NCBI GenBank assembly: GCA_903822185.1
Contig: CAIJOA010000039.1
Location: 124,001-188,000, forward strand
Source of the DNA: an uncultured Rhodospirillales bacterium
GTDB taxonomy: Bacteria; Pseudomonadota; Alphaproteobacteria; ATCC43930; CGMCC-115725
Direction of reading: 5' to 3'
DNA length: 64,000 nt
The notes beneath the pieces are model-generated. The model searched no databases. It was not told where the DNA came from and worked only from the letters and a program-made list of their open reading frames with translations. The stretch's first letter is position 1, and each line of letters starts with the position of its first letter. Position numbers and translations under genes: made by a program. Positions 1 to 64,000 of this stretch are shown one piece after another.

Positions 1-277
1 TGACACCGATCTTGCGGCCGTAGCGGTCGCCCATATAGCCGAAGATCAGGCTGCCGCAGAAAATACCGACCTGACCACAGGCGAAGACCCAGCCCATCAC
101 GCTTCGTTCGGCCGGAAAGGCGCGCAGGATCGCGGGCGCTGCGACGTTGATGGAGCCGGTATCGGCCCCATCAACGACGATGATCAGGATGCAGAGAAGG
201 ATGGTGACAAGATGGTAGAGACTGAGTTTCTGCTTATCGAGAAGTGCGCCGATATCCACGGCGGCCGCTTGAGACAT
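1..277 (-). CDS. MFS transporter, N-terminal part (cut by window edge)
   Basis: Only the first 92 codons lie in the window; the gene runs off the left edge. The product starts MSQAAAVDIGALLDKQKLS, followed by a first transmembrane helix (ILLCILIIVVDGADTG) and the loop between helices 2 and 3, FGYMGDRYGRK, which is the GxxxDRxGRK-type motif A of major facilitator permeases. An AGGAG site sits just before the ATG. It lies 28 bases downstream of the amidohydrolase on the same strand, so the two probably form an operon and the transporter may import that enzyme's substrate. The DGAD motif in helix 1 resembles aromatic-acid:H+ symporters (AAHS type), which is suggestive only. Confidence 0.8.
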   Translation of the reverse strand, partial: MSQAAAVDIGALLDKQKLSLYHLVTILLCILIIVVDGADTGSINVAAPAILRAFPAERSVMGWVFACGQVGIFCGSLIFGYMGDRYGRKIGV

Positions 278-305
278 CCTTACTCCTTACCAGGCGTATG
301 CGTAC

Positions 306-1247
306 TTACTTGTACTGAGGCAGAATTCGCAGTGCGTTGTCACGGTTGAGCAGTTTCATATCGTCAGCGGAGAAAGCGCCGCATTCCTCGAGCGCCTTGC
401 CGATGATCGCCGGGTCGCCCCACGGTACGTCGGTGCCGAAGACGATCTGCGACATCGGCACCGCTTCGCGCAATGCCTTCATCGGACCCGCGTCATAAGC
501 CGCCGCGGTGTCGTAGAAGAAGCGCGCGATTTCGGGCCGGAGGCCATTCGGCAAGAACTTCGCAAATTGCGGCATGTTGGCGAGGCGATTGAAACGGTTA
601 TAGAGGAAAGGCATCTGACCGCCGCCATGCGACCAGATGATCCGCACATCCGGGAAACGCGACGCGCGGCCGGTCAACAGAATTTGCGCCAGCGCACGGG
701 TCGTGTCGGTGTTGTATTCGATCAGCGAATCCGGGATGCCCGGGATCATGTTGGTGCAGCAGGTCGCCGTCGTCGGATGGGTATAGATCACCGCCTTGCG
801 GCGATTGAGTTCTTCCATCACCGGATCGAAGGACGCATCACCGAACCATTTATCGCCATAGCTGGTGAAAAACACGACGCCGTCGGCCTTCAGCACGTCC
901 ATGCCGTATTCGATTTCCTTGAGGCTGGCATCGATATCGGGCATCGGCAGATTGACGAACATGCCGAAACGGCCGGGAAAATCCGTCGTCAGCTTCGCCG
1001 CATAATCGTTGCACATGCGCGTCAGCTTTTTCGTAAAAGTGAGGTCGCCAAACCACAGGCCGGGCGTGGTGATCGAGGTGATCGATGCTTGCACCCCGCC
1101 CTTGTCCATCAGCTCGATCGAATGTTCCGGCGTCCAGGCGCGGGTTTCGCGCGTAATCGCGACGCCTTTGGGATCGAGTTCGGTGATGTAAGCCGGCGGC
1201 GTCAGGTGATGATGGACGTCGATCCGGCGGGGCGAAGCATTGGCCAT
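306..1247 (-). CDS. Amidohydrolase, ACMSD-like (amidohydrolase_2 family)
   Basis: A 313-residue TIM-barrel metal-dependent hydrolase or decarboxylase. Visible metal residues match the ACMSD pattern: DVHHH (His12, His14), YTHP (His157), SHGGG (His207, the position of the catalytic histidine) and FGTD (Asp273). Members of this family decarboxylate or hydrolyse aromatic-acid ring-cleavage products and related compounds without oxygen. An unusual CCTN motif follows the third metal ligand at residues 163-166 and is shared with the paralogue at 21313-22257. The ATG at 1247 was chosen over upstream in-frame starts because GGGAGGAA precedes it and the family starts a few residues before DxHxH. Substrate is unknown. 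A divergent ABC operon starts about 240 bases away. Confidence 0.85.
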   Translation of the reverse strand: MANASPRRIDVHHHLTPPAYITELDPKGVAITRETRAWTPEHSIELMDKGGVQASITSITTPGLWFGDLTFTKKLTRMCNDYAAKLTTDFPGRFGMFVNLPMPDIDASLKEIEYGMDVLKADGVVFFTSYGDKWFGDASFDPVMEELNRRKAVIYTHPTTATCCTNMIPGIPDSLIEYNTDTTRALAQILLTGRASRFPDVRIIWSHGGGQMPFLYNRFNRLANMPQFAKFLPNGLRPEIARFFYDTAAAYDAGPMKALREAVPMSQIVFGTDVPWGDPAIIGKALEECGAFSADDMKLLNRDNALRILPQYK

Positions 1248-1485
1248 AGTCGTGAAGTTCCTCCCGAAATATATTGAGGGTGAATTTCCCCAAGTATCGC
1301 CCGCCGCCCTTACTTTTGGCAAGCCGAGTGGGCATCGCATACACCCTTTCAGCGCATTCGATTGACCGTGCGCGGCGCTTGTCGGCGGCGACACGGACAT
1401 GCTAGGCAAAGGTCAACAAAGGCACGGCATCATGACGCTCGCGGTTGCGCGGGCGATGGTCCGAGGTGGGGAGGCCTTAACGATC

Positions 1486-2328
1486 ATGACGCCGACATCG
1501 GACGCGGGAAGCCGCGCCAATGCGCTGGACTTGCGCGGCATCACTTGCACCTTTCCGCCGAGCGGCAAAGGCGAAAAACCCTATACCGCCGTGCGCGACG
1601 TCAATCTCACCCTGGCCGACGGCGAATTCGTTGCCATCGTCGGCCCGACCGGCTGCGGCAAGTCCACACTGCTCAATGTTGCGGCAGGTCTCCTTCCGGC
1701 CAACACCGGCGATGTGCGCATCTTCGGCCAGCCGCTAATTGGTATCAACGATCGTGCCGGTTATATGTTTCAGGCCGAGTGCCTGCTGCCGTGGCTAACC
1801 GCCCGCCGCAACGTGGCCTTCGGGTTGGAGTTGCGCGGCGTGGATACGGCCGAGGCGACCCGGCGCGCCGATGCCTGGCTCGCCCGCGTCGGACTCAGCG
1901 GTTTCGAGGACCGTTATCCGAAGCAGCTTTCCGGCGGCATGAAGAAGCGCGTCGCCCTCGCCCAGGTTCTGGTCATGGAGCCGAAAATTCTCCTGATGGA
2001 TGAGCCTTTCAGCGCGCTCGACATCCAGACGCGGCAATTGATGGAAAATGAATTGCTGGATATGTGGTCGGCCGACAAGAAATCGGTCTTCTTCGTCACC
2101 CACGATCTGGAAGAGGCGATCTCGTTGGCCGACCGCGTCGTCGTCATGTCGTCCGGCCCGGCAACGACGCCGGTCGCCGAATTCAATGTCGATATTCCGC
2201 GACCGCGCGACGTCACCGAAATCGTCCAGTCGCCGCAATATCTCGATCTTCACCGCCGCATCTGGGAAATCCTCAAGAAGGAAGTCCTGAAAAGTTACGA
2301 GCGCGGCAAGACGGTGGCCGCATCATGA
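1486..2328 (+). CDS. ABC transporter ATP-binding protein, NitT/TauT type
   Basis: A 280-residue importer ATPase of the nitrate/taurine/sulfonate class. Visible motifs: Walker A GPTGCGKST (about 53-61), signature LSGGMKKR, Walker B ILLMDEPFSALD and the H-loop FVTHDLEEA. The ATG at 1486 is preferred over in-frame starts at 1399 and 1432 because GTGGGGAGG lies 11 bases upstream. Its last codons overlap the permease start (ATGA), which indicates translational coupling. With the next two genes it forms a short operon. The Q-loop region reads YMFQAECLLPW, normal for the family. The substrate cannot be read from the ATPase. Confidence 0.93.
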   Translation: MTPTSDAGSRANALDLRGITCTFPPSGKGEKPYTAVRDVNLTLADGEFVAIVGPTGCGKSTLLNVAAGLLPANTGDVRIFGQPLIGINDRAGYMFQAECLLPWLTARRNVAFGLELRGVDTAEATRRADAWLARVGLSGFEDRYPKQLSGGMKKRVALAQVLVMEPKILLMDEPFSALDIQTRQLMENELLDMWSADKKSVFFVTHDLEEAISLADRVVVMSSGPATTPVAEFNVDIPRPRDVTEIVQSPQYLDLHRRIWEILKKEVLKSYERGKTVAAS

Positions 2329-3092
2329 ACAACGCAAAACGCCATTCGATCATCTGGGGCGCGCGTCTCGCCATCATCGTCGCACTGCTGATCGCCTGGC
2401 AGATCAGCATCGAACATTCGCGCATTGCCGCCTTCTTCCTCGGCTCACCGAAGAAGATCGGCGAAACGCTGGTCGAATGGTTCACCACGGGCAGCATCTA
2501 CAAACATCTCGGCATCACGCTGATGGAAACGATGCTGTCGTTCCTGATCGGCACCGGATTCGCCCTTATTCTAGGCCTGTGGCTCGCGCTCAACGATATG
2601 TGCGCGGCGATCTTCGATCCCTTCATCAAGGGGCTCAATTCGATGCCGCGCCTGATCATGGCGCCGATCTTCGCCGTCTGGTTCGGGCTCGGCATCTGGT
2701 CGAAAGTCGCGCTGGGCGTGACACTCGTCTTCTTCGTCGTGTTCTTCAACGTGTTCCAGGGCATCCGCGAGGTCAGCCCGGTGCTGATCGCCAACGCCAA
2801 GATGCTCGGCGCCAGCCGGCAGCAGCTCGTCCGCCGCGTCTATATTCCCTCGGCCTTGAGCTGGGTGTTTTCGAGCCTCCATCTCTCCGTCGGGCTCGCC
2901 TTCGTCGGCGCGGTGATCGGCGAATATCTCGGCTCGTCCGCCGGCGTCGGCTATCTCATCCTTGAGGCCGAAGGCACGTTCGATATCGAGACCGTGCTGG
3001 CCGGCGTCATCTTGCTCACAACCTGTGCCCTGATCCTCGATTTCGCGATCACCCTGTTCGAGAACTCGCTGCTGAAATGGCAGGGGAAATAA
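2325..3092 (+). CDS. ABC transporter permease, NitT/TauT (SsuC/TauC) type
   Basis: A 255-residue inner-membrane permease with about six hydrophobic segments. The cytoplasmic coupling motif of binding-protein-dependent permeases (EAA loop) is present as KMLGASRQQLVRRVYIP, followed by the conserved GLAFVGAVIGEYLGSSAGVG segment typical of SsuC/TauC. The start overlaps the ATPase stop (ATGA at 2325). It pairs with the upstream ATPase. The next gene starts 2 bases after this stop. Together these look like a complete importer except for the odd identity of the downstream binding protein. Confidence 0.92.
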   Translation: MNNAKRHSIIWGARLAIIVALLIAWQISIEHSRIAAFFLGSPKKIGETLVEWFTTGSIYKHLGITLMETMLSFLIGTGFALILGLWLALNDMCAAIFDPFIKGLNSMPRLIMAPIFAVWFGLGIWSKVALGVTLVFFVVFFNVFQGIREVSPVLIANAKMLGASRQQLVRRVYIPSALSWVFSSLHLSVGLAFVGAVIGEYLGSSAGVGYLILEAEGTFDIETVLAGVILLTTCALILDFAITLFENSLLKWQGK

Positions 3093-3094
3093 CG

Positions 3095-4042
3095 ATGGGC
3101 GCACAGGCGGAACTTAACTTCGCGTTCCACGCGCCCGTCACCTCGGCGACCAACCAGGGGGGTCTCAAACCTTTTGTCGAAGCGGTGACGAAAGAAGTCG
3201 GCAGCGACATCGCCATCAAGGTTCATACCGACGAGGGTTTGGGCGGGCTGCTGACCAATCAGGTCGAACTGGTCGAGAACGGCACGGCCGATGCGGCGTT
3301 CGTCATCCCTGGCTTCACCCCCGCGCGGTTTCCGGACAACTTCGTTTTCGGCATTCCCGGCATCTTCAACGACATCGTCGAGGCCAGCCTGACCTTCAGC
3401 CGCGTCGTCAACGCCGGGGTTCTACGCGGTTACGAGAATTTCTTCGTCATCGGCGCTTTCTGCACCGAGCCCTTTACGCTCCATTCGCGGACCAAGCTGA
3501 CCACCCTCGCCGATCTGAAAGGTCTTAAGCTGCGTGCAGCGAACGGCGCCGATGAGATCATGCTGAAACAACTGGGCGCCGATGCACGCGTGGTCCCGGG
3601 CGACAAGGTACTTGAATCGATCGAGAACGGCACCATCGACGGAACGACGATGCATGCGGGGCCGCTGGTCGATCTGGGCGTCGATCGCGTCACCCATTAC
3701 GACTATTACCTGCGGCTGGGCTGCGCGCCGTTGACGGTACTGATGAACAAGGATCGTTTCGCGGCACTGTCGCCGACGGTACAGGCCGCGTTTCGCAAAT
3801 ATAGCGGTGACTGGTTCGCGCGCCGTTATGCTGAGTTCAACGCCGCGCATAACGAAAGTTTGCTCGCCGAGATGCGCGCCTATCCGAAGCGGACGATCAC
3901 CCATCCGCCGCAACAGGAAATCGATGAAGCAGCGAAAGCTTTCCAACCGATCATCGACGACTGGCTAACCAAAGACCCACGCAATGCGCGGACACTGGAT
4001 GCGGTGAAGAACGAAGTCGGACGGTTACGCGCAGGCGGTTGA
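3095..4042 (+). CDS. DctP-type (TRAP) solute-binding protein without signal peptide
   Basis: A 315-residue protein resembling the DctP/TRAP-T binding family. Recognisable stretches are ENGTADAAFVIPGFTPARFP (a DxxFxxPGxxPGxFP-like motif), LADLKGLKLRAANGADE and LESIENGTIDGTT (the family's GxVDG segment), and the late helix LSPTVQAAFRKYSGDW. The ATG at 3095 has AGGGGA 7 bases upstream. An in-frame ATG at 3077 adds only MAGEIT. Neither start yields a hydrophobic export signal, and the frame upstream lies inside the permease. It is the third gene of an ABC ATPase/permease operon, where a TauA/SsuA-type protein would be expected. It may act in the cytoplasm, or be a ligand-binding protein whose export differs from the usual. 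No TRAP membrane subunits are nearby. Confidence 0.8.
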   Translation: MGAQAELNFAFHAPVTSATNQGGLKPFVEAVTKEVGSDIAIKVHTDEGLGGLLTNQVELVENGTADAAFVIPGFTPARFPDNFVFGIPGIFNDIVEASLTFSRVVNAGVLRGYENFFVIGAFCTEPFTLHSRTKLTTLADLKGLKLRAANGADEIMLKQLGADARVVPGDKVLESIENGTIDGTTMHAGPLVDLGVDRVTHYDYYLRLGCAPLTVLMNKDRFAALSPTVQAAFRKYSGDWFARRYAEFNAAHNESLLAEMRAYPKRTITHPPQQEIDEAAKAFQPIIDDWLTKDPRNARTLDAVKNEVGRLRAGG

Positions 4043-4063
4043 CGCGGCGTATTGCAGTAACAC

Positions 4064-4162
4064 CACGAGCCCTTCGACCGGCTCAGGGTGAGGAATTTAT
4101 CTTAATGGCATCCAACGCAGCGCACCCTTTCGCCTCACCCTGAGCCCGTCGAAGGGCTCGTG
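4064..4162. repeat. Intergenic inverted repeat (REP-like)
   Basis: Two 30-base arms, 4064-4093 and 4133-4162, are inverted copies with one mismatch; they contain CCTTCGACCGGCTCAGGG and its complement. They are separated by 39 bases and lie between the convergent DctP-like gene and tctA. This sequence type occurs as dispersed intergenic palindromes in many proteobacteria. It can form a long stem-loop in both transcripts and may act as a bidirectional terminator, though no T-run follows. Confidence 0.8.
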
Positions 4163-4190
4163 ATGGTCGCGCGCGAAACTAAACGCGGCT

Positions 4191-5699
4191 TTAGTCCACG
4201 CCTTCGGTGACACCGTGCGTCGCCTTGCGGCGAAGCGCCGGGGCGCAGAAGACGACGACAAGGCCGATCGTCGCCAACAGAATCGCCGCGCTGATCGGGC
4301 GGGTCACAAACACGGTCGCATCGCCGCGCGAGATCAATAGAGCTCGGCGGAAATTATCTTCGAGCATCGGTTCGAGGATAAGGCCGAGGATCAACGGCGC
4401 CGGCGAACATTCCAATTTCACGAACAGATAGCCGACGACGCAGACGCCCGCGGCGAACAACACGTCGAAGGACGAGTTGTTGACGCTATAAACGCCGATG
4501 CAGCAGCAGACCAACACCAGCGGATAGAGAAAACGATACGGCACGGCGAGCAGCCGGATCCAGATGCCGACCAACGGCAGGTTAAGAATCAGCAGCATCG
4601 CATTGCCGATGAACATGCTGGCGATGACACCCCAGAACAGGTCCGGATGCTGAGCCATTAATTGCGGGCCGGCCGTCACGCCCTGGATCATCAGCGCCGC
4701 CAGCATCAAGGCCATGGGTGCGCCGGCGGGGATGCCGAGCGTCAGCATCGGGATGAAATGAGTAAAGGTCGCGGCGTTGTTCGAGGCTTCGGGGCCGGCG
4801 ACGCCTTCGATCGCACCTTTGCCGAAACGCGACGGGTCTTTCGCGAGACGACGCTCCATGCTGTACGAGGCGAAAGACGCAATCAGCGGGCCTGTGCCCG
4901 GAAAGACACCAATCGCGGAGCCCAGCGCGGTGCCGCGCCAGATCGGTCCCCATGACGCTTTGAGATCGGCTTTGGTCGGTATGAGGCCCGTCACCTTGTC
5001 GATGACGACGCGGGTCGTGTTGCCGGTGAGGTTCGAGGTGATCTGCGCCAGGGCGAACAGACCGACCGCGACGGCGACGAAATTCAGACCGTCATCCAAC
5101 TGGTGAACGCCGAGGGTGAAACGCATCAACCCGGTCGAAACGTCGGTGCCGATGGTGCCGAGCAGCAGCCCCAGCACCGCCATCGAGATCGTGGTGACGG
5201 CGGACTCGCTGGTGATGACGGCGACCGCGACCAGCGCGAGGACGATCATCGACGCATATTCGACCGGGCCGAAACTGCGTGCGACGATGGCAAGCGGCGG
5301 CGAGAACAAGGCGATGATGCCGACGCTGACCACACCGGCAAAGAACGACCCCAGCGCCGAGATACAAAGGGCGGGACCTGCCCTGCCTTGCCGCGCCATC
5401 GGATGACCGTCGATACAGATCACCACCGATGTCGGCTCACCCGGCATGTTCATCATGATCGCCGTGGTCGAGCCGGCGTGATGCGCGCCGTAATAGATGC
5501 CGGTCAGCATGATCAGCGACGCAACCGCGGGCATCTTGAAGGTAATCGGTAGCAGCATCGCAATGGTCGTCACCGGCGACAGACCCGGCAGCACGCCGAC
5601 CAGCGTGCCCAGCGCCGCACCGATCAGGCAATACATCAGGTTTTCCGGCGTCAGCGCGACGCCGAAACCGCCGGCCAGGCTGTAAAAGGTTTCGAGCAT
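4191..5699 (-). CDS. tctA: Tripartite tricarboxylate transporter permease TctA
   Basis: The large membrane subunit of a TctABC secondary carrier, 502 residues, the usual length. Family features include the N-terminal GTLVGVLPGLSPVTTIAMLL segment, the GIYYGAHHAGSTTAIMMNMP motif around residues 67-86, and about 12 hydrophobic helices. It is the last gene of an eight-gene minus-strand operon and follows tctB by 6 bases. With TctC (8306-9277) it should bring an organic acid into the cytoplasm using the ion gradient. The co-transcribed Rieske oxygenase and cupins suggest an aromatic or other unusual carboxylate rather than citrate. Confidence 0.93.
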   Translation of the reverse strand: MLETFYSLAGGFGVALTPENLMYCLIGAALGTLVGVLPGLSPVTTIAMLLPITFKMPAVASLIMLTGIYYGAHHAGSTTAIMMNMPGEPTSVVICIDGHPMARQGRAGPALCISALGSFFAGVVSVGIIALFSPPLAIVARSFGPVEYASMIVLALVAVAVITSESAVTTISMAVLGLLLGTIGTDVSTGLMRFTLGVHQLDDGLNFVAVAVGLFALAQITSNLTGNTTRVVIDKVTGLIPTKADLKASWGPIWRGTALGSAIGVFPGTGPLIASFASYSMERRLAKDPSRFGKGAIEGVAGPEASNNAATFTHFIPMLTLGIPAGAPMALMLAALMIQGVTAGPQLMAQHPDLFWGVIASMFIGNAMLLILNLPLVGIWIRLLAVPYRFLYPLVLVCCCIGVYSVNNSSFDVLFAAGVCVVGYLFVKLECSPAPLILGLILEPMLEDNFRRALLISRGDATVFVTRPISAAILLATIGLVVVFCAPALRRKATHGVTEGVD

Positions 5700-5705
5700 G
5701 CGGCG

Positions 5706-6182
5706 TCAGTCCGGAAACAAAGAGAAAGGAAGATTGAGACCATAGACGAATAGCCCTGCGCCAAAGGCCGCCAGCACCACGCACATGATCGCGATTTCGA
5801 TCAGATTAAGTTTGGGGTTGGCGAGGCAGGCGATCACCGTCGTGCCGATGATCGTGAAAACAAGTCCAAGAGGACGGACCGCAACGCCGAAGAAAATGAC
5901 ACTGAGCGGAATAAGATAGATGGCACGCGGCCGCCAACTGCCGAGGCCAGTCTCGTAGGCGCTAAGCGTGCCGATAACGATGTTGGCGATACCGAGGCCC
6001 GTCAGGATGATGCTGAGCAGCAACGGAAAGCCGCCCGGCCCGACCCGCGTCGGCGTGCCGAGATTGTAACCCAGCGACATGAGGATGCCGGTGATGCCGA
6101 AGCCGGCGAAGATCACGCCGGTGATGATCTTCTTGATCTCGCCACGGCGAACGCGGACGAAGGGATTGCCGTCCACGCTCAT
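5706..6182 (-). CDS. tctB: Tripartite tricarboxylate transporter small subunit TctB
   Basis: A 158-residue protein with four hydrophobic helices, matching TctB in size and topology. The segment ITGILMSLGYNLGTPTRVGP corresponds to the family's first helix and GxxxxMGPGxFP-type loop (here RVGPGGFPLLL). The start overlaps the M24 gene stop by 4 bases and tctA follows 6 bases later. TctB assists TctA in the membrane; sequence conservation in this family is weak, so the call rests on size, topology and position. Confidence 0.88.
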   Translation of the reverse strand: MSVDGNPFVRVRRGEIKKIITGVIFAGFGITGILMSLGYNLGTPTRVGPGGFPLLLSIILTGLGIANIVIGTLSAYETGLGSWRPRAIYLIPLSVIFFGVAVRPLGLVFTIIGTTVIACLANPKLNLIEIAIMCVVLAAFGAGLFVYGLNLPFSLFPD

Positions 6183-7375
6183 GCCAGTTCGAACAGTTTT
6201 TGCGCCGTCTGATGAATGCGCACAGGTCCGTTCGGACCGATGATGAAGTTGTTCGTGTTGCTCATGAAGTTCTTACCAACGAGCATCGCCGCGTGGAGGC
6301 CCATGTTCATGTTCTCGCGGATGGTCATCGATTCGTCCTGCCGGATCAGCGGACGCTCGACCATCTCGTAACCTTGACCGTGACAAAGAATGCGGCGTTC
6401 CTCGGGAAGGCCGTGATTGCGCATGAATTCGTTATGCGCGGCAAAGACATCGGCGCAGGCCGCACCCGGCTTCATCCGGTCCAGCACATTCTGTTCGGCT
6501 TCGAGAACCAACGCATGCGCTTCTGTGATCTCCTGCGGCGCCTTGCCCATCACCATGAAACGGAACAGATGGGTATAGAAGCCGCTGGGACCATTGCATT
6601 CGATCATGATGCCGACGACGTCGTTCTTTTCGATCGTGCGCGTCATCGCATATTTGGGTTTGACGAAATTGGGCTGACCCAGCGGTGTCGCCATGATCAT
6701 ATAAAGCCCCTGCGAGCCGCCGCGCAGCGTCGTCAGATACTGCATATAAGCGGCGACTTCGTATTCCTTCATGCCGGGCTTGATGTAATCCAGCAGGATG
6801 GTCATCACCTCGTCCTGGATCGCGGCGGCCTTGCGGATGAGGCCGATCTCTTCGGCGCTCTTCACCGCTTTGATGTCGTCGATCGCGTCGGTCGCATCGA
6901 CCCATTCGACCTCGGGTAGCGATTCTTTCAGCGCCTGAACGAAGCCGTGATACATGCCATTAGCGCCGACCAGTCCGACACGACGATGACCACCGGCTTT
7001 CAATTCCTTTGCCATCAGCTCGCCGTCATAGCGGCCGGTGTAATCGACTGCGCCGTTGAAGCTGGGCGTCGAGACGCGGCGGCCGATGCCGCGGAAGTCG
7101 GCGTGATCGCCGTTATAACCCCACTCACCACCAAAGACGCCGACTTCGCATGTCGTCATCAACCCATCGAGCGGGAAGATCACCGAGCGCGGATAGGCAT
7201 TGGTCGCCGGCGTGTCGGTGAACCATTTGGTGTAAGCGCCCATCCAGTCTTCGGAGCTTTGCAGTACCAAGGCATCGACGCCCAGCTTGCGCATCGCGGC
7301 GCGCGACGCGGACCAGCGCCGTTCCAGTTCCGTGTTCGAGATCACGTCGCGGATGGGGGAAGCGGTAGCGGTCAT
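6179..7375 (-). CDS. M24 (pita-bread fold) peptidase-like protein, creatinase-like
   Basis: A 398-residue protein with a creatinase/prolidase N-domain (about 1-170) and a pita-bread catalytic domain. The five metal ligands of M24 metallopeptidases (D, D, H, E, E) appear as Glu259 (MIECNG), His269 (FYTHLFR), His332 (CHGQGYEM), Glu340 (VERP) and Asn near 375. Three ligands are thus replaced while the central His and following Glu remain, as in metal-independent creatinase. A C-N hydrolase or lyase role fits better than proline peptidase. An ATG at 7375 with AGGAGA upstream is preferred over the adjacent TTG. It lies between the cupins and tctB in the Rieske/Tct operon. Substrate unknown. Confidence 0.85.
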   Translation of the reverse strand: MTATASPIRDVISNTELERRWSASRAAMRKLGVDALVLQSSEDWMGAYTKWFTDTPATNAYPRSVIFPLDGLMTTCEVGVFGGEWGYNGDHADFRGIGRRVSTPSFNGAVDYTGRYDGELMAKELKAGGHRRVGLVGANGMYHGFVQALKESLPEVEWVDATDAIDDIKAVKSAEEIGLIRKAAAIQDEVMTILLDYIKPGMKEYEVAAYMQYLTTLRGGSQGLYMIMATPLGQPNFVKPKYAMTRTIEKNDVVGIMIECNGPSGFYTHLFRFMVMGKAPQEITEAHALVLEAEQNVLDRMKPGAACADVFAAHNEFMRNHGLPEERRILCHGQGYEMVERPLIRQDESMTIRENMNMGLHAAMLVGKNFMSNTNNFIIGPNGPVRIHQTAQKLFELA

Positions 7376-7385
7376 CAAATCTCTC

Positions 7386-7838
7386 CTATCGCTTCGTCGT
7401 CGCGTCGATCACGACCGTGGCGAACCGGCACGGCTTATCGCCACGATTGGCCCAGCCATGGACGGTCGCGCGCTGCACCATCGTGTCGCGCGGCTTCATC
7501 GTCACCGCTTTGCCGTCTTCGAGCGTCATGGTCAGCTCGCCCTGCAGCACGACGATGTAATCGATGGTCTGGGTCTTATGCATATGCGGCTGGGTGCCGG
7601 GCTGCAGTTCCAGAACCCGGAACACGGCACCGGCATTCGACGGCAGCACCGGAAAATCCTTCGCCGTCGGATCATCGCCGTTGAGATTGGGCGGCAGGGT
7701 TTCGTGCAACCATAGATTCGCGATGCTGATTTCCGACTGCATCTTACCCGGCTGGGATTCGATCACGCTGTCAGAGCCGATCATGGAACGGCCCTGGGCG
7801 TCATGCCTGGTGACGATGCGGCGCGTGGTGAAGGTCAT
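7386..7838 (-). CDS. Cupin-domain protein, copy A
   Basis: A 150-residue single-domain cupin. The first cupin motif reads PHMHKTQTIDY (HxH, then Asp in place of the usual Glu) and the second reads VQRATVHGWANR (third His, then Asn), so a complete metal-binding set is plausible. It begins MTFTTRRIVTRHDAQG and closely parallels the next gene upstream, also 150 residues, starting MSFQTRRIVTGHDAAG. The two overlap by 4 bases (ATGA). The role could be a dioxygenase, isomerase or ligand-binding cupin in the pathway fed by the Rieske oxygenase. Family resemblance alone does not give the reaction. Confidence 0.85.
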   Translation of the reverse strand: MTFTTRRIVTRHDAQGRSMIGSDSVIESQPGKMQSEISIANLWLHETLPPNLNGDDPTAKDFPVLPSNAGAVFRVLELQPGTQPHMHKTQTIDYIVVLQGELTMTLEDGKAVTMKPRDTMVQRATVHGWANRGDKPCRFATVVIDATTKR

Positions 7839-8287
7839 GACGGGGTTCCGATCGCGTCGAACAACACTTCGGCAAAGACGGCGGGCTTGCCGCTGCGATT
7901 GTCCCAGCCGTGATTGGTCGAACGCTGCACGATCACATCGCCGGTCCGGCACAACACCTCCCCGACATCCATCGTCATATAAAGCTCGCCTTCGAGAATG
8001 ACGTAGTAATCGATGGTGGGGGTCTTATGCTTGGTCGTGTCGTTGTCGGGCGGGATTTCGAGGATGCGGAAGATCGAGCCGAACGGCTTGGGTGTCGTGA
8101 TGCTGGGCTGCTTGGTCGGGTCCGCACCATCGAGCGCGGGCGGCATCGAATCCGTCATCCAGGGATCGTAACGCGCCACCCGGTCGTCGAACCGGCCGGG
8201 AACTGAGGGAACAACCTCGTCGCTGGTGATGGTCGATTTGCCGGCTGCGTCGTGGCCGGTCACGATCCGTCTGGTTTGGAATGACAT
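7835..8287 (-). CDS. Cupin-domain protein, copy B (tandem paralogue)
   Basis: A 150-residue cupin, paralogous along its full length to the following gene at 7386-7838. Its first motif reads TTKHKTPTIDY, so the first histidine of HxH is replaced by threonine, whereas the second motif VQRSTNHGWDNR keeps its histidine. The metal site is therefore probably altered or lost relative to copy A. It lies 18 bases after tctC. The two copies may form a heteromer, or one may have taken on a different role. The ATG at 8287 is the natural start given the shared MxFxTRRIVT opening. Confidence 0.84.
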   Translation of the reverse strand: MSFQTRRIVTGHDAAGKSTITSDEVVPSVPGRFDDRVARYDPWMTDSMPPALDGADPTKQPSITTPKPFGSIFRILEIPPDNDTTKHKTPTIDYYVILEGELYMTMDVGEVLCRTGDVIVQRSTNHGWDNRSGKPAVFAEVLFDAIGTPS

Positions 8288-8305
8288 GACCGGCCTACCC
8301 GCCTC

Positions 8306-9277
8306 TTACTGCGCTTCGTATTTGAGCTTGGTGAAGATGTTGCCCCAGTTATCGCGTTCCTGCTGCTCGAACGTGGCGATCGATTCCGGCGTACCGGCGC
8401 CACCGCGGATCGTCGTGCCATAGGACAGCAGCCGCTTGATGTAATCCGGGTCTTTGACCACCGGGTCGATCGCGCGATTTAGCTTTTCGATGATGTCTTT
8501 CGGCGTACCGGTCGGTGCGAAGACGATGGTGAAGCCTTGGACGCGATAGCCGGGCAAGACTTCGCCGATGGCCTGCACATCGTCATGGCCCGGAACGCGC
8601 TGTGGCGAGGTTTCGCCGATGGCGCGCAGTGAGCCGTTATCGAGATACGGCTGCACGGCGTCGAAGGTGGTGAAGACCAGCGGGATGCGGCCGGCAACCG
8701 TGTCCTGCATCATCGAGCCGTAATCCTTGTAGGGGATCGGCTCCATCTTGGTGCCGGCGAGATAATCGAACCAGGGGCCGATCAGGCTGGTGACGCCGAT
8801 CTGGCTATAGCCATAGCTGAGCTTGCCGGGTTCCTTTTTGGCCAGCGCGACGAGTTCGGTAACGTTCTTCGCTTCGACGTTGGGATTGGCGGCGAGGACG
8901 AAGGCGTTCGAATCCGACAGCATCGCCACCGGCACGAAATCCTTTTCCGGATCGTAGGGCAGCGACTTGAACATCCATTTGTCCGTCGCCACGACCGACA
9001 GACCTCCCAGATAGAAGGTGTAACCGTCGGGCGCCGCGTGGGCCGCGCGGCCTGCCGCGATCAAACCGCCGCCGCCGGCGACGTTATCGACGATCACCTG
9101 CTGCTTCAGCGATTGCGACAGCTTGTCGGCGACGATGCGCGCGACGAGATCGGGCTGCGCGCCTGCCGGAACGCCGATGATGAAACGGACCGGCTTGGTC
9201 GGCCAATTGGTGTCGGCCTGCGCCGCGAACGGCGCGAGTAGCGTCAGTCCGACGAGCAAAGACAGAAAGCGACGCAT
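8306..9277 (-). CDS. tctC: TctC/Bug-family periplasmic solute-binding protein
   Basis: A 323-residue Bug-type binding protein with a clear Sec signal peptide (MRRFLSLLVGLTLLAPFAAQA). Family hallmarks are WPTKPVRFIIGVPAGAQPDL, VIVDNVAGGGG, and the C-terminal DIIEKLNRAI segment. It would capture a carboxylate in the periplasm and hand it to TctA/TctB, whose genes end the same operon. It sits directly downstream of the Rieske beta subunit (47-base gap), linking uptake to ring hydroxylation. Confidence 0.93.
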   Translation of the reverse strand: MRRFLSLLVGLTLLAPFAAQADTNWPTKPVRFIIGVPAGAQPDLVARIVADKLSQSLKQQVIVDNVAGGGGLIAAGRAAHAAPDGYTFYLGGLSVVATDKWMFKSLPYDPEKDFVPVAMLSDSNAFVLAANPNVEAKNVTELVALAKKEPGKLSYGYSQIGVTSLIGPWFDYLAGTKMEPIPYKDYGSMMQDTVAGRIPLVFTTFDAVQPYLDNGSLRAIGETSPQRVPGHDDVQAIGEVLPGYRVQGFTIVFAPTGTPKDIIEKLNRAIDPVVKDPDYIKRLLSYGTTIRGGAGTPESIATFEQQERDNWGNIFTKLKYEAQ

Positions 9278-9324
9278 TCGATTCTCCCCAGGACGGCCAC
9301 AACCGGGCCGCCGTCGTTAAATTT

Positions 9325-9831
9325 TTACAGGCAATAAACGTCGATCGGGAACGGGATACGGTCGTTCTCGAGGATGGTCTTCTTCTTGGCGATCAGCCAT
9401 TGGCCGTCGCGTAGACTCAGTTCGTATTCCGCGCGGCCGAAGAACGTGTGGTTCTCGTTCATCAGCGGAAAGTAGGCATGGCAGGCCCAGGACGAGCGCA
9501 GCCGGACGATCGTCGGTTCGGGCGGGGCCAGCGGCAGGATGTTGCTGACGATATGCGTGGTGCGCGGCAGCGGAATCGCGGCCGGCGCGCGGCCCGAGCG
9601 GATACGCACGACACGATCCTCGAGACCGCCACGGCCGCGGAAATACATCAGCGACAATTCGGTCTTGGGGTTCTTGGTGAGCGTGCCTTCCGAGGTGTAG
9701 GTCGGGACCCAGAACTCGCAATCGGTCGGGAACAGCGCGACCCATTCGTCCCAGCGCCGTTCGTCGAGATACATCGCTTCGCGCGACAGCACCGCCGTAC
9801 CGGCGGCGATCAATTCAACAGCCGTGGTCAT
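9325..9831 (-). CDS. Aromatic-ring-hydroxylating dioxygenase beta subunit
   Basis: A 168-residue small subunit of the NTF2-like fold. Typical segments are LDERRWDEWVALFPTDCEFW near the N-terminus and LRDGQWLIAKKKTILEND at the C-terminus. The ATG at 9831 overlaps the alpha-subunit stop by 4 bases, and the upstream in-frame extension lies inside alpha, so this start was chosen. Beta subunits are mostly structural in alpha3beta3 oxygenases. The ferredoxin and reductase needed to supply electrons are not encoded in this operon. Confidence 0.92.
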   Translation of the reverse strand: MTTAVELIAAGTAVLSREAMYLDERRWDEWVALFPTDCEFWVPTYTSEGTLTKNPKTELSLMYFRGRGGLEDRVVRIRSGRAPAAIPLPRTTHIVSNILPLAPPEPTIVRLRSSWACHAYFPLMNENHTFFGRAEYELSLRDGQWLIAKKKTILENDRIPFPIDVYCL

Positions 9832-11171
9832 TCGTAGGCTTTCTTGCCGGCAGCGCCCGCTTCCATCAGCCGGACCCATTCGCGGAACGGCGCATGCGTG
9901 CCGAGTTCCGTATTCTGGGTACGATGGCCTTTGACGCTGGTCAGAGGATGAAGACCGACTTCACGCGCTTCCTCGTTGGCCCCCTGCTCCATGACGCCGA
10001 GGCCGCGCGAATAGCCCTGCAGAAAATCGACGCCGGTTGCGCCGAACCCGACCTGGCAATCGGCGAAGACGGTGATGTCGTCGGGCGTGGCATAGCCGCC
10101 CGGATTGACAAAGTCTTCAAACTGGCGAAGCCGCGTTGCGCGCAGATCGTCTGATTCACCGATCGGGCCGAGCACCATGCTGCGCAATTCCGTCACCCCA
10201 GCCGAGATCGGGCGGAAGGTTCGCAGGATCGGCACGATCTGATCGGCGATCTGCAGATTGGGGAAGAAGACAGCGTTACGCTGCTTCAACATCCACTCGG
10301 CATGGACGGCACCGACGCGGGTTTTGATTTCTTCGATCGTCGCAAAAGTCGGACGGCGTTCCGGTTCGGCGACATCGTGCCATACCGAGGTATGACCGTA
10401 GGGGAACTCATAAGCACCGATCTGGACTTCGTTACGCTTTTGCCAATCGAGCTGCGGCGCGGCGACGTTGCCCTGGCCTTTGCGGCGGCGTTCGGAGATG
10501 GCCATGAAGCTGCCATGCGCCGTATCGACGTGATACGGGTCCTGCCCATTCTCGAGCTGCATCTTCCAATTGCCGCGATAGGTATAGGCGACGCGGCCCG
10601 GAATAGCTTCCATGCCGTTCGGGCCTTGATCCATATGCAGATCGATAAAGAATTTCAGATCGCCGAGATGATCCAGCAACGGCGGCACGTCCGGCGAGAG
10701 GCTGCCGAAGACGAGCCCGCGATAGCTGTCGAGCTTGCCGAGCGGAATGAGATCGTGATTGTCGGCATCGAATGCGGCGGGGTAATCGGCGACTTCGCGC
10801 TGCTTGATGCTGACATTCTTGCCGGTCGGGTCATAGGCCCAGCCGTGATAAAGGCAGACGTGAAACTTCGCGTTGCCCTTCTCGAGCCGGCAGACGGTCG
10901 CGCCCTTGTGGCGACAGGCATTGAGGAACCCGTGAAGCTGTCCCTTGGCGTCGCGCGTCACGACGACCGGCGTGCGGCCGATGAAAGTCGTGATGTAATC
11001 GTTCGCCTTCGGAATCTGCGATTCCAAGGTCAGGAAGTTCCAGGTCCGCTCAAAGATGTATTTCATCTCGAGCTCGAACAGCTCGGGACTGTGATAAACG
11101 TCGCGATGAACGCGGAAGACGCCTTCCTCCGGCCGGTCATCGACATAGAACCGGGCTGGCTGCAGGGCCAT
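9828..11171 (-). CDS. Rieske non-heme iron oxygenase alpha subunit
   Basis: A 447-residue catalytic subunit. The N-terminal Rieske [2Fe-2S] site has CRHKGATV followed by CLYHGW (C-x-H and C-x2-H ligands, about residues 86-110). The mononuclear iron motif is DPYHVDTAH (D-x2-H-x4-H) near residue 212, preceded by the bridging-Asp region. It is the first gene of the minus-strand operon continuing through the beta subunit, TctC, cupins, M24 and TctBA. Enzymes of this type hydroxylate or dealkylate aromatic rings or carboxylates with O2 and NADH. The substrate is not evident. The 170-base gap to the divergent CMD gene should hold promoters for both. Confidence 0.93.
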   Translation of the reverse strand: MALQPARFYVDDRPEEGVFRVHRDVYHSPELFELEMKYIFERTWNFLTLESQIPKANDYITTFIGRTPVVVTRDAKGQLHGFLNACRHKGATVCRLEKGNAKFHVCLYHGWAYDPTGKNVSIKQREVADYPAAFDADNHDLIPLGKLDSYRGLVFGSLSPDVPPLLDHLGDLKFFIDLHMDQGPNGMEAIPGRVAYTYRGNWKMQLENGQDPYHVDTAHGSFMAISERRRKGQGNVAAPQLDWQKRNEVQIGAYEFPYGHTSVWHDVAEPERRPTFATIEEIKTRVGAVHAEWMLKQRNAVFFPNLQIADQIVPILRTFRPISAGVTELRSMVLGPIGESDDLRATRLRQFEDFVNPGGYATPDDITVFADCQVGFGATGVDFLQGYSRGLGVMEQGANEEAREVGLHPLTSVKGHRTQNTELGTHAPFREWVRLMEAGAAGKKAYE

Positions 11172-11340
11172 GCGCGTCTCCTGCCAATAAAATCAAAGAC
11201 TTCTTGATAAACGAGTGGCGAAAAAGCTACCGGTTTGGCCGAGCCGAGTCAATCTTGGCCCCTACCCAAAACGCATTGCCCCATAATAGTTTTCGGTGTA
11301 TTCGCGCGACCGGCACAGCGCTTATGACGGAGAAATAGTC

Positions 11341-11889
11341 GTGGCTCGTTTCCCCTATCTGAACAAGTCGGACCTCGCCCCGGAATATCAGGACAAGATG
11401 CGCGACATCAACCTGATGAAGCTGCTGTTCCACAATCCCGAGCTGGCGATCTCGGCCAACAACAACGCCATGTATATCCGCACCAAGTCGAAGATCGACC
11501 CGCGCCTGCGCGAAATGGCGATCATCCAGGTCGGCTACTGCGCCCGGTCTGTCTATGAATATTCTCACCACGTCAAAATCGGTTTCGACTACGGCGTCAG
11601 CGAGGACGATGTCCGCGCCATCGCCGACGATACCGCCGGCAAGCCGACGAAGCTCGATCCGCTGACCAAAGCGGTGTTGAAGGCAGCCCGGGAATTATCG
11701 CTCGACATCAAATTGTCGGACGAGACATTCGCCGTGCTGAAGCAGCATCTCGACAATGCGCGGCTGCTCGATCTTTTCCTGGCGATCTGCGCCTATAACT
11801 CGACGGTGCGGATGCTCGCAGCGTTGCAGATCGATCTTGAAGATGAATACCAGCCCTATCTCGACAAGTTTCCGTTGCCTAAGGACTAA
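11341..11889 (+). CDS. Carboxymuconolactone decarboxylase (CMD/AhpD)-family protein
   Basis: A 182-residue all-helical CMD-fold protein. Segments such as IDPRLREMAIIQVGYCARSV and YEYSHHVKIGFDYGVSEDDV fit the family's E..R-V/C-x-x-S-x-Y-E-x-x-H-H pattern; only one cysteine (the C of GYCARS) is present in the motif, so AhpD-type disulfide chemistry is unlikely. The GTG at 11341 was chosen because CGGAGA lies 6-12 bases upstream and the protein then begins MARFPYLNKSDLAPEYQ, a usual family start. Divergent from the Rieske operon and 42 bases before an MFS gene. Possibly a lactone decarboxylase or isomerase in ring catabolism; function not certain. Confidence 0.85.
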   Translation: MARFPYLNKSDLAPEYQDKMRDINLMKLLFHNPELAISANNNAMYIRTKSKIDPRLREMAIIQVGYCARSVYEYSHHVKIGFDYGVSEDDVRAIADDTAGKPTKLDPLTKAVLKAARELSLDIKLSDETFAVLKQHLDNARLLDLFLAICAYNSTVRMLAALQIDLEDEYQPYLDKFPLPKD

Positions 11890-11931
11890 GCGCGTTCAGC
11901 GCGCTCAACAAATATATCTCTCGGGGGGACC

Positions 11932-13278
11932 ATGAGTTCAGACACTGCCAATATCGTCGCACGCATCGAGCGCCTGCCCGTCACGGGCTGGCACGTCAAA
12001 GCGCGCATCATCGTCGGCTTCGCCACTTTCTTCGACGCCTATGACGCGCTGACCATCGCCTATGTTCTGCCGGTGCTGATCGGCATGTGGCATATCGAGC
12101 AGAGTCAGGTCGGCGTCTTGATCGGCGCGGGCAATTTCGGTCAGTTGATCGGCGCCTTATGCTTCGGCTGGCTTGCCGACCGCATCGGCCGGTTGCGCGC
12201 CCTGACCTTGGGTATCGCGCTCTTCTCATTGGGCAGCCTCGCCTGCATCTTCGCCACCGACTTCAACACGCTGTTCACGCTGCGCACGCTCGAAGGCATC
12301 GGCCTCGGCGGCGAGGTGCCTGTCGCGGCCGCCTATATCGGCGAGATGGCGAAGGCAAAGGGCCGCGGCGTCTTCTTCCTGCTCTATGAGGGCATCTTCG
12401 GCGTCGGACTCTTCTTCGCCGCGCTGGCCGGTTTCTGGATGGTGCCACGCTTTGGCTGGCAGTCGATGTTCATCCTCGGCGCCGTGCCGGCGGTGATGGT
12501 CCTGTTCCTGCGACGGATGCTGCCGGAATCGGCACGCTGGCTTGCCGATAAGGGCCGGCTGGCCGAGGCCGAGGAGGTCGTCACTTTCCTCGAAAAAGAT
12601 ACCGAGCAGCGCGGCGTCGCCCTTCCGCCGGTGCAGCCGATCCCGGTCGTCGCCCGCGAGAAGGCCCCCTGGTCGGAACTGTTCTCGCCGATGTACCGCA
12701 AGCGGACGCTGGTCGTGTGGATGTTGTGGTTCTGCTCGTATTTCATCAGCTACGGCATCTCGACCTGGTCACCGACGCTCTACCGCACCGTCTTCAAGCT
12801 CGACCTCGCCACCTCCCTCGGTTACAGCCTCATCACCGTCGGATGCGGCCTCGTCGGCACGATCGGCGTCGCCTTCGTCGTCGATTTCACCGGCCGCCGC
12901 CTGTGGTTCGTCATCGCCTATATCGGCTCGGCGGTTCCGCTATCGATCCTCTGGTACACCGGCGCGAGCACCGCCGAGACGGTCTTGCTCTGGGCATCGG
13001 TCGCGTACTTCTTCACCGGGTCCAATTCGAACCTCTGCTATCTCTACACGGCGGAACTTTACCCGACCCGGCTGCGCGCGCGCGGCACGGCGACAGCGAC
13101 AGCCTGGCTGCGCCTTGGTTCGACCATCGGTCCGGGGACCGTCGGCTTCATCATCGGCGGCTACGGCCTCAACGCCGTCTTCGGCATGTTCGCCGTTGTC
13201 GCCCTGATCGGCGCCGTGGTTGCAGCGACCATGGCGATCGAAACCAAAGAGCGCGTGCTGGAAGAAGTATCGCCGTAA
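11932..13278 (+). CDS. MFS transporter, AAHS/sugar-porter-like
   Basis: A 448-residue permease with 12 predicted helices. Visible are FFDAYDALTIAYVLPVL (helix 1 with the DxxD-type motif), motif A GWLADRIGRLR, RTLEGIGLGGEVPVAAAYIG (the RxxxGxGxGGE motif of aromatic-acid and metabolite:H+ symporters) and LYPTRLRARGTA near helix 10-11. A GGGGGGA ribosome site precedes the ATG. It follows the CMD-family gene by 42 bases and likely forms a two-gene operon with it. It probably imports an organic or aromatic acid. Confidence 0.92.
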   Translation: MSSDTANIVARIERLPVTGWHVKARIIVGFATFFDAYDALTIAYVLPVLIGMWHIEQSQVGVLIGAGNFGQLIGALCFGWLADRIGRLRALTLGIALFSLGSLACIFATDFNTLFTLRTLEGIGLGGEVPVAAAYIGEMAKAKGRGVFFLLYEGIFGVGLFFAALAGFWMVPRFGWQSMFILGAVPAVMVLFLRRMLPESARWLADKGRLAEAEEVVTFLEKDTEQRGVALPPVQPIPVVAREKAPWSELFSPMYRKRTLVVWMLWFCSYFISYGISTWSPTLYRTVFKLDLATSLGYSLITVGCGLVGTIGVAFVVDFTGRRLWFVIAYIGSAVPLSILWYTGASTAETVLLWASVAYFFTGSNSNLCYLYTAELYPTRLRARGTATATAWLRLGSTIGPGTVGFIIGGYGLNAVFGMFAVVALIGAVVAATMAIETKERVLEEVSP

Positions 13279-13292
13279 CACCACACACTTAG

Positions 13293-13433
13293 CCCTCTCC
13301 GCCCGCTTGCGGGGGGAGAGGATTGGGTGAGGTGGGTTTTCGAACAAATGAGATCTCGCGGGTGAGGCACACCTCACCCTTCCCGTCGCCAACGCGACGG
13401 GCCCCTTCCCTCTCCCCGCAAGCGCGGAGAGGG
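13293..13433. repeat. Composite palindromic intergenic repeat
   Basis: The gap between two convergent genes is almost entirely palindromic. The left part has CCCTCTCCGCCCGCTTGCGG and GGTGAGG; the right part has CCTCACCC, a CCCGTCGC-CAAC-GCGACGGG hairpin and CTCTCCCCGCAAGCGCGGAG. A related element with the same CCTCACC, N-GTCGC and CTCTCCC blocks lies at 41318-41444. It is a dispersed repeat family rather than a unique regulatory site. Confidence 0.75.
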
Positions 13434-13439
13434 ATTTTT
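13408..13439 (+). terminator. Candidate intrinsic terminator for the CMD-MFS operon
   Basis: The hairpin CCCTCTCCCCGC-AA-GCGCGGAGAGGG is followed by ATTTTTA. The stem is long and GC-rich, and the T-run overlaps the stop of the convergent enoyl-CoA hydratase gene. It lies 130 bases after the MFS stop. Confidence 0.5.
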
Positions 13440-14238
13440 ATTGCGGATACCAGTTCGGTTTGCGTTTCTCGAGAAAGCTGGCGACGCCCTCGCGGGCTTC
13501 GTCGGTTTCCAACATGCCGCGCGACGTCAGTTCCAGATCCTTCAGCACCGCGTCGGTGATTGGCGGCGTAGCGAGGCGCGCGGCGGTTTCTTTGAGCCCC
13601 GCGATGGCGCCGGGCGCACTGATCAGAAACGCTTCGATGATCTTCGCCAACTCTGCATCGCATTGATCGGCCGTCACGGTTTGATGCAACAAACCGAGAC
13701 GCAATGCCTCCGCCGCCGAGAAGCGTTCGCCTGACAGGCCGTAACGGCGGAAGGCACGATATTCCATCGCGCGCAAGAAGATCGGCACCAGCGGCCCCGG
13801 CATCAGGCCGATACGCACTTCGGGGATCGAGAAGAAAGCATCGTCCATCGCCAGCGCGACATCGCAGCAAAGTGGCAGCGCCAACCCGCCCCCGACCGCT
13901 GCACCGTGAACGATAGCGATCGTTGGCTTCGGCAGCCGGTCCAGTGCCAACAGCGTCTCGATCAGTTTCGGCGGCGGCGGCGTGTTGGGATCTTTCGGAC
14001 CTTGATTGCTGCGATGCCAGGCGATATCGGCGCCGACACAGAAATGCTTGCCGCTGCCGCGTAACAGGACAACGCGCACGACGGGATCGGCGCCGAGTTC
14101 CGCGAACTGCGCTGACAGTTCGCGCAACATCACATCATCATAGGCGTTGCCGCGATCGGGACGGTTGAGGGTGATGGTCGCGACACCCCGCGCACCGCGC
14201 TCGACCGCGATCCGCGTCAAACTCAAGTCGCGCTCCAT
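13438..14238 (-). CDS. Enoyl-CoA hydratase/isomerase family protein
   Basis: A 266-residue crotonase-fold enzyme. Typical features: ITLNRPDRGNAYDD, the oxyanion-hole segment GSGKHFCVGADI and the second segment IVHGAAVGGGLALPLCCDVA with DDAFFSIPEVRIGLMPG. The glutamate of PEVRIG occupies one of the hydratase acid/base positions, while the position just after GAAVGGG carries Leu, so hydratase versus isomerase or lyase activity cannot be settled. It overlaps the ligase stop by 16 bases and is the last gene of a five-gene minus-strand operon with two acyl-CoA dehydrogenases and a CoA ligase, giving a short beta-oxidation-like route. Confidence 0.9.
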   Translation of the reverse strand: MERDLSLTRIAVERGARGVATITLNRPDRGNAYDDVMLRELSAQFAELGADPVVRVVLLRGSGKHFCVGADIAWHRSNQGPKDPNTPPPPKLIETLLALDRLPKPTIAIVHGAAVGGGLALPLCCDVALAMDDAFFSIPEVRIGLMPGPLVPIFLRAMEYRAFRRYGLSGERFSAAEALRLGLLHQTVTADQCDAELAKIIEAFLISAPGAIAGLKETAARLATPPITDAVLKDLELTSRGMLETDEAREGVASFLEKRKPNWYPQ

Positions 14239-16100
14239 TCGATGCGGTACTGCATCGTATAAGCCTTCATTACATCGCGGATTTTCGCTTCGACAGCCGG
14301 ATCGGCCTTTCCGGTAATGCGGATCATCGCGAGATTGCCGTGAGTCTTGTCGGGCTGCACCGACACGCCGATCTCGACATTGCCGCCCAGCGCCGCGCCC
14401 AGCACGGATCGGAACGTCCGTGACGCCGCGTCATGGCGAAGCTGCGGCTTCGCGGGCTTGCCGATATCGGTCAGCGGCAGTGGATCGACGATATAGATTT
14501 CGTCCGGCGTTCCCGCGCGTTCGGTAATGTGTTCGCGCACGAACGCTTTCAGTTCGGCCGCGGTGACTTTTGCGTTCTTCACGAGTTGGACATAAGCCAC
14601 CGGCAATTCGCCGGCATAGGCATCGGGTTTGCCGACGGCGGCGCAGAGTACGACTTCGGGATGGCGGCGCAGCACGTCTTCGATCAAGCCGGCATCGATG
14701 TTGTGTCCGCCGCGAATGATGATGTCCTTCACCCGCCCGGTGAGCCAGAGATAGCCATCCTTGTCGAAACGCCCCAGATCGCCGGAGACGAACCAACCAT
14801 CGGCAGTGAAAAGGCCGCGATTGAACTGTTCATCGACATAGCCCGGCGTCACACCCGGGCCTTTGATCATCAGAAGGCCGATCTCGTCGGTGGCGCAATC
14901 GCGTTCGGCCTCGCCTTTATCGTTCAGTTTGACGATGCGGATGTTCGTGTAGGGAATGCGGATGCCCGCCGATCCGTATCGCGGCTCGCCGTCGCGCGGG
15001 GCCTGGGTGACGTTGGCGGTATATTCGGTCGCGCCGTAGGTCAGAAGGCAGCGGACGCCGGTGATCTTCTCGATCTCGCGCGCGACCTCGATCGGCATGC
15101 CCGTCGAGCCGGTCGGCATGTAGGGACGCAGCGACGAGATGTTTTCGGTCGTCGGCGGATTCTTCGCCAGCACAGACAAGGTCGTCGGCACGCCCGCCAG
15201 CACGGTGACGCCGCAGCGTTCGACGAATTTCCAGTAATTGCCGATGAAGTCCTTGTTGCGCGCGCCAAGCGCCGTCGGCATGACGACGCGCATGCCATCG
15301 GCCATCGCCGTGACACAGCGATTATAAAAACCGGCGACATGAAACATCGGATAGTCGGCGAAAATCACGTCTTCCGGCTGATGCGCCATGATGTAATTGC
15401 TGACCCAGATTTTATAGGACAGCCCGCGATGGGTGATCTTCACCAACTTGGGTGAATCGGTCGTGCCGCCGGAATGGATATAGGCGGCGAGATCGTCGGG
15501 AGCGGCCTTGCGTTCGAAGAGTAAACGATCGGCCGGCTGCGTCGCCATCTGCCGCTCGAAATCGGATGACTCGATGCGCGCACCGCCCGGTCCCGGCACG
15601 GTCAAGACATGCACAGACGGCCCCAGTTCACCGGCAATGGCGCTGAAATTTTCCCAAATTTCGAAACCCGGCGTTGGGCCTTGGACGACGACGACTTTCG
15701 CTTTGGACGCGCGGATCAGTTCCAGAATCTGCGGCGGCTTCAGCATCCAGTTGAGGCAGCAGGCAACGCCCGTCGCGATGCCGCCAAGGACGGTGACATA
15801 AAGCAGCGGCAGGGTCTGGGTGATGCAGATGACCGCATCATCCTTGGCCACGCCCAGCGAATGAAAAAGATTCGCCGCCTGAGTGACCTGCCCATGCAGC
15901 GCAGCGAAGGTGATACGTTGCGGCGTCGAGGTGGGATCGGCCTTCTCGAAATATTCGAGCGCGACCTTCGACGGATCGAGTGTCAGTCCGCGCCGGACCC
16001 AATCATTCACATCCCAACTGAGCATGCGTTCGTCGAGGGGCACGCGCTCGACAGCTTCGACATCGGCCAGGTTGCGCAACGGCGGAAAATCGATGGCCAT
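14223..16100 (-). CDS. AMP-dependent synthetase/acyl-CoA ligase
   Basis: A 625-residue adenylate-forming enzyme. The P-loop AYIHSGGTTDSPKLVKITH, LLTYGATEY (A5-type), GWFVSGDLGRFDKDGYLW and the RVKDIIIRGGHNID hinge are all visible, so both domains are present. It activates a carboxylic acid to its CoA thioester. About 90 residues follow the usual C-terminal lysine region (PLTDIGKPAKPQL), an extension beyond the ordinary 520-550 residue length. The ATG at 16100 has GGAAGAGG upstream and lies 2 bases after the acyl-CoA dehydrogenase stop. Its context points to CoA activation of an imported acid as the first committed step of this cluster. Confidence 0.92.
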   Translation of the reverse strand: MAIDFPPLRNLADVEAVERVPLDERMLSWDVNDWVRRGLTLDPSKVALEYFEKADPTSTPQRITFAALHGQVTQAANLFHSLGVAKDDAVICITQTLPLLYVTVLGGIATGVACCLNWMLKPPQILELIRASKAKVVVVQGPTPGFEIWENFSAIAGELGPSVHVLTVPGPGGARIESSDFERQMATQPADRLLFERKAAPDDLAAYIHSGGTTDSPKLVKITHRGLSYKIWVSNYIMAHQPEDVIFADYPMFHVAGFYNRCVTAMADGMRVVMPTALGARNKDFIGNYWKFVERCGVTVLAGVPTTLSVLAKNPPTTENISSLRPYMPTGSTGMPIEVAREIEKITGVRCLLTYGATEYTANVTQAPRDGEPRYGSAGIRIPYTNIRIVKLNDKGEAERDCATDEIGLLMIKGPGVTPGYVDEQFNRGLFTADGWFVSGDLGRFDKDGYLWLTGRVKDIIIRGGHNIDAGLIEDVLRRHPEVVLCAAVGKPDAYAGELPVAYVQLVKNAKVTAAELKAFVREHITERAGTPDEIYIVDPLPLTDIGKPAKPQLRHDAASRTFRSVLGAALGGNVEIGVSVQPDKTHGNLAMIRITGKADPAVEAKIRDVMKAYTMQYRIEWSAT

Positions 16101-16102
16101 CG

Positions 16103-17212
16103 TCACGCCTCTTCCATCGTCAGCCGCGCGAAGCGGTCGGATTGGGTCAGTTCGTTGCCGTAGCGCGCGCCCAGCACCAGCGCATGTTTCCACAGGATGC
16201 CGATATCGTGTTCGTCGGTGTAACCGATCGCACCATGAAGCTGCAGTCCGGTACGCAGCATTTCGGTCGAGACACGCGCGTTGCGGGCCTTCGCGCCCGC
16301 GATCATCGCCGGTGCTGCGCCGCCGTCGCTCCAGACCGAACAGATCCGATGCAGCAGCGAGCGGTTCACTTCGAGATCGACATAATTATCGACCAGCCGA
16401 TGCTGCAACGCTTGGAAGCTGCCCAGCGGATGGCCGAACTGTTTGCGCGTGCGCACATGCTCCAATGTCATGGTCATCGCAGACTCGCAGATGCCGAGGA
16501 GTTGTACCGACGTGCCCAGCGCCAGCAGATCGGCAACCGCCGACGCGCGGTCCAGCGCATCATCGCCTTTGGCGACAACCGCATCCGGCGCGATCGAAAA
16601 ATTCGTCAGGGTGACGCTGCCCGATGCCGAGCCATCGACGTTGCGCGCCGCGGAAACAGCGCAACCCGGCGCTTTGCCATCGACGACACACAACATCGTC
16701 TCACCCGACGTCGCGACCTCGATGAGGAAGCCATCGGCCGACGCCGCGAAGGGCACGAACGGAACCGTGCCTTTAGCGACTAACTTGCCATCCTCGACAT
16801 GACCGATGAAGCCCTGCGTGGCATTGCGGAAGTTACAGCCGTCGCCTTGCAGCGCCGGCACAATCAAGCTTTTGCCATCGAGAAGACGGCTCAAGGCCGG
16901 ATCGGTATTGTCGGAACGCGCCAGCGCCCAGGCTACCGCCGCGCTTTCAAGCAACGGCGCTATCACGGCATAACGGCCCATCGGTTCCAACAGCAGATAG
17001 AGTTCACTCGCGCCGAGCCCCAGTCCGCCGCGTTCCTCCGGCACCATCGTCGCCAGCCATCCGGCCTCGCGCATCGCATCGAGGGCGTCACGGTCCAGTT
17101 CCTGTCCACTGTCGCGCAACGAACGCGCCCGCTTGGCACCGCCCTTTTCAGCGCAGAGCCGCATCGCGCTATCGCGAAGCTGCTTCTGCTCGTCGTTCAG
17201 AAGTTCATCCAT
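16103..17212 (-). CDS. Acyl-CoA dehydrogenase, heteromeric-type subunit
   Basis: A 369-residue flavoprotein-family protein with the helical N-domain (DELLNDEQKQLRDSAMRL), middle beta domain and C-domain. The ending segment LHGAIGYTDEHDIGILWKHA is typical of the subunit that partners a second acyl-CoA dehydrogenase in heterotetramers (as in steroid-degrading FadE pairs). It lies 8 bases after the other dehydrogenase gene. Together the pair probably makes one alpha2beta2 enzyme acting on a bulky or cyclic acyl-CoA. The partner relationship is inferred from order and family habits. Confidence 0.9.
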   Translation of the reverse strand: MDELLNDEQKQLRDSAMRLCAEKGGAKRARSLRDSGQELDRDALDAMREAGWLATMVPEERGGLGLGASELYLLLEPMGRYAVIAPLLESAAVAWALARSDNTDPALSRLLDGKSLIVPALQGDGCNFRNATQGFIGHVEDGKLVAKGTVPFVPFAASADGFLIEVATSGETMLCVVDGKAPGCAVSAARNVDGSASGSVTLTNFSIAPDAVVAKGDDALDRASAVADLLALGTSVQLLGICESAMTMTLEHVRTRKQFGHPLGSFQALQHRLVDNYVDLEVNRSLLHRICSVWSDGGAAPAMIAGAKARNARVSTEMLRTGLQLHGAIGYTDEHDIGILWKHALVLGARYGNELTQSDRFARLTMEEA

Positions 17213-17220
17213 GGATCGAC

Positions 17221-18396
17221 CTATGCATCGGGCAGTTCGAGGACGCGCTTGGAAATGATCGTGCGGTTGACCTCGGTGGTGCCGCTGCCGACCGAGACGC
17301 GGCGCATCTCGAACAGTTCGGACGCGACATTGACCGCGTCGCCCGACAGCGAAATATCGTCGATCATAGGCCCTTGCGCGCCCGCCGCCTGCATCAGCAG
17401 ATCGGCGCTGCGTTGCGCGAGCGTGCCGCCGGCAATCTTAATGACGGGCGCCATTGAAACCGGCGCGGCCTTGGCCGAATGAAGCTTCGCCGCGTGGCGG
17501 TAATAAGCGAGGAAACCGAGCAGATCGATTTCAAGCGTCGTCAAGCGATGGCGGAACCCGGGATCGTCCCAGGCACCGGTCTGTTTCGCGAGTTGCCGTG
17601 CCTGACGCAGATAGACCAGTGCATAGCGCGGATGGCCGGTGGTGAAACGCTCGCCCCCCAGCACCATGCCGGCGATGCGCCAGCCCTGGTTGAGACCGCC
17701 TAGCATGTTCTCTTTCGGCACGCGGACATTATCGAAGAATTCTTCGGCGAATTCGGAATCGCCTTTGAGGGTCTGGATCGGCCGCACGGTGAGGCCCGGC
17801 GATTTCATGTCGATCAGCAGCATGGTGATGCCGGCATGACGCGGCTTCGCCTCGGGATCGGTGCGCACCAGCGCGAACATCCAATCGGCATAGTGGCCGT
17901 TGGTGGTCCACATCTTGTGACCGTTGACGACGAAGTGATCGCCGTCGAGAACGGCGCGCGTCTGCAGACTGGCGAGATCGGACCCCGCCCCCGCTTCGGA
18001 ATAGCCCTGACACCAGGTTGAATCGCCGGACAGGATGCCTGGCAGGAACCGCGCCTTTTGTTCCTCGGTGCCGGCCTGAATGATGATCGGGCCGATAAAA
18101 TTGAGCCCGTGCGGATAGGGCGTCGGCGCGCCGACACGCACGATCTCCTCGAACAGGATGATCTGCTGCATGAGGGTCGCGCCCATGCCGCCATATTGCT
18201 TGGGCCAATGCGGCGCGGCCCAGCCGCGCTCGTACAGCTTATGGTGCCATGGTTTCAGTTCCGGCGGCGCGATGCGATGCCGCTGGTGACACAATTCGGG
18301 CGGTGCGTTGTCCCGCACCCAATCGCGAACCTCTGCGCGAAACTGCCGGTCTTCCGCCGTGTCGTCCGAAAAGAGGCTCGCGATATCCCAGTTCAT
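17221..18396 (-). CDS. Acyl-CoA dehydrogenase, FAD-binding-type subunit
   Basis: A 391-residue acyl-CoA dehydrogenase. It shows WCQGYSEAGAGSDLASLQTR (FAD/substrate loop), VNGHKMWTTNGHYADW, and the C-terminal VSVGSGTTEVNRTIISKRVL. It opens with DDTAEDRQFRAEVRDWVRDN, as in family members acting on branched or cyclic acyl-CoAs. The start overlaps the stop of the binding-protein gene by one base, giving tight coupling of import and oxidation. It probably pairs with the following dehydrogenase. Confidence 0.92.
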   Translation of the reverse strand: MNWDIASLFSDDTAEDRQFRAEVRDWVRDNAPPELCHQRHRIAPPELKPWHHKLYERGWAAPHWPKQYGGMGATLMQQIILFEEIVRVGAPTPYPHGLNFIGPIIIQAGTEEQKARFLPGILSGDSTWCQGYSEAGAGSDLASLQTRAVLDGDHFVVNGHKMWTTNGHYADWMFALVRTDPEAKPRHAGITMLLIDMKSPGLTVRPIQTLKGDSEFAEEFFDNVRVPKENMLGGLNQGWRIAGMVLGGERFTTGHPRYALVYLRQARQLAKQTGAWDDPGFRHRLTTLEIDLLGFLAYYRHAAKLHSAKAAPVSMAPVIKIAGGTLAQRSADLLMQAAGAQGPMIDDISLSGDAVNVASELFEMRRVSVGSGTTEVNRTIISKRVLELPDA

Positions 18397-19490
18397 CAGA
18401 GCTTGAAGCTTTTCGCCATTTGCGCCAACGCGTTCTGGTCGAACGCATTGGCTTCGTCGATGATGTCGTTGGTGAACAGCGGCTTCACGTCTTTGATCTT
18501 GTCTTCAAGGTCCATGATCCTTACCGCGTTCTTCCATTCGACTTCCGACTGCACGCCCATGCGCTGATCGGCGTCGGATTTTAGCGGAAGCCATTTCTCT
18601 TTGCGAACGTCCAAACCCGCAACCGCATCGGCAATCGCCACGTCTTCGGTTTTGCCCTTGGGCTTGCCCTCGGGATACATGTCCCAGAAAATCCGCACCG
18701 CCTGTTCGCGGTTGTTGTAGGTGAAGACCGTCGATTTGGTGACGGCGCGGAACCATTTGGCAAAGACATCGCGCTTTTGTTTGAAGGTGCTGGCTTTGAC
18801 GCCGTAGGTCGCGCCGATGACATGCTCGTTGCTGGGCAGGTTCGGCAGGCCGCGTAGCGGGAAACCCAGCGGCTCGATGCCGGCATAGATCACGTCCCAG
18901 ATCGCCAGCGCATCGACCTTGCCGCTGTAGAGTGCCTGGCCGGCGGGGCCGCCATTGCCGACGGTGATGAAGTTCACGTCGTTCAGCGGATCGATGCCCA
19001 ATTCTTTGAACTGCGACTTGGCCGCGAAATAGCCGATATCGCCGACATTCATGATGCCGATATTCTTGCCCTTCAGGTCCTTCAACTGCTGATAGGGCGA
19101 ATCCTTCTTCACCGCGACATACCAATAAGGCTGCGGGATGATCGCGTAGATCGACAGGATGTCGGCATTGGGATTTTGCGCCAGGAACGGCAGGAAGGTG
19201 CTGCCCGACACCAGCCCATAATCCGAATCGCCGGTGACAATCGCGTGAAACGAATTCGCGGTGTTGCCGGTGGCGAGATATTCGACCGTCAGCCCTTCCT
19301 CGGCATAAAAGCCCAGCTTCTTGTGCAGGCCGCTCATCCAGGCAGCATTCGGCAGTTCGTAAAGGCCGAGCGAGCTGCCCAGCTTCACCTTGATCGGCTC
19401 GGCGGAATGGGCGTCGCGGATCAGAAGCGTCCCGGTGCCCACGGCGGCGGCCGCCCCTAATCCAAACCCGAATTCACGACGTGTCAGCAT
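18396..19490 (-). CDS. ABC substrate-binding protein, NMT1/TauA type, Tat signal
   Basis: A 364-residue binding protein. The N-terminus MLTRREFGFGLGAAAAVG carries a twin-arginine motif (TRREFGF) and hydrophobic core, so Tat export is likely. The mature part shows VKLGSSLGLYELPNAAWMSG and YLATGNTANSFHAIVTGDSD, matching the NMT1/TauA family. The ATG at 19490 follows GGGGAGGA; the longer upstream frame runs into the divergent promoter region. It leads a five-gene operon (binding protein, two dehydrogenases, ligase, hydratase). Its ATPase and permease are encoded divergently from 19617. A natural reading is capture of the same acid the ligase activates. Confidence 0.9.
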   Translation of the reverse strand: MLTRREFGFGLGAAAAVGTGTLLIRDAHSAEPIKVKLGSSLGLYELPNAAWMSGLHKKLGFYAEEGLTVEYLATGNTANSFHAIVTGDSDYGLVSGSTFLPFLAQNPNADILSIYAIIPQPYWYVAVKKDSPYQQLKDLKGKNIGIMNVGDIGYFAAKSQFKELGIDPLNDVNFITVGNGGPAGQALYSGKVDALAIWDVIYAGIEPLGFPLRGLPNLPSNEHVIGATYGVKASTFKQKRDVFAKWFRAVTKSTVFTYNNREQAVRIFWDMYPEGKPKGKTEDVAIADAVAGLDVRKEKWLPLKSDADQRMGVQSEVEWKNAVRIMDLEDKIKDVKPLFTNDIIDEANAFDQNALAQMAKSFKL

Positions 19491-19616
19491 GAAATCCTCC
19501 CCGGTTTTGTTATTTGCCGGAAAGCTATGACATCCCTTTGGCCGCCGCAAATGGATTGTGGGCGAACGACATTTGGGACTTGCCCCAAGCCTCAAACCCG
19601 TTGCATATGGGCTGAA

Positions 19617-20441
19617 ATGAGTCCGGAAACCGCGACCGCAAACAACCACCGCGCCGCCAATGACGCCGCGCCGCCGTTCATCGCCATTCGGCATGTCGGT
19701 AAGACCTTCACGACATTGCGCGGCGACCAGATCAACGCCCTGGTCGATATCGACTGCGCCATCGGCGAAGGTAATTTCATCACCATCGTCGGCCCCAGCG
19801 GCTGCGGCAAAAGCACGTTATTGCGAATCCTCGCCGGGCTGATCCCGATTACCACCGGCCGAGTCGAGATCGGCGGCGATGCGGTCACCGGGCCGCGCCG
19901 GGATATCGGCATGGTGTTCCAAAGCTCGATTCTGCTGCCGTGGCGGACGGTGCTCGACAATGTGATGTTGCCGGCCGAAATCCTCGGCATTCCCAAGGCG
20001 CAGGCGCGCGAGCGGGCCCTGTCCCTTCTGAGCATGGTGCGGCTTGAAGGGTTCGAGAATAAATATCCGCAGGAACTGAGCGGCGGCATGCAGCAGCGCG
20101 CCTCGATCGCGCGCGCCTTGCTGCACGATCCGAAGATTCTGCTGATGGACGAGCCGTTCGGCGCCCTCGACGCGATGACGCGCGAGCAGATGAATCTGGA
20201 ATTGCAGCGCATCTGGCAAAAGAGCGGCAAGACCGTCGTCCTCGTCACCCATTCGATTTCCGAAGCCGTCTTCCTCGGCGACCGCGTGCTGGTCATGACG
20301 CCGCGGCCGGGACGGCTCGAGACCGTCATTCCGGTAAAGATCGCCCGGCCGCGTGGCCTTGATGGCATGGCGACGCCAGAGTTCGGCGGCATCACCCATG
20401 AAATTCGCCGCCTGCTGAAACAGGAAGGCACCATCGAGTGA
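19617..20441 (+). CDS. ABC transporter ATP-binding protein, NitT/TauT type
   Basis: A 274-residue importer ATPase with Walker A GPSGCGKST, signature LSGGMQQRASIARAL, Walker B ILLMDEPFGALDAMT and H-loop LVTHSISEA. The ATG at 19617 (MSPETATANNHR) was preferred over the upstream in-frame 19527 because the longer N-terminus would extend into the divergent promoter. No strong ribosome site is visible. It is divergent from its probable binding protein at 18396-19490; the 126-base gap should hold both promoters. Confidence 0.93.
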   Translation: MSPETATANNHRAANDAAPPFIAIRHVGKTFTTLRGDQINALVDIDCAIGEGNFITIVGPSGCGKSTLLRILAGLIPITTGRVEIGGDAVTGPRRDIGMVFQSSILLPWRTVLDNVMLPAEILGIPKAQARERALSLLSMVRLEGFENKYPQELSGGMQQRASIARALLHDPKILLMDEPFGALDAMTREQMNLELQRIWQKSGKTVVLVTHSISEAVFLGDRVLVMTPRPGRLETVIPVKIARPRGLDGMATPEFGGITHEIRRLLKQEGTIE

Positions 20442-20453
20442 GACGCGATCGGG

Positions 20454-21320
20454 ATGGCTGACGTCAGCAAGCTTTCATCGACCACCACCGCACCGGCGCC
20501 GTTGAGCCGTTGGAAAATGCGGCTCATTCGCCGGCCCGAAATCGTACTGTCGCCGATTCTGCTCGTCACCGTGTTGGGGTTGTGGGAAGGCGGCGTGCGG
20601 TTCTTCGACGTGCCGTCCTACATGCTTCCGCGCGTCAGCACGATCATCTATGGCCTCTATCAGGGTTTCGCGATCAGCATTTTCTCTCGGGGCGGCTATT
20701 GGCTCAACGGTGCCGTCACGTTGGCCGAGGTGTTGTTGGGTTTCGTCATCGGCAGCGCCATCGGGCTGGTTCTCGGCATCTTCATCTCGCAGATCCGGCT
20801 ACTGGATGCGACCCTGCGGCCTTATATCGTCGCCTTCCAGTGCCTGCCGAAGGTCGCCATCGCGCCGATCATCGTGATGTGGTTCGGTTACGACATCACC
20901 TCGAAAGTGGTAATGGTGACGATGCTGTGCTTCTTCCCGCTGCTGGTCAATTGCATGGTCGGGTTCCGTTCGGTCGATACCGATCGGATCGAACTGCTGC
21001 GCTCGCTGTCGGCGACGCCATCGCAGATTTTCTGGAAGGTCAAATTCCCGAGCGCCCTGCCTTTCATCTTCGCCGGTCTGGATATCGCGGCGGTGTTCGC
21101 GATCGTCGGCGCCATCGTCGGCGAATTCGTCGGGGCGCAGCTTGGCCTTGGCGTGCAGATTCTGTCGATGAACGCGCAGATGGACACGGCGGGCAGCTTC
21201 TCGGTCTGCATCGTCCTTGCCGTCATGGGGCTCGTGCTCAATTATTCCATCCGCGCCGTGCAGCGCCGCGTGCTGTTCTGGGCGCCTTCCGAAGCCATCC
21301 AGCAGCCGATCAATGTCTGA
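20454..21320 (+). CDS. ABC transporter permease, NitT/TauT type
   Basis: A 288-residue permease. After a polar N-terminus, six hydrophobic segments follow, with the coupling loop LLRSLSATPSQIFWKVKFP and the downstream segment AIVGAIVGEFVGAQLGLG characteristic of SsuC/TauC relatives. It starts 12 bases after the ATPase stop and its own stop overlaps the amidohydrolase start by 8 bases, so the three genes are co-transcribed. Confidence 0.92.
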   Translation: MADVSKLSSTTTAPAPLSRWKMRLIRRPEIVLSPILLVTVLGLWEGGVRFFDVPSYMLPRVSTIIYGLYQGFAISIFSRGGYWLNGAVTLAEVLLGFVIGSAIGLVLGIFISQIRLLDATLRPYIVAFQCLPKVAIAPIIVMWFGYDITSKVVMVTMLCFFPLLVNCMVGFRSVDTDRIELLRSLSATPSQIFWKVKFPSALPFIFAGLDIAAVFAIVGAIVGEFVGAQLGLGVQILSMNAQMDTAGSFSVCIVLAVMGLVLNYSIRAVQRRVLFWAPSEAIQQPINV

Positions 21321-22257
21321 GAAAAAACTGCCGCGCATCGACGTCCATCACCATCCGGTGCTGACCAGCCATCTGACGCATATGGGCCGCAACAGCGCCA
21401 ATCCGGCGGCGCTGAAGAACTGGACGGTACAGAAATCGCTCGACGATATGGGCGCAGGCGGGATCGACATTGCCGTCTTGTCATTGCCCTACCCGCCCGA
21501 GGTCTGGGATATCGACGGCGCCTCCGCCGCAACGCTGGCGCGCGAGGGCAACGATTACATGGCGCAACTCGCCCGCGATCATCGCGGCAAGTTCGGCGTC
21601 TTCGCCACCCTGCCGATCAACCATATGGACGCCTGCCTGAAAGAAGCCGAATACGCTTTCGACACGTTGGGCGTCGATGGCATCGGGCTGATGACCAATC
21701 TCGGCGAGCGTTGGCTGGGCGATGAGCATTACGCGCCCCTGTTCGAAGAACTGAACCGCCGCTGTGCAACCGTCTTCGTTCATCCCGCCGCGCCGTTCTG
21801 CTGCACCAATCTGGTGCCGGACATTCCCGACACGATGATCGAGTTCGCCACCGACACGTCGCGCGCCATTGCCCGAATGATCTTCAGCGGATCGGCGGCG
21901 CGTTATCCCAACGTGCGCTTCATCTTCTCGCATGGCGGCGGCACGATGCCGTTCATCGCCGAACGCTATATCCGCATGCCGTCGCTGAGCCCCGCCCTTA
22001 AAGAGCGGGTGCCGAACGGTGTAGAATATGAACTGAAGCGGTTTTACTACGAATTGGCGCAAGGATCGTTCCGCGCCGCCCTCGCCGCTTTGACAACGCT
22101 AGTGCCGTTCTCCCAATTGCTGTTCGGCACGGACTACCCGTTCCGCAAGGCCAGCGAACATATGGGCCTGTTACGCGAATTCGGTTTCGGCGATGCCGAG
22201 ATCGACACGTTGACGCGCAACAATCCCGCGCCATTATTACCGAAATTATCTAAATAG
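21313..22257 (+). CDS. Amidohydrolase, ACMSD-like (paralogue of 306-1247)
   Basis: A 314-residue metal-dependent amidohydrolase_2 family enzyme. Metal positions: DVHHH (His12, His14), FVHP (His157), SHGGG (His207) and FGTD (Asp274). It aligns without large gaps with the 313-residue enzyme at 306-1247 and shares its CCTN motif at 163-166. The ATG at 21313 overlaps the permease stop by 8 bases; longer in-frame extensions lie inside the permease. As the last gene of the ABC arm it may decarboxylate or hydrolyse the imported compound. Not identical enough to the first copy to be a recent duplication. Confidence 0.87.
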   Translation: MSEKKLPRIDVHHHPVLTSHLTHMGRNSANPAALKNWTVQKSLDDMGAGGIDIAVLSLPYPPEVWDIDGASAATLAREGNDYMAQLARDHRGKFGVFATLPINHMDACLKEAEYAFDTLGVDGIGLMTNLGERWLGDEHYAPLFEELNRRCATVFVHPAAPFCCTNLVPDIPDTMIEFATDTSRAIARMIFSGSAARYPNVRFIFSHGGGTMPFIAERYIRMPSLSPALKERVPNGVEYELKRFYYELAQGSFRAALAALTTLVPFSQLLFGTDYPFRKASEHMGLLREFGFGDAEIDTLTRNNPAPLLPKLSK

Positions 22258-22261
22258 AGGC

Positions 22262-22338
22262 GTCACCCCCGCGAAAGCGGGGGTCCATGCCAACAACAAA
22301 TACGTTGATCGATGGATTCCCGCTTTCGCGGGAATGAC
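22262..22338. repeat. Intergenic inverted repeat with CCCGCGAAAGCGGG core
   Basis: Two inverted copies (22262-22286 and 22315-22338) each contain the palindrome CCCGC-GAAA-GCGGG or its complement, flanked by GTCA...TCC. They lie between two convergent genes. This sequence type is a common dispersed intergenic palindrome in proteobacteria and may stop transcription from both sides. Confidence 0.8.
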
Positions 22339-22349
22339 GAGGAAGGGGT

Positions 22350-23366
22350 TTACTTCACCCGCGCCGCTGCCTCTTTGACGAGGCTCAGATCGGCATAGTC
22401 TTTGATTTTTAGATCGGTCTTGAGAAATCCGAGCTTCGTGGTGTTCTCGAGATTCGACTGCAGCACATCGAGATCGGGAACCGCATCGAGATTGCGGTGC
22501 CAATCGTTCTTGGTGAACAGCCATGAGTCGAAATTCTCAGGCGGCTGCTTGAAGAACTTCGCGACGATATCGACCGCCGCCTTGTGATTGGCCGGGTCCA
22601 TGTACCATTGGATCGTGCGAACATAATCCTCGAGCAGATCGGTCACCGCCGCCTTGTTCTTGTCGAGGAAGCCCTTACGCGCGGTGAAGAAGGAGAGGTC
22701 CGACGCGCCAAAGCCTTCGTTTGCGGTGAAAAGCGTGCGGGTCACTTCCTGCATCTGCGGCGACATCGCGAAAGGCAGCGTGTTGGTGATGAGGTCGGCC
22801 TTATGCTCGGTCAGGACCGAACGCATATTGGCGAAGGAAACCTCGATCGTCGTGTAATCCTTCTTATCGGTGAGGCCGTGCTTCACGAGGCCGCCGACCA
22901 TCAGAATATGCACGCCCGAGCCGTAACCGTTTGTGGCGACGACCTTGCCCTTCAAATCCTCGATCGTCTTGATCGGCGAATCTTTCAGGACCGAATAGCG
23001 GGTCGAGAAATAGCCATCGGCACCATTCTGGAATTCGTCGGCGAAAATCTTCAGGTCTTTGATGCCTGCGTTTTCGATGGCGAGGGTGACACTGGAAAAG
23101 CCGAGCGTCGCAATATCGATATCGCCCGAGGCAAGCGAGGTGATCTGGTTGGGCGAGGCCTGGAAGTGGATCGGTTCCCAGTCATAGGTCACGCCCTTAT
23201 GCTTGGCGACGCCAGGCGGATCGAACATGATGGCGACGAGTTGGCCGGGGGCGGCGATCCAACCGATGCGGATTTTGACCGGGTCGGCCTTGGCTGCCGA
23301 AGCCATCAGGCCCAAAGCCATCGTTGCCACGACGGCCGCACGCGTTACAAACTTCATCTTCTGCAT
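22350..23366 (-). CDS. ABC substrate-binding protein, NMT1/SsuA type
   Basis: A 338-residue binding protein with signal peptide (MQKMKFVTRAAVVATMAL, cleavage likely after AKA). It continues IRIGWIAAPGQLVAIMFD and has SLASGDIDIATLGFSSVTLA and LKGKVVATNGYGSGVHILMV, typical of aliphatic sulfonate/nitrate/taurine binding proteins. The ATG at 23366 has GGGAGA upstream; the longer frame overlaps the intergenic region. No ATPase or permease of its own follows. It is divergent from the NicX-like dioxygenase (99-base gap), which suggests shared regulation. It may use the 19617-21320 membrane components. Confidence 0.9.
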   Translation of the reverse strand: MQKMKFVTRAAVVATMALGLMASAAKADPVKIRIGWIAAPGQLVAIMFDPPGVAKHKGVTYDWEPIHFQASPNQITSLASGDIDIATLGFSSVTLAIENAGIKDLKIFADEFQNGADGYFSTRYSVLKDSPIKTIEDLKGKVVATNGYGSGVHILMVGGLVKHGLTDKKDYTTIEVSFANMRSVLTEHKADLITNTLPFAMSPQMQEVTRTLFTANEGFGASDLSFFTARKGFLDKNKAAVTDLLEDYVRTIQWYMDPANHKAAVDIVAKFFKQPPENFDSWLFTKNDWHRNLDAVPDLDVLQSNLENTTKLGFLKTDLKIKDYADLSLVKEAAARVK

Positions 23367-23465
23367 TGTTTTCTCCCTGTTCGGCTTTATCGGACCGATA
23401 GTTGACGGCCCTCTGCCCATAAAGTCAAATACCACAAGACGGCCCACCGCGCCAAAGGATCGATC

Positions 23466-24527
23466 ATGCGTCCCCAGCTTTTGAACCCCGCCTCGCTCAC
23501 CAGCGTCTTCCGCAAGGAACTGCAATTGTGCGCGGTAAAGCCGGGCGAAACGATCGTCCTCCTTAGCAACCTCAACACGCCGCGCGAATATATCCAGGCC
23601 GCGATGGCTGCCGCCGAGGAACTGAGCGCCGAGATATACGAGTTAGGCATCAGCCGTGTCCCGGATTTCAGCCGTGTCCGCCGCGAGGTCAATCAGGCCA
23701 AGGGGTTGATGGAAGCCTTGAAGTCAGCCGACCTGATCTTGACCTTCCAGCCGCCGAACTTCGCCAAATGGCAGAAGGAAGCCCGCGACGCCGGGGCGCG
23801 GATCGTCTCGGTCATCGTCGCGCCCGACGAGCTGGCGCGGCTGCAATCGCCGCCGGGCCTCAAAGAGGCGGTGCTGCATGCCGCCGATCGCTGGGGAAGC
23901 GCGCGGGAGGTCCGGCTGCTGAGCGATGCCGGCACCGACCTCACCTGGACGCGCGGCGAGTTCAAAGTAAAAAGCCAGTACGGTTTCGCCGAATCGAAAG
24001 GCCGCGTCGATCAATGGGGGGCGGGCCATATCACCAATTATCCCGATGAAGGATCGGCAAACGGCACCGTCGTGCTGAAGCCCGGTGACTTCTGGATTCT
24101 GCCTTATATCCGGATGATCGAGAGTGAAGTCCGGCTGGAAGTGCGCGACGGCTTCATCCGCAAGGTCGAAGGCGGCGTCGATGCCAAGGCATTCACCTAC
24201 TGGCTCGACCGCAACAAGCTGAGCGACGACGATATGGATCCCTATGCCGTCTCGCATCTCGGCTTCGGGCTGCATCCGCAGGCGCATTGGGATCAAATTC
24301 TGCTCTACGGCAATTCACCGGAATATATGAATTCGTCGGCGCGGGTCTTCTCGGGCAACTTCCTGTTCTCCACCGGGCCGAACAACGACATGGGCGGCAA
24401 GCGCGACACCAAGGGCCATATCGACACGCCGATGTGCGATTGCACCGTGCTGCTCGATAACGAGGTCGTGTTGGAACGCGGCAAGTTCGTCGATCCGAAG
24501 ATGATCGTCGCCCCGGCCTGGGGCTGA
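23466..24527 (+). CDS. NicX-like extradiol-type dioxygenase (M29/aminopeptidase T fold)
   Basis: A 353-residue protein resembling 2,5-dihydroxypyridine 5,6-dioxygenase (NicX). The shared C-terminal half includes AVSHLGFGLHPQAHW, FSGNFLFSTGPNNDMGGKR and GHIDTPMCDC. The iron ligands of NicX (His, His, Asp near 265, 318, 320) have counterparts at His264, His318 and Asp320. NicX opens a pyridine ring without cofactor other than Fe(II). From memory of the NicX sequence, some active-site residues in the first half are not conserved (for example DQW here where NicX has DHW), so the substrate may differ. It starts a plus-strand run with a YehZYXW-like importer and a flavin monooxygenase. Relatives are often labelled leucyl aminopeptidase, which I consider less likely. 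Confidence 0.78.
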   Translation: MRPQLLNPASLTSVFRKELQLCAVKPGETIVLLSNLNTPREYIQAAMAAAEELSAEIYELGISRVPDFSRVRREVNQAKGLMEALKSADLILTFQPPNFAKWQKEARDAGARIVSVIVAPDELARLQSPPGLKEAVLHAADRWGSAREVRLLSDAGTDLTWTRGEFKVKSQYGFAESKGRVDQWGAGHITNYPDEGSANGTVVLKPGDFWILPYIRMIESEVRLEVRDGFIRKVEGGVDAKAFTYWLDRNKLSDDDMDPYAVSHLGFGLHPQAHWDQILLYGNSPEYMNSSARVFSGNFLFSTGPNNDMGGKRDTKGHIDTPMCDCTVLLDNEVVLERGKFVDPKMIVAPAWG

Positions 24528-24536
24528 TCGCAGCGG

Positions 24537-25442
24537 GTGAAAGCGGCCTTCGCCGGATTTCTGTTCGTACTCTCGCTTATTCTCGGCGCGCCCGCTTGGG
24601 CGGCTGAGCCGGTCGTCGTCGCCTCGAAGATCGATACCGAGGGCGCGCTCCTTGGCAACATCATCTTGGCCGTGCTGCACAGCCACGGCGTTGCCGTCGA
24701 AAGCCGTCTGCAATTGGGGCCGACCTCGATTGTACGGCGCGCGATCATCGCCGGACAGATCGACATCTATCCCGAATATACCGGCAACGGCGCGACCTTC
24801 TTTCAGCGCGACCGCGATCCCGTCTGGCGCGATCCGGTCAAAGGCTACGAGACGGTCAAACAGCTCGACCACGACCAGAACAACCTGATCTGGCTGGCCC
24901 CCTCGCCCGCCGACAATAGCTGGGCCATAGCCATCCGCGCCGATTTCGGCGCAGCGCAACAGGTCGCCACGCTGGAAGACTTCGCCGCCTATATCGGCAA
25001 GGGCGGACGCACCAAGCTTGCCGCGTCGGCCGAGTTCAACGAAAGCCCCGGCGCATTGCCCGCTTTCCAAAGCGCCTATGGCTTCACCCTGACGCGAAAC
25101 CAGAAACTCATCCTCGTCGGCGGCAACACCTCGGCGACAATCCGCGCCGCGGCCGAGGGCATCTCCGGCGTCAACGCCGCAATGGCCTACGGCACCGACG
25201 GCGCATTGGCGGCGCTTCATCTGATGGCGCTTGCCGACGACAAGCATGTCCAGACGGTTTACCAGCCGACGCCGGTCATCCGCGCGGCGGTACTCGCGCA
25301 GCATCCCGAGATCGAAACATTGCTCGATCCGGTCTTTCGATCCCTGAGCATCGAACGGCTGCGCGCGCTCAATGCCAAGATCGCCGTCGAAGGCGCAGAA
25401 GCAAGCGCCGTTGCCTCCGATTATCTTCGGTCAGTGCGATGA
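24537..25442 (+). CDS. yehZ: Glycine betaine/choline-type ABC binding protein, YehZ (OsmF)-like
   Basis: A 301-residue OpuAC-type binding protein. The N-terminal stretch FAGFLFVLSLILGAPAWAAE is a Sec signal. VVVASKIDTEGALLGNIILA, RRAIIAGQIDIYPEYTGNG and the later INAAMAYGTDGALAA-type segment (here VNAAMAYGTDGALAAL) fit YehZ/ProX-like proteins. The start is GTG at 24537, 9 bases after the dioxygenase stop; no alternative ATG precedes the signal peptide. Gene order Z-Y-X-W matches the E. coli yeh operon. Such systems bind betaines weakly; here the setting is catabolic. Confidence 0.9.
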   Translation: MKAAFAGFLFVLSLILGAPAWAAEPVVVASKIDTEGALLGNIILAVLHSHGVAVESRLQLGPTSIVRRAIIAGQIDIYPEYTGNGATFFQRDRDPVWRDPVKGYETVKQLDHDQNNLIWLAPSPADNSWAIAIRADFGAAQQVATLEDFAAYIGKGGRTKLAASAEFNESPGALPAFQSAYGFTLTRNQKLILVGGNTSATIRAAAEGISGVNAAMAYGTDGALAALHLMALADDKHVQTVYQPTPVIRAAVLAQHPEIETLLDPVFRSLSIERLRALNAKIAVEGAEASAVASDYLRSVR

Positions 25443-26569
25443 GGCTCGTGCCGCGCAACAGCGTCGCGTTCGTCTTGGGTCTCGTTGTCATCGCGGCCTG
25501 CGCCTTCGGTAGCTTCCTTACCGAGGCGCCGAACCGCCTGACGAGTGGGTATCCGCTGTCGCTCGGCGAGGCAGCGGATAAGCCTTTGTTGATGGTTCTC
25601 GTCAGTTGTGGCGTCGCACTGCTAGCCGGGAGTTTCGCGCCGGCGACGAAACGAAACGCGCTTGCTCTCCTCGCCATCGCCATGACCGCACTGCTGTATC
25701 TGTTCTTCACCGCGGGACGGATCGCGACCACCATCATGGCAAGCGCCCCGCCGGCGACGCGCGTTTCCTTCGGCTGGGCCTTTTGGACAAGCGGCGCGTG
25801 TCTCGCAATCCTCATTTTCCTCGCCCTACAAAAGCGCGAAACCTGGATGCGCCTCGTCATCGTCGCGGTCGTCGCCGTAGCACTTACGTTGATGGCGCGC
25901 GCCGGGCAATTCGATGGCTTATCGCTGATGCGGGAATATGCAGCGCGCCAAGGCGACTTCGCCGTCGAGCTGACGCGGCATTGTCTGCTCGTATTGATAT
26001 CCGTCGGCATCGCGCTGGCACTCGGCGTGCCGTTGGGTATTTATGTCGCGCGCACCCAAGGCGCAGGCAAAGTGATCTTCGGAACGCTCAATCTTTTGCA
26101 GACCGTGCCGTCGATCGCGTTGTTCGGGCTGTTGATCGCGCCACTCTCGGCACTGGGGCTGGGCGGCATCGGCATGGTGCCGGCGGTGATCGCCCTGGTG
26201 CTCTATGCGTTGCTGCCGATTGTGCGAAACACCCAGACCGGCATCATCGGCGTCGATCGTTTTCTGATCGATGCCGCCGCCGGCATGGGCATGAATTCAC
26301 GGCAAATCTTCTGGCGGGTCGAGCTGCCGCTGGGCATGCCGGTGTTTGTCGCCGGGCTTCGCATCGTCATCGTCCAGACCATCGGCCTCGCCGTGGTCGC
26401 GGCGCTGATCGGCGCGGGCGGGCTCGGCAGCTTCGTCTTCGAGGGTATCGGCGAATATGCCATCGATCTCGTCTTGCTGGGTGCGATCCCGGCAATCCTG
26501 CTGGCGCTGACGGCGGATTTTCTCTTGGCGCTCACCGCCTCTTTGTTAGAAAGGAAACGCACGGCATGA
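25439..26569 (+). CDS. yehY: ABC permease, YehY-like (long form)
   Basis: A 376-residue permease, longer than ordinary OpuB-type permeases because of an extra N-terminal block of about four hydrophobic segments (residues 1-150), as in E. coli YehY. The transport domain has LNLLQTVPSIALFGLLIAPL and the coupling loop AAAGMGMNSRQIFWRVELP. The start overlaps the binding-protein stop (ATGA) and the stop overlaps the ATPase start (ATGA), so translation is coupled along the operon. Confidence 0.9.
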   Translation: MRLVPRNSVAFVLGLVVIAACAFGSFLTEAPNRLTSGYPLSLGEAADKPLLMVLVSCGVALLAGSFAPATKRNALALLAIAMTALLYLFFTAGRIATTIMASAPPATRVSFGWAFWTSGACLAILIFLALQKRETWMRLVIVAVVAVALTLMARAGQFDGLSLMREYAARQGDFAVELTRHCLLVLISVGIALALGVPLGIYVARTQGAGKVIFGTLNLLQTVPSIALFGLLIAPLSALGLGGIGMVPAVIALVLYALLPIVRNTQTGIIGVDRFLIDAAAGMGMNSRQIFWRVELPLGMPVFVAGLRIVIVQTIGLAVVAALIGAGGLGSFVFEGIGEYAIDLVLLGAIPAILLALTADFLLALTASLLERKRTA

Positions 26570-27486
26570 TCGAGCTTCAGCATGTCGGCAAAAGTTACGG
26601 CGATAAGACGATCATCGCCGATCTGTCCTTCACCGTCGAACGCGGCGCCTTTTGCGCGGTGATCGGTCCCTCCGGTTCGGGCAAATCGACCAGCCTGAGG
26701 CTTATCAACCGCCTCATCGATCTGACCTCGGGCACGATCCGCGTCGGCGGCGAAGACATCATGTCGCTACCGCCGGAACAGCTTCGCCGCCGTATCGGCT
26801 ATGCGATCCAGTCGGTCGGGCTGTTTCCGCACTGGACCATCGAAGACAATATCGCCACCGTGCCGCGCCTGCTGAAATGGTCCGAGGCTAAAGTGAAGCA
26901 GCGGGTCGAGGAATTGTTCGCGCTCTTACAACTCGATCCGGCCACGACACGGCTCAAATATCCGCATCAGCTTTCCGGCGGACAACAGCAACGCATCGGC
27001 GTTGCGCGAGCCCTGGCCGCCGATCCGGATATTCTGTTGATGGACGAACCCTTCGGCGCGCTCGATCCTTTGACGCGACAATCACTGCGCACGGAACTGG
27101 CACGCATCCACAAGGCGACCGGCAAGACGATCCTGCTCGTCACCCACGATATCGACGAGGCGTTGGAGCTTGGGGACGTGATTGCGATCCTGCGCGACGG
27201 AAAGCTGGTTCAGTTCGGCACGCCTGCCGATATCCTGGCCAAGCCAGCGAATGATTTCGTCCGCGACTTCATGGGCGGTGCTTCGCTCGGGCTGAAACTG
27301 TTGTCGTTGGGCCATGTCCGCGATCATCTGCGTCCAGACGCCGCCGAGGGCATCGCCGTCCCCGCCGATGCGCCGCTGACCGAAGCCCTGTCGCAAATGG
27401 TCCTGCGCCGGACCGATCGTTTGCCGGTAAAGGACACGAACGGCAAACCAGCGGGTTCGATCTTTCTTTCCGATCTGGTCGGCTGA
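26566..27486 (+). CDS. yehX: ABC ATPase, YehX/OpuBA-like with CBS-type tail
   Basis: A 306-residue betaine-class ATPase. It has Walker A GPSGSGKST, signature LSGGQQQRIGVARAL, Walker B ILLMDEPFGALDPLT and H-loop LVTHDIDEALELGD. After the nucleotide domain (about 240 residues) the tail reads APLTEALSQMVLRRTDRLPV and ends in a CBS-like motif (GSIFLSDLVG), so probably a partial CBS pair that could sense ionic strength or nucleotides. The ATG at 26566 is chosen for the ATGA overlap and the conserved start MIELQHVGKSYG. Confidence 0.93.
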   Translation: MIELQHVGKSYGDKTIIADLSFTVERGAFCAVIGPSGSGKSTSLRLINRLIDLTSGTIRVGGEDIMSLPPEQLRRRIGYAIQSVGLFPHWTIEDNIATVPRLLKWSEAKVKQRVEELFALLQLDPATTRLKYPHQLSGGQQQRIGVARALAADPDILLMDEPFGALDPLTRQSLRTELARIHKATGKTILLVTHDIDEALELGDVIAILRDGKLVQFGTPADILAKPANDFVRDFMGGASLGLKLLSLGHVRDHLRPDAAEGIAVPADAPLTEALSQMVLRRTDRLPVKDTNGKPAGSIFLSDLVG

Positions 27487-27487
27487 G

Positions 27488-28234
27488 ATGAGCAAACGCT
27501 CGCTTTGGCGCGATCCGCTGATCTGGCTCTCGGCGCTGTTCGTCTTTTTTCTCGTTGGCATGAGCCTGCTACGGCCGGTCTTCGCCTGGGCCTTTCCGAC
27601 GATCCAGCCGCCGATCTATGGCGGTGATTCCTTCCTCATGCTGTGGCTTTTCCATGCCGGGCTTGTGATCGTCTCTAGCCTCGCGGCGGCAATCGTCGGC
27701 GTCGGCGCAGCGATTGTCGCGACGCGCAAAGCGGGTGAAGAGTTCCGGCCGCTACTCGAAGCGCTCGCGACCATCGGCCAGACCTTTCCCCCGGCAGCCG
27801 TCTTGGCGATTTCGGTCCCGGCTTTTGGCTACGGCGCTGTGCCAACCTTCATGGCCTTGTTTCTCTACGGCATCCTGCCGGTATTGAAGAACAGTCTTGC
27901 CGGCATCGCCGGTGTGCCGGAAGCAGTGCGCGATGCCGGAACCGGGATGGGGCTGACGCCGTGGCAGATCCTGCGCGACATCGAATTGCCGTTAGCCGCG
28001 CCGACGATCCTCGCCGGCATCCGCATTTCCGTGATCGTCAATATCGGCACCGCCGCCATCGGCTCGACTGTCGGCGCGATCACCCTGGGCACACCGATCA
28101 TCGGCGGCCTCGTCAGCGACAAGATTTCCTATGTCATCCAGGGCGCGATCGTCATTGGCCTCTTCGCCATCCTGACCGATATGTTATTTGAACGGCTCGA
28201 CCAACGCTTGCGCCAGTTCGCCGCCAGGGCCTAA
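27488..28234 (+). CDS. yehW: ABC permease, YehW-like
   Basis: A 248-residue permease with six hydrophobic segments. EALATIGQTFPPAAVLAISV and the coupling loop DAGTGMGLTPWQILRDIELP match the OpuB/YehW family, followed by INVNIGTAAIGSTVGAITLG-type residues (seen as SVIVNIGTAAIGSTVGAITL). It starts 1 base after the ATPase stop and completes a four-component importer with two different permeases, as in the yeh system. Confidence 0.92.
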   Translation: MSKRSLWRDPLIWLSALFVFFLVGMSLLRPVFAWAFPTIQPPIYGGDSFLMLWLFHAGLVIVSSLAAAIVGVGAAIVATRKAGEEFRPLLEALATIGQTFPPAAVLAISVPAFGYGAVPTFMALFLYGILPVLKNSLAGIAGVPEAVRDAGTGMGLTPWQILRDIELPLAAPTILAGIRISVIVNIGTAAIGSTVGAITLGTPIIGGLVSDKISYVIQGAIVIGLFAILTDMLFERLDQRLRQFAARA

Positions 28235-28266
28235 GACTGGCCTGAATGAAGACTGGGGGAGGCTCT

Positions 28267-29430
28267 ATGACTACGCTCGCTTACGATAAACCGATGCGTT
28301 TCGGCCTGTTCCTCGCGCCATTCCATTCCAACAAGCTCAACCCGACTTATGCGCTGGAACGCGACCTCCTGCTGACCGAACATCTCGATCGCCTCGGCTT
28401 TGAGGAGATTTGGTACGGCGAGCATCATTCCGGCGGGATGGAAATGATCGCGACGCCCGAGTTGATGATCGCGGCGGCGGCGCAACGCACAAAACATATC
28501 CGCCTCGGCACCGGCGTGAAGTCGCTCCCCTACTACAATCCCTTCATGCTGGCCGAAGCGATGGCACAGCTCGACCATATGACGCGCGGCCGGGCGATGT
28601 TTGGCATCGGCCCCGGCGCCCTGCCCAGCGACGCGAAGATGCTGGCCATCCCGGTCGATCAGCTTCGCCGTCGCATGGAGGAAGGGCTCGACACGATCGT
28701 CGCGCTGATGCGCGGCGAGACGGTGACACGCAAGACCGACTGGTTCGAGCTTCAGGCCGCCCGTTTGAGCCTCGGCTGCTACAGCCAACCGATGATGGAG
28801 ATGGCGGTGGCCACCATCCGCTCCCCCGCCGGAGTTGTTGCGGCCGGCAAATACGGCATGGGCCTGTTGACGCTGGGGCCGTTGAACGATGCGGTGCTGG
28901 ACCATCACAACGCGAATTGGAAAATCCACGAAGCGGAATGCGCCAAGCACGGCCATGTCGCCGATCGCGGCAAGTGGCGCATCACGATGATGATGCACAT
29001 CGCAGAGACGCGCGAACAGGCGCAAAAAGATGCGATGTGGGGCTTTCACGAGTTCAACAATTACAGCCACGACGTCGTCCCCGCCCCGGCAGCCATTCCG
29101 CGCGATCATCCCGACATCGTCGGTTTCGCCCGAGACAATCAGATCGCCATCATCGGCACGCCCGACGATGCGATCCGCGAGATCGAGCGTGTCCGAACGA
29201 AGCTGGGCGGGTTCGGCACGGTGTTGGTCTTCGGCAACGACCTCGCACCCTGGCCGGCGCAGCAGCGCAGTTTTGAATTGATCGCCGAATTCGTGAAGCC
29301 GCATTTCTCGAAGACGAACGCGATGCGGCAAGCGAGTTACGATCTTACGGCCGGAGCGATCGGGGAGTACCGCAAAGAATCCGGCGCAGCGGCGCAGGCC
29401 GCCAGCGATGCATATGAGAAGAAGAAATAA
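28267..29430 (+). CDS. Luciferase-like (LLM class) flavin-dependent monooxygenase
   Basis: A 387-residue TIM-barrel flavin monooxygenase. Visible: MRFGLFLAPFHSN near the N-terminus, WYGEHHSGGMEMIATPELMI (the EHH motif of bacterial-luciferase relatives), LPYYNPFMLAEAMAQLDHMT and GRAMFGIGPGALPSDAKML. The ATG at 28267 follows GGGGGAGG, so the ATG seven codons earlier was rejected. Such enzymes need reduced FMN from a separate reductase, which is not encoded nearby. It follows the YehW-like gene by 32 bases and likely belongs to the same operon as the NicX-like enzyme. Several LLM enzymes open or dealkylate N- or S-containing compounds. Confidence 0.9.
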   Translation: MTTLAYDKPMRFGLFLAPFHSNKLNPTYALERDLLLTEHLDRLGFEEIWYGEHHSGGMEMIATPELMIAAAAQRTKHIRLGTGVKSLPYYNPFMLAEAMAQLDHMTRGRAMFGIGPGALPSDAKMLAIPVDQLRRRMEEGLDTIVALMRGETVTRKTDWFELQAARLSLGCYSQPMMEMAVATIRSPAGVVAAGKYGMGLLTLGPLNDAVLDHHNANWKIHEAECAKHGHVADRGKWRITMMMHIAETREQAQKDAMWGFHEFNNYSHDVVPAPAAIPRDHPDIVGFARDNQIAIIGTPDDAIREIERVRTKLGGFGTVLVFGNDLAPWPAQQRSFELIAEFVKPHFSKTNAMRQASYDLTAGAIGEYRKESGAAAQAASDAYEKKK

Positions 29431-29439
29431 CTTATCAAC

Positions 29440-29510
29440 GTCATTGCGAGCGATAGCGAAGCAATCCAGTCTGTCCACACACTGGATTGCTTCGCTTCGC
29501 TCGCAATGAC
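29440..29510. repeat. Intergenic inverted repeat (GTCATTGCGAGCG type)
   Basis: Arms 29440-29470 and 29481-29510 are inverted copies differing by one inserted base; they contain GTCATTGCGAGCGA and GCGAAGCAATCCAGT. The 10-base loop makes a long hairpin between convergent genes. This palindrome class is widely dispersed in bacterial genomes and unlike the other repeats in this window. Confidence 0.85.
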
Positions 29511-29519
29511 GGATAGATG

Positions 29520-31844
29520 TTAGTTCCGCGCCGCTCGGATCGCCTGCCACACCCGCTCCGGCGTCGCCGGCATATCGATATGGGTGACACCCGCCGGGGC
29601 CAGCGCATCGACGACCGCGTTCATAATCGCCGGTAGCGCGCCCACATTCCCCGCCTCACCTGCGCCTTTGACTCCCAGCGGATTGGTCTTGGTCGGTACC
29701 GGGTTTTCCTCGGTCTCGAACGAGCACATATCCGACGCGCGCGGCATGCCATAATCCATGAAGGAGCCGGCCAGCATCTGCCCCGACTTCGGATCATAAA
29801 GTAGGTTTTCGGTGAAGCATTGGCCGATACCCTGCCCGACGCCGCCGTGGATCTGGCCCTCGAGCGTCAGCTTGTTGATCACCGTGCCGACGTCATCGAC
29901 CACGCAATAGCGCAAGACCTCGGTCGTTCCCGTCTCGGGATCGATTTCGACCTCGCAGACATGGCAGCCGTTGGGGAAGTTAGGGATTTCCGGATGGAAG
30001 CTCGCCGTGTCGTACAGCCCGGTTTCGATTCCTTTCGGCATGCGCGCCGAGGCATAGGCCGTCTGGGCGACCTCTTTCCAGGCGACGCTTTTATCGGTAC
30101 CGGCGATGAGGAATCGGCCGGACGCGAATTCGATATCGCTTTCGGACGCTTCCATCAGATGCGCGGCGATCTTCTTAGCCTTATCGATGATCCGGTCGGC
30201 GGCGATGATCGAGGCACTGCCACCCAGGACGGCCGTGCGCGAACCGTAGGTGCCGCCGCCATCCGGCGCCATGTCGGTGTCGCACATCTGGACGCGGATA
30301 TCTTTGGAATCGACGCCCAGCTTTTCGCTGAGGATGATCTTGTACATTGTGTCGTGACCCTGGCCGTGCGAGATCGAGCCGGGAATGACCGTCACCGTGC
30401 CGCCGGGATCGAACTTCACCATCACGGTTTCGCCCTGGCTCTGCGCTGTCTGTTCGATGATGTTGGCGAAGCCGATGCCGCGCAGCTTGCCGCGTGTCTT
30501 GGCTTCAGCGCGGCGCTGCTCGAAGGCGGCATAGTCGGCCATGTGCAGCGCCATATCGAGATTCTTCTCGAATTCGCCGCTATCCAAGGTGAAGACGAGG
30601 CCGGTCTTAAATGGCATGGCGCTGACCGGGACCGTGTTGCGGCGGCGCAACTCGGCGCGGTCGATGCCCATTTCGCGCGCGGCATTGTCGATCAAACGTT
30701 CCGAGATATAAGCCGCTTCCGGTCGGCCCGACCCGCGGAACGGCCCAATGCTGGTCGTATTGGAAAAGATCGCCGACACCTCGGCATAGATCGCCGGCGT
30801 CGTGTACGTACCGGCCAAGCCGCCGAGATGCGCGGTCGGAGAGATGACGCCACCGGGCGCGAGATAGGCACCGATATTCGAGATTTGATAGACCCGCATC
30901 GCCAGGAACTTGCCGTCCTTGTCGAGCGCCAGTTCGCTTTCGGCGATGTGGTCGCGGTCGTGATCGTCGCTCAGCATTGCCTCGCTGCGATCGCTGATCC
31001 ATTTGACCGGACGGCCAATCTTGCGCGACGCCCACATCGCCAATTGATATTCGGGAAAGTGACTTCCCTTCATACCGAAGCTGCCCCCGACATCGCCGGC
31101 GGTGATGCGGATTTGCGTTTCGGGAATGTGGAAGACCTTATGCGCCAGTTCCGACCGCGTGTTATGCGGCCGCTGGGTGCCGACATTGAGCGTGTAGCGT
31201 TCCAACCGGTCATCATATTCGGCGATGCAGCCACGCGGCTCCATCGTTGCCGCGGTAATACGATTGAAGACAACCTTCAACTTCGTCACATGATGCGCGC
31301 GGGCGAAAGCGGCATCGACCGCGGCTTTATCGCCGATCGGATAAAAGAACGTCTCGTTGTCGGGGCATTCCGGCCAAAGCTGCGGCGCGTCGGGCCGGCG
31401 CGCTTGATCGGTCGCCGTGAAGGCCGGCAGCGTCTCGTAATCGATATCCACACGCTCGGCAGCGTCCTTGGCACGATCGAGCGTTTCGGCAACGATGAAG
31501 ACAACCGGATCGCCGACCAGCATGGCACGATCGACCGCGAGCGCCGGGCGGACCGGGATATACATCGGCGAGCCATCGCGGCGCTTGCGCGGCATCACCG
31601 GACTCATCGCACCATAATTTTCGGCAGCCCAGTCCTTACCGGTCAGCACCGCCAGCACGCCGGGCATCTGCTGCGCGGCACGAATATCGATGCCGCGGAT
31701 CTTTGCGTGCGCGTGCGGCGAGCGCAGGACATAGCCGTAGCTTTGACGCAGGACGTTGAAATCGTCGGTATAGCGTCCACGGCCCGTGAGGAGACGTGGG
31801 TCCTCGGTGCGCGGCACCGATTGGCCGAGCGCGAACATGCCCAT
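29520..31844 (-). CDS. Xanthine dehydrogenase-family molybdopterin-binding (large) subunit
   Basis: A 774-residue CoxL/XdhB-type molybdenum hydroxylase subunit. It begins with GQSVPRTEDPRLLTGRGRYT, then has the N-terminal aldehyde-oxidase a/b-hammerhead, GDVGGSFGMKGSHFPEYQLA (cofactor loop), IGPFRGSGRPEAAYISERL, and GVKGAGEAGNVGALPAIMNA with the catalytic glutamate position GAGE. It lacks the AYxCSFR loop of true CO dehydrogenase. Normal enzymes also need FAD- and [2Fe-2S]-subunits, which are absent from this operon and the window. The ATG at 31844 has GGGGAG upstream. It follows the metallo-hydrolase gene by 11 bases. Family members hydroxylate N-heterocycles and aldehydes with water oxygen. 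Confidence 0.93.
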   Translation of the reverse strand: MGMFALGQSVPRTEDPRLLTGRGRYTDDFNVLRQSYGYVLRSPHAHAKIRGIDIRAAQQMPGVLAVLTGKDWAAENYGAMSPVMPRKRRDGSPMYIPVRPALAVDRAMLVGDPVVFIVAETLDRAKDAAERVDIDYETLPAFTATDQARRPDAPQLWPECPDNETFFYPIGDKAAVDAAFARAHHVTKLKVVFNRITAATMEPRGCIAEYDDRLERYTLNVGTQRPHNTRSELAHKVFHIPETQIRITAGDVGGSFGMKGSHFPEYQLAMWASRKIGRPVKWISDRSEAMLSDDHDRDHIAESELALDKDGKFLAMRVYQISNIGAYLAPGGVISPTAHLGGLAGTYTTPAIYAEVSAIFSNTTSIGPFRGSGRPEAAYISERLIDNAAREMGIDRAELRRRNTVPVSAMPFKTGLVFTLDSGEFEKNLDMALHMADYAAFEQRRAEAKTRGKLRGIGFANIIEQTAQSQGETVMVKFDPGGTVTVIPGSISHGQGHDTMYKIILSEKLGVDSKDIRVQMCDTDMAPDGGGTYGSRTAVLGGSASIIAADRIIDKAKKIAAHLMEASESDIEFASGRFLIAGTDKSVAWKEVAQTAYASARMPKGIETGLYDTASFHPEIPNFPNGCHVCEVEIDPETGTTEVLRYCVVDDVGTVINKLTLEGQIHGGVGQGIGQCFTENLLYDPKSGQMLAGSFMDYGMPRASDMCSFETEENPVPTKTNPLGVKGAGEAGNVGALPAIMNAVVDALAPAGVTHIDMPATPERVWQAIRAARN

Positions 31845-31855
31845 GACCGGCTCCC

Positions 31856-32728
31856 CTACGAAGCGGCGGCTTGCTTCTTGTCCATGATCCGCTTGTGCAG
31901 ATTGCGGACGGTCAGACCGGTCAGGCGCACGTCATGTTCGTGCAGATTTTGCCCGAGCGGATAAGGATCGTACTTCGTCGCGTCGATCTTTTCTTTCAAC
32001 GCCTCGTCGGGCGTAACACCGCGCTCGACCAGACGATCGACCATGCCGAGCCAGTTCTCGACGATCTGCGCCTGTTCCTTGATATAGGCCTTGCCACAAG
32101 GCTCGCCGTGACCGGGGATGATCGTCTCGATATCCAGCGCCTCGATCGCCTTCAGCGACTCCAGCCACGCCCAAGGATCGCATTCCTGCAGCCAGGTGCG
32201 GCAACGATGGAAAATGTTATCGCCGGTGAAGACGACACCTTCTTCCGGGACATAGATCGTCGTTTGCGGATCGGTATGACCCCGATGATGCAGGATTTCG
32301 ATCGTGTGATGGCCGACGCGAAGCTGCAACTTGTCTTCGAAGGTCAGCTTGGGCGGATTGGAGATCGGATAGTCGGGATGGTCCAACGCCCAGACACTGT
32401 CCGGGTCTTGCACCTTCATCTTCTCGCGCTTTTCCTCGACCGTGCCGCCGGCGGCGATGTAACGATCGAAACATTCCTGCAGCTTGATATGGCCGACGAC
32501 CTGAACTTTCGGAAAGTAGGCGTTGCCGGCGATGTGATCGCCATGCGGCTCGGTATTGATCAGGTACCGGATCGGCGCCTTTTCTTCCATCTGTTCGCGC
32601 CAACGCAGCGCATCCATCGGCTGCTGGGGTGAATCGATCATGACGAAGCCGTCGGCCGTCTGGATCATGCTGGGATTGCAGCCGCGGAAATAAATCTCGG
32701 CATAGCTGTTCCGTCCAATTCGGCGCAT
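31856..32728 (-). CDS. Metallo-beta-lactamase-fold hydrolase with E-x-H-x-D-H motif
   Basis: A 290-residue MBL-fold protein. The usual HxHxDH reads TEPHGDHIAGN at residues 59-69, so the first metal histidine is replaced by Glu60 while His62, Asp64 and His65 stay. Later ligand regions are HHRGHTDPQTTIYVP, VVFTGDNIFH and IIPGHGEPCG. The ATG at 32728 (MRRIGRNSYAEIYF) has GGGAGGG 5 bases upstream and is preferred over the in-frame ATG at 32779, which has no ribosome site. No signal peptide. It precedes and probably is co-transcribed with the molybdenum hydroxylase gene. Reaction unknown; a lactone or ester hydrolase is possible. Confidence 0.87.
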   Translation of the reverse strand: MRRIGRNSYAEIYFRGCNPSMIQTADGFVMIDSPQQPMDALRWREQMEEKAPIRYLINTEPHGDHIAGNAYFPKVQVVGHIKLQECFDRYIAAGGTVEEKREKMKVQDPDSVWALDHPDYPISNPPKLTFEDKLQLRVGHHTIEILHHRGHTDPQTTIYVPEEGVVFTGDNIFHRCRTWLQECDPWAWLESLKAIEALDIETIIPGHGEPCGKAYIKEQAQIVENWLGMVDRLVERGVTPDEALKEKIDATKYDPYPLGQNLHEHDVRLTGLTVRNLHKRIMDKKQAAAS

Positions 32729-32805
32729 CGCGGCCCTCCCGTCGTTTGGATTTCGTTTTAGAATCTCAGTTTCCGCCATCCCGGAGGGCGGTACAAGACC
32801 CGGCG

Positions 32806-33552
32806 TTATTCGGCGCTGGGGATCGTGAAGGAAAAAATCGTGCCGCCGTCGGGATTGGGCGTCGCTTCGATCCGCCCGCCATGCGCCTCGACGATCGTGC
32901 GGCAGATCGACAGCCCCGCCCCGAGCCCGGTCGGCTTCGTGGTCACGAAAGGCTGAAACAATCGCTCGGTCACTTCGGCCGGCAAGCCGGCGCCGCGATC
33001 GATGATCCGCACTTGAGCGCTGCCGTCGGCAGTGCGTGCGGTTTCGATGGTCAAATCGCGCTGTGGCGATTGGGCCATCGCCTCGATGCCGTTACGGATG
33101 AGGTGAAGCAGGACGACGTGCATATCGAGCTTCGCGATATAGACACGCGGCAAGCCCACCCCGCCCGTTAGATGCAGCGCCACGCCGGCGGCATCCGCCT
33201 CGGCATGGGTCAACGTTACCGCATCCAACACGATGGCACCGATATCTTCCAGCCGGCGCTCGGCTTCAGGTTTATGAATAAGATCGCGGAGATTGCGGAT
33301 GATCTGGCTGGCGCGGTCCGCCTGACCGACTGCCTTTTCCAGCGCCTGACGCACCCGCAGCGTCACGGGCGTCGGCTGATCCTGGAGCAGTCGATGACAG
33401 GCTTGAAGATAGTTAACGATGGCCGCCAGCGGCTGGTTAAGTTCGTGCGCAAAGGCCGAACCGACCTTGTCCATCTCGGTCAGGCGGGCTGCTTGGCTGA
33501 TTTCAGCCTGCAAAACCGCCCGTTTTTCGGCGTCGCTGTCGCGTTCAGTCAT
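32806..33552 (-). CDS. Sensor histidine kinase, soluble FixL-class core
   Basis: A protein of about 248 residues with a short N-terminal coiled region and no transmembrane helix or PAS domain visible. The H-box is SAFAHELNQPLAAIVNYLQA, the N-box LLHLIRNGIEAM, the G1 box IIDRGAGLP and the G2 box GLGAGLSICRTIVEAHGGRI, all intact. The HELNQPL form is typical of FixL-type and related kinases. Start codon is uncertain: 33552, 33579 and 33594 are in frame and none has a strong ribosome site. It is divergent from a single-domain response regulator at 33752, its likely partner. Lacking its own sensor domain, it may depend on another protein for input. Confidence 0.88.
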   Translation of the reverse strand: MTERDSDAEKRAVLQAEISQAARLTEMDKVGSAFAHELNQPLAAIVNYLQACHRLLQDQPTPVTLRVRQALEKAVGQADRASQIIRNLRDLIHKPEAERRLEDIGAIVLDAVTLTHAEADAAGVALHLTGGVGLPRVYIAKLDMHVVLLHLIRNGIEAMAQSPQRDLTIETARTADGSAQVRIIDRGAGLPAEVTERLFQPFVTTKPTGLGAGLSICRTIVEAHGGRIEATPNPDGGTIFSFTIPSAE

Positions 33553-33751
33553 ACTGCCCGATGGAACGTCCACCCGCATCGATAGTAAGTTCATAGTCTG
33601 TCTCGTCAATTTGGTCTATAGTGCTGACCCAATCGGTCCTAAATCGGTAAAACTTGCGCCAGATCAATATCCGGAAAGCGCGAGCGGCTATTCTGAACAT
33701 TGCTACCGGCCTCGAACGACCTTGGCTGGTGCTGAAGGGAAATCTCCCTCG

Positions 33752-34135
33752 ATGATGAACCCGGAAAACACGATCTATATCGTCGATGACGACGTCGCGG
33801 TCCGGGATTCGCTCAAGCTGCTGCTCGAGAGCCACGATTGCCATGTCGAGGATTACGGCTCGACCCGCGAATTTTTCGCTGCCTATCAACCGCAAGACAA
33901 CCAGTGCCTGGTCCTGGACCAGCATCTGCCAGGCGAAACCGGACTCGATTTTCTTGAATCGACCGACGGCGCGGCGCTGCGGGTGCCCGTCATCGTCATG
34001 AGCGGCGGCGGCGATTCAGCGCTGCAGAAACGCGCCCACAAAGCCGGCGTCGTCGCCTATTTCGACAAGCCGTTGGACAATAACGTGCTGCTGGCGACGA
34101 TCTTCAAGACGCTCGGCATTTCTGCCGAGCCGTAA
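33752..34135 (+). CDS. Single-domain response regulator (FixJ-like receiver)
   Basis: A 127-residue receiver domain. It has IYIVDDDVAVRDSLKLLLES (acidic pocket), the phosphorylation site LVLDQHLPGETGLDF, the Thr/Ser position in VIVMSGGGD and the lysine in YFDKPLDN. The sequence resembles the FixJ receiver, but the LuxR-type DNA-binding domain is absent; the stop comes soon after the last helix. It is divergent from the histidine kinase at 32806-33552, with a 199-base gap that should hold both promoters. Output must be through another protein, or it may act as a phosphate sink. Confidence 0.9.
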   Translation: MMNPENTIYIVDDDVAVRDSLKLLLESHDCHVEDYGSTREFFAAYQPQDNQCLVLDQHLPGETGLDFLESTDGAALRVPVIVMSGGGDSALQKRAHKAGVVAYFDKPLDNNVLLATIFKTLGISAEP

Positions 34136-34154
34136 GATCACAGAAACTTCGCCC

Positions 34155-34913
34155 TCATAGGAATTTCGTCGGCCGGATCAGCGTGCGCCACATATGGGCG
34201 ACCGGGCTACCGTCGAATCCGAGGCCTTCCTTCGGCTGCTTGAAGTTGCGGCCGATGATGTCGATGAAGGGGTCCCAGGTCGGCATCGCGTTCGGATCGA
34301 ACGAATAGATGTCGTGCACGGTGATCATGCGCGCCGTCATGTACCATTTGTGCTTGCGCGCATCCTCATAGGCCTTTTGGACGTAGTCGTCGGGCTTATA
34401 ATCGGCGCCGAAATATTTGATGTAGAGTTCGGGATATTGATACCCGACTGATTCATCGGGATAGAAACGCAGTGCCTGATGCGCGCGGATCGCCCAGGTC
34501 ACTTCTTCATCGACATAGGGCTCGACCAGTTGCGCGCCCCACCAGCCGTGATCGCAGCGGATGAAACCGCTGACCGCGATGTCGTGCAGCAGGCAGGCGA
34601 GAATAGTTTTCTCATTCATCCCCGCTTTCAGGGCGTGTGTCGCGCTTTGCAGCAGATGGTTATGACCGACGATGCGATGGTTGAAGAAATCCATCAGCGT
34701 CGGCGCCTTCGGCATCTTCGGCAGACGCTGATCGTCGCCCATCATCATGTATTTGCCGGGATTGGCGGCGAGCAGCTTCGCGCCGTTCTCGATCCCGCGC
34801 TTGCCGTCGGCAAGTTCGAACAGGAATGACTTCGCGACGATCGCGTCGAGCTCCGTCGTCATTTTATGTTCGAGCGCGTCCGCGCGTTCCGCCAGCGATG
34901 TTTCTGCAACCAT
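34155..34913 (-). CDS. HD-domain protein (hydrolase or diiron oxygenase)
   Basis: A 252-residue HD-domain protein. Candidate metal residues are His86 (GHNHLLQ), His110-Asp111 (ACLLHDIAV), His122 (RCDHGWW), His145 (IRAHQAL) and Asp201 (ITVHDIYSF). This six-ligand pattern is like the diiron HD oxygenases (PhnZ, MIOX), with the distances 24, 23 and 56 residues close to those I recall for PhnZ, although the third ligand is nearer. A simple phosphohydrolase remains possible. A GGAGG site precedes the ATG at 34913. It follows the dienelactone hydrolase gene on the same strand. Confidence 0.82.
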   Translation of the reverse strand: MVAETSLAERADALEHKMTTELDAIVAKSFLFELADGKRGIENGAKLLAANPGKYMMMGDDQRLPKMPKAPTLMDFFNHRIVGHNHLLQSATHALKAGMNEKTILACLLHDIAVSGFIRCDHGWWGAQLVEPYVDEEVTWAIRAHQALRFYPDESVGYQYPELYIKYFGADYKPDDYVQKAYEDARKHKWYMTARMITVHDIYSFDPNAMPTWDPFIDIIGRNFKQPKEGLGFDGSPVAHMWRTLIRPTKFL

Positions 34914-34984
34914 GGGAGAATCCTCCGCCCGAAGCCTGTTTATCCGACTCTATCCGCCGGTGTTTGAACCTGCAATCGTCCCTA

Positions 34985-35683
34985 TCAGGCGCCGAGGTAA
35001 CGCCGCAGGAAGGCGTCTGACCGTTGATTGGCAAGCGCCGTTACCTCGGCGTTGTAGGCCGCGCTGCCCACCCGGTTGAAGGCGTGATCGGCGTTCGGAT
35101 AGGCGTAAAGCTCGGCCCGGCCGGCGAGCGCTGCCTTGATCTGCGCCTGCGCCTCGGCCGGCACATGGCGGTCCTGTTCCGGGATATGCAGCAGCAACGG
35201 CTTCTTGATATTCGCCGCCTCATCAAGGCTTTTTTCGATGCCCACGCCGAAATAGCCGACATTGCAATCAGCATCGCTGCGCACCGCCATCAAGTAGGCG
35301 GTTTCGCCGCCGAGGCAATAGCCGAGGGTTCCGACCTTGCCGTTGCAGGCCGGATGAGCGCGCAGGAATGCGACGCAGGCTTTCAAATCTTCGACCGCCT
35401 TATCGTGGTCGAGATCGCGCGCAACCGCGATCGCCTTGGGGAAACTTTCCTTATCGAGCGGATCGAGTTGTACGCCGGGACGGATGCGCCAGAACAGATC
35501 GGGACAGATCGCGATATAACCCTTGGCCGCATAGTCGTCGGTGAAGCCGCGCATCTCGCTGTTCACGCCGAATATCTGCTGCATCATGACGATGCCCGGC
35601 ACTTTGGCGCCGACATTCTTCGGCAAGCTGAGATAGGCGGAAAAGATTCCGCCGTCGGCGGCTTTGATCGTGACGTCCGGCAT
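34985..35683 (-). CDS. Dienelactone hydrolase family protein
   Basis: A 232-residue alpha/beta hydrolase. It begins MPDVTIKAADGGIFSAYLSL, has IVMMQQIFGVNSEMRGFTDD, and the nucleophile motif GTLGYCLGGETAYL (Cys-containing GxCxGG, residues near 118), as in dienelactone hydrolase; NADHAFNR gives the histidine. The ATG at 35683 has GGGGAGGAA upstream. It is divergent from the LLM monooxygenase at 35784. It could open lactones formed in ring-cleavage pathways. A second family member lies at 61689-62486. Confidence 0.92.
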   Translation of the reverse strand: MPDVTIKAADGGIFSAYLSLPKNVGAKVPGIVMMQQIFGVNSEMRGFTDDYAAKGYIAICPDLFWRIRPGVQLDPLDKESFPKAIAVARDLDHDKAVEDLKACVAFLRAHPACNGKVGTLGYCLGGETAYLMAVRSDADCNVGYFGVGIEKSLDEAANIKKPLLLHIPEQDRHVPAEAQAQIKAALAGRAELYAYPNADHAFNRVGSAAYNAEVTALANQRSDAFLRRYLGA

Positions 35684-35783
35684 AATTGTTTCCTCCCCAG
35701 GAACGAGGCACAGACTGCCACGGCGGCGGCGATTTGATAATCTGCTTCTGGCAGGCATGCTGATAAGCCGTGGGGAGAAGACG

Positions 35784-36791
35784 ATGGAATTCGGGGTTTT
35801 CGATCATCTCGACCGGAACGATCTGTCGCTCAGCGACTATTACGACGCGCGGCTGAAGATCGTCGAGGCCTATGACCGGTTGGGTTTTCACGGCTATCAC
35901 CTCGCCGAACATCACGCGACGCCCCTGGGCATGGCGCCCAGCCCCAGCGTATTCTTGTCGGCGGTGGCCCAGCGGACCAAGAAGCTGCGCTTCGGACCGA
36001 TGGTCTATGCCCTGCCGCTCTATCACCCGCTGCGCATGATCGAAGAGATCTGCATGCTGGATCATATGAGCCGCGGGCGATTGGATATCGGTTTCGGCCG
36101 CGGATCGTCGCCGACCGAGCTTTCATTCTTCGGCCAGAAGCAAGCCGACTCCCAAGCGATTTATGCCGAGGCGCTGGAACTGATCATTCAGGGCCTGACG
36201 CACGAGAACCTAACCTTCGACGGCAAGTTCTTTCAGCTCGACAATGTGCCGATGGAACTGGCGCCCTATCAAAAACCCTATCCGCCGATCTGGTACGGCG
36301 TCCATGCGCCCGATAGCGCCGATCGCGCGGCGCGTGCTGGCTTGAAGGTGATCGAGTTGGATCAGACCGCAGCGACGAAGCTTTGCTACGACAGGTTTCG
36401 CGCGACCTGGGCCGAGACGCAAAAGGACAAGCCGCTGCCGCTGATGGGGCTGGGCCGTTTCATCGTCGTCGCCGAAACCGATGCCGAAGCACGCGCCATC
36501 GCCACACGTGCCTATCCGCGCTGGCACAGCAATTTCAGCTTCCTGCATACGCATGCGGGCTACACTGTCTCGCACCCACAACCGCCGACCTACGAAGCAT
36601 TGGAAGCCGACGGGCGCGGCTTTGCCGGATCGGCGGCGTCGGTCACGGATTATGTGCGGAGGCAGATGAAGGAAACCGGCGCGAATTATTTCGTCGGGCA
36701 ATTCGCCTTCGGCGATATGAGTCTTTACGAGACGCTGCGGTCGATCGATCTGTTCGCACGCGAAGTGATGCCCGCGTTGCGGAAAGCCTAG
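35784..36791 (+). CDS. Luciferase-like (LLM class) flavin-dependent oxidoreductase
   Basis: A 335-residue luciferase-like protein. Motifs: FGVFDHLDRND, GYHLAEHHATPLGMAPSPSV, VYALPLYHPLRMIEEICMLD and LDIGFGRGSSPTELSFFG, then IWYGVHAPDSADRAARAG. The ATG at 35784 has GGGGAG upstream. It is divergent from the dienelactone hydrolase and convergent with the CoA-transferase; the two stops overlap by 4 bases. It needs reduced flavin from elsewhere. Substrate unknown. It differs clearly from the LLM protein at 28267-29430, so the two are not recent duplicates. Confidence 0.9.
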   Translation: MEFGVFDHLDRNDLSLSDYYDARLKIVEAYDRLGFHGYHLAEHHATPLGMAPSPSVFLSAVAQRTKKLRFGPMVYALPLYHPLRMIEEICMLDHMSRGRLDIGFGRGSSPTELSFFGQKQADSQAIYAEALELIIQGLTHENLTFDGKFFQLDNVPMELAPYQKPYPPIWYGVHAPDSADRAARAGLKVIELDQTAATKLCYDRFRATWAETQKDKPLPLMGLGRFIVVAETDAEARAIATRAYPRWHSNFSFLHTHAGYTVSHPQPPTYEALEADGRGFAGSAASVTDYVRRQMKETGANYFVGQFAFGDMSLYETLRSIDLFAREVMPALRKA

Positions 36792-38005
36792 ATCGCTTCG
36801 GCCTTGCGCAGCGCCGCGAGGCCCGCGTCGTCGTAGCCGATATCCCGCAGCACCGATTCCGTATGCTCGCCCAGAAGCGGCGGCATACGTTGTTCGGGCT
36901 CGCGCACGCCGTTGATGCGCACCGCACGGTGCATCATCGTCATCGTGCCGTAGCCTTCGCGCTCACGCTGCTCGAAGATGCCGAGATGCGCGACCTCAGG
37001 ATCGCGCATCGCTTCGGACACCGTATTGATCTCCGAACCGGCGACGTCTTCGGCGGCGAGACGCTGCATCCATTCATCGCGGCTGCGTTTCGCAAACACC
37101 GGGCGCAGCGCGTCGATCAGCATCGAGAAATTATCGATGCGGCTTTGACGTTTCTGGAAAACGGGATGCGCCGCGATATCGGCATCGCCCATCGCCGCGA
37201 CGAGTGCCAGCCATAGCTTGTCGGGACCGCCGACATGAACCGCGAGCATCTTGTCGTCGGCACAGCGGAACAGGAACGAGTGCGAATAAGACGTCCGCGT
37301 CTCCGGCGCCATGTCGATGCCGGATTCGGTATAGGCGGTGAAGGCGTCGGGCATGAAATGGATTGCCGATTCGATCATGCTGATATCGATGCGCGCGCCG
37401 ATGCCGGTGCGTTCACGGCCGTAGAGCGAGGCCATGACCGCGTTGGCCGCCTGCATCGAGGTCGCCTGATCGGCCACCGTCGGGCCGCGCATGCGCGGAT
37501 CGGCCGGGTCGCTGAAGAGATAGAGCATGCCCGATAGCGCCTGTCCGACCGTATCGAAGGATGGGCGCGCCTTATAAGGCCCATCCTCGGAAAAACCCGA
37601 GATCGAGCAATAGATCAGTTTCGGATTGTCCTGTTTCAGCACGTCGTAGCCGACGCCGAGTCGGTCGAGCACGCCGGCGCGGAAATTCTCGAGAACGACG
37701 TCGGACTGCGCCGCAAGCTTTCGGAAGACCGCGCGGCCTTCGGGCTTTTGCAGATCGAGGACGACGCTTTCCTTGTTCCGGTTGAAGCCGAGAAAGTTAT
37801 GGCCGTAGCCGGGAATGCGGGGCTTCGTGACATAGAGACGGAACGGATCGCCGACTCCGGGCCGTTCGATCTTGATGACCCGCGCGCCGAGATCGGCGAG
37901 AAGCTGACCGGCATAAGGCCCGGCGATGAATTGCCCCAGCTCGAGGACGGTAAGACCCGCCAAAGGATTTTCGGGGCTCGGTTGCCGCCCTTGATCTGCC
38001 GTCAT
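36788..38005 (-). CDS. Class III CoA-transferase (CaiB/BaiF family)
   Basis: A 405-residue family III CoA-transferase. Typical segments: LAGLTVLELGQFIAGPYAGQ, LADLGARVIKIERPGVGDPF, GFNRNKESVVLDLQKPEGRA, LKQDNPKLIYCSISGFSEDG and GPTVADQATSMQAANAVMAS, where the aspartate is the likely catalytic residue. It would move CoA onto a carboxylate, an alternative to the ATP-using ligase. It follows the Rieske oxygenase gene by 11 bases and so may form an operon with it and the RraA-like gene. Confidence 0.92.
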   Translation of the reverse strand: MTADQGRQPSPENPLAGLTVLELGQFIAGPYAGQLLADLGARVIKIERPGVGDPFRLYVTKPRIPGYGHNFLGFNRNKESVVLDLQKPEGRAVFRKLAAQSDVVLENFRAGVLDRLGVGYDVLKQDNPKLIYCSISGFSEDGPYKARPSFDTVGQALSGMLYLFSDPADPRMRGPTVADQATSMQAANAVMASLYGRERTGIGARIDISMIESAIHFMPDAFTAYTESGIDMAPETRTSYSHSFLFRCADDKMLAVHVGGPDKLWLALVAAMGDADIAAHPVFQKRQSRIDNFSMLIDALRPVFAKRSRDEWMQRLAAEDVAGSEINTVSEAMRDPEVAHLGIFEQREREGYGTMTMMHRAVRINGVREPEQRMPPLLGEHTESVLRDIGYDDAGLAALRKAEAI

Positions 38006-38016
38006 GTCGTTATTTG

Positions 38017-39306
38017 CTATTCCGCCGCTGCTGCCTTCGACGCAGCCATATGCTGCGCGTAGAAGACTTCCTTGTAGTTGTCCTTATCGGGCGAGATCAA
38101 GGACGCGACCACGATTTCCGTGATCTTCTGCTTCATTTGCTGCGAGTCGGTGATACGGAAAGGTAATTCCTTACCGGTATCAAGCTCCTCCATCGCGGCC
38201 AAAAGGGTGCGCCGTGCGCCGACGATCGCCTTGTCGCCATGGCCGAGATGCTCTTTCGAGCGATCATAGATCGGCCCCATCGCCTCGGTCGCCCAGTTGT
38301 CGTGCAGACCGAAGGCATGGCCGAGTCCCGCGAACCAACCGGCCTTCATGTCCTTGCGATCCTGCAGCCAGCGATTTTCCTTATTGCGCTCGGGCAGACG
38401 AGTCGGGTTCTTCGGGTCCCACTGCATCTCGGCCTGATGACGTTCCCAGGAGAGATTGATCTCGCCCTTGCGCTTAAAGACCAGCTGATATTTGAAATGA
38501 TGCTCATCGTCGATCGGCACATGCCACAGCGCCATGTAGCCGTCGCCGTCGCTGCTGCCCGCGACGATCGCGATGTTGGGGCAGATGAAATTCGAGATGC
38601 GCAGATAGGCCTCGTTGCGCAGGTCACGCATCGCATAGATGCGAACGCCGTAATCGGTGCGCTCGACCTCCATCCGCGGCGTGCCGTGGCGGAAGAATTC
38701 ATAGACCGGCCCGGCATTCGAGTCGCTGAGCGTCGCACGCGCCGACGGCAGCGCGAAATGCAGGTAGCTGAGATGATACGGATCGATATCGCCTTCGAGT
38801 CCTTGCAGCCAATTGCAGCGTTCGCGCGAACGCACGACATAGCGATGATTGTCGGGCACCTGGAGACATTCCCATTCCGGAAACGCCGGAGGCTCACCCT
38901 CGCCCAAATAGGCGAAGATCATCCCGCCCATGACCCGAACCGGATAGGCGCCGTGTTTGATCATATGGCAGAAGTCTTTGCCCGGCGGCTCGGCCGGTTG
39001 CTCAAGGCACTTGCCGTTCGTGTCGAACACCCAACCGTGATAGACACAGCGCAACCCGCCCGCTTCGATCCGGCCGTAGCTGAGATCGGCGCCACGATGC
39101 GGGCAAACAAGATCGAGCAGCCCGACCTTGCCGGCTTCGTCGCGGAACAAGACGAAATCCTGATGCAGCGCCTTGATCGCAATCGGCGCGTCCTCGGGAA
39201 TGTCGGATTCCATCGCGACCGGCAGCCAATAGTTCCGGAACAGCTTGCCGCCCGGCGTCCCCGGCCCGGTCAACGTCACCAGATCGTTTTGTTCTTTCGT
39301 CAGCAT
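38017..39306 (-). CDS. Rieske oxygenase, phthalate-dioxygenase-like terminal component
   Basis: A 429-residue oxygenase of the phthalate 4,5-dioxygenase class, which acts without a beta subunit. The Rieske ligands are CPHRGADL and CVYHGWVFD, and the mononuclear iron motif is DIDPYHLSYLH (D..H-x4-H). It opens MLTKEQNDLVTLTGPGTPGG and has LFRNYWLPVAMESD, as in that class. GGGAGGA precedes the ATG. It lies between the CoA-transferase and the RraA-like gene. An iron-sulfur flavin reductase is not nearby, so electrons come from elsewhere in the genome. Confidence 0.93.
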   Translation of the reverse strand: MLTKEQNDLVTLTGPGTPGGKLFRNYWLPVAMESDIPEDAPIAIKALHQDFVLFRDEAGKVGLLDLVCPHRGADLSYGRIEAGGLRCVYHGWVFDTNGKCLEQPAEPPGKDFCHMIKHGAYPVRVMGGMIFAYLGEGEPPAFPEWECLQVPDNHRYVVRSRERCNWLQGLEGDIDPYHLSYLHFALPSARATLSDSNAGPVYEFFRHGTPRMEVERTDYGVRIYAMRDLRNEAYLRISNFICPNIAIVAGSSDGDGYMALWHVPIDDEHHFKYQLVFKRKGEINLSWERHQAEMQWDPKNPTRLPERNKENRWLQDRKDMKAGWFAGLGHAFGLHDNWATEAMGPIYDRSKEHLGHGDKAIVGARRTLLAAMEELDTGKELPFRITDSQQMKQKITEIVVASLISPDKDNYKEVFYAQHMAASKAAAAE

Positions 39307-39388
39307 GTCGTCCTCCCAACAGGGAATTTATTTGGGTCGATTACAATCAAGCGGTGGCGGCAAGTCAAATCGCCACCCGGTGATGGTA

Positions 39389-40045
39389 TCACTTATGCCC
39401 AAGCATTTTTTCGTAATCGGCGCCCATAACCTCGGCCATTTTCTGACCGGCCTGCGCCGCCTTGGCCATCGCTGCTTCGCGTGAGGCGATACGTTCGGCA
39501 TCGGCGAGAACGTGATCGAGCTGCGCGGCGGGAATAAAGACCGCGCAACTGCTGTCGGCGACGACGTAATCGCCGTCATTCACCGTGACCTCGCCGACCG
39601 TGATCGGCGCACCGGTCGAAACCTCAATGATGCGACCGCGCGCGGTTCGTGCGGTGACCGAGCGGGCATAAACCGGAAAGCCGAAATCGGTCGCCTCGTC
39701 GATGTCGCGCGCTGGACCTTCGACGATCACGCCGGCGACACCCTTGGTCTTGGCTCCGATCGACAGAATGCCACCCCATCCCGCCGCTTCGATCCCGCTG
39801 CGTTGCTCGACGACGATGACATCGCCGGCATCGGACGCGTCGATCGCCGTGGTGCAAAGATGGTGCGCCGCCGTCCGGCCTTCGGCGGCTTCCAGCTTCA
39901 CCGTTCGGACACGCCCGGCGACGCGCTGCCGCACCGATCGCGGCAACAGGCCCGACACCGCGCCGACCAGCTTCAACCGGTCCATCGCATCGGAAATGGC
40001 GCAGCTATCGAGCTTGCGCAGCCGTTCTAATTGGCTTTCAGACAT
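39389..40045 (-). CDS. RraA-like / HMG aldolase-oxaloacetate decarboxylase family protein
   Basis: A 218-residue protein of the RraA/4-hydroxy-4-methyl-2-oxoglutarate aldolase family. The metal and substrate motif is present in GVAGVIVEGPARDIDEATDF (Arg-Asp in the D-x20-RD pattern) with WGGILSIGAKTKGVAG before it. Such enzymes cleave 4-carboxy-4-hydroxy-2-oxoadipate or HMG to pyruvate at the end of protocatechuate 4,5-cleavage; RNase-E-inhibiting RraA proteins are shorter. The ATG at 40045 is chosen over an in-frame GTG at 40060; neither has a strong ribosome site. Adjacent to the phthalate-type Rieske gene, which suits aromatic catabolism. Confidence 0.85.
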   Translation of the reverse strand: MSESQLERLRKLDSCAISDAMDRLKLVGAVSGLLPRSVRQRVAGRVRTVKLEAAEGRTAAHHLCTTAIDASDAGDVIVVEQRSGIEAAGWGGILSIGAKTKGVAGVIVEGPARDIDEATDFGFPVYARSVTARTARGRIIEVSTGAPITVGEVTVNDGDYVVADSSCAVFIPAAQLDHVLADAERIASREAAMAKAAQAGQKMAEVMGADYEKMLGHK

Positions 40046-40076
40046 GTTCAATCGATCCACTCTTTAAGCCGCCATT

Positions 40077-41285
40077 TCAATCAGCGTCGGTAACGACAGC
40101 GCCATAGAGTTCCCAGTTCTTGCCATTAAAGGATTCAAACTGCATCTGATGGATGACACGGTAGTCGGTCGGCGTCGTCGTGACCGAAATGCCGGGCAGC
40201 ATCAGCGACGGATGGAAGGCTTTGATGTTCGAGGCGTGCTTCATGATGTTTTCATGCGTCAGCTCGTCTCCGCATTCCTTGAGAATTTCGGCCAGCGTCT
40301 CGCCCGCGTCGTAGCCGGCGATGGCCAAAGCCGTATCCGTCACCTGCGTATCGTAGGTCTTCATCCAGTCGAGGAAAGCGATGGTCGCCGGGTCGTTCGC
40401 CCAGTGTGGATCATTCGCATCCTTGATGAAGGTCGGGGTGATGACACCGACCGCTTTATCAAGACCGGCGGGCGCCAGCGTGCCCTGGATCTGTGCGACG
40501 ATCGAGGGAATGATCATCTTCGGCTTCCAGCCGGTATCGTAGGCACGGCGTATCGCCTGCGAGGTCGCCTTCGGCGTCGAGAGCGAGATGAAGATCGTCG
40601 CACCAGAGCTTTGCAGCGTGGCGATCTGTGAATCGACGGTCGGGTCCGATACCTCGTATGAGACCGACGCCGCGATCGGCGCCTTATCGCCAAGCCCCTG
40701 CTTCACCCCGGCGAAATATTCTTTGCCGAGATCGTCGTTCTGAAACAACACTGCGACCTTGGTGCCGGGCCAGTTTTGCCCGACATGCTTGCCGATCAGC
40801 ACGCCCTCGGTGAAGGTCGTCACCGAATTGCCGATCGTCCAGGGATGAACCTTCGGATCGTAAAAAGCCGAATTGCCTGTTGCGATGAAAAGCTGCGGGA
40901 TCTTTTTGTCGTTGAGATAACCCGAGACCGCCAGTTGCGTCGGCGTGCCGATCGAACCGGCCATCAACAGGACACCTTCCTGCTCGACCAGTTTTCGCGT
41001 GACTTCGACGGCTTTGGCTGATGAATAGGTATCGTCCTCGGCGATGTAATTGATCTTGCGGCCGTTGATGCCGCCTTTGGTGTTGATCCAGGCGAAATAG
41101 GCCGCAACCGATTTCACCATCTGCCCCGCGACCGACGCAGGACCGCTGAACGGACCCGAGCCGCCGATCTTGATTTCCGTATCGGTCGCGCCGGTGTCGT
41201 ATTTCTTATCGGCGTAGGCCGGGCCGATACCGACGGTCAGCGCGAGCAACGCCGCGCTGGCAATCATTCCTTTATTCGTCTTCAT
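40077..41285 (-). CDS. Branched-chain-amino-acid-type ABC substrate-binding protein
   Basis: A 402-residue LivJ/Peripla_BP_6 family protein with signal peptide (MKTNKGMIASAALLALTVG, cleavage after AYA). Segments: IKIGGSGPFSGPASVAGQMV, GINGRKINYIAEDDTYSSAK and VAVLFQNDDLGKEYFAGVKQ fit the family. The ATG at 41285 has GGATGGGGA upstream. Membrane components LivM and LivH follow upstream on the same strand beyond a methionine-synthase-like gene. In catabolic clusters such proteins often bind aromatic acids, so leucine transport should not be assumed. Confidence 0.92.
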   Translation of the reverse strand: MKTNKGMIASAALLALTVGIGPAYADKKYDTGATDTEIKIGGSGPFSGPASVAGQMVKSVAAYFAWINTKGGINGRKINYIAEDDTYSSAKAVEVTRKLVEQEGVLLMAGSIGTPTQLAVSGYLNDKKIPQLFIATGNSAFYDPKVHPWTIGNSVTTFTEGVLIGKHVGQNWPGTKVAVLFQNDDLGKEYFAGVKQGLGDKAPIAASVSYEVSDPTVDSQIATLQSSGATIFISLSTPKATSQAIRRAYDTGWKPKMIIPSIVAQIQGTLAPAGLDKAVGVITPTFIKDANDPHWANDPATIAFLDWMKTYDTQVTDTALAIAGYDAGETLAEILKECGDELTHENIMKHASNIKAFHPSLMLPGISVTTTPTDYRVIHQMQFESFNGKNWELYGAVVTDAD

Positions 41286-41317
41286 GTTTCCCCATCCTTG
41301 TTTTTTTGTTCGGCATT

Positions 41318-41444
41318 CCCTCACCTTCCCATCGCTAACGCGATGGGCCCCTTCCTCTCCCGTTGTCACGGGCGAGGAGTTCATTAGCCCCTCGCCCGCT
41401 TGCGGGAGAGGGAGGGACCCGCGCGAAGCGTGGGAGGGTGAGGG
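41318..41444. repeat. Composite palindromic intergenic repeat
   Basis: CCCTCACC at 41318 is mirrored by GGTGAGGG at 41444. Inside are a CCCATCGC-TAAC-GCGATGGG hairpin and inverted CTCTCCCG/CGGGAGAG blocks. It shares block order and bases with the element at 13293-13433. It fills most of the gap between two genes on the same strand, so it would be transcribed and might reduce read-through. Confidence 0.75.
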
Positions 41445-41450
41445 TTTATC

Positions 41451-42614
41451 CTACTTGCCCCAAAGCTGCTTCGTCGCGATCCGCGCACCCTCGGCCATCG
41501 CCTTGAACTTGCCCCAGCAGATTTCGCCGTGACCGACGCGCGATCCGACGCCACAATCGCTGCCGCCCATAACGTTCTCGCGCCCGACGATCTTGGCATA
41601 GCGCACAAGACGTTCGGCGATTAGTTCGGGATGTTCGATCAAATCGGTGCAATGGCCGATGACGCCCGGGATGAGAACGGCGTCGGGATTCCATTTTACG
41701 TTTTCGAACACCTTCCATTCGTGTTCGTGGGCCGGGTTCGAGGCCTCGATTGAATATGAGCTGGCCTTGACCGACAGAATGACATCGACGATCTCGCGCA
41801 ACGGAATGTCGTGCTTGTGCGGGCCATGGGCGCTACCCCAGCAGACGTGAAGGCGAATCTTTTCGCGAGGGATATCGCGCAGCGCGTGATTAAGCGCCGC
41901 GACACGCAGTTCGGCATATTTACGATAATCGGCGACGGTCATGTTCGGATACATCTGCCAGCCGTCGGGCAGATCGGGATTGTCGAGCTGCAGCAGGAAG
42001 CCGGCATCGACGATCGCCTTATATTCGACCGCCAGGGCATCGGCGATGGCGAAGAGGAATTTCTCTTCATTCGCGTAATGCTCGTTGATCAGCCAATGCT
42101 CGATCGTGCCCGGTGTGATCGACGGCAAGAATGCCTCTTCGACCTTCACCCTGTCGAGCGCCGCTTTAAAATTTGCGATATCGGTCTTCAGCGATTCCTG
42201 GCCGGTGTAAGCGAGCGCACTGGAACAGAAGATGCGGCGTTTCGGATTGCTGTCGCCGAAGCCGCCGAGGCCGGCCTTGAAATAGCCGGGGAATTCCAGC
42301 ACGTCGCGGCCGCTGATATCGAGACGCGGTGGGCCCTTCTCCGGATCGATATCGCGCTGAGTGATGCCGGCGAGACGTTCGCGGATATAGAAGGTGAAAT
42401 TCGCCTTGCTGATCTCACCGTCATTGACGCTGTCGATCCCGCAGGCAGCTTGTTGCTTCACCACGTCGGCGACCACGGCTTTGACCTTGGCGTCGAGTTC
42501 AGCTTTATCGACCGGCGCGCCGGCGGCGCGGGCATAGAGCATCTTCGACAGATCGGCAGGACGCGGCAACGTGCCGGCATGAGTCACTTTGATGCGATCG
42601 TTGCTTTTAATCAT
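41451..42614 (-). CDS. Cobalamin-independent methionine synthase-like protein (MetE C-domain family)
   Basis: A 387-residue protein matching the catalytic C-terminal barrel of MetE. Zinc ligands have counterparts: His256 and Cys258 (LHVCWGS), Glu290 (SIEASNP) and Cys354 (GGSDCGVGS). It opens with IKVTHAGTLPRP and has GIDSVNDGEISKANF. The N-terminal domain of full MetE (about 750 residues) is absent, as in core-type methionine synthases or related methyltransferases. GGGAGGAAG precedes the ATG. It sits inside a Liv-type transporter cluster. It may move a methyl group from a catabolic substrate rather than make methionine. Confidence 0.87.
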   Translation of the reverse strand: MIKSNDRIKVTHAGTLPRPADLSKMLYARAAGAPVDKAELDAKVKAVVADVVKQQAACGIDSVNDGEISKANFTFYIRERLAGITQRDIDPEKGPPRLDISGRDVLEFPGYFKAGLGGFGDSNPKRRIFCSSALAYTGQESLKTDIANFKAALDRVKVEEAFLPSITPGTIEHWLINEHYANEEKFLFAIADALAVEYKAIVDAGFLLQLDNPDLPDGWQMYPNMTVADYRKYAELRVAALNHALRDIPREKIRLHVCWGSAHGPHKHDIPLREIVDVILSVKASSYSIEASNPAHEHEWKVFENVKWNPDAVLIPGVIGHCTDLIEHPELIAERLVRYAKIVGRENVMGGSDCGVGSRVGHGEICWGKFKAMAEGARIATKQLWGK

Positions 42615-42634
42615 GGTCTCTTCCTCCCAAGAAC

Positions 42635-43645
42635 TTATTGTTTAGTTCGAAGCCCCGGCAGGATTTTCCCGGCCAGAAGCGAAATGACGCCGTGGATGCC
42701 GGTCGGCATCAGGAACACGCAGGCAATGAGGCAACAGCCATAGAGCGCCCAAGGCACCGCCTTGGAAATCTGACTGGCGAGATCGGGCACCAGCCCGATG
42801 AAGATCGCGCCGTAGATCGCGCCGCTGACCGTGCCCGCGCCGCCGATCACGATGCCGACCATGAAGCTGATCGACAGCATGAAGGTGAAACTGTCCGGCG
42901 CGACATACTGCGCCACGATGGCACCGAGAGCGCCGGCAACGCCAGTGTACATCGCGCTGACACCAAACGTTTTTGTCTTCAGCAATGAATTGTCGATGCC
43001 CATGGCCGCCGAGGCAATGGGCTGATCGCGCACCGCCATCATCGCATCGCCCACGCGGCCCCTGACGAGATTGCGTCCGACAATGAACATGCCCACGGCG
43101 ATCAGCAGGCACAGATAATAGAGAAACTGATCTTGATTGATGGGCAGCCAAGCCGGCACGTCCGGCTTCTTCACCGACATGCCCAGCGTGCCGCCGGTCC
43201 AGGTATCGACCAGCTTGTATTTCAAAAGCTGCGGCGTCGCGACCGCTAGTGCGAAAGTTGCAAGCGCAAGATAAGCGCCGCCGAGACGCAAAGCCGGCAA
43301 GCCGAATAGAAAGCCGAAGATGTAACTGGTGAGCCCCGCCGCCGGGATGGCGATCCAATACGGTACGCCGAACTTCACGGTCAGGATCGCGACGGTATAA
43401 GCGCCGATGGCATAGAAGGCGCTATGGCCGATCGAGATTTGCCCGTTATAGCCGGTAAGAATATTCAACCCGAGCAGTGCAATCGCATCGACGATGATCG
43501 TCGTGATCTGAAAGATGCGATAGGAACTGACGAAGGCCGGCGCCAGTAACGCCAGCACCAACGACACGCCGATGACGGTATAAATCAGGCTGCGCCGCAG
43601 GGCATCGGCGCGATTGTCGTCAGGCATCGTGGACATGACGGTCAT
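42635..43645 (-). CDS. livM: Branched-chain-type ABC permease LivM
   Basis: A 336-residue LivM-type permease with about ten hydrophobic segments. ALLGLNILTGYNGQISIGHS and FYAIGAYTVAILTVKFGVPY, then GRVGDAMMAVRDQPIASAAM (the coupling loop) and VIGGAGTVSGAIYGAIFIGL are family hallmarks. Starts at 43645, 43636 or 43627 are possible; no strong ribosome site decides. It lies 20 bases before the MetE-like gene. The ATPases LivG and LivF are not in the window. Confidence 0.92.
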   Translation of the reverse strand: MTVMSTMPDDNRADALRRSLIYTVIGVSLVLALLAPAFVSSYRIFQITTIIVDAIALLGLNILTGYNGQISIGHSAFYAIGAYTVAILTVKFGVPYWIAIPAAGLTSYIFGFLFGLPALRLGGAYLALATFALAVATPQLLKYKLVDTWTGGTLGMSVKKPDVPAWLPINQDQFLYYLCLLIAVGMFIVGRNLVRGRVGDAMMAVRDQPIASAAMGIDNSLLKTKTFGVSAMYTGVAGALGAIVAQYVAPDSFTFMLSISFMVGIVIGGAGTVSGAIYGAIFIGLVPDLASQISKAVPWALYGCCLIACVFLMPTGIHGVISLLAGKILPGLRTKQ

Positions 43646-43687
43646 GATTTAGACTCGATCCAGAGTGACTGGCACTCGCATCGTGCA

Positions 43688-43777
43688 TCCCTCGACTTCG
43701 CTCGGGACGAGGGACATTGTGCGTTGCATTGGTTGATGCAAGAGAAGTTCAACCTCGTCCCGAGCGAAGTCGAGGGA
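43688..43777. repeat. Perfect 25-base intergenic inverted repeat
   Basis: TCCCTCGACTTCGCTCGGGACGAGG at 43688-43712 returns as its exact reverse complement at 43753-43777, with 40 bases between. It lies between livH and livM, where a single transcript would carry a long stem-loop. The sequence is of the CTCGACTTCGCTCGGGA type seen as dispersed repeats in many proteobacteria. Confidence 0.85.
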
Positions 43778-43807
43778 CGCTGGATTCAATTGCAAGCTGC
43801 CCATCGC

Positions 43808-44680
43808 TTACACCCGCACCACATTGCGTCGGCCGAAGAGGCCTTCGGGTTTAATGACCAGCGTGCCGATGATCAGGACCAGCGCCACCGTCATCCGCAT
43901 CTCGTTGCCGATGACATAGACGCCCAGCAGATTTTCGAGAATGGCGACGATATAGCCGCCGATCACCGCGCCCCAGGGATTGTCGATGCCGCCCAACAGC
44001 GCCGCGGCAAAACCATAGACCAAAATCGTCGCCATCATGTTGGGTTCGAGAAAGACAGTCGGCGCGACCATCATGCCGGCAATCGCCCCGACCGACGCGG
44101 CCATGCCCCAACCGAGGCCGAACATCCGCCCGACCGCGATGCCGACCAAACGGCTCGATGTCGGATTCTCGGTGCTGGCGCGCATGGCAAGACCGGTGCG
44201 GGTGAATTGGAAGAATAGGAATAATGCCGCCATGAGGATCATGGTGACGGCCATCGCGCCAAGGTCGTGCGGCCCCTCGTAGGGGTTCTGCAGGAAAGCG
44301 AGGCTGTCGAAGGGCGATTCAAACGGCCGCGTGTCGTAGCCCCAGACCCAGCCGGCAATGCTGTTGCAGATCATGAAGAGACCGAGGAACACGGTGACCA
44401 TCAGCATCTCTTGCTTGCCGCCCATGGGACGGATCAGCAGCCGCTCGATCAGCGCACCGGCGAGAAACGACATGCCGATGGTGACGGCGAAGACGGCCCA
44501 ATAAGGTGCGCCGGCATCCAGCATCGTCCAGGCAAGAAAAGTCGAAAGCATCGCCATTTCGCCCTGGGCGAAATTCACATGACCGGTGGAGCGATAGATC
44601 ATGACCAGCGCCAGGGCGAGGCTCGCATAAATGCCGCCGCTCGACACACCTGTCGCCAATTGGTGCAATAATTCTTGCAT
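43808..44680 (-). CDS. livH: Branched-chain-type ABC permease LivH
   Basis: A 290-residue LivH-type permease. It begins MQELLHQLATGVSSGGIYAS and contains MIYRSTGHVNFAQGEMAMLS and TGLAMRASTENPTSSRLVGI (coupling loop) plus the late PWGAVIGGYIVAILENLLGV segment. The ATG at 44680 gives the normal family start; the ribosome site is poor. It is the first transporter gene of the minus-strand Liv group, 162 bases upstream of livM, separated by an inverted repeat. Confidence 0.92.
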   Translation of the reverse strand: MQELLHQLATGVSSGGIYASLALALVMIYRSTGHVNFAQGEMAMLSTFLAWTMLDAGAPYWAVFAVTIGMSFLAGALIERLLIRPMGGKQEMLMVTVFLGLFMICNSIAGWVWGYDTRPFESPFDSLAFLQNPYEGPHDLGAMAVTMILMAALFLFFQFTRTGLAMRASTENPTSSRLVGIAVGRMFGLGWGMAASVGAIAGMMVAPTVFLEPNMMATILVYGFAAALLGGIDNPWGAVIGGYIVAILENLLGVYVIGNEMRMTVALVLIIGTLVIKPEGLFGRRNVVRV

Positions 44681-44762
44681 CGAGCTTTGCGTCGTCCCCC
44701 CGGTTCGTCTTTTGCCCGAGCATAACGAGAGGTGCGCCGCGGGGGCAATCGCCAAAGAGGAA

Positions 44763-45767
44763 TTACGGACCCGTCTTGCGTGTAAAATGCGCCGTTTGCT
44801 GTTCGTGGATGTGCGACAGCATCGAGATGGGCAGAGGCCCCTTGTCGGCCCATCCGATTGTCTGCTCGATTTGCGCCGTGTCGGAGAATCCCACCAGCAC
44901 CGTCGTGAGCTGCTCGTTCGACAACGCATAGCGAATGGCGATTTCGCCGAGATTCATCGCATTGCTCAAGGACGCCAGCATCGTCGTCCGCTCGGCCAGC
45001 GCGATCTCTTCGACGCCCAGCGGCGGGCCGGCGAGCGCATGACGCGCCGTGCTGCTGGTGAGCATGCCGCCTTCGAGCACGCGCAGGGCGATAGATCCCA
45101 TCCCGGCCGCGGCGGCGGAAGCGCCGACACCACCGTAATCGCGCAGATCGGGCGATGTATCCGACAGCCACGCCGTCGGATTGAGCAGGCTGTAATGAAC
45201 CAGAACCACGTCGAAGGCGTCGCTGTCGATCAGCCGCTCGACCGCCGGGGTATCACCGCCGAAGGCGCAGCAGCCGAAGAAATCGATCGCGCCGCGATCG
45301 CGTAAAGATTTTAGCGCTGCCACAACCCCATTTGGCCCGAGCACGTCATCGACGGTCAATAACGCACCGCTGCCGATATCTGGCTTTTCGGCGCGTTCCG
45401 GGCCGACCCGATTGTGAAGATGAACCAGTGCGAGATGATCGACACCCAGACGCGCGAGGCTGGCGCCGACCGACCGCACCACGGCGCCGCCGATATCGTC
45501 GAGATCGCGCAGCGTCAGCGCGATCTTGGTCGCAATGATCGGTTTCGCGTCGAGCGACCGCAGGATCGCGCCCAGATTGGCTTCGGAAATCGTATCGCCA
45601 TAGACCGGTGCCGTGTCGAAATAATTGATGCCGAGATCGAGCGCTCGGGCGACGGCATTGCGGCGATCATCGAACGTGCCGCGAATCATCAACCCGGCCG
45701 TCGGGCCACAGCCGAAACCGATCTCGGAAACCCCGAGCCCGGTCCTACCGAGCGATCGCTGCTTCAT
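44763..45767 (-). CDS. Aldo/keto reductase, D-threo-aldose 1-dehydrogenase-like
   Basis: A 334-residue aldo/keto reductase. LGRTGLGVSEIGFGCGPTAG at the N-terminus, LDLGINYFDTAPVYGDTISE (catalytic Asp and Tyr), VDHLALVHLHNRVG and the C-terminal NPTAWLSDTSPDLRDYGGVG region fit the group that includes L-fucose/D-arabinose dehydrogenases. The expected catalytic lysine lies in IIATKIALTLRD and the His in VHLHNRV. The start overlaps the sugar-permease stop (ATGA). The two genes likely import and oxidise or reduce a sugar. Confidence 0.9.
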   Translation of the reverse strand: MKQRSLGRTGLGVSEIGFGCGPTAGLMIRGTFDDRRNAVARALDLGINYFDTAPVYGDTISEANLGAILRSLDAKPIIATKIALTLRDLDDIGGAVVRSVGASLARLGVDHLALVHLHNRVGPERAEKPDIGSGALLTVDDVLGPNGVVAALKSLRDRGAIDFFGCCAFGGDTPAVERLIDSDAFDVVLVHYSLLNPTAWLSDTSPDLRDYGGVGASAAAAGMGSIALRVLEGGMLTSSTARHALAGPPLGVEEIALAERTTMLASLSNAMNLGEIAIRYALSNEQLTTVLVGFSDTAQIEQTIGWADKGPLPISMLSHIHEQQTAHFTRKTGP

Positions 45768-47026
45768 TCGGCGGTCGCCAACGCCCGTGACCGGGTCAGC
45801 ACGCCATAGAGCGCGATCCAGAGGTAACAAACCGCCGGCACGAACAGCGCGATCGACAGGCCGAATTTATCGGCAGTGAGCCCAGTGATAACCGGCACCA
45901 CCGCACCGCCGACGATGGCGAGACAGAGAATGCCCGAGCCTTGCGGCGTCTCGTCACCCAGATTTTCGATGGCGAGCGAAAAGATCGTCGGGAACATGAT
46001 GGAATTGCACAGACCAACGGCGAGAATGGCGATCGCCGCGATCATGCCGAAACTGAGTGCCGACACCGCCGCGAGCAACGCTGCGCCCAGCGCGCAACCG
46101 GCGAGGACACACCCCGCGGGTACGCGGCGCAGTATCGCGGAGCCGACGAAACGACCGACCATCGCGCCGCCCCAATAGAGGCTGATCAAGCGCCCCGCCG
46201 TCGGCGCATCGACGCCCAGCATGCCGCTCTGCATCAGGTAATTGATAAGAAGGCTGCCGATGGACACCTCAGCGCCGACATAAAGAAAGATCGACAAGGC
46301 TCCCAGAGCGAGACGCGGCTTGCGCAGCGGCGCGAAAGTGGCGCGCGGCATGTCGGGACGGTCGGGGAAATCGGCAGCGCGGCGGCGGCCGAGCCAAAAG
46401 CTCAGGGCAAGAACCAGCAGCACGCAAGCGATGCCAAGGAACGGCGCCTGCACCGCATGAGCCTCGGCACGGCGATAGGCGTCGAGCAGATCGGGTGCAA
46501 TCGTCGCCGGATCACCGGCCGCTGTTGCGCCGAGAATGAAGGTCGCCCCTACAAAAGGTCCGATCGTCGTGCCCAGCGAGTTGAACGCTTGTGCCAAGGT
46601 CAGGCGGCTATGCGAGCTTTCGCTGCTGCCCAGAATTGCGATCAACGGATTGGCCGCGACCTGCAGGATGGTAATCCCGCCCGCCATAACGAAGAGCGCG
46701 AGGAGGAAACCGGCATAAACCCCCATCGAGGCCGCGGGCGCGAACAGCACGCAACCGACCGCCATCAGGAGCAAGCCGACGACGATACCTTTTATGTAGC
46801 CGATGCGCGCGATCAGAAAGCCCGCCGGCACCGACACGACAAGATAAGCGAGAAAGAACGAGAATTGCGTCAGCATCACCTCGGCATAGCTCAAGGCGAA
46901 GGCGGCCTTGAGCTTCGGCACGAGGATATCGACCAGAACAGTGGCGAAGCCCCAGATGAAGAATAGCGCCACCACGAGCGCGACCATGCCGCGCTGCCGG
47001 CTGCTTGCCGAAATTGTCTGTGCCAT
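45764..47026 (-). CDS. MFS sugar permease, FucP-like (FHS family)
   Basis: A 420-residue permease with 12 helices. The N-terminal VALVVALFFIWGFATVLVDI with ILVPKLKAAFALSYAEVMLT is the fucose/glucose:H+ symporter pattern, as is VMAGGITILQVAANPLIAIL and the SLGTTIGPFVGATFILGA stretch with NSLGT. It starts 71-107 bases from the divergent GH3 gene and overlaps the aldo/keto reductase start by 4 bases. It would bring in a monosaccharide, perhaps glucose freed by the GH3 enzyme. Confidence 0.92.
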   Translation of the reverse strand: MAQTISASSRQRGMVALVVALFFIWGFATVLVDILVPKLKAAFALSYAEVMLTQFSFFLAYLVVSVPAGFLIARIGYIKGIVVGLLLMAVGCVLFAPAASMGVYAGFLLALFVMAGGITILQVAANPLIAILGSSESSHSRLTLAQAFNSLGTTIGPFVGATFILGATAAGDPATIAPDLLDAYRRAEAHAVQAPFLGIACVLLVLALSFWLGRRRAADFPDRPDMPRATFAPLRKPRLALGALSIFLYVGAEVSIGSLLINYLMQSGMLGVDAPTAGRLISLYWGGAMVGRFVGSAILRRVPAGCVLAGCALGAALLAAVSALSFGMIAAIAILAVGLCNSIMFPTIFSLAIENLGDETPQGSGILCLAIVGGAVVPVITGLTADKFGLSIALFVPAVCYLWIALYGVLTRSRALATAE

Positions 47027-47132
47027 CGTCCCCGCCCCTGCTCAATCGCGGCTCATATGTCACGGACCGCGCCGAGCGTGACAAGTCAATTCTTCGATGA
47101 CCGAGTCGGGCATGGAAACTGATTTGCATCGG

Positions 47133-49364
47133 ATGCCGCGCCGGGTAAAAACCGTGCGGATGTTCCGCGCAAGATTCCTTCTCTTATTCCTCTTGGCTTT
47201 ACCGGTCGCGACCCCGGTGCGGGCGCAAACCGCACCGCCGGAAGCGGCGCCGCCATGGGCCAACAAGACATTGGTGCCCGAATTGCGCGCGCGGATGGTG
47301 ATCGCGCGGATGACGACCGAGGAAAAGCTTCGCCTCGTCAAAAGCAGCGCGGAAATGCCACCGGACGAGTCGTTCGGCCTCGCCGGTTTCGTTCAGGGCA
47401 TCGCCCATCTCGGCATTCCACCATTGCGCGAGTCGAACGCGGAGTTGGGCGTTGCGATGCCGATCCTGCCGGGCCAGAACGGCCCGAAGGACGAGGCAAC
47501 GGCTTTGCCCTCGGGTTTGGCAACGGCGGCAAGCTGGGATCCGAAGATCGCCTATGCCAACGGCGCTATGATCGGCGCCGAGGCGCGGGCCAAAGGCTTC
47601 AACGTGATGCTGGCCGGCGCGGCCAATCTCGCACGCGATCCGCGCACCGGCCGCAATTTCGAATATTTCGGCGAAGACCCGCTGTTGAGCGGCATCCTGG
47701 CCGGCGAATCCATTCGCGGCATCCAGGACCAGCACGTCATCTCGACGCTGAAGCACTTCGCGCTCAACGATCAGGAGACGAACCGCACGCTGCTCGACGC
47801 CAAGATCGACATGGCGGCGTTCCGTGAGTCAGACCTGCTCGCCTTTCAGATCGCGCTCGAACGCGGCAATCCCGGTTCGATCATGTGTTCCTACAACCTG
47901 ATCAACGGCGTCCATGCCTGCGAGAACCCGCTGCTGCTCGATGAGATCCTACGCAAGCAGTGGCGTTATCGCGGCTGGGTAATGTCCGATTGGGGCGCGC
48001 TCCATTCGACCAAAGATGCGGCAATGGCAGGGCTCGATCAGGAATCGGGCGCGGAATGGGATTCACAGCCGTTCTTCGGCGAACCGCTGACGGCCGCCAT
48101 CGCTGCCGGCATCGTGCCGGCCTCGCGTTTGGATGAAATGGTCTTCCGGGTTCTTTCGACCATGTTCGCACATGGCCTCGTCGATGATGCACCGACGCCC
48201 GCGCCGCTCGATGTCGAAGCCGGCGCGCGCGTCGCACAGCAAGCTGCCGAAGCGGGCATCGTCTTGTTGCGCAACAAGGGATCGATCCTGCCGCTGTCGC
48301 GAAACGTCCGCCGCATAGCCGTCATCGGCGCGCATGCCGATGTCGGCGTCATGTCGGGCGGTGGGTCGTCGCAAGTTTTGCCGATTGGCGGAGCAGCGGC
48401 CGAGATCACCATCGTCGAGCACGGCGTGCCGATTCCGTTTCCGCTGATCTTCGATCCCTCCTCGCCGCTACGCGCCATCGCCGCGAAGGCACCGCAAGCC
48501 AAGGTCACTTATTCGGACGGCAAGAATCTAACCGAGGTTGCGGCGCTCGCAAAATCATCGGACATCGCCATCGTCTTCGCGACGCGATGGGAAGCGGAAG
48601 GCCACGATGCCGAAAATCTGTCTTTGCCGAACGGCCAGGATAAGTTAATTGCGACCGTCGCCGCCGCCAATCCGCGCAGCATCGTCGTTCTCGAAACCGG
48701 CAACCCGGTGCTGATGCCGTGGCTGTCAAAAACTGCTGCCGTTATCGAAGCTTGGTATCCGGGTGCCCGCGGCGGCGAGGCAATCGCGAACGTCCTGTTC
48801 GGCGACATCAATCCCAGCGGGCATCTACCGATGACTTTTCCGGCAAGCGCCCAACAGTTACCACGTGCCGAAGTGCCGGGCCGGGTGATCGAATGGAATA
48901 CAAATTTCCGGGTCGATTACAGCGAGGGTTCCGACGTCGGTTATCGCTGGTACCACGCGCGCAACCTGACGCCGCTGTTCCCGTTCGGCTTTGGTCTTTC
49001 CTATACAAGCTTTCGCTATGGCGGCGTGCATCTACGCGGCGGCAAGACAATTGCGGCGGATTTTTCCGTCACCAATACGGGCAAACGCACAGGTGCCGAG
49101 GTTGCACAAATTTATGCGCTGGTGCCGCTACCGAAAGGTGGCGAGCGCAAGCGGCTGATCGGTTGGGGCAAGGTCGAACTTGCGCCCGGTGAAACCAAGC
49201 AAGTCAGCATCACCGCAGATCCTCGCCTGCTTGGGCATTTCGATGAAGCCGCGCAGGGTTGGCGGATCGACAAAGGAACCTATCGCGTCGAGATCGGCGA
49301 TTCAGCGCAGGACGTGAGATTTTCCGGATCGGTCAAGGTCGTTGCAGGGTCGCTCGCGCCTTAA
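47133..49364 (+). CDS. Glycoside hydrolase family 3 beta-glucosidase, secreted
   Basis: About 743 residues. It starts with a basic stretch and signal peptide (MFRARFLLLFLLALPVATPVRA), so periplasmic or secreted. The GH3 N-domain shows RDPRTGRNFEYFGEDPLLSG and STLKHFALNDQETNRT (KHF...ND), and GWVMSDWGALHSTKDA with the nucleophile aspartate. The second domain has GIVLLRNKGSILPLSRNVRR, and a fibronectin-III-like C-domain follows (LRGGKTIAADFSVTNTGKRT). In-frame starts exist at 47097, 47112, 47133 and 47160; none has a clear ribosome site, so the 5' end is uncertain by about 20 codons. Divergent from the FucP-like permease. Confidence 0.92.
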   Translation: MPRRVKTVRMFRARFLLLFLLALPVATPVRAQTAPPEAAPPWANKTLVPELRARMVIARMTTEEKLRLVKSSAEMPPDESFGLAGFVQGIAHLGIPPLRESNAELGVAMPILPGQNGPKDEATALPSGLATAASWDPKIAYANGAMIGAEARAKGFNVMLAGAANLARDPRTGRNFEYFGEDPLLSGILAGESIRGIQDQHVISTLKHFALNDQETNRTLLDAKIDMAAFRESDLLAFQIALERGNPGSIMCSYNLINGVHACENPLLLDEILRKQWRYRGWVMSDWGALHSTKDAAMAGLDQESGAEWDSQPFFGEPLTAAIAAGIVPASRLDEMVFRVLSTMFAHGLVDDAPTPAPLDVEAGARVAQQAAEAGIVLLRNKGSILPLSRNVRRIAVIGAHADVGVMSGGGSSQVLPIGGAAAEITIVEHGVPIPFPLIFDPSSPLRAIAAKAPQAKVTYSDGKNLTEVAALAKSSDIAIVFATRWEAEGHDAENLSLPNGQDKLIATVAAANPRSIVVLETGNPVLMPWLSKTAAVIEAWYPGARGGEAIANVLFGDINPSGHLPMTFPASAQQLPRAEVPGRVIEWNTNFRVDYSEGSDVGYRWYHARNLTPLFPFGFGLSYTSFRYGGVHLRGGKTIAADFSVTNTGKRTGAEVAQIYALVPLPKGGERKRLIGWGKVELAPGETKQVSITADPRLLGHFDEAAQGWRIDKGTYRVEIGDSAQDVRFSGSVKVVAGSLAP

Positions 49365-49367
49365 GTC

Positions 49368-49847
49368 TCAGCCGGCGTCGAGAATATCCCGGAACGAGCG
49401 CGCGAGTTGACAGCGATGATAAGGCTTCGGCAGACACGGGAAATCGACTGACTTTTCTTCCGTGCCGCCGACCAATCGCGGATAGGCAGATGTCAGCAGG
49501 ATTTTCAAATCAGGTTGCCGGCGACGGGCGGCGCGCGCAAGTTCGTAACCGTTCATATGGTTCGGCATGACGACGTCGGTGAACAGAAGGTCGATGGGTT
49601 CGCTGCCATTTAGAACCACGAGAGCGGATGCGCCATCGGTCGCCGACAGCACGTGATAGCCGAGATCGGTCACCAGCTCGACGACGAGTTCCAGCACCAT
49701 TTCGTCGTCATCGACAACGAGAACGGTTTCGGTGCCGCGGGGCGCCTCGTCGGAAGCGCCGCGGGTACCGGCTGATGTTCCCATCCGAGCCGACGAAACG
49801 GTGGCGGAATTATGTCCGTTTGGATGTTTTGAAGCCTGAACGCGCAT
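49368..49847 (-). CDS. Single-domain response regulator
   Basis: A 159-residue protein: a polar, disordered-looking N-terminus of about 40 residues and one receiver domain. It shows ETVLVVDDDEMVLELVVELV, the phospho-acceptor DLLFTDVVMPNHMNGYELAR, ILLTSAYPR and LPKPYHRCQLARSFRD (Lys). No output domain follows. Such receivers usually accompany hybrid kinases of this type. It follows the degenerate kinase on the same strand (86-base gap) and has its own possible EcfG promoter. It is convergent with the GH3 gene (3-base gap). Confidence 0.9.
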   Translation of the reverse strand: MRVQASKHPNGHNSATVSSARMGTSAGTRGASDEAPRGTETVLVVDDDEMVLELVVELVTDLGYHVLSATDGASALVVLNGSEPIDLLFTDVVMPNHMNGYELARAARRRQPDLKILLTSAYPRLVGGTEEKSVDFPCLPKPYHRCQLARSFRDILDAG

Positions 49848-49901
49848 GGCATTACTTTACTATTCGTTACAACGGACCGATGAACGGCCTCACGTTGAAC
49901 T

Positions 49902-49926
49902 AACATCACGGTCAACAAATCGTTCC
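49902..49926 (-). promoter_or_regulatory. Possible sigma-EcfG promoter (variant -10)
   Basis: Reading the minus strand: GGAAC (49926-49922), 16 bases, then TGTT (49905-49902). The consensus is GGAAC-N16/17-CGTT, so one base differs. It lies 55 bases before the receiver gene at 49847 and overlaps the region just before the kinase stop. Confidence 0.4.
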
Positions 49927-49933
49927 GAGGAGT

Positions 49934-50749
49934 CTAGGCGTCGTCGTCGAGGCACCGTGGAAAATAGACGGTTACCCGAGTCGAATTCCCAGACTCTGGC
50001 GTGACCGCCAAATGGGCCTTCGCGGTGCGAATAAAGTGCCCGACAAAGCCATGGACGCGTCCGGGGTCCCACGACACCGGCGTGGCTGCCGCACCGTCTG
50101 CGCTCGGCATGGTGCGCAAGATCAGCGCAACCTGTTCACCCGCCGTTTCCGGCGGCCCTTTGGCAAGATTAGCCACTTCGACCACGATCTCCCCGCCGTG
50201 CGGCAACATATCGCCCAGTACCAAGGCGAGGTGCATAACGGCGATCTCAAGACTCGGTGCGTCGAGGTAAACCGGCCAATGTTCGTCATCGGCGGCGAGT
50301 GCCCTCACCGTCGGATCTTTGCCCAATGCGGCCTGCATTAGTTCCACCACGGGCGGGACCATCTCGCTTAGGCAGAAGACTTCAGGGTCAGGCCGGCGCT
50401 TATCGGAAAAGCTGAGCAGATGCCGGACAAGGCTCGATCCCCGCGACGCCGCGTTCATCATATTTTTGAACCGGCGGCCGTGTTTTTCGGCCAAGGCGTT
50501 ATCCTGGCTCAAAATATCGAGATTCATAATCAGAACGGTTAGCGCATTATTGAGATCATGCGCAACGCCGCCCACCATCCGGCCCAAAGCCTGCTGTCGT
50601 GCCAAATCGCGCAACGAAGCAGCATCCGTTTCATGATGGACAAGTTGGGGAGTCTGACGCGCTTGTTCGCTGCGGCGATAAGCGACCCACAGCCAAACCG
50701 CCACCAGCGTCATCGCGATGAGCCCGGCCGTCGTCAAAAAGGCGATCAC
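49934..50749 (-). CDS. Degenerate membrane histidine kinase (pseudo-kinase)
   Basis: A 271-residue protein: one N-terminal transmembrane helix (IAFLTTAGLIAMTLVAVWLW), a short linker and a HisKA domain with intact H-box GGVAHDLNNALTVLIMN (His64). The ATPase domain aligns along its length with hybrid-type kinases but has lost its key boxes: the N-box Asn region reads VMHLALVLGDMLPHGG, no DxGxG is present (LRTMPSADG there), and the G2 loop is SWDPGRVHGFVGHF. ATP use is unlikely. The GTG at 50749 has GAGGAAA 5-11 bases upstream and is preferred over the in-frame ATG at 50785, which has none. Its neighbour is a lone receiver. Confidence 0.82.
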   Translation of the reverse strand: MIAFLTTAGLIAMTLVAVWLWVAYRRSEQARQTPQLVHHETDAASLRDLARQQALGRMVGGVAHDLNNALTVLIMNLDILSQDNALAEKHGRRFKNMMNAASRGSSLVRHLLSFSDKRRPDPEVFCLSEMVPPVVELMQAALGKDPTVRALAADDEHWPVYLDAPSLEIAVMHLALVLGDMLPHGGEIVVEVANLAKGPPETAGEQVALILRTMPSADGAAATPVSWDPGRVHGFVGHFIRTAKAHLAVTPESGNSTRVTVYFPRCLDDDA

Positions 50750-50938
50750 CAGATTTCCTCGCCTGTACACGCCGCATAGCGCCATGCGAAAGCATGACTC
50801 AGCGTGGCACAATGTCCTCGATAGAACATTAGCATATCAAGGCGTTTACGGAAATCACGGCCACTTGAAAGTGCTTTCGCTATCATAGGGCGATGGGGTT
50901 TCCCATCACGGTTGCTGTTTGAAACTCTTGCGCACCGC

Positions 50939-51064
50939 TTAAACGGCGTAGAAGGTTATAATCAAAGCGGCGACGGCCAGTACCAGGGAAATTCCCAGGA
51001 CATAACGCATCCGACCCAAAGTAACGCCTTGGCGGGCCTCGGTGGTGGAACGTACGACTGTCAT
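50939..51064 (-). CDS. Small single-helix membrane protein
   Basis: A 41-residue protein: a charged N-terminus (MTVVRSTTEARQGVTLGR) followed by one transmembrane helix (MRYVLGISLVLAVAALIITF). The ATG at 51064 has GGGAGAGAA 6 bases upstream, a strong site. TEARQG followed by R-Y-V-L and one helix recalls small uncharacterised proteins of alphaproteobacteria. It lies between the degenerate kinase and the divergent GH15 gene. A near-consensus EcfG promoter lies 38 bases upstream. Function unknown. Confidence 0.75.
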   Translation of the reverse strand: MTVVRSTTEARQGVTLGRMRYVLGISLVLAVAALIITFYAV

Positions 51065-51101
51065 AATTTCTCTCCCACGGTCGTGAAGACGTCGTTTGAT
51101 C

Positions 51102-51126
51102 AATGCCCCACGCGTGCGGAGGTTCC
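51102..51126 (-). promoter_or_regulatory. Possible sigma-EcfG promoter (weak -10)
   Basis: Minus strand GGAAC (51126-51122), 16 bases, then CATT (51105-51102) instead of CGTT. It lies 38 bases from the start of the 41-residue membrane protein gene. Spacing and -35 are exact; the -10 has one mismatch at a usually conserved position. Confidence 0.3.
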
Positions 51127-51191
51127 AGTCCCACCGCCGAACATGACAAATCGTTCGGGCAACCTCCTGAAAAGACGAACGTTTATGTGTC

Positions 51192-53069
51192 ATGGATAGC
51201 AAGAACATGACCCTGCCTCGTCCGGTCGTTGACGCCTCGCTGAATAATCCGATTGATCACCCCAGCCCCCAAACGCTGCGGATCGAGGATTATGCCTTGA
51301 TCGGGAATTGCCGAACGGCCGCGCTGGTCGGGTTGAACGGCTCGATCGACTGGCTGGCGCTGCCGCGCTTCGACTCCCCGTCGTGTTTCTCCGCGCTACT
51401 GGGCAAGGCTGAAAACGGCCGGTGGATAATTGCTCCACAAGACCCGGTTCTCGCCACGGAACGGCGCTATCGCGGCGACACCATGATCCTCGAGACGCGC
51501 TTCCGCACCGCGGCCGGCAGTGTCGTCGTCATCGACTTCATGCCGAAGCCCGCCGCCGACGACATGATCGAGGTCATCCGCCTCATCCGCGGCGAGGAAG
51601 GCACCGTCGCGATGACGATGGAGGCTATCTTCCGGTTCGATTACGGCAGCATCGTCCCCTGGGTTCGCCGCGCCGATAACGGCATTCGCGCTGTCGCCGG
51701 ACCGGATGCGCTGCTGTTTCAAACCTCGTTGCCGCTCGAAGGTCGTGGCCCGACCACCGTCGCCGATTTCACCATCACCGCCGGACAGACCATTCCCTGC
51801 ACGTTGACTTGGTACCGCTCTCACCTGCCCGAACCGACGGTATCCGATCCGATGATCGCCTTGGCCGAAACCGAAAAGTCCTGGCAGGACTGGGCCGATC
51901 AATACGAGTTGCAGGGCGAGTGGCGCGAACCGGTTTTGCGCTCGCTGCTGACGCTGAAAGCGCTGACCTACAAGCCGTCCGGCGGCGTTGTCGCCGCACC
52001 GACCACGTCGCTGCCTGAGTCGCTCGGAGGCGTCCGCAATTGGGACTATCGCTATTGCTGGCTGCGTGACGCCACCTTCACGCTCTACGCGCTGGCGCTG
52101 TCGGGTTATCGCGACGAAGCCAAGGAATGGCGCGAATGGTTGTTGCGGGCGGTCGCCGGATCGCCCGAAGAGATACAGGTCATGTACGGCATTCGCGGCG
52201 AACGTCGCTTGCCGGAATTCGAATTGCCGTGGCTCGACGGTTATGCCGGCAGCAAACCGGTTCGCATCGGCAATGCCGCCTACACGCAGCGCCAGACCGA
52301 CATCTATGGAGAAATCATGGATGCGTTTTATTCGGCGCAGATGGCAGGCATCACTACAGCCGATGATGACGACGTGCAGAGGGTTCAGAGCAAGATGCTC
52401 GCATTCCTCGAGAAAAGCTGGAACCTCAATGATTCCGGCATCTGGGAAATGCGCGGTCCGGAGCGGCGCCATACCCATTCGGCGGTCATGGCCTGGGTCG
52501 CCTTCGACCGCGCGATCAAATCCGCCGAGAAATTCGGCCTCGAAGGGCCGGTCGATCGCTGGCGTGAATTGTGCCGAACAATCCATGAGGAAGTCTGCAG
52601 TAAAGGTGTCGATGAACGCGGTGTCTTCGTGCAGTCGTACGGCAGCAACGCACTCGACGCGGCGTTGTTGCGTATTCCGCTGGTCGGCTTCCTGCCGGCA
52701 GACGACCCGCGTGTCGTGCGGACAGCCGAGACCATCGCCAAAGAGCTGATGGTCGATGGCTATGTGCTGCGTTATCGATCGGAAGAAACCACCGATGGAT
52801 TGCCGCCGAACGAAGGCACCTTCCTCATCTGCTCATTCTGGCTGGCGGATAATTTCGCGCTGATGGGACGCGAACAGGAAGCGCGCGCGATTTTCGAGCG
52901 GCTACTTGCGATTCGCAACGATGTCGGGTTATTGGCCGAGGAATATGATCCGCGCGGCAAGCGGTTCCTCGGCAACTTCCCTCAGGCCTTTTCCCATATC
53001 GGCCTGATCAACACCGCGCATAATCTGTCGCTGCTGAAAGGACCCGCAAACCGCCGATCCATTCAGTGA
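51192..53069 (+). CDS. Glycoside hydrolase family 15 protein (glucoamylase/trehalase-like)
   Basis: A 625-residue cytoplasmic GH15 enzyme with no signal peptide. N-domain: IEDYALIGNCRTAALVGLNG and SIDWLALPRFDSPSCFSALL. Catalytic domain: RNWDYRYCWLRDATFTLYAL, the ETSLPE-like loop (TTSLPESLGG), YGIRGERRLPEFELPWLDGY and GLLAEEYDPRGKRFLGNFPQ, which holds the second catalytic Glu. Family members release glucose from alpha-glucans or act on trehalose. Starts at 51192 and 51207 are both possible. Convergent with the holin-like gene (stops overlap by 7 bases). Close to the glucokinase and pentose phosphate genes that would use glucose. Confidence 0.93.
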   Translation: MDSKNMTLPRPVVDASLNNPIDHPSPQTLRIEDYALIGNCRTAALVGLNGSIDWLALPRFDSPSCFSALLGKAENGRWIIAPQDPVLATERRYRGDTMILETRFRTAAGSVVVIDFMPKPAADDMIEVIRLIRGEEGTVAMTMEAIFRFDYGSIVPWVRRADNGIRAVAGPDALLFQTSLPLEGRGPTTVADFTITAGQTIPCTLTWYRSHLPEPTVSDPMIALAETEKSWQDWADQYELQGEWREPVLRSLLTLKALTYKPSGGVVAAPTTSLPESLGGVRNWDYRYCWLRDATFTLYALALSGYRDEAKEWREWLLRAVAGSPEEIQVMYGIRGERRLPEFELPWLDGYAGSKPVRIGNAAYTQRQTDIYGEIMDAFYSAQMAGITTADDDDVQRVQSKMLAFLEKSWNLNDSGIWEMRGPERRHTHSAVMAWVAFDRAIKSAEKFGLEGPVDRWRELCRTIHEEVCSKGVDERGVFVQSYGSNALDAALLRIPLVGFLPADDPRVVRTAETIAKELMVDGYVLRYRSEETTDGLPPNEGTFLICSFWLADNFALMGREQEARAIFERLLAIRNDVGLLAEEYDPRGKRFLGNFPQAFSHIGLINTAHNLSLLKGPANRRSIQ

Positions 53070-53500
53070 CCGTCGCGCTTTTTAAGCCCTAATAACAAGC
53101 CGCCGACCAAAGCACCGAGAATGAGTTCGACGGCATGTTTTTCAAACATCCGATGGATGTCATAGCCCTCCAGCATCTGTATGACCGGGTGTACCGGCGC
53201 GACAGGCGGAGGCGGCGACTTGCGGGTCAGTTGATAGGCTATTAAGGCCATCATCGCGCAGAACGCGATAAGGACCGCAGCGCATATCAGCGCGGCGTAA
53301 GCCGCACCCAGTTGCGGCGTAACGGCAAGCCATAACGCCGCGACACCACACCCGACCGCCGCCAAAGCGCCCAGCACCCCCAAAAAACCACAGACCGCGA
53401 CGCCGCCAACCTTCTTTTCGAAGGACACGCGCGCGGGCGCTGTCATGTTTTGCAGGACGATTTGCGCGCCGACTCTGACTAATTCTTCAACGATAGCCAT
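53063..53500 (-). CDS. Holin-like membrane protein (Phage_holin_3_6 / PF07332-type)
   Basis: A 145-residue protein: an amphipathic N-terminus (VEELVRVGAQIVLQNMTAPA), two strong transmembrane helices (FLGVLGALAAVGCGVAALWL and AAYAALICAAVLIAFCAMMA), a Pro-rich stretch and a C-terminal hydrophobic segment (AVELILGALVGGLLLGL). This resembles chromosomal holin-X-like proteins found next to DUF883 genes in stress clusters, not a phage lysis gene. It starts 7 bases after the DUF883 stop and shares its promoter. Confidence 0.8.
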   Translation of the reverse strand: MAIVEELVRVGAQIVLQNMTAPARVSFEKKVGGVAVCGFLGVLGALAAVGCGVAALWLAVTPQLGAAYAALICAAVLIAFCAMMALIAYQLTRKSPPPPVAPVHPVIQMLEGYDIHRMFEKHAVELILGALVGGLLLGLKKRDGH

Positions 53501-53507
53501 ACCGCGC

Positions 53508-53768
53508 TCAACGCACGAGCACGCGGCCGGCGAGCAGCCCGACGCCGAAAGCGATAAGAAGGCTGGCAACCGGCCGCTCTTCGACTTTCGCCGTCAAGGC
53601 AGCGACGGAACGCTCGCTCTCGGAAGAGATTGCGTCGTAAATGCGGCGCGCCTCCTCGGAAACGGTTGCCGTGGCACCGGTCTTCAGATGGTCCATCAGG
53701 GCGGCGATATCGCTCTTGAGTGCCTGAATGTCCTTCGTGATCGTATCGATATCCGCCGTATTGGCCAT
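53508..53768 (-). CDS. DUF883 (ElaB/YqjD-like) membrane-anchored protein
   Basis: An 86-residue protein: an N-terminal helical, coiled-coil-like region (DTITKDIQALKSDIAALMDH), a charged helix, then a single C-terminal helix (SLLIAFGVGLLAGRVLVR) with the glycine-rich GxGxLxGxLL pattern of ElaB/YqjD relatives, which anchor ribosomes or tail to membranes in stationary phase. The ATG at 53768 has a perfect AGGAGGT site. An exact EcfG-type promoter lies 40 bases upstream. First of a two-gene operon with the holin-like gene. Confidence 0.88.
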   Translation of the reverse strand: MANTADIDTITKDIQALKSDIAALMDHLKTGATATVSEEARRIYDAISSESERSVAALTAKVEERPVASLLIAFGVGLLAGRVLVR

Positions 53769-53807
53769 GAAACCTCCTGTAAGAAACCTTTTGTCAGCCG
53801 TGAATTC

Positions 53808-53832
53808 AACGCATTCACGGTCATACTGTTCC
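53808..53832 (-). promoter_or_regulatory. Sigma-EcfG-type promoter of the DUF883 operon
   Basis: Minus strand GGAAC (53832-53828), 16 bases, CGTT (53811-53808): an exact match to the alphaproteobacterial general stress consensus GGAAC-N16/17-CGTT. The -10 end is 40 bases from the ATG, leaving a normal leader with AGGAGGT. Confidence 0.7.
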
Positions 53833-53872
53833 ATCAACGGAATACGTAAACGCTTAAACCAAGAGGCTTTCG

Positions 53873-54085
53873 ATGAGCGACCTTAGCGCCTATCGCATTA
53901 TGGGTTTCCTGGCAGTCCTGACCGGTGTCGCAGCGCTCGCCCTTGCCAGCGCTTCGGTCGCCGGCATCAATCTGGGCAGTCTCGATTTCTCGGCGAGTGT
54001 ATTCGGCGATGCGTTGTGGCGCTGGCCCATCGCGCTGGCCGCCTTGACCGCCGGTGTCTATCTGCTGCTTTTCGACGCGGAGTAA
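53873..54085 (+). CDS. Small two-helix membrane protein, function unknown
   Basis: A 70-residue protein with two hydrophobic helices (IMGFLAVLTGVAALALASAS and WPIALAALTAGVYLLLF) joined by a short loop. AAGAGG lies about 7 bases before the ATG. No family recognised. It is divergent from the DUF883 operon and convergent with a DUF1328 gene, within a group of small envelope proteins likely to be stress-induced. Confidence 0.7.
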   Translation: MSDLSAYRIMGFLAVLTGVAALALASASVAGINLGSLDFSASVFGDALWRWPIALAALTAGVYLLLFDAE

Positions 54086-54098
54086 TTGCGAGAAGGCG

Positions 54099-54278
54099 TT
54101 AAGGCGCGCGCGGCGGTTCGCGCGTGACCAACGATGCGATGAATGAAACGATAAAGAGCGCCAAGAAGATCAAGAATAGAAATTTGGCGATTTCGGCCGC
54201 GCCGACCGCGATATTGGTAAAGCCCAGTAGGCCGGATACCAGAGCGACAACTAGAAACGTAACGGTCCAATACAACAT
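54099..54278 (-). CDS. DUF1328 (YtjA-like) small membrane protein
   Basis: A 59-residue protein. It begins MLYWTVTFLVVALVSGLLGF and continues TNIAVGAAEIAKFLFLIFLA with a second helix FIVSFIASLV and a basic/Pro tail: the full DUF1328 pattern with two helices. GGAGG lies 7-11 bases before the ATG at 54278. Relatives are widespread in proteobacteria, often induced by stress; their role is unknown. Convergent with the 70-residue protein gene. Confidence 0.9.
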   Translation of the reverse strand: MLYWTVTFLVVALVSGLLGFTNIAVGAAEIAKFLFLIFLALFIVSFIASLVTREPPRAP

Positions 54279-54371
54279 CGCATATCCTCCAATCCCCTAG
54301 GGGCGATCGAACAAGCGATCGTCGGAAGAGCGAGGAAATAACGGCGATGTTACTGAGAAGTTGCAGCCCGC

Positions 54372-55121
54372 CTAAGACGGGTCGCTGAAAAGATCTTCCA
54401 AGCCCTTATCCCAAAGATGGATACCGCCGGTGATGCCGTTCACGTTGGCGGCGATCTTAACATTCTCGGGCAGCTTGAAATCGATCCGGTTAGCATTGCC
54501 GCCACCAAGATAGAGCGTGTCGTAATTAACGAAAGTCTCGACAACTTTCAGCGATTTTTCCAACCGCCGATTCCATTTGTCCCGGCCCTTTTCACGGCGG
54601 GCGGCATCGCCGAGATAAAGATCATAGGTCAGGTCGTGCGCCAGCGGGTGTTGGCCCAGTTCCAGATGCGGCAGAAGGCGACCGTTGAGGAAGAACGACG
54701 ACCCGATCCCCGTACCGAGCGTCAGCACGAGTTCCAATCCTTTGCCGTCAACGACCCCAAGCCCCTGCACGTCGGCATCGTTGAGAACGCGCGCGGGCTT
54801 GCCGAAACGTTTTGTCAGTGCCGCGGCAAGGTTGGTGCCGCTCCACGATTCGGTACCGAGGTTCGGCGCGGTATGGACGACGTCGCGCTTTACATAACCG
54901 GGAAAACCGGCCGAGATCCGGTCAAATGCCGGGAGTTGTTCCGCCAAGCCGGAAATCTCATTGAGGATCGCATCCGGCGTCGCGGGGTGCGGCGTATCGA
55001 CCCTCACCTCGGGATGCATCAGAGCGCCCTTCTTATCGAGCACCGCTGCCTTGACGTGCGTGCCGCCGATATCGATGGCGAAGGTTGCCGCCGCGCCCAA
55101 AGTGCTCGCTTTTGCCGCCAT
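54372..55121 (-). CDS. ppgK: ROK-family glucokinase, polyphosphate glucokinase-like
   Basis: A 249-residue sugar kinase. FAIDIGGTHVKAAVLDKKGA is the ATPase phosphate-1 motif, ISAGFPGYVKRD and ARVLNDADVQGLGVVDGKGL (Asn-Asp catalytic pair) follow, and LVLTLGTGIGSSFFLNGRLL is the phosphate-2 loop. The compact length and the LPHLELGQHPL segment match PpgK-type enzymes, which phosphorylate glucose with polyphosphate or ATP; the phosphoryl donor cannot be told from sequence. It follows pgl by 3 bases at the end of gnd-zwf-pgl-ppgK. Confidence 0.88.
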   Translation of the reverse strand: MAAKASTLGAAATFAIDIGGTHVKAAVLDKKGALMHPEVRVDTPHPATPDAILNEISGLAEQLPAFDRISAGFPGYVKRDVVHTAPNLGTESWSGTNLAAALTKRFGKPARVLNDADVQGLGVVDGKGLELVLTLGTGIGSSFFLNGRLLPHLELGQHPLAHDLTYDLYLGDAARREKGRDKWNRRLEKSLKVVETFVNYDTLYLGGGNANRIDFKLPENVKIAANVNGITGGIHLWDKGLEDLFSDPS

Positions 55122-55124
55122 TAC

Positions 55125-55877
55125 CTATCGACTCCCCGCCGCGCCTCGATCGACAAACCAACGCAAACGACCCGCCGGCTGAATCCTTGCAGCGGGCAGA
55201 TCGTCGTCCTGCCAAATACGCGTGAGGATCGGATGCTTGTCCGCTCCCGTCACCAGGAACCCAACCTCGCCCGCGCTTTCCAACACCGGCGGCGTCAGCG
55301 TAAGGCGAGGTTCGTTATCCGGTCCCATCGCGGGCACCGCCCAGCGGGTGCGTTCGTCGAGCGCCAAGCTGTTCGGGAAAAGCGACGCCGTATGGCCGTC
55401 TTCACCCACGCCGAGCAGCGTCGCGGCGAAAAGCGACCGTTCCGCAGCCAAAGCGGGCTCGCCGTAAAAGGCCTTCAGATCGTCTTCATAGGCCGCAGCG
55501 ATCTTCGCCGCGTCGCCCAGCTCCGTCGGCACGCGGTGAATGCTGGCGGCGGGGATCGGAACATGGTCGAACAGTGCCTCACGCACCATGCGATAATTGC
55601 TGCGCGGGCTGTCGGATGGAACGAGACGTTCATCGCCGAAAAACCAGTGCGCGCGATCCCACGGGAAACGATCGCGGAACGGCGCGGCAGCCAGCATCGC
55701 GTAGAGTATGCGGGGTGTCGATCCACCGGAAAGGCAGAAACCCGGCCCGCCTTCGACAGCAAGCGCGCGTTCCAACAACCATTCGGCCGCGGCTCGAGCC
55801 GCACTCGCCTGGTCGTCTAGCACCAGCCGTTCGATTTGCGAGGCATTGGCCATCGCCACGCGGGCTTGCATCATCAT
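55125..55877 (-). CDS. pgl: 6-phosphogluconolactonase
   Basis: A 250-residue lactonase of the DevB/SOL family. FCLSGGSTPRILYAMLAAAP near the N-terminus, WFFGDERLVPSDSPRSNYRM and LLGVGEDGHTASLFPNSLAL are diagnostic. The ATG at 55877 overlaps the zwf stop (ATGA); a second ATG is adjacent at 55874 and another at 55853. It hydrolyses 6-phosphogluconolactone to 6-phosphogluconate, the second oxidative pentose phosphate step, between zwf and gnd. Confidence 0.95.
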   Translation of the reverse strand: MMMQARVAMANASQIERLVLDDQASAARAAAEWLLERALAVEGGPGFCLSGGSTPRILYAMLAAAPFRDRFPWDRAHWFFGDERLVPSDSPRSNYRMVREALFDHVPIPAASIHRVPTELGDAAKIAAAYEDDLKAFYGEPALAAERSLFAATLLGVGEDGHTASLFPNSLALDERTRWAVPAMGPDNEPRLTLTPPVLESAGEVGFLVTGADKHPILTRIWQDDDLPAARIQPAGRLRWFVDRGAAGSR

Positions 55878-57406
55878 GGCTTCGCCCGCGTCGCAATCCT
55901 GCGCCAATGACGGCCATCGCGTTCCAAGAGATCGTCCGCCGTTGATGGTCCCTCGCCGCCGGCCGGATAGATCGTCAGATCGCGCGCCGGTGATTCGCGC
56001 CAATCGTCGAGGAAAGGCTGTACCACGCGCCACCCGCTTTCGATTTCGGCGGCTTGTTGGAACAGCGTTGCGTCACCGATCATGCAATCATAGAGCAAAG
56101 TTTCGTACCCGGTCGTCGGCTGAACGGCGAAGTAATCTTTGTATTTGAAATCCATCCGCACGCCTTCGAGCTCTAGCCGTGGCCCTGGCACCTTCGCGTT
56201 GAATTGCAATGCGATGCCCTCATCCGGCTGGATGCGGATGACGATAAAATTTTCGGCCAAGGAATCGACTGGGGTATCGCGGAACAGCGTGAACGGCGCT
56301 TCTTTGAATTTCACCGCCACTTCAGTACGGCGCGCGGCAAGCGCCTTGCCGGTACGCAGGTAAAACGGCACGCCGGCCCAGCGCCAGTTGTCGATCTGAA
56401 GCCGAAGCGCAGTGTATGTTTCGGTGGTGCTGCCGCGATCGACATCCTGGGATTTGCGATAGGCCTCGATCTTCTTGCCGTCGATCGTCCCGGCGCCGTA
56501 TTGCCCGCGCACAGCATCGCGCATCACGTCATCGGACGAGAAAGGCCGCACAGCGGCAAGGACTTTCGCTTTTTCGGCGCGCACGGCGTCGGCGACGAAG
56601 CTGGTCGGCGGTTCCATCGCCACCAGCGACATGATCTGAAACAGATGATTGGGCACCATGTCGCGCAGCGCGCCGGTTTCGTCATAGAACTTGCCGCGCG
56701 ATTCGACGCCGACGCTTTCGGCGGCGGTAATCTGAACGTGATCGATGCGGTCACGATTCCATAGCGATTCAAACAGTCCGTTGGCGAAGCGCAACGCCAT
56801 GATGTTCTGGACGGTCTCTTTGCCGAGGAAATGATCGATGCGGTAAATCTGCGATTCGGCAAAGACCGACAGCAGTTTCTTATTCAGGTCTTTTGCCGAC
56901 GCGAGGTCGGTGCCGAACGGCTTTTCGACGATAATGCGGCGCCAGCCTTTGTCTTCGTGCGTCAGATTTTTATCGCCGAGACATTTAACGATCGGAACAA
57001 AGGCCGAAGGCGGCGTCGCCAGGTAGTACACGCGATTGCCCGGGATCTTTCGTTTTTTCTCGACCTCGTTCAGCTTGGCTTCGAGCCGGTCATAGGCCGC
57101 CGCGTCCTCGAATTCGCCTTGGACGTAGCTCGCGCGGTCGAGCAGCCAAGTGACGATTTTTGCCGACAGTTTCTGCCCGGCATGGTCGGTCAGACCTTTG
57201 TGCAGCAGCTCGCGGAAATTATCGTCGGAGCGATCGGAATGGGCGAAGCCGACGATCGCGAAGGAATCGGAAAGTTGCTTCGCCGCAGCCAGACGATAAA
57301 TCGTCGGCATCAGCAAGCGCGCGGTCAGATCCCCGGACGCTCCGAAAATGACGAAGCTGCACGGATCGGCCTGCTTAATATCGGAGGTTTTAGCGCGTGC
57401 CGCCAT
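55874..57406 (-). CDS. zwf: Glucose-6-phosphate 1-dehydrogenase
   Basis: A 510-residue enzyme. [20 protein letters not shown] holds the dinucleotide site (GASGDL), [20 protein letters not shown] is the substrate and catalytic motif (RIDHxLGKE), and the C-domain runs to [10 protein letters not shown]. The ATG at 57406 overlaps the last 17 bases of gnd; a further in-frame ATG at 57424 is possible. It oxidises glucose-6-phosphate and yields NADPH. Coupled to pgl by an ATGA overlap. Confidence 0.96.
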
Positions 57407-58388
57407 GAGTCCCCGGCTCGACATGGCCGCCGAATCCTTTACGCATTGCCGAGAGCAGCCGCATGGCAAAGCTTTCGGGCTGACGCGACCGGAAACGCGC
57501 GAACAGCGCCGCCGACAACACATCCGCTGGTACAGCCTCGGCGACAGCCGCGTTGATGGTCCAGCGGCCCTCGCCCGAATCCTCGACATAACCGCTATAA
57601 CCGTCGAGCTTGCCGTTCTCGGCCAAGGCAGACGCGGTCAGATCGAGCAACCAGGACGAGATCACGCTACCGCGCCGCCAGACTTCGGCGATATCGGCGA
57701 TGTTCAGATCGAAGCGATGTTCAACCGGAAGGCTTTCGCTGTTCGCATTTTGCAGGATGTCGAAGCCTTCGGCATAAGCCTGCATCAGGCCGTATTCGAT
57801 GCCGTTATGAACCATTTTGACGAAATGCCCGGCACCGACGGGACCGGCATAGAGATAGCCCTTCTCAGGCCGCGGATCGTGACCGTCGCGATGCGGGGTC
57901 TTCGGAATGTCGCCGGTACCGGGCGCCAAGGTCTGAAAGATCGGATCGAGACGATCGACCACGGCTTTGTCGCCGCCGATCATTAGGCAATAGCCACGTT
58001 CGATGCCCCAAATGCCGCCGCTGGTGCCGGCATCGACATAATGGATGCCCTTCGCCGCAACCGTCTTGCCGCGCCGGATATCGTCCTGCCAGAAGGAATT
58101 GCCGCCGTCGATGATGACATCATCTGCCGCCATCAGCCCGGCGAGAGTCGTCACGGTTTCTTCGGTGGCCGCGCCCGCAGGCAGCATGACCCAAACCGCG
58201 CGCGGTGGTTTTAGTTTTTGAACGAGTTCTTGAAGACTGGACGCGCCGGCGATGGATTTCCCATCAGACAGCGTTTTGATCGCATCGGCGTTGCGATCGA
58301 AGACGACACATTCATGACCGGCTTTGACCAAGCGCCGCGCGATGTTGGCGCCCATACGGCCGAGGCCGATGATTCCAAGTTGCATCAT
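57390..58388 (-). CDS. gnd: 6-phosphogluconate dehydrogenase, decarboxylating (short GndA type)
   Basis: A 332-residue enzyme of the shorter, YqeC/GndA-like class (the classical form is about 470). The nucleotide site is [20 protein letters not shown], then [20 protein letters not shown] (the GxSGG substrate motif) and [20 protein letters not shown] (catalytic Lys with HNGIEY). ATG-ATG at 58388/58385 follows GAGGAAAG. This class often prefers NAD+. First gene of the gnd-zwf-pgl-ppgK operon; a variant EcfG promoter lies 95 bases upstream. Confidence 0.95.
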
Positions 58389-58482
58389 CTTTCCTCGTTT
58401 TTACGCCGTAGCCGAATCGATAGACGCATCGATCATTCTTTCCAGAGAGGCTGGGAGAGCGGACTAACATCCGCCATCCCAT

Positions 58483-58507
58483 AACCCTCTGAAAAGAAGA
58501 ACGTTCC
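58483..58507 (-). promoter_or_regulatory. Possible sigma-EcfG promoter of the gnd operon
   Basis: Minus strand GGAAC (58507-58503), 16 bases, GGTT (58486-58483). The consensus -10 is CGTT; only the first base differs. It lies 95 bases before the gnd start in the sodB-gnd gap. Confidence 0.4.
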
Positions 58508-58516
58508 TAAGTGGAC

Positions 58517-59116
58517 TTAGGCCTTCGCGATGTTCTGCGCGACGAAGTCCCAATTCACCAGATTCTCGAGGAAGGACTTCACGAAGTCCGGCCGGCGATT
58601 CTGGAAATCGAGGTAATAGGCATGTTCCCACACGTCGCAGGTCAGCAGCGGCGTCTGGTTGGTGACGAGCGGATCGACCGCGTTCGGTGTCTTGGTGATC
58701 TTGAGCGAGCCAGCTTCGAGCACGAGCCAGGCCCAGCCGCTGCCGAACTGAGTCGTCGCCGCGGTCTGGAAATCGGTGGCGAACTTGTCGTAGCCGCCGA
58801 AAGCCTGATCGATCCGCGCGCCGATGTCGCCGGTCGGCTTGCCGCCGCCCTTCGGCTTCATGCCGTTCCAGAAGAAGGTGTGGTTCCACACCTGAGCGGC
58901 GTTGTTGAAGATCGTCGCCTTCGAATCGTCCTTCGCGGTTTCACGAATGACTTCGATCAGCGACTTGGCCGCCAGCGGCGTGCCGTCGGTCAGCTTGTTC
59001 AGCGTATCGACATAGGTCTTGTGATGTTTGCCGTAATGGAACTCGAGCGTCTTGGCCGACATGACCGGCTCGAGCGCGTCTTGGGCATAAGGCAGGGGGG
59101 GAAGTTCAAAAGCCAT
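58517..59116 (-). CDS. sodB: Superoxide dismutase, Fe type
   Basis: A 199-residue Fe/Mn-family enzyme. Metal ligands: His in LEFHYGKHHKTYVDTLNKL, His in NNAAQVWNHTFFWNGM, and Asp/His in the DVWEHAYYLDFQNRRPDF signature. TQFGSGWAWLV favours the iron-type subgroup. No signal peptide, so cytoplasmic. GTGAGGATG precedes the ATG at 59116. An exact EcfG promoter lies 60 bases upstream. It stands alone between the gnd operon and the OmpA gene. Confidence 0.96.
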   Translation of the reverse strand: MAFELPPLPYAQDALEPVMSAKTLEFHYGKHHKTYVDTLNKLTDGTPLAAKSLIEVIRETAKDDSKATIFNNAAQVWNHTFFWNGMKPKGGGKPTGDIGARIDQAFGGYDKFATDFQTAATTQFGSGWAWLVLEAGSLKITKTPNAVDPLVTNQTPLLTCDVWEHAYYLDFQNRRPDFVKSFLENLVNWDFVAQNIAKA

Positions 59117-59176
59117 AGCATCCTCACTTTGTGTTTGTTATCGCGGCGCCACGAGAAAACAGACTTACTCCGTCAA

Positions 59177-59201
59177 AACGACACAGAACAGGACCAGTTC
59201 C
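59177..59201 (-). promoter_or_regulatory. Sigma-EcfG-type promoter of sodB
   Basis: Minus strand GGAAC (59201-59197), 16 bases, CGTT (59180-59177), an exact match to the general stress consensus. The -10 end lies 60 bases before the sodB ATG. Confidence 0.7.
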
Positions 59202-59698
59202 TGCCGCAATCGTCATTTTGGACGGTGAGAAAGCCTTCTCGTCTTCGACTTGAGAGATCGAGCTAGAAGATAATAATGATTCGCAAGTGAACTCGACCCA
59301 ACCGCACTGGTCGAGAAAAGGAAAAATGGTCGGCACGTGTGACACGTAACGGCGACACCCTCAATGTACAGCGGGGCGCCTTTATCTGACGCGGTCCCGT
59401 CAATCTACACCATCGGCACTGTCGATGTTGATGTCACATCAACGGTGGCGGGCAGAGCCTGCGCAGGGGCGCAGTTATTTGCTCGTACATGCCAAAACCA
59501 GCCCGTGCAAGCTTTTTGGTTTGGCCGCTCCGGCCCGAAAATGCCTCTTCGCAAATGCGGCAAATGGGTGGCGTGGCGGCGTCGGACCGCCAATGTGAAA
59601 ACCAGTTTAGTCATTGTTTTTCTTGAAGGGGTCACGATTTCGCCCCGATCACTTGGGAGAGTTACCGCAGTGCAAAATTAGTTAGAAGGCCGTACCCA
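59202..59698. other. Non-coding stretch between sodB and the ompA-like gene
   Basis: This and the adjoining sodB leader form the only gene-free stretch over 300 bases in the window. The open frames here have no ribosome sites and do not resemble proteins. It contains a short palindrome near 59426 (TGTTGATGTCACATCAACGG) and other minor repeats, but no tRNA or recognisable ncRNA. It should hold the promoter and leader of the porin gene. AGAAGG, about 11 bases before 59699, is the likely ribosome site. Confidence 0.5.
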
Positions 59699-60820
59699 AT
59701 GTCGTTCAAATCCGCACAGAAGGTTCCTCAGGGACGCCGCACCTTTCACACCTCCACCACCCTCGCCGGTGCCGTGATGGTTGCCGCGCTGACGCAGGTC
59801 AGCTCCTTTGCGCATGCCCAAGGTCAGCCGACCACGGGTTGGTACGTGAGTGGTGCCGCCGGCGCCAACCTTGAAGAAGACAACCGTTTCCGCAACGGCG
59901 GTGCGAACGCGAACGACAGCTACGGCGCCGGTTATGTCGGCACGCTAAATCTCGGTTATGGCTTCGGCAATAACTGGCGTGTCGAAGGCGAGCCGGGCTA
60001 TCGCAACAATCAGGTCGATAAGGTCAATGGCGCGAACGGCTCAGGCCGCACCCAGATGGCGACCATGATGTTCAACGCCCTTTATGACTTCAACCAAGTC
60101 AAAACCCCGCTACTGCCACTCACCCCGCATATCGGCGCCGGTGTCGGCTACGCCCATGTGTGGAATCGCTCGACGCAAAACGGCGTTGGTGTTTCGGGTG
60201 GTGACGATGTGCCGGCGTTCCAAGCGATCGCGGGTCTCGATTATTCGATCACCCCGAATGAGAAGGTCGGTCTCGATTACCGCTATCTCGTCGCGCATGA
60301 CGCGGTCTTCCCGGTCAATAACGGCCTTCAGACCCGCGCGGGCGATCTGAACAACCATTCGTTCCTGGTGACCTACCGGTTCGAGTTCAACACGCCCTCC
60401 GCGCCGCCGCCGGTCGCGATGCCGGTTGCTGCCGCATCGCCGCCGCCCCGTCCGGCGCCGGTCGCGTCGGTTCCCGAGAACCGTCCTTACGAAGTCTATT
60501 TCGACTTCGACAGCGCGACCCTCACCAGCGACGCGAAAGCGATCGTTCAAGTCGCGGCGCAGAACGCCAAACAGTCACAAGTGACGCGTATCCTCGCGAC
60601 CGGCCACACCGATACGGTCGGCACGGGCAGCTACAACATCGCTTTGTCGAAGCGCCGCGCCGCGGCGGTGAAGGCAGAACTCGTGCGTGACGGCATTTCG
60701 GCACGCGACATCTCGACCAACGGTGTCGGCGAGGAAGGCCTTGCGGTTTCGACCGGTGAAGGGGTGAACGAGCCCCGTAATCGTCGCGTCGAAATCGTGA
60801 TCCAGACTCCGGGTGCCTAA
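59699..60820 (+). CDS. OmpA-family outer membrane porin
   Basis: A 373-residue outer membrane protein. A signal peptide (LAGAVMVAALTQVSSFAHAQ, about residues 22-41) leads to an eight-stranded barrel of about 190 residues (GWYVSGAAGANLEEDNRF at the first strand, KVGLDYRYLVAH later, FLVTYRFEF as last strand). A Pro/Ala linker follows, then the OmpA peptidoglycan-binding domain: YFDFDSATLTSDAK, ILATGHTDTVGTGSYNIALS and LSKRRAAAVKAELVRDG, ending NRRVEIVIQ. It links the outer membrane to the cell wall. Unlike many OmpA genes it is not in an operon. Confidence 0.94.
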   Translation: MSFKSAQKVPQGRRTFHTSTTLAGAVMVAALTQVSSFAHAQGQPTTGWYVSGAAGANLEEDNRFRNGGANANDSYGAGYVGTLNLGYGFGNNWRVEGEPGYRNNQVDKVNGANGSGRTQMATMMFNALYDFNQVKTPLLPLTPHIGAGVGYAHVWNRSTQNGVGVSGGDDVPAFQAIAGLDYSITPNEKVGLDYRYLVAHDAVFPVNNGLQTRAGDLNNHSFLVTYRFEFNTPSAPPPVAMPVAAASPPPRPAPVASVPENRPYEVYFDFDSATLTSDAKAIVQVAAQNAKQSQVTRILATGHTDTVGTGSYNIALSKRRAAAVKAELVRDGISARDISTNGVGEEGLAVSTGEGVNEPRNRRVEIVIQTPGA

Positions 60821-60856
60821 CTTCTACCGCTTAAGAACTTGATCGAACGTTCACTA

Positions 60857-60894
60857 CGCCGCTGTCGTCGATAGCCCATATCTCGACAGCGGCG
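60857..60894 (+). terminator. Hairpin after the ompA-like gene
   Basis: CGCCGCTGTCG at 60857-60867 pairs perfectly with CGACAGCGGCG at 60884-60894, leaving a 16-base loop. It is 36 bases after the porin stop. No T-run follows, so it may be a Rho-independent terminator only in part, or a 3' mRNA-stabilising structure. The next ribosome site begins a few bases downstream. Confidence 0.45.
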
Positions 60895-60914
60895 GACCGC
60901 GGAGGAAGAATTTC

Positions 60915-61208
60915 ATGCGAACCGTGCTTGTTTCCAATCGCGTTGCCGAACCCACCCGTGGGGGCGCCATGCCAGGCGGTCTCGCGGCGGCTCTTTACGT
61001 CGCGACAGCGCAGAACGGTGCGACATGGATCGGCAGTAGCGGCAAATACACAAAGACGCCGGAAGCCAATGCGCCGATGACGATCAAACAGGTCGGCGCC
61101 GGTCAGTTAGTCACGGTCGATCTCCCCGCCAACGCCTACAAGAATTTCTATAATCGAACCGTTCCAGAGTTCCCCGTTGGATGTCCTCCCGCCCCCAGGG
61201 TCCTATAA
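60915..61208 (+). pseudogene. otsA: Truncated trehalose-6-phosphate synthase (OtsA N-terminal remnant)
   Basis: 97 codons with an excellent GGAGGAAGAA site before the ATG. Residues 2-80 match the start of OtsA: TVLVSNRVAEPTRGGAMPGG, LAAALYVATAQNGATWIGSS and a later DLPANAYKNFYN, where OtsA normally goes on to GFANRALWP. After FYN the match ends; the last 17 residues are unrelated and a stop follows. Full OtsA has about 460-490 residues, so over 80 percent is missing, including the UDP-glucose site. No remaining otsA sequence is visible downstream, where yjbQ starts at once. The fragment may still be translated. Confidence 0.8.
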
Positions 61209-61215
61209 TGGCCCC

Positions 61216-61635
61216 GTGCGACAAGCCATCCATCATTTGCATGTCCCGACCGGCGGCCGTGGCTTGATCGATATCACCGCACCCATCCGGCAGTGGGTCG
61301 ATGCAGGGAACATCGCGTTGGGCCTCCTGACGGTATTTTGCCGCCATACCTCGGCGTCACTTTTGATCCAAGAAAATGCCGATCCGGACGTCTGCGCCGA
61401 TCTTGAAACCTATTTCGAGACGATCGCCCCGGAAGCGCCGGGCCGCTATCGCCACGACACCGAAGGCCTTGACGATATGCCGGCTCACATTCGGACGGCG
61501 CTGACACAAACGCAGCTTTCCATTCCCGTCGAACGGGGAAAGATGGTCCTCGGTACGTGGCAGGGAATTTATCTATTCGAACACCGCCAGGCCGGTTCGC
61601 GGCGCGATATCGTTCTCCATCTGATCGGCGAATAG
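61216..61635 (+). CDS. yjbQ: YjbQ/UPF0047 family protein (thiamin-phosphate synthase-like)
   Basis: A 139-residue protein of the YjbQ fold. FCRHTSASLLIQENADPDV and the late GTWQGIYLFEHRQAGSRRD are family signatures; the central YRHDTEGLDDMPAHIRTALT is also typical. The GTG at 61216 gives the usual length and start; a longer frame from TTG at 61177 overlaps the otsA remnant. No strong ribosome site is seen. YjbQ has weak thiamin-phosphate synthase activity in vitro; its cellular role is unclear. Confidence 0.9.
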   Translation: MRQAIHHLHVPTGGRGLIDITAPIRQWVDAGNIALGLLTVFCRHTSASLLIQENADPDVCADLETYFETIAPEAPGRYRHDTEGLDDMPAHIRTALTQTQLSIPVERGKMVLGTWQGIYLFEHRQAGSRRDIVLHLIGE

Positions 61636-61688
61636 GCCCGACGGGCAAAATTCCGCTATAAGACCGGCGTCATCACGGGGAGGCTGAC

Positions 61689-62486
61689 ATGCAGGCCAAT
61701 AACGGCGACTGGGTTTCCATTCCCACCGCGCACGGCACAATCCGCGGCTATAGGGTGAAGCCGTCCGGGCCGCCGCCCTGGCCTGCTTTGCTGATCATTC
61801 ATGCGGTCATGGGCGTCGATGCCTATATCGAAAACCTCACGGCCCAGTTCGCCGCCGAGGGCTATCTCGCCTTGACGCCCGACATCTACACGAACGATCC
61901 TGGCTATAAGCAACACGAGCCGCTGCATATCGAGATGGCGGCGCATCTCGGCACAGATCGCGCCAAGCAGAAAGAACAGCTGGACCAGGATTTCGATGAC
62001 GTGCTGCGCCCCAAAATCTCGGCGGCGCGCGACTGGATCAATAACCGCCCGACGACAAGCTATATCGATCTGATCTCCGCGACGTTCGACTATCTGCATG
62101 CGCGTGACGACGTGCGTGCCATCGGGACGATGGGATTCTGCATGGGGGGAAGATTGGTCGGCGAGTTGGCCGTCACCGGCGCCGATTTGGCCGCCGGCGT
62201 GATCTATTACGGCGGCCCGCCGAAACTCGAAGAAATACCCAACGTGCGGTGCCCCCTCGAAGGCCATTACGCCAGCCACGATCCCGGCATCACCAAACGC
62301 ATCCCCGCCCTTGCCGAGGCGATGAAGGCGGCGGGAAAAGATTTCACCTATTACATCTATGAAGCGTCACACGGCTTCAGCTTATCGCCGCACACGCCAT
62401 CGCATGACGAAGCCGCGACGAAGCTCTCGATGGGCCGCGTGAGAGCCTTTCTGGAAAAGCATCTGAGACACGCGACCTTTCGATAG
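61689..62486 (+). CDS. Dienelactone hydrolase family protein
   Basis: A 265-residue alpha/beta hydrolase. ALLIIHAVMGVDAYIENLTA (oxyanion region), the nucleophile motif IGTMGFCMGGRLVGELAVTG with Cys in GFCMGG, and YEASHGFSL with the catalytic His match dienelactone hydrolases. GGGGAGG lies 7-13 bases before the ATG. It is about 30 residues longer than the first family member in this window (34985-35683), partly from an insertion around residues 75-105. It follows yjbQ by 53 bases; substrate unknown. Confidence 0.92.
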   Translation: MQANNGDWVSIPTAHGTIRGYRVKPSGPPPWPALLIIHAVMGVDAYIENLTAQFAAEGYLALTPDIYTNDPGYKQHEPLHIEMAAHLGTDRAKQKEQLDQDFDDVLRPKISAARDWINNRPTTSYIDLISATFDYLHARDDVRAIGTMGFCMGGRLVGELAVTGADLAAGVIYYGGPPKLEEIPNVRCPLEGHYASHDPGITKRIPALAEAMKAAGKDFTYYIYEASHGFSLSPHTPSHDEAATKLSMGRVRAFLEKHLRHATFR

Positions 62487-62488
62487 GC

Positions 62489-62890
62489 TTAGCCGAAACG
62501 CTGCGCCGCCCAATAGGCGGCGGCGGACGCTGTGCCAGTAAGGAACGTTCCCCATGCCATATCGACGACCGTGACGGCACTCGACCAATCGCGCAAGGTC
62601 GCGTGATTGGTGAGATCGTACGTCGCATAGGCGACGAACCCGAGGATAGCGCCGGATACGGCGGCGACGGTCCAGGTCTCACCCCGCAGCGCCGGTCCGA
62701 CCGCCAGAGCGACAACCCCGGCACCGTAGAGCAAATAGAATGCAACCGCCGGAATGAGATTAGGCTTTTCCAACAGCAATTCGCCCAAGCGCGGCCGATA
62801 GAAACTGCGGACCATCAAGGTCAGCCAGGTGCCGTCGAGCACCAGCATCACAAGCAGGACGGCGATATAAGCGATCAGATAACGGCGCAT
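62489..62890 (-). CDS. DUF2177 family membrane protein
   Basis: A 133-residue integral membrane protein with four hydrophobic segments. It begins MRRYLIAYIAVLLVMLVLDG, then TWLTLMVRSFYRPRLGELLL, and later GFVAYATYDLTNHATLRDWS, the DUF2177 signature (YDLTNxATL). The ATG at 62890 has AAGGAAA upstream. It follows the cyclopropane-fatty-acid-synthase-like gene by 8 bases. DUF2177 genes commonly lie in such lipid clusters; function unknown. Confidence 0.9.
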   Translation of the reverse strand: MRRYLIAYIAVLLVMLVLDGTWLTLMVRSFYRPRLGELLLEKPNLIPAVAFYLLYGAGVVALAVGPALRGETWTVAAVSGAILGFVAYATYDLTNHATLRDWSSAVTVVDMAWGTFLTGTASAAAYWAAQRFG

Positions 62891-62898
62891 GATTTTCC

Positions 62899-63933
62899 TT
62901 AAACCGACCGGGCTGGCCGCAAACGATAGTGGCTGACGGCCCAAAGGTCGCCGTTTTGATGACCGAACAGTCCTGCCGTCGCCAGGAAGAAAATCCGCCA
63001 GCGGCGGCGCCACAAGCTGGCATTGTCTCCATAGACGTCGCGCAGGATCGGCATCAACTCGTCGATATTGCGATCATAGTTCGCCAACCAGTCGAGTGCG
63101 GTCTTGGCGTAATGAGAGCCGTTCCAACGCCATTCTTGTTCGAGCGTAAAGAACGAATCGAAATGCCGGATCATGCGATGGCTCGGCATGATCCCGCCAG
63201 TGAAGAAATGCTGTGCGATCCAATCGTTAGGATCATCATGATTGAAGCGATAGGGAACATCGCGGTGGCTGAAGACGTGGAGGAACAACCGACCGTCGGG
63301 GGTGAGCCACGTCCGCACACGGGCCAGCAGTCGCTCCCAATTCGCCATATGCTCGAACATTTCGACCGATACGATTCGATCGAACTGCGCGCCCGGCTCG
63401 AAGATGTTCATGTCGGCGGTCACGACCGTGAGGTTGCCGATGCCCTGATCGCGCGCGACGCTTTCGATATAAGCCCGTTGTGGTTGGGAGTTCGAAACCG
63501 CCACGATCTGAGCGCGGGGATAATGCCGGGCCATCCAAAGGGATAGTGATCCCCAGCCGCAGCCGAGTTCGAGGATGTGCTGACCATCGGCCAGTTCGGC
63601 GTGCGCTGCGGTTTCGGACAACGCCCGTTCCTCGGCCGCCGCAAGGGTGTCGGGTCGTTGGTCATAGAGACAGCAGGAATATTTGCGTTGTGGGCCGAGT
63701 ATCCGTGCAAAGAATTCCGGCGGCAGTTCGTAATGCTGTTCGTTCGCGGATGATGCGAATTCGGCGATGGGATGATCGACCATATCGCGTACGAACATTT
63801 CTTCGCTGCCCTCAGGATGAACCGCGAGCTGCATCGCGCTGCGCGCAACGATACGGTCGATCCCCAGTCGCATCAGCCCGACAGGCAACGGTGCAATCTC
63901 GGCGATGCGATTGATGCTGGCGATGAAATTCAT
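62899..63933 (-). CDS. Cyclopropane-fatty-acyl-phospholipid synthase-like methyltransferase
   Basis: A 344-residue SAM-dependent enzyme of the CFA synthase family, shorter than E. coli Cfa (382). The region ANEQHYELPPEFFARILGPQ and YSCCLYDQRPDTLAAAEERA is the family's HYDxxxxFF/YS-x-A-Y motif zone; the SAM motif I is HILELGCGWGSLSLWMA, followed by FDRIVSVEMFEHM. ESVARDQGI and HVFSHRDVPYRF also fit. The start overlaps the stop of the upstream gene (ATGA); GAGGAAC precedes it. Whether it makes cyclopropane rings or methylates another lipid is unclear. Confidence 0.9.
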   Translation of the reverse strand: MNFIASINRIAEIAPLPVGLMRLGIDRIVARSAMQLAVHPEGSEEMFVRDMVDHPIAEFASSANEQHYELPPEFFARILGPQRKYSCCLYDQRPDTLAAAEERALSETAAHAELADGQHILELGCGWGSLSLWMARHYPRAQIVAVSNSQPQRAYIESVARDQGIGNLTVVTADMNIFEPGAQFDRIVSVEMFEHMANWERLLARVRTWLTPDGRLFLHVFSHRDVPYRFNHDDPNDWIAQHFFTGGIMPSHRMIRHFDSFFTLEQEWRWNGSHYAKTALDWLANYDRNIDELMPILRDVYGDNASLWRRRWRIFFLATAGLFGHQNGDLWAVSHYRLRPARSV

Positions 63934-64000
63934 GAAGTATGTTCCTCGAGCAAATGCTGCGGGCCTGGGAAAAAAGCATTGGTGCGTTTCTGATAAGCGC
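63930..64000 (-). CDS. C-terminal end of upstream lipid-cluster gene, possibly DUF1295-like
   Basis: Only 22 codons and a stop lie in the window. The residues read AYQKRTNAFFPGPQHLLEEH, ending in TGA that overlaps the next ATG (ATGA), as expected in an operon. The YQ-R-T-x-A-F-x-P ending resembles the C-terminus of DUF1295/steroid-reductase-like membrane proteins, which often neighbour cyclopropane-synthase-like genes. The identification rests on a short motif recalled from the family. Confidence 0.45.
   Translation of the reverse strand, partial: AYQKRTNAFFPGPQHLLEEHTS

Follow-up and report, generated by a model that had tools for sequence, protein, structure and literature searches.

The window analysed here, a stretch of 64,000 nucleotides (G000:C39:124001-188000) from a 4.27-Mb alphaproteobacterial genome in 50 contigs, carries a tight operon in which the ATPase and permease genes of a predicted NitT/TauT-type ABC importer are followed by a gene for a DctP solute-binding protein (SBP) without a signal peptide. 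We posit, with our confidence about evenly divided, that the importer is fed in trans by NMT1-type proteins and that the leaderless DctP protein binds a carboxylate in the cytoplasm as an intracellular partner. In a bolder version, which we put forward tentatively, this TRAP-class binding protein has switched both transporter class and membrane side and acts as a cytoplasmic, ligand-responsive partner of the ABC importer. Binding proteins set the membrane side and the engine of an importer. If our reading is true, a binding-protein fold can pass from one class of transporter to another and be relocated to the cytoplasm, and the operon offers a simple test of whether such a fold is able to govern an ABC importer from the inside.

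The operon and its neighbourhood

Table 1. Features of the ABC-DctP locus (positions in the window; L009 is the corresponding locus in the second genome of the genus)
Feature	Position	Strand	Evidence
Amidohydro_2 metal-dependent hydrolase/decarboxylase, divergent neighbour	306..1247	-	PF04909 E 9.5e-31; 68% identical in L009
ABC transporter ATPase, TauB/SsuB/NrtD type	1486..2328	+	PF00005 E 1.3e-33; 81-83% identical to L009
ABC transporter permease, TauC/SsuC type	2325..3092	+	PF00528 E 5.3e-27; 81% identical to L009
DctP (family 7) solute-binding protein without signal peptide	3095..4042	+	PF03480 E 1.7e-26
33-nt inverted repeat between the convergent DctP and TctA genes	4061-4165 (arms 4061-4093 and 4133-4165)	.	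arms 94% complementary
TctA large membrane subunit, tripartite tricarboxylate-type transporter, convergent neighbour	4191..5699	-	PF01970 E 1.8e-147; 87% identical in L009

The ATPase gene runs from an ATG at 1486 to a stop codon at 2326-2328, which is overlapped (ATGA) by the permease ATG at 2325. The permease stop lies at 3090-3092 and is followed after 2 bases by the DctP ATG at 3095, an in-frame alternative ATG being present at 3077; the DctP product has 315 residues. The coordinates, the 2-base gap and the three-gene order given in a preliminary description of this DNA are thereby confirmed. The inverted repeat behind the DctP gene is possibly a REP-like element or a bidirectional terminator.

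Pfam, NCBIfam, relatives and trees agree on the presence of both a TauB-like ATPase and a TauC-like permease, and the two are predicted to form an importer of the NitT/TauT class to which they had been assigned before (PF00005, PF00528 and the nearest NCBIfam models). These nearest models are of the taurine, nitrate and aliphatic-sulfonate type, and all matches fall below the curated cut-offs of the named subfamilies, so that no substrate is assigned. Permeases 50-67% identical to that of the window occur in 20 other alphaproteobacterial genomes. Together with three more distant loci this gave 23 related ABC loci, and an NMT1/TauA-type SBP gene adjoins the ABC genes in every one of them (L053, L077 and L078 included), the order ATPase-permease-SBP being common to many. 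No NMT1/TauA-type SBP gene is present in the operon of the window or in that of its counterpart in the same genus. Neither genome of the genus encodes another close member of the permease's subfamily; the next best permeases are 33-38% identical.

That counterpart (locus L009 in genome G012, uncultured Rhodospirillales bacterium Umea3_bin-2224) displays the same ATPase-permease-DctP order, which had been proposed as something to look for in other genomes, with identities of 83, 81 and 75% to the window. The divergent amidohydrolase and the convergent TctA gene are likewise kept. Its DctP gene starts a few bases past the permease stop, and its reading frame is offset from that of the permease differently than in the window. 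According to a Nei-Gojobori comparison of the two operons, dN/dS is 0.16 for the ATPase, 0.23 for the permease and 0.17 for DctP, the last to be read with caution given a dS of 1.16, near saturation; purifying selection thus acts on the DctP gene as it does on the ATPase and permease genes. The leaderless arrangement is represented by two species, at least one of them by a metagenome-assembled genome; no further case was found among the genomes sampled from the order, class or phylum. An assembly error in one genome is excluded by the agreement of the two species.

The wider neighbourhood comprises the Amidohydro_2 gene, the tripartite tricarboxylate-type transporter, an M24 protein, cupins, a Rieske oxygenase, an MFS transporter and acyl-CoA enzymes. 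Such a gene content suggests that an aromatic or similar carboxylate is taken up and degraded. A complete TctA/TctB/TctC transporter is encoded on the minus strand at 4191-9277, interleaved with the M24 protein and the cupins and adjoining the amidohydrolase and the Rieske oxygenase, so that parallel uptake routes lie within one catabolic cluster.

The DctP protein and its missing leader

The DctP protein is a full-length member of its family. PF03480 covers it from profile position 10 to 282 of 286, the NCBIfam model TRAP_S1 is matched with 56 bits (cut-off 50 bits), and a phmmer comparison with solved TRAP DctP structures gave a best E of 3e-20, the best relatives being 7nsw, 7nrr and 5iga. 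Structure prediction from the two sequences of the genus was too poor for use (mean pLDDT 49.8), and the assignment of the fold therefore rests on homology; viral contigs searched for relatives that could deepen the alignment contained none. Identity between the two DctP proteins is 87% over residues 63-218, 53% over residues 1-62 and 69% over residues 219-315. Arg147, which we take to correspond to SiaP Arg147, the conserved carboxylate-binding arginine of the family, lies within the best-conserved part; it is kept in both proteins and is invariant in A2. No regulator domain is fused to DctP, and neither DctQ nor DctM adjoins it, its neighbours being the ABC genes and TctA. The genome holds only two DctM genes, both on another contig than the operon.

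No hydrophobic leader can be read from any in-frame start of the DctP gene. The alternative ATG at 3077 adds only MAGEIT, and the region upstream, back to the previous in-frame stop (from 2966), is polar, charged and rich in arginine (GRRHVRYRDRAGRRHLAHNLCPDPRFRDHPVRELAAEMAGEIT). In the protein of the window the N-terminus coincides with the first strand of the mature fold (MGAQAELNFAFHAP), and that of the second genome likewise starts with the mature fold (MEAATRLIFAFHAP), whereas exported relatives carry roughly 20-40 additional N-terminal leader residues. Neither a leader nor a Tat motif was found in the DctP of either species. The preliminary description had seen no export signal from either start, and had named as possible objections a frameshift or sequencing error and normal leaders in homologues at the same position; its reading is upheld by the polar upstream frame and by the equally leaderless homologue of the second genome, and no frameshift was detected. 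Since the frame of DctP relative to the permease differs between the two genomes, a conserved frameshift or fusion cannot hide a leader. A signal peptide concealed by a frameshift or an upstream start is thus excluded, as is a translational fusion with the permease, from which DctP is also separated by a stop codon.

Among 51 DctP proteins compared, a leader was recognisable in 48 and one was cut by a contig end, leaving only the two proteins discussed here without one. General loss of leaders in the genus is excluded, because the two genomes encode 36 further complete DctP proteins and every one of these has a leader, as do the NMT1 arrays as far as they were read. With 12 DctP genes to two DctM genes in G000 and 27 to three in G012, DctP is in great excess over TRAP permeases, and most of the exported orphan DctP proteins of these genomes lack the conserved ligand arginine.

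Origin of DctP and the orphan NMT1-type proteins

In the tree, the window's DctP lies apart from the remaining members of the family encoded in the same genome and groups with exported DctP proteins of other genera at 31-38% identity. Two of these (L016, L069) are encoded in TRAP or TRAP-like operons and a third (L073) on a short contig that carries no permease, and the slightly more distant L070, L071 and L072 are again found in TRAP operons. As the kin of the protein are exported proteins of other genera, its joining of the ABC genes and the loss of its leader both map to the branch leading to this genus, to which the combination is peculiar among the genomes sampled. Gene order and trees support the earlier idea that a binding protein of the TRAP class was recruited into a NitT/TauT-type ABC operon. 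Our literature search, in a limited collection that leaves absence unproven, returned no report of a leaderless DctP or of a DctP-ABC operon. Outside the genus, the highest identity (38%) is that of an exported DctP encoded 6 bases before a GGDEF-EAL gene (L180:7477-10479), an arrangement suggesting that this binding protein feeds a cyclic-di-GMP sensor.

A profile of the NMT1 SBPs from related ABC operons gave two strong matches in G000 (C30:27844-28803 and C6:23947-24945) and three in G012. These orphan proteins carry leaders and nest inside the clade of ABC-adjacent SBPs (tree of 25 rows, 97/94, with L060 and L076 outside). No TauB or TauC gene was present near them in the stretches read, one of the SBP genes lying 0.9 kb from a contig end. 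Judging from the tree, the SBP lineage of the window's ABC subfamily survives in the genus as orphan genes for predicted exported proteins. An operon without an SBP and SBPs without an importer plausibly fit each other; the orphans are not exact sisters of the SBPs from the closest ABC operons, and supply in trans is for this reason a proposal.

NMT1-type genes are abundant in both genomes, with about 100 matches each. Tandem arrays of about 17 and 9 such genes are located on contig C48 of G000 (about 85.2-103.2 kb and 110-121.5 kb; L171, L172), nearly all with visible signal peptides and with a single TauB-TauC-TauC set among them, and a comparable array exists in G012:C7 (L178). A single ABC system may here draw on dozens of exported binding proteins. 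With so many NMT1 genes, the occurrence of other DctP genes beside them is at about chance level, and no clustering is claimed.

A proposed cytoplasmic partner, its alternatives and known systems

We propose the following course of events. DctP would descend from an exported TRAP-type binding protein whose leader was lost in the ancestor of the genus, and would stay in the cytoplasm, as its missing leader indicates. The substrate of the importer would probably be delivered from the periplasm by the exported orphan NMT1-type proteins. Made in step with the importer, DctP would bind the ligand that has been taken up or an intracellular metabolite, presumably keeping its two-domain binding fold and holding the carboxylate by the retained Arg147. 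It might then modulate the importer, as a sensor or a brake, or hold the substrate and hand it on. Periplasmic supply in trans and the lack of a visible exit for DctP together make a cytoplasmic ligand-binding partner the simplest reading. The preliminary description had left the choice between atypical export and a cytoplasmic sensor or carrier; the predicted cytoplasmic location is the better supported of the two, because all other complete DctP proteins of these genomes keep their leaders and exported SBPs of the cognate lineage survive. There is precedent for ABC importers being controlled from the cytoplasm, by domains that sense a ligand or by PII proteins (PMC10710835). Cytosolic proteins with an SBP signature and other functions are recognised as well, single-domain cases among them, and about 1% of automatically retrieved SBP-family proteins are predicted to be cytosolic (PMC9602780).

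It is less probable, though worth considering, that the DctP fold now works in the cytoplasm as an enzyme, or as a substrate chaperone, for the imported carboxylate within the adjoining catabolic cluster. MqnA and THI5 are SBP-fold proteins that work inside the cell. The catabolic neighbours (Amidohydro_2, M24, cupins, Rieske oxygenase and acyl-CoA enzymes) would suit such a role, as would the cytosolic single-domain SBP-signature proteins with alternative functions (PMC9602780). The leaderless pair moreover shares two cysteines, C123 and C210, both in the well-conserved middle of the protein, and 42 of the 51 DctP proteins have no cysteine at all. These residues hint at a reducing compartment and so speak for our main reading as well, but the argument is weak because an exported TRAP relative (L069) already has C123, which counts against an enzyme or chaperone too. 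DctP is furthermore encoded with the importer and not with the catabolic genes, and we know of no enzyme in PF03480.

Somewhat less likely still is that DctP serves as the importer's own periplasmic binding protein and crosses the membrane along a route that is unrecognised or needs no leader, such as piggy-back on an exported partner. Its gene occupies the place of the SBP gene in many ATPase-permease-SBP relatives, the ligand arginine is retained, and TRAP-class SBPs may pair with other classes of transporter, as proposed for TAXI-GltS (PMC12344293). Such export is opposed by the lack of a leader or Tat motif in two species, by the normal leader on every other complete DctP of the two genomes and by the availability in trans of exported SBPs from the lineage serving this ABC subfamily. 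We know of no case in which a DctP protein docks on a TauC-type permease. That the gene is a functionless relic of a TRAP-type binding-protein gene is very improbable and largely ruled out, since the absent leader and the distance to the relatives outside the genus, at 36-38% identity, are outweighed by 75% identity between the two species, intact reading frames in two species, a start close behind the permease in both genomes and a dN/dS of 0.17, the near-saturated dS advising caution.

Compared with the DctP-type TRAP SBPs of DctPQM systems (PF03480), the cytoplasmic partner that we propose has the full-length domain, the fold by homology and the ligand arginine in common with them, and differs in its missing signal peptide, the missing adjacent DctQ and DctM and its site in an ABC operon. 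The ATPase and permease belong to the same type as the NitT/TauT importers TauABC, SsuABC and NrtABCD, from which the operon differs in that a leaderless DctP stands in place of the NMT1/TauA-type binding protein. In the TAXI-GltS system proposed for Bordetella (PMC12344293), the gene of a TRAP-class SBP likewise lies beside that of a transporter from a different class, with which its translation is probably coupled; there the SBP is exported and works with a secondary transporter, whereas here a DctP without leader is joined to an ABC importer. The trans-inhibited importers MetNI and ModBC and the PII control of NrtABCD (PMC10710835) provide a precedent for sensing and regulation of ABC importers from the cytoplasmic side, the task falling in those systems to PII proteins, or to regulatory domains that are fused to the ATPase and have a different fold, rather than to a partner with the SBP fold.
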